Below are positions 1 through 10,502 of a stretch of DNA of 10,502 bases, in pieces; the stretch's first letter is position 1, and the number at the start of each line of letters is the position of its first letter. The DNA is from an uncultured Streptomyces sp. Lineage in GTDB: Bacteria; Actinomycetota; Actinomycetes; Streptomycetales; Streptomycetaceae. The position numbers were made by a program, and so were the translations under genes. The notes under the pieces were generated by a model, which saw only the letters and a list, made by a program, of their open reading frames with translations, was not told where the DNA came from and searched no databases. The stretch covers positions 1 to 10,502 of the forward strand of contig CAMLJW010000160.1 of assembly GCA_946480485.1 (NCBI GenBank), written 5' to 3'.

Positions 1-1
1 C

Positions 2-103
2 GCGTCGGGCGGGCGGGGCCATGGCCAGGCCCGGATCAAAAAGCCGGACGGGCAGCAGGCGATAACGGTGATACAGGAGGGGGTCGTACGGGTGCCGCGG
101 TGA
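2..103 (+). CDS. possible 3' end of an unidentified gene (partial)
   Basis: The second reading frame is open from the window edge to a TGA at 101-103 and would encode a basic C-terminus ending in EGVVRVPR. Of its 33 codons, 28 end in G or C, as expected for a real high-GC actinomycete gene, and the residues are not the Arg/Ala/Pro-only mix usual in shadow frames. It would converge on the phosphatase gene, with 13 bases between the two stops. The product cannot be identified from so short a piece, and chance is not excluded. Confidence 0.35.
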   Translation, partial: ASGGRGHGQARIKKPDGQQAITVIQEGVVRVPR

Positions 104-116
104 CGGAACCCCTTTG

Positions 117-905
117 CTACGCCAACCTCGCCTCCGACAGCAGGTACGCCGTCATCGGGTCGTAGTGGCGCGGGCTCGTGACGTGGTCGTCGAGGGGGAT
201 CGTCACCTGGAGCGTGCCCTCGGACTCGGCGAGGAAGAGCGCGGGGTCGTTGCAGTCCGCGTACCCCATGGAGTCGATGCCGTGCTGGCCCGCGCAGCCC
301 GCCCAGCCGTGGTCGGCGACGACCAGGTCGGGCAGGGGCCGGCCCTCGCGCTCGAGTCCGCCCAGGATCGCGCGCATCGGCTCGCCGGAGTGCGTGTGCC
401 ACAAGGTCGCACCGTGCTCCAGGACCGCCACGTCCGCGAACTGGAAGACGTACCCCTCGTCCGTGTGCAGGCCCTCCGGAATCACCACGATCTCGCAGCC
501 GGCGGCCCGGAGCGCGGCTGCGGTCGCACGGTGCACGTCGAGGAGCCCGCCCGGGTGACCCGTCGCGAACAGCACCCGCTGCTTCCCGGCCGCCGCCTTG
601 CGCAGCCGCGACGCCATCCGCTCCAACGCGTCGACCGTCAGCTCCGGGTCGATGGTGTCCTGCCCGTGGCGGTACTCCGGGTCGTCGTTCACCCCGCAGC
701 GCTCCGCCATCACCGCGAGCACGTCCTGCTCGTCGGTCCAGCGGTCACCGAGCTCCAGCCCGAGCCAGTAGTTGCGGTCGCCGTTCGCCAGTTTGCGGTA
801 GTGGGAGAGGTTGTTCTCGCGGGAAGTGGCGACGTCGCCCGCGATACGTGTCCGTACGAGATGGTCGACGAGCTCGGCGCGGCTGGGAGTCCCGGGTATC
901 GGCAT
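117..905 (-). CDS. conserved actinobacterial phosphatase-like protein
   Basis: The protein has 262 residues and starts MPIPGTPSRAEL. It resembles a conserved Streptomyces family usually annotated only as 'phosphatase'; this rests on memory of the family, not on a search. Recognisable blocks are the N-terminal RENNLSHYRKLANGD, a central TGHPGGLLDVH, and the C-terminal ADHGWAGCAGQHGIDSMGYADCNDPALF followed by TIPLDDHV. The His, Asp and Cys residues in these blocks are plausible metal or substrate ligands, but the substrate is unknown to me. No signal peptide or membrane segment is seen, so it is probably cytosolic. The frame stays open upstream to 1139, but that extension is Arg/Pro-rich and overlaps the transposase remnant. 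The ATG at 905 was chosen because family conservation begins there. An AGGAG precedes it, but only two bases away, which is tighter than usual. Confidence 0.75.
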   Translation of the reverse strand: MPIPGTPSRAELVDHLVRTRIAGDVATSRENNLSHYRKLANGDRNYWLGLELGDRWTDEQDVLAVMAERCGVNDDPEYRHGQDTIDPELTVDALERMASRLRKAAAGKQRVLFATGHPGGLLDVHRATAAALRAAGCEIVVIPEGLHTDEGYVFQFADVAVLEHGATLWHTHSGEPMRAILGGLEREGRPLPDLVVADHGWAGCAGQHGIDSMGYADCNDPALFLAESEGTLQVTIPLDDHVTSPRHYDPMTAYLLSEARLA

Positions 906-1040
906 GGCTCCTATTCTGCCGGGGCGTTCCGCCCTGCGAACCGGTGTCCCGGAGCCTGGGACGGGGGTCACGTGATGGTCCTGCTCGGCGGCCGCGCCAT
1001 GGACCGGCCGCAGCATGTCGGGCTCGGGTTCCATGCCGAT

Positions 1041-1242
1041 CGGGCGCCATCGCCCGGTACGAGCCGAACCCGGCCGCCGTCGCGCACAGCGTGACCAGCA
1101 GCAACGACACCAGCGAGAAGCACCGGCCCCGAGGATCACGCGGGTCTCTCACCTCGGCCAACCGCCGCAGCAGCAACGTCCGCTCCGACGCGAGCGACAT
1201 CGACACCACCACGGGCACACACATGGCAGACTGACGATTCAT
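1041..1242 (-). pseudogene. ISAs1-type transposase N-terminal remnant
   Basis: Reading leftward from 1242 the frame gives residues like LLLRRLAEVRDPRDPRGRC and then SLVSLLLVTLCATAAGFGSYRAMAP. This resembles the N-terminal DDE_Tnp_1-associated domain of ISAs1 (H-repeat) family transposases, which typically read RLaeVpDPRdpRGvryPLasLLalalCAvlaGarSyaAI. Intact members run to about 350-400 residues. Here similarity stops after about 65 codons, the sequence becomes Arg/Pro-rich shadow, and it then runs into the phosphatase. No catalytic DDE part is visible. The start is ambiguous: ATG at 1242, or an internal ATG at 1200. It is best read as the stub of an insertion sequence that has lost most of its body. 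Confidence 0.55.
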
Positions 1243-1300
1243 CGAAGCTCCGTAGGCACAAGGCGACTTGGTAGGTCACCCCGCTCAACGGAGCTTCGAT
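1241..1300. repeat. 13-bp perfect inverted repeat, 34-bp spacer
   Basis: ATCGAAGCTCCGT at 1241-1253 is matched by its exact reverse complement ACGGAGCTTCGAT at 1288-1300. The spacer contains a smaller complementary pair, CAAG and CTTG. The left arm touches the start codon of the transposase remnant. The pair could be paired IS terminal repeats left after rearrangement, or a hairpin near the 5' end of the transposase message. No target-site duplication was recognised. Confidence 0.6.
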
Positions 1301-1500
1301 CTTCCACGTCGCGGACCGCTCACCTGCAGAAACGTTTCAATCCCGGACCTTGCGTCAGCCCTGGTCGGTGCCCTGGTCGAGTTCGGTCGGCGCGCAGCGG
1401 GGCGCGAAACAAGCACATTTCGCCCGAGTCCGCTGAAAATCGTCGTGCACGATGCGATCCGGAGAGCTGGACAGGCGGCCAGATTGGCTAGACCTTTGCG

Positions 1501-1534
1501 GTTGCTTGAAAGTTGTAGTTGCTTGAAAGTTGTA
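1501..1534. repeat. 17-bp tandem direct repeat, two copies
   Basis: GTTGCTTGAAAGTTGTA occurs at 1501-1517 and again, identically and without a gap, at 1518-1534. A partial echo (GTTGC) follows at 1536-1540. It lies in the gene-poor leader. It may be a replication-slippage duplication or a pair of binding sites on one face of the DNA; nothing else in the window matches it. Confidence 0.8.
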
Positions 1535-1822
1535 GGTTGCGCCTCTGTTGTGGAGTCCAATACGCTGCCGTCCGCTGCGGAATTTTCGGCAGGGCTTTCG
1601 ATGGGGTTCAGCGTCGGAGCCCTTTGGACTTCAAGGCTGCATAGATGCACCCTCCAAGTATCCGGACTTCTACGACGAGCCAAGCTACGTCACCTTCTAA
1701 GAGCTTGCAGGGCAACACCTGAAGAAGTCGGGCTGGTGAACAAATAGCTACCATCGCGGGAGCTGATTTGAATCCGGACCGGGTCGTGGATTCTCCCAAG
1801 AATCGGGCATGGGGGTGTTGGT

Positions 1823-1852
1823 GGTTGACATGTCCATTGCGGCATGTCAACC
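1823..1852. promoter_or_regulatory. 10+10 bp palindrome containing TTGACA, candidate operator
   Basis: GGTTGACATG at 1823-1832 and its exact reverse complement CATGTCAACC at 1843-1852 are separated by 10 bases. This is the size and symmetry of a dimeric repressor site. The left arm contains TTGACA (1825-1830), a perfect -35 hexamer, but no good -10 sits 17-18 bases downstream (CAACCT or AACCTA). No T-run follows, so it is unlikely to be an ordinary terminator. It lies about 130 bases before the decarboxylase start, so it is a plausible operator or a structured leader. The binding protein is unknown. Confidence 0.45.
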
Positions 1853-1945
1853 TATGCGAACCGCTCGGGAGCAAGGCGCTCTTTGGCGGTCCGATCGCAT
1901 CGTGAAGTCAATCCAATTACGGCGTGCGACAGGGCGTCCTGGGAA

Positions 1946-1951
1946 TATGAT
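1946..1951 (+). promoter_or_regulatory. -10 box candidate for the decarboxylase operon
   Basis: TATGAT lies 28 bases before the ATG at 1980 and differs from TATAAT at one base. No good -35 hexamer is seen 16-18 bases upstream; TTACGG at 1917-1922 is too far away. It may be an activator-dependent promoter with a short leader, or chance in a less GC-rich region. Confidence 0.3.
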
Positions 1952-1979
1952 CCGTGAAAAAGGCGAAGTGAGGTCGTAA

Positions 1980-3482
1980 ATGACGCATCAGATGCAGGGT
2001 TTATCGTTCACCGAAATGGCTGAGCAGTACGGAACGCCGATCTACGTCTATGACGCCGATGTCATCACCGACACCTATCGCCGGGTGAGGGCCGCGCTCG
2101 ATGAGAACATACAGATCTTCTACTCACTGAAGCCGAACCCGAACATCAGTGTCGTCGGACTGCTGGGCAGTCTCGGCGCGGGGGCCGAGGTCTGCTCTCT
2201 GGGGGAGCTGAGGTCCGCGCTCGCGGGAGGGATTCCGGCTGGCAATATTTTGATGACCGGCCCCGGAAAGAGCATCGAGGAAATCACCGAACTCGTCTCA
2301 CTCGATGTGCGGGCGATCATCTGTGAGTCTTTCCCCGAACTCCGACTCATCGACTCGATCGCCAAGCGGCTGGGCAAGCGTCCGCAGGTGCTGCTTCGGG
2401 TCAACCCGGCTCATGGAGTGACCGGTGGCCGGCTGACGATGGCGGGCCGGCCACGCCAGTTCGGCATCGACGAAGCCACCGTCCTCGAAGCCACCACCAC
2501 TGTGGACGAGCACCCCAACATCGACATCATCGGTGTTCAGATCTACACCGGAACGAGGATCCTGGACGCCGACGTAATCGTCCAGAACACCGAGCGCGCA
2601 CTCGACCTAGCCGACCAGGTCGCCGACAAGCTCGGAATCACCATCCAGATGGTCGACCTGGGCGGAGGCATCGGCCTTGCTTACTTCGAAGGCGAGTCCG
2701 ACCCCGACGAGAAAACTTTCGTCACCGGCATCAACAAAGCCACCAGGGATTTCCGGGCCAAGCACCCCAGCGCCGTCATCGCGATGGAACCGGGCCGCTA
2801 CCTCGTCGGCCAGGCGGGTGTCTGCGTCTTGAAGGTGCGTTACGTGAAGGAGTCCCGCGGTGAGCGCTACGCCATCACCGACGGTGGATCGAACCTGAAC
2901 ATGTCCGCCATCGGTCTCGGCACCTACGTCAAGCGCAATTTCCCCACCGTGCTCCTGTCCGCGGACCGGCCAATCGATGGACCGTGGTCGATCACCGGGC
3001 CACTGCTCACCCCCACCGATGTCCTCACCAAGCAGGCCGAGATGCCCGCGCTGTTTCCCGGCGACCTGATCGGCATTCTGCGCATGGGTGCTTACGGCCC
3101 AACGGCGTCAATCGCCTACATGAACGGGCAGGGATACCCGGCAGAAATCATGGTCCTGGACGGGGTCGCCCATCTCATTCGCGAGCGCGACACCCCGGAA
3201 GACCTGCTGAGCAAGCAGATTCTCCTGGACTTCGACCGAGAGGAGCAGCTCGACATCCGGGACACCATCGCCGAGGTTCTCAATCGCGATGCCGGAACTC
3301 TCACCAAGGAGACCCGGCTCAGTGACGACCTCCATCTCGACTCGCTGTCGATGGTCGAACTCATGGCCAGGCTGGAGGACCAGTTCAAGTTCTCCGTGGA
3401 TCCAGAGGGTTTGTCGCTCTGTGACTTCGCCACTGTCGGTTCGCTGAACGCGTATGTAGAGAGGTGCATACGTGGGGAATGA
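1980..3482 (+). CDS. PLP-dependent aminoacyl-carrier decarboxylase fused to a C-terminal carrier domain
   Basis: The 500-residue protein has two parts. Residues about 10-415 are a fold-type III (alanine racemase-like barrel) decarboxylase of the diaminopimelate/ornithine group. It has the PLP lysine in YSLKPNPN (K51), the phosphate-binding DLGGGIG (GGG 228-230), EPGR at 270-273 and GAYGPT at 370-375. Residues about 420-500 are an acyl/peptidyl carrier domain with LHLDSLSMVEL; Ser455 is the expected phosphopantetheine site. Relatives such as BtrK and VinO decarboxylate an amino acid held on a separate carrier, so the fusion suggests decarboxylation of an aminoacyl thioester on its own carrier, in the cytosol. 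Oddities: the usual active-site Cys motif (GPlC..D) reads GPLLTPTD, with Leu343 in the Cys position; HxGSQ is replaced by GVQIYTGTR; and codon 8 is TTA. GAGG at 1970-1973 supports the ATG at 1980. The substrate (Asp, Glu or a basic amino acid) is not determined. The closest named models I recall are the exosortase-associated decarboxylases and BtrK. Confidence 0.82.
   Translation: MTHQMQGLSFTEMAEQYGTPIYVYDADVITDTYRRVRAALDENIQIFYSLKPNPNISVVGLLGSLGAGAEVCSLGELRSALAGGIPAGNILMTGPGKSIEEITELVSLDVRAIICESFPELRLIDSIAKRLGKRPQVLLRVNPAHGVTGGRLTMAGRPRQFGIDEATVLEATTTVDEHPNIDIIGVQIYTGTRILDADVIVQNTERALDLADQVADKLGITIQMVDLGGGIGLAYFEGESDPDEKTFVTGINKATRDFRAKHPSAVIAMEPGRYLVGQAGVCVLKVRYVKESRGERYAITDGGSNLNMSAIGLGTYVKRNFPTVLLSADRPIDGPWSITGPLLTPTDVLTKQAEMPALFPGDLIGILRMGAYGPTASIAYMNGQGYPAEIMVLDGVAHLIRERDTPEDLLSKQILLDFDREEQLDIRDTIAEVLNRDAGTLTKETRLSDDLHLDSLSMVELMARLEDQFKFSVDPEGLSLCDFATVGSLNAYVERCIRGE
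2001..2003 (+). other. TTA leucine codon at position 8 (possible bldA control)
   Basis: The eighth codon of the decarboxylase-carrier gene is TTA. In Streptomyces this codon is read only by the developmentally controlled bldA tRNA and is concentrated in secondary-metabolite and late genes. Placed this early, and with the next gene translationally coupled, it could make the whole operon depend on bldA. I saw no other in-frame TTA in the genes of this window. Confidence 0.8.
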
Positions 3483-4962
3483 ACTGGTCCATGACCTGCT
3501 GGATGCCGCGCCGCCCTCGGCGGACGCGATGGCGGAACGAGGACGTGTACTCCGCTACCTGGATGTCGTCAGAGCCAGCATCGAGATCGCGTCGTGGATG
3601 CACCACAGCGGGGTCGGAGTGGGCGACAGGGTGATCATCTCCCTGTCCCGGTCTCACGCGCTTGATGTCCCGTCATTCGTGTACGCGTGTTCACGAATTG
3701 GTGCGGTGTTTTGCATAGTGCACGAGCAGGTTGTCGGGGCAGCCCTCGTCCACGTTCTCGAGGACGCGGCCCCGGCTCTGGTCATCTCCGACAATGCGGA
3801 GGTGCTCGGCGAGGCAGCCATACGGGGCATACCCGCCTACGGCCCGGACATCGACTTCGGCGCTGCACCGCAGGTCGTGGAACAGCTGCGAGTCTCCCCC
3901 GAGGCCCCTGCCTGCATGATCTACACATCCGGCAGCACCTCGCGACCCAAGGCGGTCGTCTCGGCACACGCACAGATCACGTTCGTGGCACGGGCGATTC
4001 AGTCTCAGCTTCGCTATCGGCCCGACGACGTGATCTACACCACGCAGCCGTTCTCCTTCGATGTCGGCCTCTACCAGATCTTCTTGGCCGCCCTGTGCGG
4101 CGCGCGGGTATGGCTGTCCTCGCCCAGCGGCGCGGGTGTGTTCATCGTTTCGGAGATGGTCGAATCGAAGGCCACGGTGCTCCCCGCGGTGCCCACCGTG
4201 GCGCAAGCGCTGATGTGGGCGGTCAGCAGGTGGAAGGCCGAGTCGCCCCTGCCGAGGCTGCGCCTGCTCACCAATACTGGCGCGGCCATGCCAAGTGGGG
4301 TACTCGCGTCACTGCGCGAGCGCCTGCCGGATCTGCGCATCCAACTCATGTACGGCCTCACCGAGTGCAAGCGTGTCTCGATCATGCCCGTCGACGGTGA
4401 CCTCGAACGCCCGGGGTCGTCGGGGTTGGCGCTACCGGAGACGGAGATCCGGATCGTCGATGGAGAGGACCGCGTCGTGCCTGCCGGTGTAGTCGGTGAA
4501 GTCGTGGTCGCTGGTCCCCACGTCATGAACGGCTACTGGAACCAGCCGGCTATGACCGCCGAGAAATTCAGGGTGTCCGGTCTGCGCACGGGGGATTTCG
4601 GTTACCTCGATGACGACGGGTATCTGTTCATCGAAGGCCGTCGCGACGATATCTACAAGCAGAGCGGGTTTCGCGTCAGCGCATCGGAGGTCGAAGCGGC
4701 CGCACTCGAAATACCGGGGGTTCAACTGGCGGCTGTACTCGCTCCGAAGAATGATCGCGACAGCATCCTTGTCGTGACGGGCGCGGTGGATTCGGAGTCG
4801 GTGATGAGAGGGCTGTCGGAGCTACTCGAACTGTTCAAGTTGCCGAAGCAATGTATGTTGGTGGAAAAGATATCACTCAACCAGAATGGAAAGATCGACA
4901 AGAACGCCATCGCATCCATGCTGTTCGCCCAGGGGAACGCCAAAGTCGGTTCGGGCGGATGA
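3472..4962 (+). CDS. stand-alone adenylation enzyme (AMP-forming amino acid-carrier ligase)
   Basis: The 496-residue protein is a complete ANL-superfamily adenylation enzyme without its own carrier. Motifs in order are the P-loop YTSGSTSRPK (151-160), FSFDVGLYQIF with Asp197 where amino acid-activating domains bind the substrate amine, MYGLTECKRVS (YGLTE 294-298), RTGD (372-375), the hinge GRRDDIYKQSGFRV (389-402), and the C-terminal catalytic lysine in NQNGKIDKN (K474). It should make an aminoacyl-AMP and transfer it to a phosphopantetheine thiol, most simply that of the carrier domain encoded just upstream. The GTG start overlaps the previous gene by 11 bases and has GAGAGG eight bases upstream, indicating translational coupling. 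Length and motif style resemble DltA/VinN-type ligases and exosortase-associated ligases. Keeping Asp197 favours an alpha-amino acid, but specificity cannot be read with confidence. Confidence 0.85.
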   Translation: MGNELVHDLLDAAPPSADAMAERGRVLRYLDVVRASIEIASWMHHSGVGVGDRVIISLSRSHALDVPSFVYACSRIGAVFCIVHEQVVGAALVHVLEDAAPALVISDNAEVLGEAAIRGIPAYGPDIDFGAAPQVVEQLRVSPEAPACMIYTSGSTSRPKAVVSAHAQITFVARAIQSQLRYRPDDVIYTTQPFSFDVGLYQIFLAALCGARVWLSSPSGAGVFIVSEMVESKATVLPAVPTVAQALMWAVSRWKAESPLPRLRLLTNTGAAMPSGVLASLRERLPDLRIQLMYGLTECKRVSIMPVDGDLERPGSSGLALPETEIRIVDGEDRVVPAGVVGEVVVAGPHVMNGYWNQPAMTAEKFRVSGLRTGDFGYLDDDGYLFIEGRRDDIYKQSGFRVSASEVEAAALEIPGVQLAAVLAPKNDRDSILVVTGAVDSESVMRGLSELLELFKLPKQCMLVEKISLNQNGKIDKNAIASMLFAQGNAKVGSGG

Positions 4963-5025
4963 ACGGATAAAGGGGTAAAAGGGGTCCCGGTAGTTCGCGG
5001 GGCCTGTCGATAACGCCCCTTGCAT

Positions 5026-5061
5026 TGGAGGTCGGCCGGTTGATGAGCCGGCCGACCTCCA
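5026..5061 (+). terminator. strong intrinsic terminator after the ligase gene
   Basis: A perfect 14-bp stem (TGGAGGTCGGCCGG at 5026-5039 with its complement at 5048-5061) has an 8-base loop and is followed by TTATTT. It starts 63 bases after the ligase stop. It should end most transcripts of the two-gene operon and separate it from the secreted-protein gene. A weaker pairing, AAGGGG (about 4974) with CCCCTT (about 5016), lies just before it. Confidence 0.88.
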
Positions 5062-5169
5062 TTATTTGAACGGCCGACCAACAGGAGTTCCCCCTGCATC
5101 ATTTACCTCCAATATCCTCGGCTGGCCTCCACATTGTGAAGAGATCCCGATATCAACTTCACAAAGGGG

Positions 5170-5739
5170 GTGCGTTTGGAACAGGCGCTTGATGGCAATA
5201 TGGGCGGCGATCGACCATCTTCAAGCCCCACGCCTTCTTCAATTGACCGTTCTCTCTCCAGTGGATTGGTTTGTTCGGTGTCAATTTCCATCCGTGCTCG
5301 ACACGCTCTCCCCCTCGCTTTGGCGGGCTCTCTCGCAGTGACGGTCCTCGTTTCCACCGAACCGGCGTCGGCTGAGAGCGGCAGACGGGTCTGCAGTGCC
5401 ACCGAGAAGCAAAATCAGACCCTCGGCGGTCGCGAGTACTGGGTTTCAGTGGGGCTCGATTACAAGAAGGACGGGAGGTGTCCCATCCTGTGGCCGAAAG
5501 ACCAGGAATACTACAACAGTATAGGGATGCCGGAAGGGCCGCCCGGACTCACCAAGGAGAACCCGAACCCCAAGGTCCGCTGCGAGGACTGGCCCTGGAA
5601 TATGGGCGGAACTCCGTGGGGCAATGATGATGTGTGCACTCAAATGGAAGACGACGTGCCTTACATTTTCTACGTCGACAAGCTGACGGGCCAAACCTCA
5701 GAGAAGCGCGGCTCGCATCTTTTCAACATTTCCTGGTGA
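5170..5739 (+). CDS. small secreted protein with four cysteines, unknown family
   Basis: I do not recognise the family. The frame from GTG 5170 gives 189 residues. A Sec-type signal is clear at RARHALPLALAGSLAVTVLVSTEPASA, with likely cleavage after ASA around residue 68. The mature part is about 120 residues, hydrophilic and rich in Trp, Tyr, Pro and Gly. It has four cysteines (75, 104, 138, 156 in the long numbering) that could form two disulfides. No enzyme motif or anchor is seen, so it is probably exported and free. The start is uncertain: GTG 5170 touches its own GGGGG; TTG 5176 has better spacing from AAAGGGGG; GTG 5278 would give a normal 33-residue signal peptide but lacks a clear ribosome site. 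Its lower-GC composition matches the upstream operon rather than the flanks. A strong terminator lies between them, so a shared function is only inferred from proximity. Confidence 0.65.
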   Translation: MRLEQALDGNMGGDRPSSSPTPSSIDRSLSSGLVCSVSISIRARHALPLALAGSLAVTVLVSTEPASAESGRRVCSATEKQNQTLGGREYWVSVGLDYKKDGRCPILWPKDQEYYNSIGMPEGPPGLTKENPNPKVRCEDWPWNMGGTPWGNDDVCTQMEDDVPYIFYVDKLTGQTSEKRGSHLFNISW

Positions 5740-5770
5740 ATCGTTGACCGGCCTTTTGTACCTCGATTTC

Positions 5771-5794
5771 GTAAGAGGGACCGTAAGAGGGTCC
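5771..5794. repeat. 12-bp near-perfect tandem repeat beside the terminator
   Basis: GTAAGAGGGACC (5771-5782) is followed directly by GTAAGAGGGTCC (5783-5794), with one mismatch. The second copy supplies the left arm of the terminator stem at 5786-5817, so the first may be a duplicated arm allowing an alternative, imperfect hairpin. Confidence 0.7.
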
Positions 5795-5817
5795 GTCAGG
5801 TTGCCGGCGGACCCTCT
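5786..5817. terminator. hairpin terminator after the secreted-protein gene
   Basis: AGAGGGTCCG at 5786-5795 pairs perfectly with CGGACCCTCT at 5808-5817 across a 12-base loop. It begins 46 bases after the stop of the secreted-protein gene. There is no immediate T-run, but a T-rich stretch (TGTTGTTTT) follows about 13 bases later. It could also serve the converging TetR-type gene that ends at 6017. Apart from this and the tandem repeat, I see nothing in the 277 bases between the two genes. Confidence 0.65.
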
Positions 5818-6016
5818 GTGCTGTTCGGTGCTGTTGTTTTCGGCGGGGGATATCAGGCTCGATCCACCGATTGATGTTTCGCCTGTGGACGAAGTGGCCC
5901 TGCCCGGTCGGCAGCCCGCCGACGGCTCCGCCCACCACCGCTGGGGGATGGGGGCGCAACTGTGCATCTCGGAGAGCAGTGGAACAGGAGAACAGCGGCT
6001 CAGCGGTGTACGGCTG

Positions 6017-6625
6017 TCACGGAACGGGAGACCAGGGGGCGAGCAGATCACGCAGCAACTCGGTGAAGGCTGTGTCCAGTGTGTCCTCCCCATGTTGGTC
6101 GCCGACGGCTTCGGGGTTGAGGGCGGCGGGGCGGGCGATCCAGAGAATCTTCCACGTCCTGGAGTTCAGTGCGGGGTCGCCCCAGATCCCGCCGTGTGGG
6201 ACGAGCGGGTGGAGCAGATCGCTGAGCTGTTCCGTCACGACCTGCACCAGCGGGCCCTCGGTCGCTGCGTGCGCGGCTGCGAGTGCCGTGGGGGACGACC
6301 GGGCGATGGCTGCCGTCGTCGGATGGCGGCGGATGATGCGGACCACGTGTGTCAGGTGGTCGGTGATCCCCGGGACGGTGCCGTCGCTGGGGCAGGCACG
6401 GTGCGCCGAGTCAAAGACGTGTGCGAGTTCGGCCTTGAGTGCGAGCAGGTGCAGCGCGGAGGCGGACTTCCAGTTGGCATAGAGGAAGTTGCGTGACGTG
6501 CCACAGGTGCGGGCGATGGCGGCGAGAGGCACCTCCAGACCGTCGGTGCGCATCAGCGTGCGTACTGTGGTGATCACCTGTCCTGTGCTGTAAGGGCTGC
6601 GTGCGTACGCGAATCGCGGGCTCAT
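6017..6625 (-). CDS. TetR/AcrR-type transcriptional regulator
   Basis: The protein has 202 residues, the usual TetR size. Its N-terminal helix-turn-helix is visible at residues about 30-60: LEVPLAAIARTCGTSRNFLYANWKSASAL, matching the family pattern (hydrophobic-x-x-IA...GvS...lY.hf.sK..L), though Ala-Asn-Trp replaces the common tyrosine/histidine/phenylalanine turn. The rest is a helical, Ala/Leu-rich ligand and dimer domain without recognisable ligand motifs. The ATG at 6625 has only a weak AGG upstream. Homologues normally repress a neighbouring gene and respond to a small molecule. The nearest divergent gene is the ABC exporter, 456 bases away with a pseudogene between, so that target is possible but unproven. 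High GC links it to the right flank rather than to the decarboxylase operon. Confidence 0.75.
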   Translation of the reverse strand: MSPRFAYARSPYSTGQVITTVRTLMRTDGLEVPLAAIARTCGTSRNFLYANWKSASALHLLALKAELAHVFDSAHRACPSDGTVPGITDHLTHVVRIIRRHPTTAAIARSSPTALAAAHAATEGPLVQVVTEQLSDLLHPLVPHGGIWGDPALNSRTWKILWIARPAALNPEAVGDQHGEDTLDTAFTELLRDLLAPWSPVP

Positions 6626-6749
6626 GACGCCTATCGTGCAAAAAAGCGTGAGCGCGTAGGGGCAGAATGCCGTCTGGGCACTCGAATGAGCGGTGTTTGC
6701 ACGCTGCGGGGAGAAGTGCTCAGGCTTTCGCCGGAGGTACTGCTCTGCT

Positions 6750-6770
6750 GGGCCGAGTGCGACTCGGCCC
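6750..6770 (-). terminator. 9-bp hairpin downstream of the DUF397-like remnant
   Basis: GGGCCGAGT at 6750-6758 pairs with ACTCGGCCC at 6762-6770 around a GCG loop. On the minus strand it lies 11 bases past the remnant's stop (6782), as expected for the gene's old terminator. There is no T-run, which is common in Streptomyces. It might also act on the plus strand. Confidence 0.5.
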
Positions 6771-6781
6771 GAACAGCCCCC

Positions 6782-6886
6782 TCAAGCGGGGAGCTCGCCG
6801 TGCTTGACGGCGGTGACGAACAAGGACCAGCCGGTCGCCTAAAAAGACACAGCGGGGCCGTGCGGGTTCGAGCAGCCGCGCCGCAT
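6782..6886 (-). pseudogene. decayed DUF397-like protein fragment
   Basis: Read on the minus strand, the frame ends in ATGWSLFVTAVKHGELPA and stop (6782-6784). It is preceded by CSNPHGPAVSF and an in-frame TAG at 6839-6841. DUF397 proteins are small actinobacterial proteins, often beside XRE-type regulators, and typically end DSKnPhGPaltFtptgWsaFvtaVk.GE, so both blocks line up with the tag between them. The conserved N-terminal half (WRKSSyS...CVEVA) is not recognisable upstream, and no XRE regulator is adjacent. It is probably a dead gene; a single base error at 6839-6841 would restore only the C-terminal part. Confidence 0.5.
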
Positions 6887-7031
6887 GTTCGTGGTGACGC
6901 TGCGGGTGGGTCTGACTCGCTCGTCTGACAGTGACGACAACCGGAACACGGTCCAGACCACCCGCCTCCCTCACCTGCGCCTGCGCCTGCCCGTTTGCCA
7001 TGGAGGGATGAATTTCCCGTCCGTCGGCGTT

Positions 7032-7078
7032 GGTGCCTTCCGATGGACCCGGACTGATCAGGACGAACGGAAGGCACC
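7032..7078 (+). promoter_or_regulatory. inverted repeat enclosing the exporter ribosome binding site
   Basis: GGTGCCTTCCG (7032-7042) is the exact reverse complement of CGGAAGGCACC (7068-7078). The right arm contains the Shine-Dalgarno GGAAGG used by the GTG at 7082. A folded transcript would hide that site. The same symmetry could instead be a protein-binding site. The 25-base loop contains a tiny ATG-start frame (7043, stop at 7055). Confidence 0.5.
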
Positions 7079-7081
7079 GGC

Positions 7082-10000
7082 GTGGCAGCGCAAGAGCTGG
7101 GGGAGGGGCGGGGGAAGCCCGGCTGGGTACGGCGGCTCGCCGGGTACGCGTGGCGGTATCCGAAGGACGTCGTGCTCGCGCTGGGCGCCTCGCTGGGCGG
7201 TATGGCCCTCATGGCCCTCGTACCACTGGTCACCAAGGTCATCATCGACGACGTCATCGGGGATCACAGCCGGGACATGGCCCCATGGGCCGGCGCCCTC
7301 GTCGCCGCCGCCGTCCTCGTCTACGTCCTCACCTACATCCGGCGCTACTACGGAGGCCGCCTGGCCCTCGACGTCCAGCACGACCTGCGGACCGAGATGT
7401 ACGGGACGATCACCCGGCTCGACGGGCGGCGGCAGGACGAGCTGTCGACCGGGCAGGTGGTGGGCCGGGCGACCAGCGACCTCCAGCTGATCCAGAGCCT
7501 GCTGTTCATGGTCCCGATGACCATCGGGAACGTACTTCTCTTCCTGATCTCCCTCGCAATCATGGCGTCGCTGTCCCTGCCGCTCACCCTCGTCGCGCTG
7601 GCCGTGGCCCCCGCGCTGTGGTGGGTGGCCAAGCGGAGCAGTACCCGGCTGCACCCGGCGACCTGGTACGCGCAGGCGCAGGCCGCCGCCGTCGCCGGAG
7701 TCGTCGACGGCGCCGTCAGCGGCGTACGCGTGGTGAAGGGGTTCGGGCAGGAGGAGCAGGAGACCGGGAAGCTGAGGGAAGTCGGGCGCCGGCTCTTCGC
7801 GGGGCGGCTGCGGACCGTTCGGCTCAACGCCAGGTACACCCCGGCACTGCAGGCCGTGCCCGCGCTCGGGCAGGTCGCGATGCTCGCTCTGGGTGGCTGG
7901 CTCGCCGTACGCGGGCACATCACCCTGGGTACGTTCGTGGCCTTCTCCACCTACCTCGCCCAGCTGGTCGGACCCGTCCGCATGCTCGCCATGGTGCTCA
8001 CCGTCGGGCAGCAGGCCCGGGCCGGCGCCGAGCGCGTCCTGGAGCTGATCGACACCGAGCCGTCGATCAAGGACGGCACAAAGCCGCTGCCGGCCGACGC
8101 CCCCGCGACCGTCGAGTTCGACGACGTGACCTTCGGCTACGGCGGGGGATCGAAGAAGCAGCCCGTACTCGACGGGCTGTCCTTCGAGATCCGGCCCGGC
8201 GAGACCCTCGCTGTCGTCGGCGCCTCCGGCTCCGGCAAGTCGACGGTGTCCCTCCTTTTGCCGCGCTTCTACGACGTGACGCGCGGCGCCGTTCTCGTCG
8301 GCGGGCACGACGTGCGGGAGCTGACGCTCGACTCGCTGCGCGCCGCGATCGGGCTCGTCCCCGAGGACTCCTTCCTCTTCTCGGACACCGTGCGCGCCAA
8401 CATCGCGTACGGCCGCCCCGAGGCCACCCAGGAGGAGATCGAAACCGCCGCGCGGGCCGCCCAGGCGGACCGGTTCATCACCGGGCTGCCCGAGGGCTAC
8501 GACACCAAGGTCGGCGAGCACGGTCTGACCCTCTCCGGCGGGCAGCGCCAGCGCGTCGCACTCGCCCGCGCGATCCTCACCGACCCGCGCCTGCTCGTCC
8601 TCGACGACGCGACCTCGGCCGTGGACGCCCGGGTGGAACACGAGATCCACGAGGCCCTCAAGCACGTCATGGCCGGGCGTACCACCCTCCTCATCGCCCA
8701 CCGCCGCTCCACCCTCAACCTCGCCGACCGCATCGCCGTGCTCGACGCCGGACGGCTCGCCGACATCGGTACGCATGAGGAGCTGCAGGAGCGCTCGTCC
8801 CTGTACCGGCGGCTGCTCACCGACCCGGACGAGCTGGGCGGCGTCTCGCCCGGGCACACCCGGCCGGCCTGCCCGGGCGAGGACACCTCCGTACGGGACG
8901 AACTGGACGCCGAGTTCGACGTCCAGCGGGGGATCACGCCCCGGCTGTGGACCGGGGACCGTGAGCCCCGGGACGCGGCCATGGACGGGATGCCCGCGAC
9001 ACCAGAACTCCGCGCCCAGCTCGACGCGTTGCCCCCGGCGAGCGACACCCCCGGCGTCGACGAGGCGCGGGCGGTCACCCCCGAGGAGTCGTACGGACTG
9101 CGCAGGCTGCTGCGCGGCTTCGGGCTCCCGCTGCTCGTCAGCCTCGGCCTCGTCGCCGTCGACGCGGGCCTGGGGCTGCTGCTGCCCGTGCTGATCCGTG
9201 ACGGCATCGACGACGGTGTCACGCAACTCGCGCAGGGCGCGGTGTGGACGGCGGCGGCGCTCGGCCTGCTGACCGTGCTCGTCCAGTGGGCAGCGCAGAC
9301 CGGTGAGATCCGCATGACCGGACGTACGGGCGAGCGGGTCCTGTACGCGCTCCGGCTGAAGATCTTCGCGCAGCTCCAGCGGCTTGGGCTCGACTACTAC
9401 GAGCGGGAGCTGACGGGCCGGATCATGACCCGGATGACGACGGACGTCGACGCCCTGTCGACCTTCCTGCAGACGGGGCTCGTCACCGCCTTCGTCTCGG
9501 TTGTCACCTTCTTCGGCATCATGGTCGCGCTGCTCGTCATCGACGTGCAGTTGGCGCTCGTGGTCTTCGCGACGCTGCCGCCGCTGATCGTCGGTACGTT
9601 CTTCTTCCGCCGGTCCAGCGTGAAGGCGTACGAACTGGCCCGTGAGCGGGTGTCCGTGGTGAACGCCGACCTTCAGGAGTCGGTGTCCGGGCTGCTGATC
9701 CTGCAGGCGTTCCGGCGTGAGCGGGCCGGCGGGCGGCGGTTCGCGGAGGGCAGCGACAGCTACCGCAGGGCGCGGATCCGCGGACAGTGGCTGATCTCGG
9801 TGTACTTCCCGTTCGTGCAGCTGCTGTCGTCGGTCGCGGCGGCAGCGGTGCTCATCGTGGGCGCGGGGCGGATCCAGGCGGGGACGTTCACCGCCGGCGC
9901 GCTGGTCGCGTACCTCCTCTACATCGACCTGTTCTTCGCGCCCGTGCAGCAAATCTCCCAGGTCTTCGACGGCTACCAGCAGGCGACCGTCTCGCTCGGC

Positions 10001-10502
10001 CGGGTCCAGGAACTGCTGCAGGAGCCGGCCTCCACGAAGGCCGCCGACGAGCCACGCGTAGTCCTGTCCCTACGCGGCGACATCACCTTCGCGGACGTCG
10101 ACTTCGCCTACAACGACGATGAAGAGGCGCTCAGCGGGGTCTTTCTGACCATCCCCGCCGGGCAGACCGTCGCCTTCGTCGGCGAGACCGGCGCGGGCAA
10201 GTCGACGCTGGTCAAGCTGGTCGCCCGGTTCTACGACCCGACGGGCGGGCGGGTGACGGTCGACGGCACGGACCTCCGCTTGCTGGACCTCACCTCGTAC
10301 CGGCACCGCCTGGGTGTCGTCCCTCAGGAGGCGTACCTCTTCCAGGGCACGATCCGGGACGCCATCGCGTACGGCCGCCCGGACGCGACCGACGCCGAGG
10401 TGGAGGCCGCCGCCCGCGCGATCGGCGCCCACGACATGATCGCCACGCTCGACGGCGGCTACCTCCACGAGGTCGCCGAACGCGGCCGCAACCTCTCCGC
10501 CG
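7082..10502 (+). CDS. single-chain tandem ABC exporter (TMD-NBD-TMD-NBD), cut by window end
   Basis: One uninterrupted frame of 1140 codons runs off the window. Half 1: membrane domain about 35-320 and ATPase domain from about 343, with Walker A GASGSGKST (380-388), LSGGQ (484-488), Walker B LLVLDD (504-509) and His540 switch. A hydrophilic linker covers about 580-665. Half 2: membrane domain about 671-980 and ATPase domain from about 1000, with Walker A GETGAGKST (1034-1042) and Q-loop Gln1082. The window stops inside its signature motif (NLSA). This is the type IV exporter (lipid/drug) fold in the plasma membrane, equal to two fused half-transporters. In half 1 the Q-loop Gln is Glu428 and the Walker B catalytic Glu is Asp509, as at the degenerate site of asymmetric exporters. 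GTG 7082 is chosen for GGAAGG seven bases upstream and because an in-frame TGA lies at 7055. The substrate is unknown; antibiotic, lipid or siderophore export are all possible. Confidence 0.92.
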   Translation, partial: MAAQELGEGRGKPGWVRRLAGYAWRYPKDVVLALGASLGGMALMALVPLVTKVIIDDVIGDHSRDMAPWAGALVAAAVLVYVLTYIRRYYGGRLALDVQHDLRTEMYGTITRLDGRRQDELSTGQVVGRATSDLQLIQSLLFMVPMTIGNVLLFLISLAIMASLSLPLTLVALAVAPALWWVAKRSSTRLHPATWYAQAQAAAVAGVVDGAVSGVRVVKGFGQEEQETGKLREVGRRLFAGRLRTVRLNARYTPALQAVPALGQVAMLALGGWLAVRGHITLGTFVAFSTYLAQLVGPVRMLAMVLTVGQQARAGAERVLELIDTEPSIKDGTKPLPADAPATVEFDDVTFGYGGGSKKQPVLDGLSFEIRPGETLAVVGASGSGKSTVSLLLPRFYDVTRGAVLVGGHDVRELTLDSLRAAIGLVPEDSFLFSDTVRANIAYGRPEATQEEIETAARAAQADRFITGLPEGYDTKVGEHGLTLSGGQRQRVALARAILTDPRLLVLDDATSAVDARVEHEIHEALKHVMAGRTTLLIAHRRSTLNLADRIAVLDAGRLADIGTHEELQERSSLYRRLLTDPDELGGVSPGHTRPACPGEDTSVRDELDAEFDVQRGITPRLWTGDREPRDAAMDGMPATPELRAQLDALPPASDTPGVDEARAVTPEESYGLRRLLRGFGLPLLVSLGLVAVDAGLGLLLPVLIRDGIDDGVTQLAQGAVWTAAALGLLTVLVQWAAQTGEIRMTGRTGERVLYALRLKIFAQLQRLGLDYYERELTGRIMTRMTTDVDALSTFLQTGLVTAFVSVVTFFGIMVALLVIDVQLALVVFATLPPLIVGTFFFRRSSVKAYELARERVSVVNADLQESVSGLLILQAFRRERAGGRRFAEGSDSYRRARIRGQWLISVYFPFVQLLSSVAAAAVLIVGAGRIQAGTFTAGALVAYLLYIDLFFAPVQQISQVFDGYQQATVSLGRVQELLQEPASTKAADEPRVVLSLRGDITFADVDFAYNDDEEALSGVFLTIPAGQTVAFVGETGAGKSTLVKLVARFYDPTGGRVTVDGTDLRLLDLTSYRHRLGVVPQEAYLFQGTIRDAIAYGRPDATDAEVEAAARAIGAHDMIATLDGGYLHEVAERGRNLSA

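Follow-up and report, generated by a model that had tools for sequence, protein, structure and literature searches.

Background

Trios of an amino acid ligase, a decarboxylase and a carrier protein that are comparable to the locus described here have been published as members of larger pathways: a macrolactam PKS, an NRPS lipopeptide, AFC-BC11 and butirosin. As the initial annotation of our locus had stated, the three functions lie on separate proteins in the described systems; the available part of PMC11284099 presents VinN, VinO and a standalone VinL in this way. Asp230 of VinN has been proposed to read the amino group of the substrate, and Ser299 and Arg331 its alpha-carboxyl group (PMC7756342). 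According to the accessible text of PMC12186527, AfcQ, bearing the same arginine, takes L-Asp, and AfcQ, AfcK and AfcP were sufficient in vitro to build (beta-Ala)n on the carrier.

Organization of the fused gene and the ligase gene

We analysed a window of 10,502 nucleotides from an uncultured Streptomyces sp.; all features given below are on its positive strand. A combined search with Pfam, phmmer, AlphaFold2 and Foldseek revealed a gene (1980..3482) for a PLP fold-III decarboxylase-like enzyme fused to a carrier protein. Profiles PF02784, PF00278 and PF00550 (residues 426-492) all scored over the Pfam cut-offs in this ORF, so that decarboxylase and carrier indeed form one 500-residue chain, as first annotated. 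The decarboxylase-like domain covers residues 1-415 (1980..3224; PF02784/PF00278, with a phmmer alignment to BtrK over 9-415), followed by a linker of about 10 residues (416-424; 3225..3251), delimited with the AlphaFold2 model and by comparison with other genomes, and by the carrier domain (residues 425-498; 3252..3473). In the model (mean pLDDT 87.8) the carrier helices start at residue 427. Within the LDSL carrier motif, Ser455 (3342..3344) is the predicted phosphopantetheine attachment site, in agreement with the initial annotation. The nearest solved relative of the decarboxylase domain was BtrK (7e-74 in phmmer; Foldseek TM 0.92 by target length), the top Foldseek entry for the fused enzyme was 2j66, and a viral fold search with this enzyme gave nothing useful. 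The predicted PLP-binding lysine, Lys51 (2130..2132), in the motif FYSLK, is invariant in A1 and A2; together with the fold recognised by Pfam and Foldseek, it places the domain with the BtrK/VinO-type fold-III PLP decarboxylases in these respects. The fused cassette is not a product of chance, because six full-length fused homologues (P0002-P0007) were 77-83% identical to it over the alignment.

The second gene (3472..4962; 496 aa, GTG start) encodes a VinN-like adenylating ligase, with PF00501 over the Pfam cut-off and 3wvn, which we take to be VinN, as best PDB match (2.8e-97). It overlaps the fused gene by the 11 bases noted at the outset (3472..3482), and the overlap had the same length in all four further genomes, of actinobacteria, in which the fused Leu-type pair (see below) was gene-called.

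Several sources name homologues of the fused enzyme diaminopimelate decarboxylase, and TIGR01048 reached 290.7 bits. This score is under the cut-off of 297.9, however; the CES motif of LysA is absent from the window enzyme, BtrK outscored the best LysA in phmmer (252.8 versus 184.2 bits), and a ligase gene adjoined the fused gene in all five loci read. That the enzyme is an ordinary diaminopimelate decarboxylase with an irrelevant carrier tail is thus most improbable. The exosortase-associated models TIGR03099 (309 bits, cut-off 478) and TIGR03098 (253 bits, cut-off 592) were both under their cut-offs; an exosortase A-associated pair was therefore rejected; the initial annotation, too, had seen no exosortase at the locus.

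Predicted substrate of the ligase

Residues of 3wvn matched the published VinN numbering at a constant offset of 16. On this comparison, Asp197 (4060..4062) corresponds to VinN Asp230, with its role in amino-group recognition (PMC7756342), Thr269 (4276..4278) to Ser299, a conservative change, and Arg301, in the pair Lys300-Arg301 (4369..4374), to Arg331, for alpha-carboxylate recognition. The protein thus has an AMP-binding fold and these residues at the recognition positions, and its best solved relative is VinN, all features of a VinN-type ligase; the Asp and Lys-Arg were present in 118 of the 120 ligase homologues listed, a count that includes the protein of the window. Because the equivalents of Asp230 and Arg331 are kept, with Thr replacing Ser299, the probable substrate is aspartate, likely activated at its side-chain carboxyl. 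We disfavoured 3-methylaspartate, since the glutamate mutase profile PF06368 was matched in none of the four Leu-type-pair genomes (see below), in a search that gave no above-cut-off positive among 14 control genomes.

Distribution and genomic sites

Among the best 120 of 1439 homologues, 26, including the window's own entry, were decarboxylase-carrier fusions, and fusions retaining the catalytic cysteine (Cys-type) fell in six separate places on one tree. The fused architecture is therefore not singular, a correction to the initial annotation, and we discarded it as the main novelty; the fusion by itself is already known. What is new here is a branch without the catalytic cysteine (Leu-type, after its residue at position 343) and the occurrence of the pair, with its conserved overlap, at several sites without synthase-size neighbours. 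P0019 of Lentzea tibetensis is an unfused Leu-type homologue. The search of other genomes proposed in the initial annotation found the fusion repeatedly, and the Leu-type pair in four of them; the pair occupied three kinds of genomic site, window counted, with no recognised neighbour common to them. Most neighbours were judged from our own gene calls and first residues, and no release enzyme was recognised among those next to the pair.

As annotated before, neither the ORF list of the window nor Pfam on seven ORFs revealed a recognisable PKS or NRPS. The largest genes called around the four other copies encoded 751, 619, 946 and 941 aa (9 to 27 kb per side, edge-cut calls excepted), all too short for a typical modular synthase. 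These figures bear on the alternative that the pair supplies a starter unit to a PKS or NRPS whose genes lie at another place in the genome. Such a role is described for VinN/VinO/VinL in the available part of PMC11284099 and proposed for BolO/BolN/BolC (PMC7756342), and at one locus (L135) the annotation shows a ligase-decarboxylase pair of the Cys type next to a methylaspartate mutase and a type I PKS. Given that no called gene exceeded 946 aa around the four copies and that no recognised neighbour recurs across the three kinds of site, we consider this role improbable for the Leu-type pair.

The contig scan comprised 80 loci, with L002-L022 gene-called; the decarboxylases read among these have Cys, and the adjoining carriers are separate genes. 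Two Cys-type trios, each with a ligase of the VinN type, showed a match to beta-alanyl-CoA:ammonia lyase in a neighbour or fused tail, and such trios therefore plausibly make beta-alanyl thioesters. A plasmid search gave one record above 60% identity, from Nonomuraea gerenzanensis; none of the 42 plasmid records with a match at 1e-40 came from Burkholderia, which had been sought for AfcP/BolN. A functional tie to ergothioneine genes (G794/G795) was dropped, as an egtD-like gene was followed by other genes in 8/8 congeners read.

A leucine in place of the catalytic cysteine

Alignments placed Leu343 (3006..3008) at the position of the catalytic cysteine in BtrK, LysA and a VinO-type enzyme. The residue was Leu in 19/19 Leu-type sequences and Cys in 37/37 other relatives compared; where BtrK has GPLCTPED, the VinO-type enzyme GPLCTPGD and LysA CESxD, the window enzyme has LLTPTD, and thus the cysteine of the GPxCxxxD motif of BtrK/VinO-type enzymes is missing in this whole branch. 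Gly228, Gly229, Glu270, Arg273, Asp301 and Tyr372 were identical in all 19, so the PLP-site residues are intact. Substrate-side positions showed fixed differences between the two branches. The loop residues Met381-Asn382, in place of Phe-Leu, are also fixed differently. His307 and His384 differ from 37 near relatives, but they were given no weight as further lost catalytic residues because His307 is likewise absent from VinO-type relatives, and His384 from two of the four.

The altered residue is one whose loss elsewhere can switch the product from amine to aldehyde. It is conceivable, though unlikely, that the window enzyme is a tethered aldehyde synthase, in which CO2 would be lost and, with no cysteine, the carbanion would be protonated at PLP C4' or react with O2, giving a 3-oxopropionyl (malonic semialdehyde) thioester plus PMP or ammonia. 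The replacements of Cys by Leu and of Phe-Leu by Met381-Asn382, next to an intact PLP site, are consistent with this, as is the title of PDB 9cpz, a C387S D-ornithine/D-lysine decarboxylase with PMP and the aldehyde 4-guanidinobutanal (Cys387 presumably equals position 343). Under the same presumption, however, entries 9cya (C387S) and 9nq5 (C387A) are titled with putrescine, the amine, and the available text of PMC13294871 reports C387A of a related fold-III decarboxylase as a slow decarboxylase with only about 1% activity. Moreover, Tyr380, present in 18/19 Leu-type sequences (His in the other), might be a substitute acid, and no linked gene was recognised for aldehyde use or PMP recycling.

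Fold-III enzymes also include racemases. The fixed substrate-side differences could thus point to a reaction without decarboxylation on the tethered substrate, such as a racemisation, an elimination or an exchange at the alpha carbon; decarboxylation is what the nearest characterised enzymes catalyse, though, and Glu270, Arg273, Asp301 and Tyr372 are kept, which makes this reading quite unlikely.

Proposed mechanism

We propose, at about an even chance, that the two proteins form a self-contained device that loads aspartate onto the fused carrier and decarboxylates it there, yielding a beta-alanyl or oxidised thioester. The ligase would adenylate L-aspartate at its side-chain (beta) carboxyl and load it onto the phosphopantetheine arm of the fused carrier. 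The PLP domain of that chain would then take off the alpha-carboxyl as CO2 from the still tethered substrate, so that the carrier would bear a beta-alanyl thioester or the corresponding oxidised product. As with AfcQ/AfcK/AfcP, the amine set free in this step may be acylated by a further activated aspartate, which could give short beta-alanine oligomers without a synthase. The choice of carboxyl and the iteration are argued from homology; a dimer and release of the product are likewise presumed.

The initial annotation had outlined loading, decarboxylation and presentation of an amine. A stand-alone load-and-decarboxylate cassette agrees with the absence of synthase-size neighbours around the four copies; the amine outcome is not assured, since Leu343 stands in place of the catalytic cysteine, and its constancy in 19/19 sequences, with Met381 and Asn382 fixed differently, counts against the proposed mechanism, as do the activity of only about 1% in the C387A enzyme and the lack of a recognised release enzyme next to the pair. 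The claim that lack of a synthase forces use elsewhere or an undescribed reaction fails, because AfcQ, AfcK and AfcP alone build (beta-Ala)n on their carrier and no missing synthase is needed. More tentatively, the locus may encode a re-tooled carrier-tethered fold-III PLP enzyme, whose cysteine loss would divert aspartyl-carrier to a product different from beta-alanyl-carrier (in the simplest case, a malonic semialdehyde thioester), as part of an autonomous cassette of two genes that moves between actinobacteria with no need of a synthase. At stake is whether nature has turned an ordinary decarboxylase into a synthase of tethered aldehydes or into a minimal synthase of beta-alanine oligomers.

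Comparison with known systems

AfcQ/AfcP/AfcK of AFC-BC11 resemble the window in having a VinN-type ligase, a PLP decarboxylase and one carrier, and load and decarboxylate L-Asp iteratively without a C domain; unlike the window, they are three separate proteins inside a full lipopeptide cluster (available part of PMC12186527). VinN/VinO/VinL of vicenistatin and the FlvN-type systems share the ligase fold and recognition residues, and decarboxylate after thioester formation, the order proposed here, but the accessible text of PMC11284099 describes them as separate, PKS-linked proteins acting on 3-methylaspartate or Asp. The VinO-type enzyme of L135 has Cys where the window enzyme has Leu343. 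For BolO/BolN/BolC of bolagladin the same logic has been proposed, from aspartate to a beta-alanyl thioester, with separate proteins and with N-acylation and an NRPS coming after (PMC7756342).

BtrK, which works with BtrI and BtrJ (presumably an ATP-grasp enzyme) in butirosin, is the nearest solved decarboxylase, and its substrate is a carrier-bound amino acid (title of PDB 7ru7); it differs in its GPLCTPED motif, separate carrier and use of glutamate. Cys-type fusions beside an ATP-grasp-like protein (G797 and G802; L124-L127) have the same fused architecture, but they keep the Cys, and their upstream partner is not a VinN-type ligase; by eye, it is a homologue of the G642 protein that matches PreATP-grasp/ATP-grasp. 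Compared with all these systems, the window presents the trio pared to two genes, recurring at unrelated sites in actinobacteria.

Gene organization and predicted structure

Results of ORF and Pfam searches bore out the gene pair and the 11-base overlap described in the initial annotation. The first gene (1980-3482, positive strand) encodes a 500-aa PLP decarboxylase-like protein with a C-terminal carrier domain (PF02784, PF00278, PF00550), and the second (3472-4962, positive strand), sharing 11 bases with it, a 496-aa AMP-binding ligase (PF00501). The AlphaFold2 model of the fusion protein (56 sequences, mean pLDDT 87.8, pTM 0.79) presented a decarboxylase, a short linker and then a helical carrier, and its top Foldseek match was BtrK of the butirosin system (PDB 2j66, TM 0.92 by target length). 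BtrK was also the best solved relative of the decarboxylase by sequence (7e-74); that of the ligase was 3wvn (2.8e-97), which we take to be VinN.

The G+C content of the cassette was 0.615-0.631, as compared with 0.713-0.714 in the flanking exporter and phosphatase genes. These two genes bound a lower-G+C segment (1035-7081); the ABC exporter (7082-10502, cut by the window end) was 94% identical to one from S. montanus, which places the host in Streptomyces. An exporter orthologue (87-90% identity) was present in two of eight genomes searched in a Streptomyces order, both with other genes upstream of it; therefore the cassette segment is not common to those two. In one, Streptomyces G1068 (locus L149), the phosphatase lay ~11 kb from the exporter, so that the same two genes bound a different 11 kb; in the other it was not seen within the 12.5 kb read. 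Two further products of the window, a small, possibly secreted protein (5338-5739) and a regulator-like one (6017-6577), were named by eye and had no Pfam match.

Loss of the catalytic cysteine

The cysteine motif, GPLCTPED in BtrK and GPVCESSD in LysA, reads GPLLTPTD in the window, with Leu343 at the cysteine position. Among the best 120 of 1439 decarboxylase matches in a protein search, which include the window's own protein (P0001) and three fragments (P0008, P0009 and P0022), 26 were carrier-fused and 94 unfused; cysteine was found in 98 (90 unfused, 8 fused) and leucine in 22 (18 fused, 4 unfused). Eight other annotated relatives likewise had cysteine, as did a VinO-type enzyme whose annotated neighbours are methylaspartate mutase and a type I PKS. 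A FastTree phylogeny of 82 sequences chosen rather than all 120, with a few near-duplicates between protein matches and genomes, placed the leucine sequences in a single clade (support 0.987; 24 tips, including one fragment left unlabelled by the motif pattern). The cysteine-type fusions were scattered over six positions in the tree, and the nodes at some of these had weak support.

We compared the active sites of 56 sequences, 19 from the leucine branch and 37 others. Lys51, the PLP lysine, was invariant, and Gly228, Gly229, Glu270, Arg273, Asp301 and Tyr372 were identical in all 56; since the PLP site is intact throughout, the leucine-type active site looks re-tooled rather than decayed. Fixed differences between the leucine branch and the others were Leu343/Cys, Ile378/Pro, Met381/Phe and Asn382/Leu. 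The 37 others had His at positions 307 and 384, where most of the 19 branch members had Asn (17, with His in the other two) and Gln (16, with Arg in the other three), respectively. When VinO-type relatives were added (12 relatives), Leu343, Met381 and Asn382 were still unique to the window and positions 307 and 384 were not, so the case rests on Leu343 and the loop. An Asn is present in the corresponding LysA loop, which the window's loop may therefore resemble. Tyr380, a possible substitute acid, occurred in 18 of the 19 (His in one), with Tyr or His there in 4 of the 37.

Distribution and neighbourhoods of the pair

The leucine-type pair was rare within the genome sets searched. In the order of Actinomadura rubrisoli, 4 of 345 genomes matched at 1e-136, two with the leucine-type fused pair and two with separate decarboxylase and carrier genes. 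The family of Kibdelosporangium had the pair in 2 of 390 genomes (homologues P0010 at 1e-150 and P0019 at 1e-140 as queries), and its order one match with separate genes (1/397); a Streptomyces order yielded one separate cysteine-type gene (1/391, P0019 at 1e-135). Ten of 25 genomes in the genus of genome G795 matched P0010 at 1e-100: two carried the leucine-type pair, two a cysteine-type fusion and six a separate cysteine-type decarboxylase. An independent cysteine-type decarboxylase-carrier fusion in genomes G797 (L109/L124-L125) and G802 (L110/L126-L127) had ATP-grasp-like and KAS III-like partners, both named by eye.

The four leucine-type loci, from Nonomuraea gerenzanensis, a genome matching [Actinomadura] parvosata and the congeners G794 and G795, all had the identical 11-base overlap. 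A comparison of neighbours, proposed with the initial annotation, covered 31-40 kb per copy (9 to 27 kb either side) at these four fused pairs: the longest called genes, those cut by region edges excepted, were of 751, 619, 946 and 941 aa, shorter than would be expected of a typical modular synthase, and the neighbours varied. A 166-aa edge fragment ~16 kb from the pair in G795 resembled an AMP-binding protein. In G794 (L087/L091-L092) and G795 (L088/L093-L094) the pair lay directly 3' of an egtD-like histidine methyltransferase gene (PF10017), with other ergothioneine genes named by eye; all eight further congeners read had other genes after it, and thus the pair looks inserted there. In N. 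gerenzanensis a PucR-type regulator was found downstream and an acyl-CoA dehydrogenase (L001:12885-14093) upstream; both were seen by eye in parvosata (L089), and at these two loci one or two called genes separated the dehydrogenase from the pair. The dehydrogenase, not recognised near the pair at the remaining loci read, recalls BolQ of bolagladin.

Probable substrate and possible products

Ligase residues Asp197, Thr269, Lys300 and Arg301 aligned with 3wvn chain positions 246, 315, 346 and 347, which by a constant offset of 16 are VinN Asp230, Ser299, Lys330 and Arg331. A bolagladin study (PMC7756342) names VinN Asp230 and Ser299/Arg331 as the proposed readers of the amino and alpha-carboxyl groups. 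The Asp and the Lys-Arg pair were kept in 118 of 120 listed ligase homologues (one had His-Arg and one was divergent). AfcQ, of the AFC-BC11 trio, shares the arginine and has been shown to activate L-Asp, not beta-alanine (PMC12186527). Glutamate mutase E (PF06368) was matched in none of four leucine-type-pair genomes, and in none of 14 controls above the cut-off, which leaves this search with no positive control. Given these recognition residues, the AfcQ substrate and the unmatched PF06368, aspartate is the most likely substrate.

Aspartate would be loaded onto the carrier through its side chain and decarboxylated there. Protonation would then give a beta-alanyl thioester, possibly iterating as in AfcQ/AfcK/AfcP, which build (beta-Ala)n on a carrier in vitro; alternatively, an aldehyde thioester would form. 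Homology favours the former and the lost cysteine the latter. A hotdog protein next to the cysteine-type trio at locus L132 matched beta-alanyl-CoA:ammonia lyase (4mtu, 6.9e-15), as did the C-terminal extension of a Rhizobium gallicum decarboxylase (L137:10163-11887, 2.7e-10), a putative decarboxylase-lyase fusion. Through these matches the two trios support the beta-alanyl thioester as the normal product, and the L132 hotdog protein suggests an aspartate to acryloyl-carrier route. At L131, L132, L136 and L137, a VinN-type ligase, a cysteine-type decarboxylase and a separate carrier belong to ectoine-synthase clusters, which are carried by Streptomyces plasmids and by one plasmid of Rhizobium gallicum.

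As to the aldehyde thioester, Cys360 of ODC likely stabilises the decarboxylated adduct (PMC11912471), and the C387A mutant of D-ornithine/D-lysine decarboxylase kept ~1% activity (PMC13294871). PMC7497351 reviews altered protonation that yields a carbonyl compound together with PMP. Cys387 would correspond to position 343 of the fusion protein; PDB entry 9cpz, titled C387S, contains PMP and 4-guanidinobutanal, but putrescine is named in the titles of other entries for C387S (9cya) and C387A (9nq5). ODC Cys360 mutants reportedly have a similar outcome, carbonyl compound and PMP.

Comparison with known systems

Separate ligase, decarboxylase and carrier proteins, as the initial annotation had said of the described systems, were confirmed in the portions seen of the open-licence PMC literature on VinN-type systems, in which we found neither a fused form nor a member without the cysteine. 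At L133 and L134, on Streptomyces plasmids, genes for a VinN-type ligase, a decarboxylase and a carrier adjoin small NRPS-like genes. The cassette probably works like VinN/VinO/VinL or AfcQ/AfcP/AfcK, following a known load-and-decarboxylate logic; unlike BtrK and VinO-type enzymes, its decarboxylase lacks one defining feature, the catalytic cysteine.
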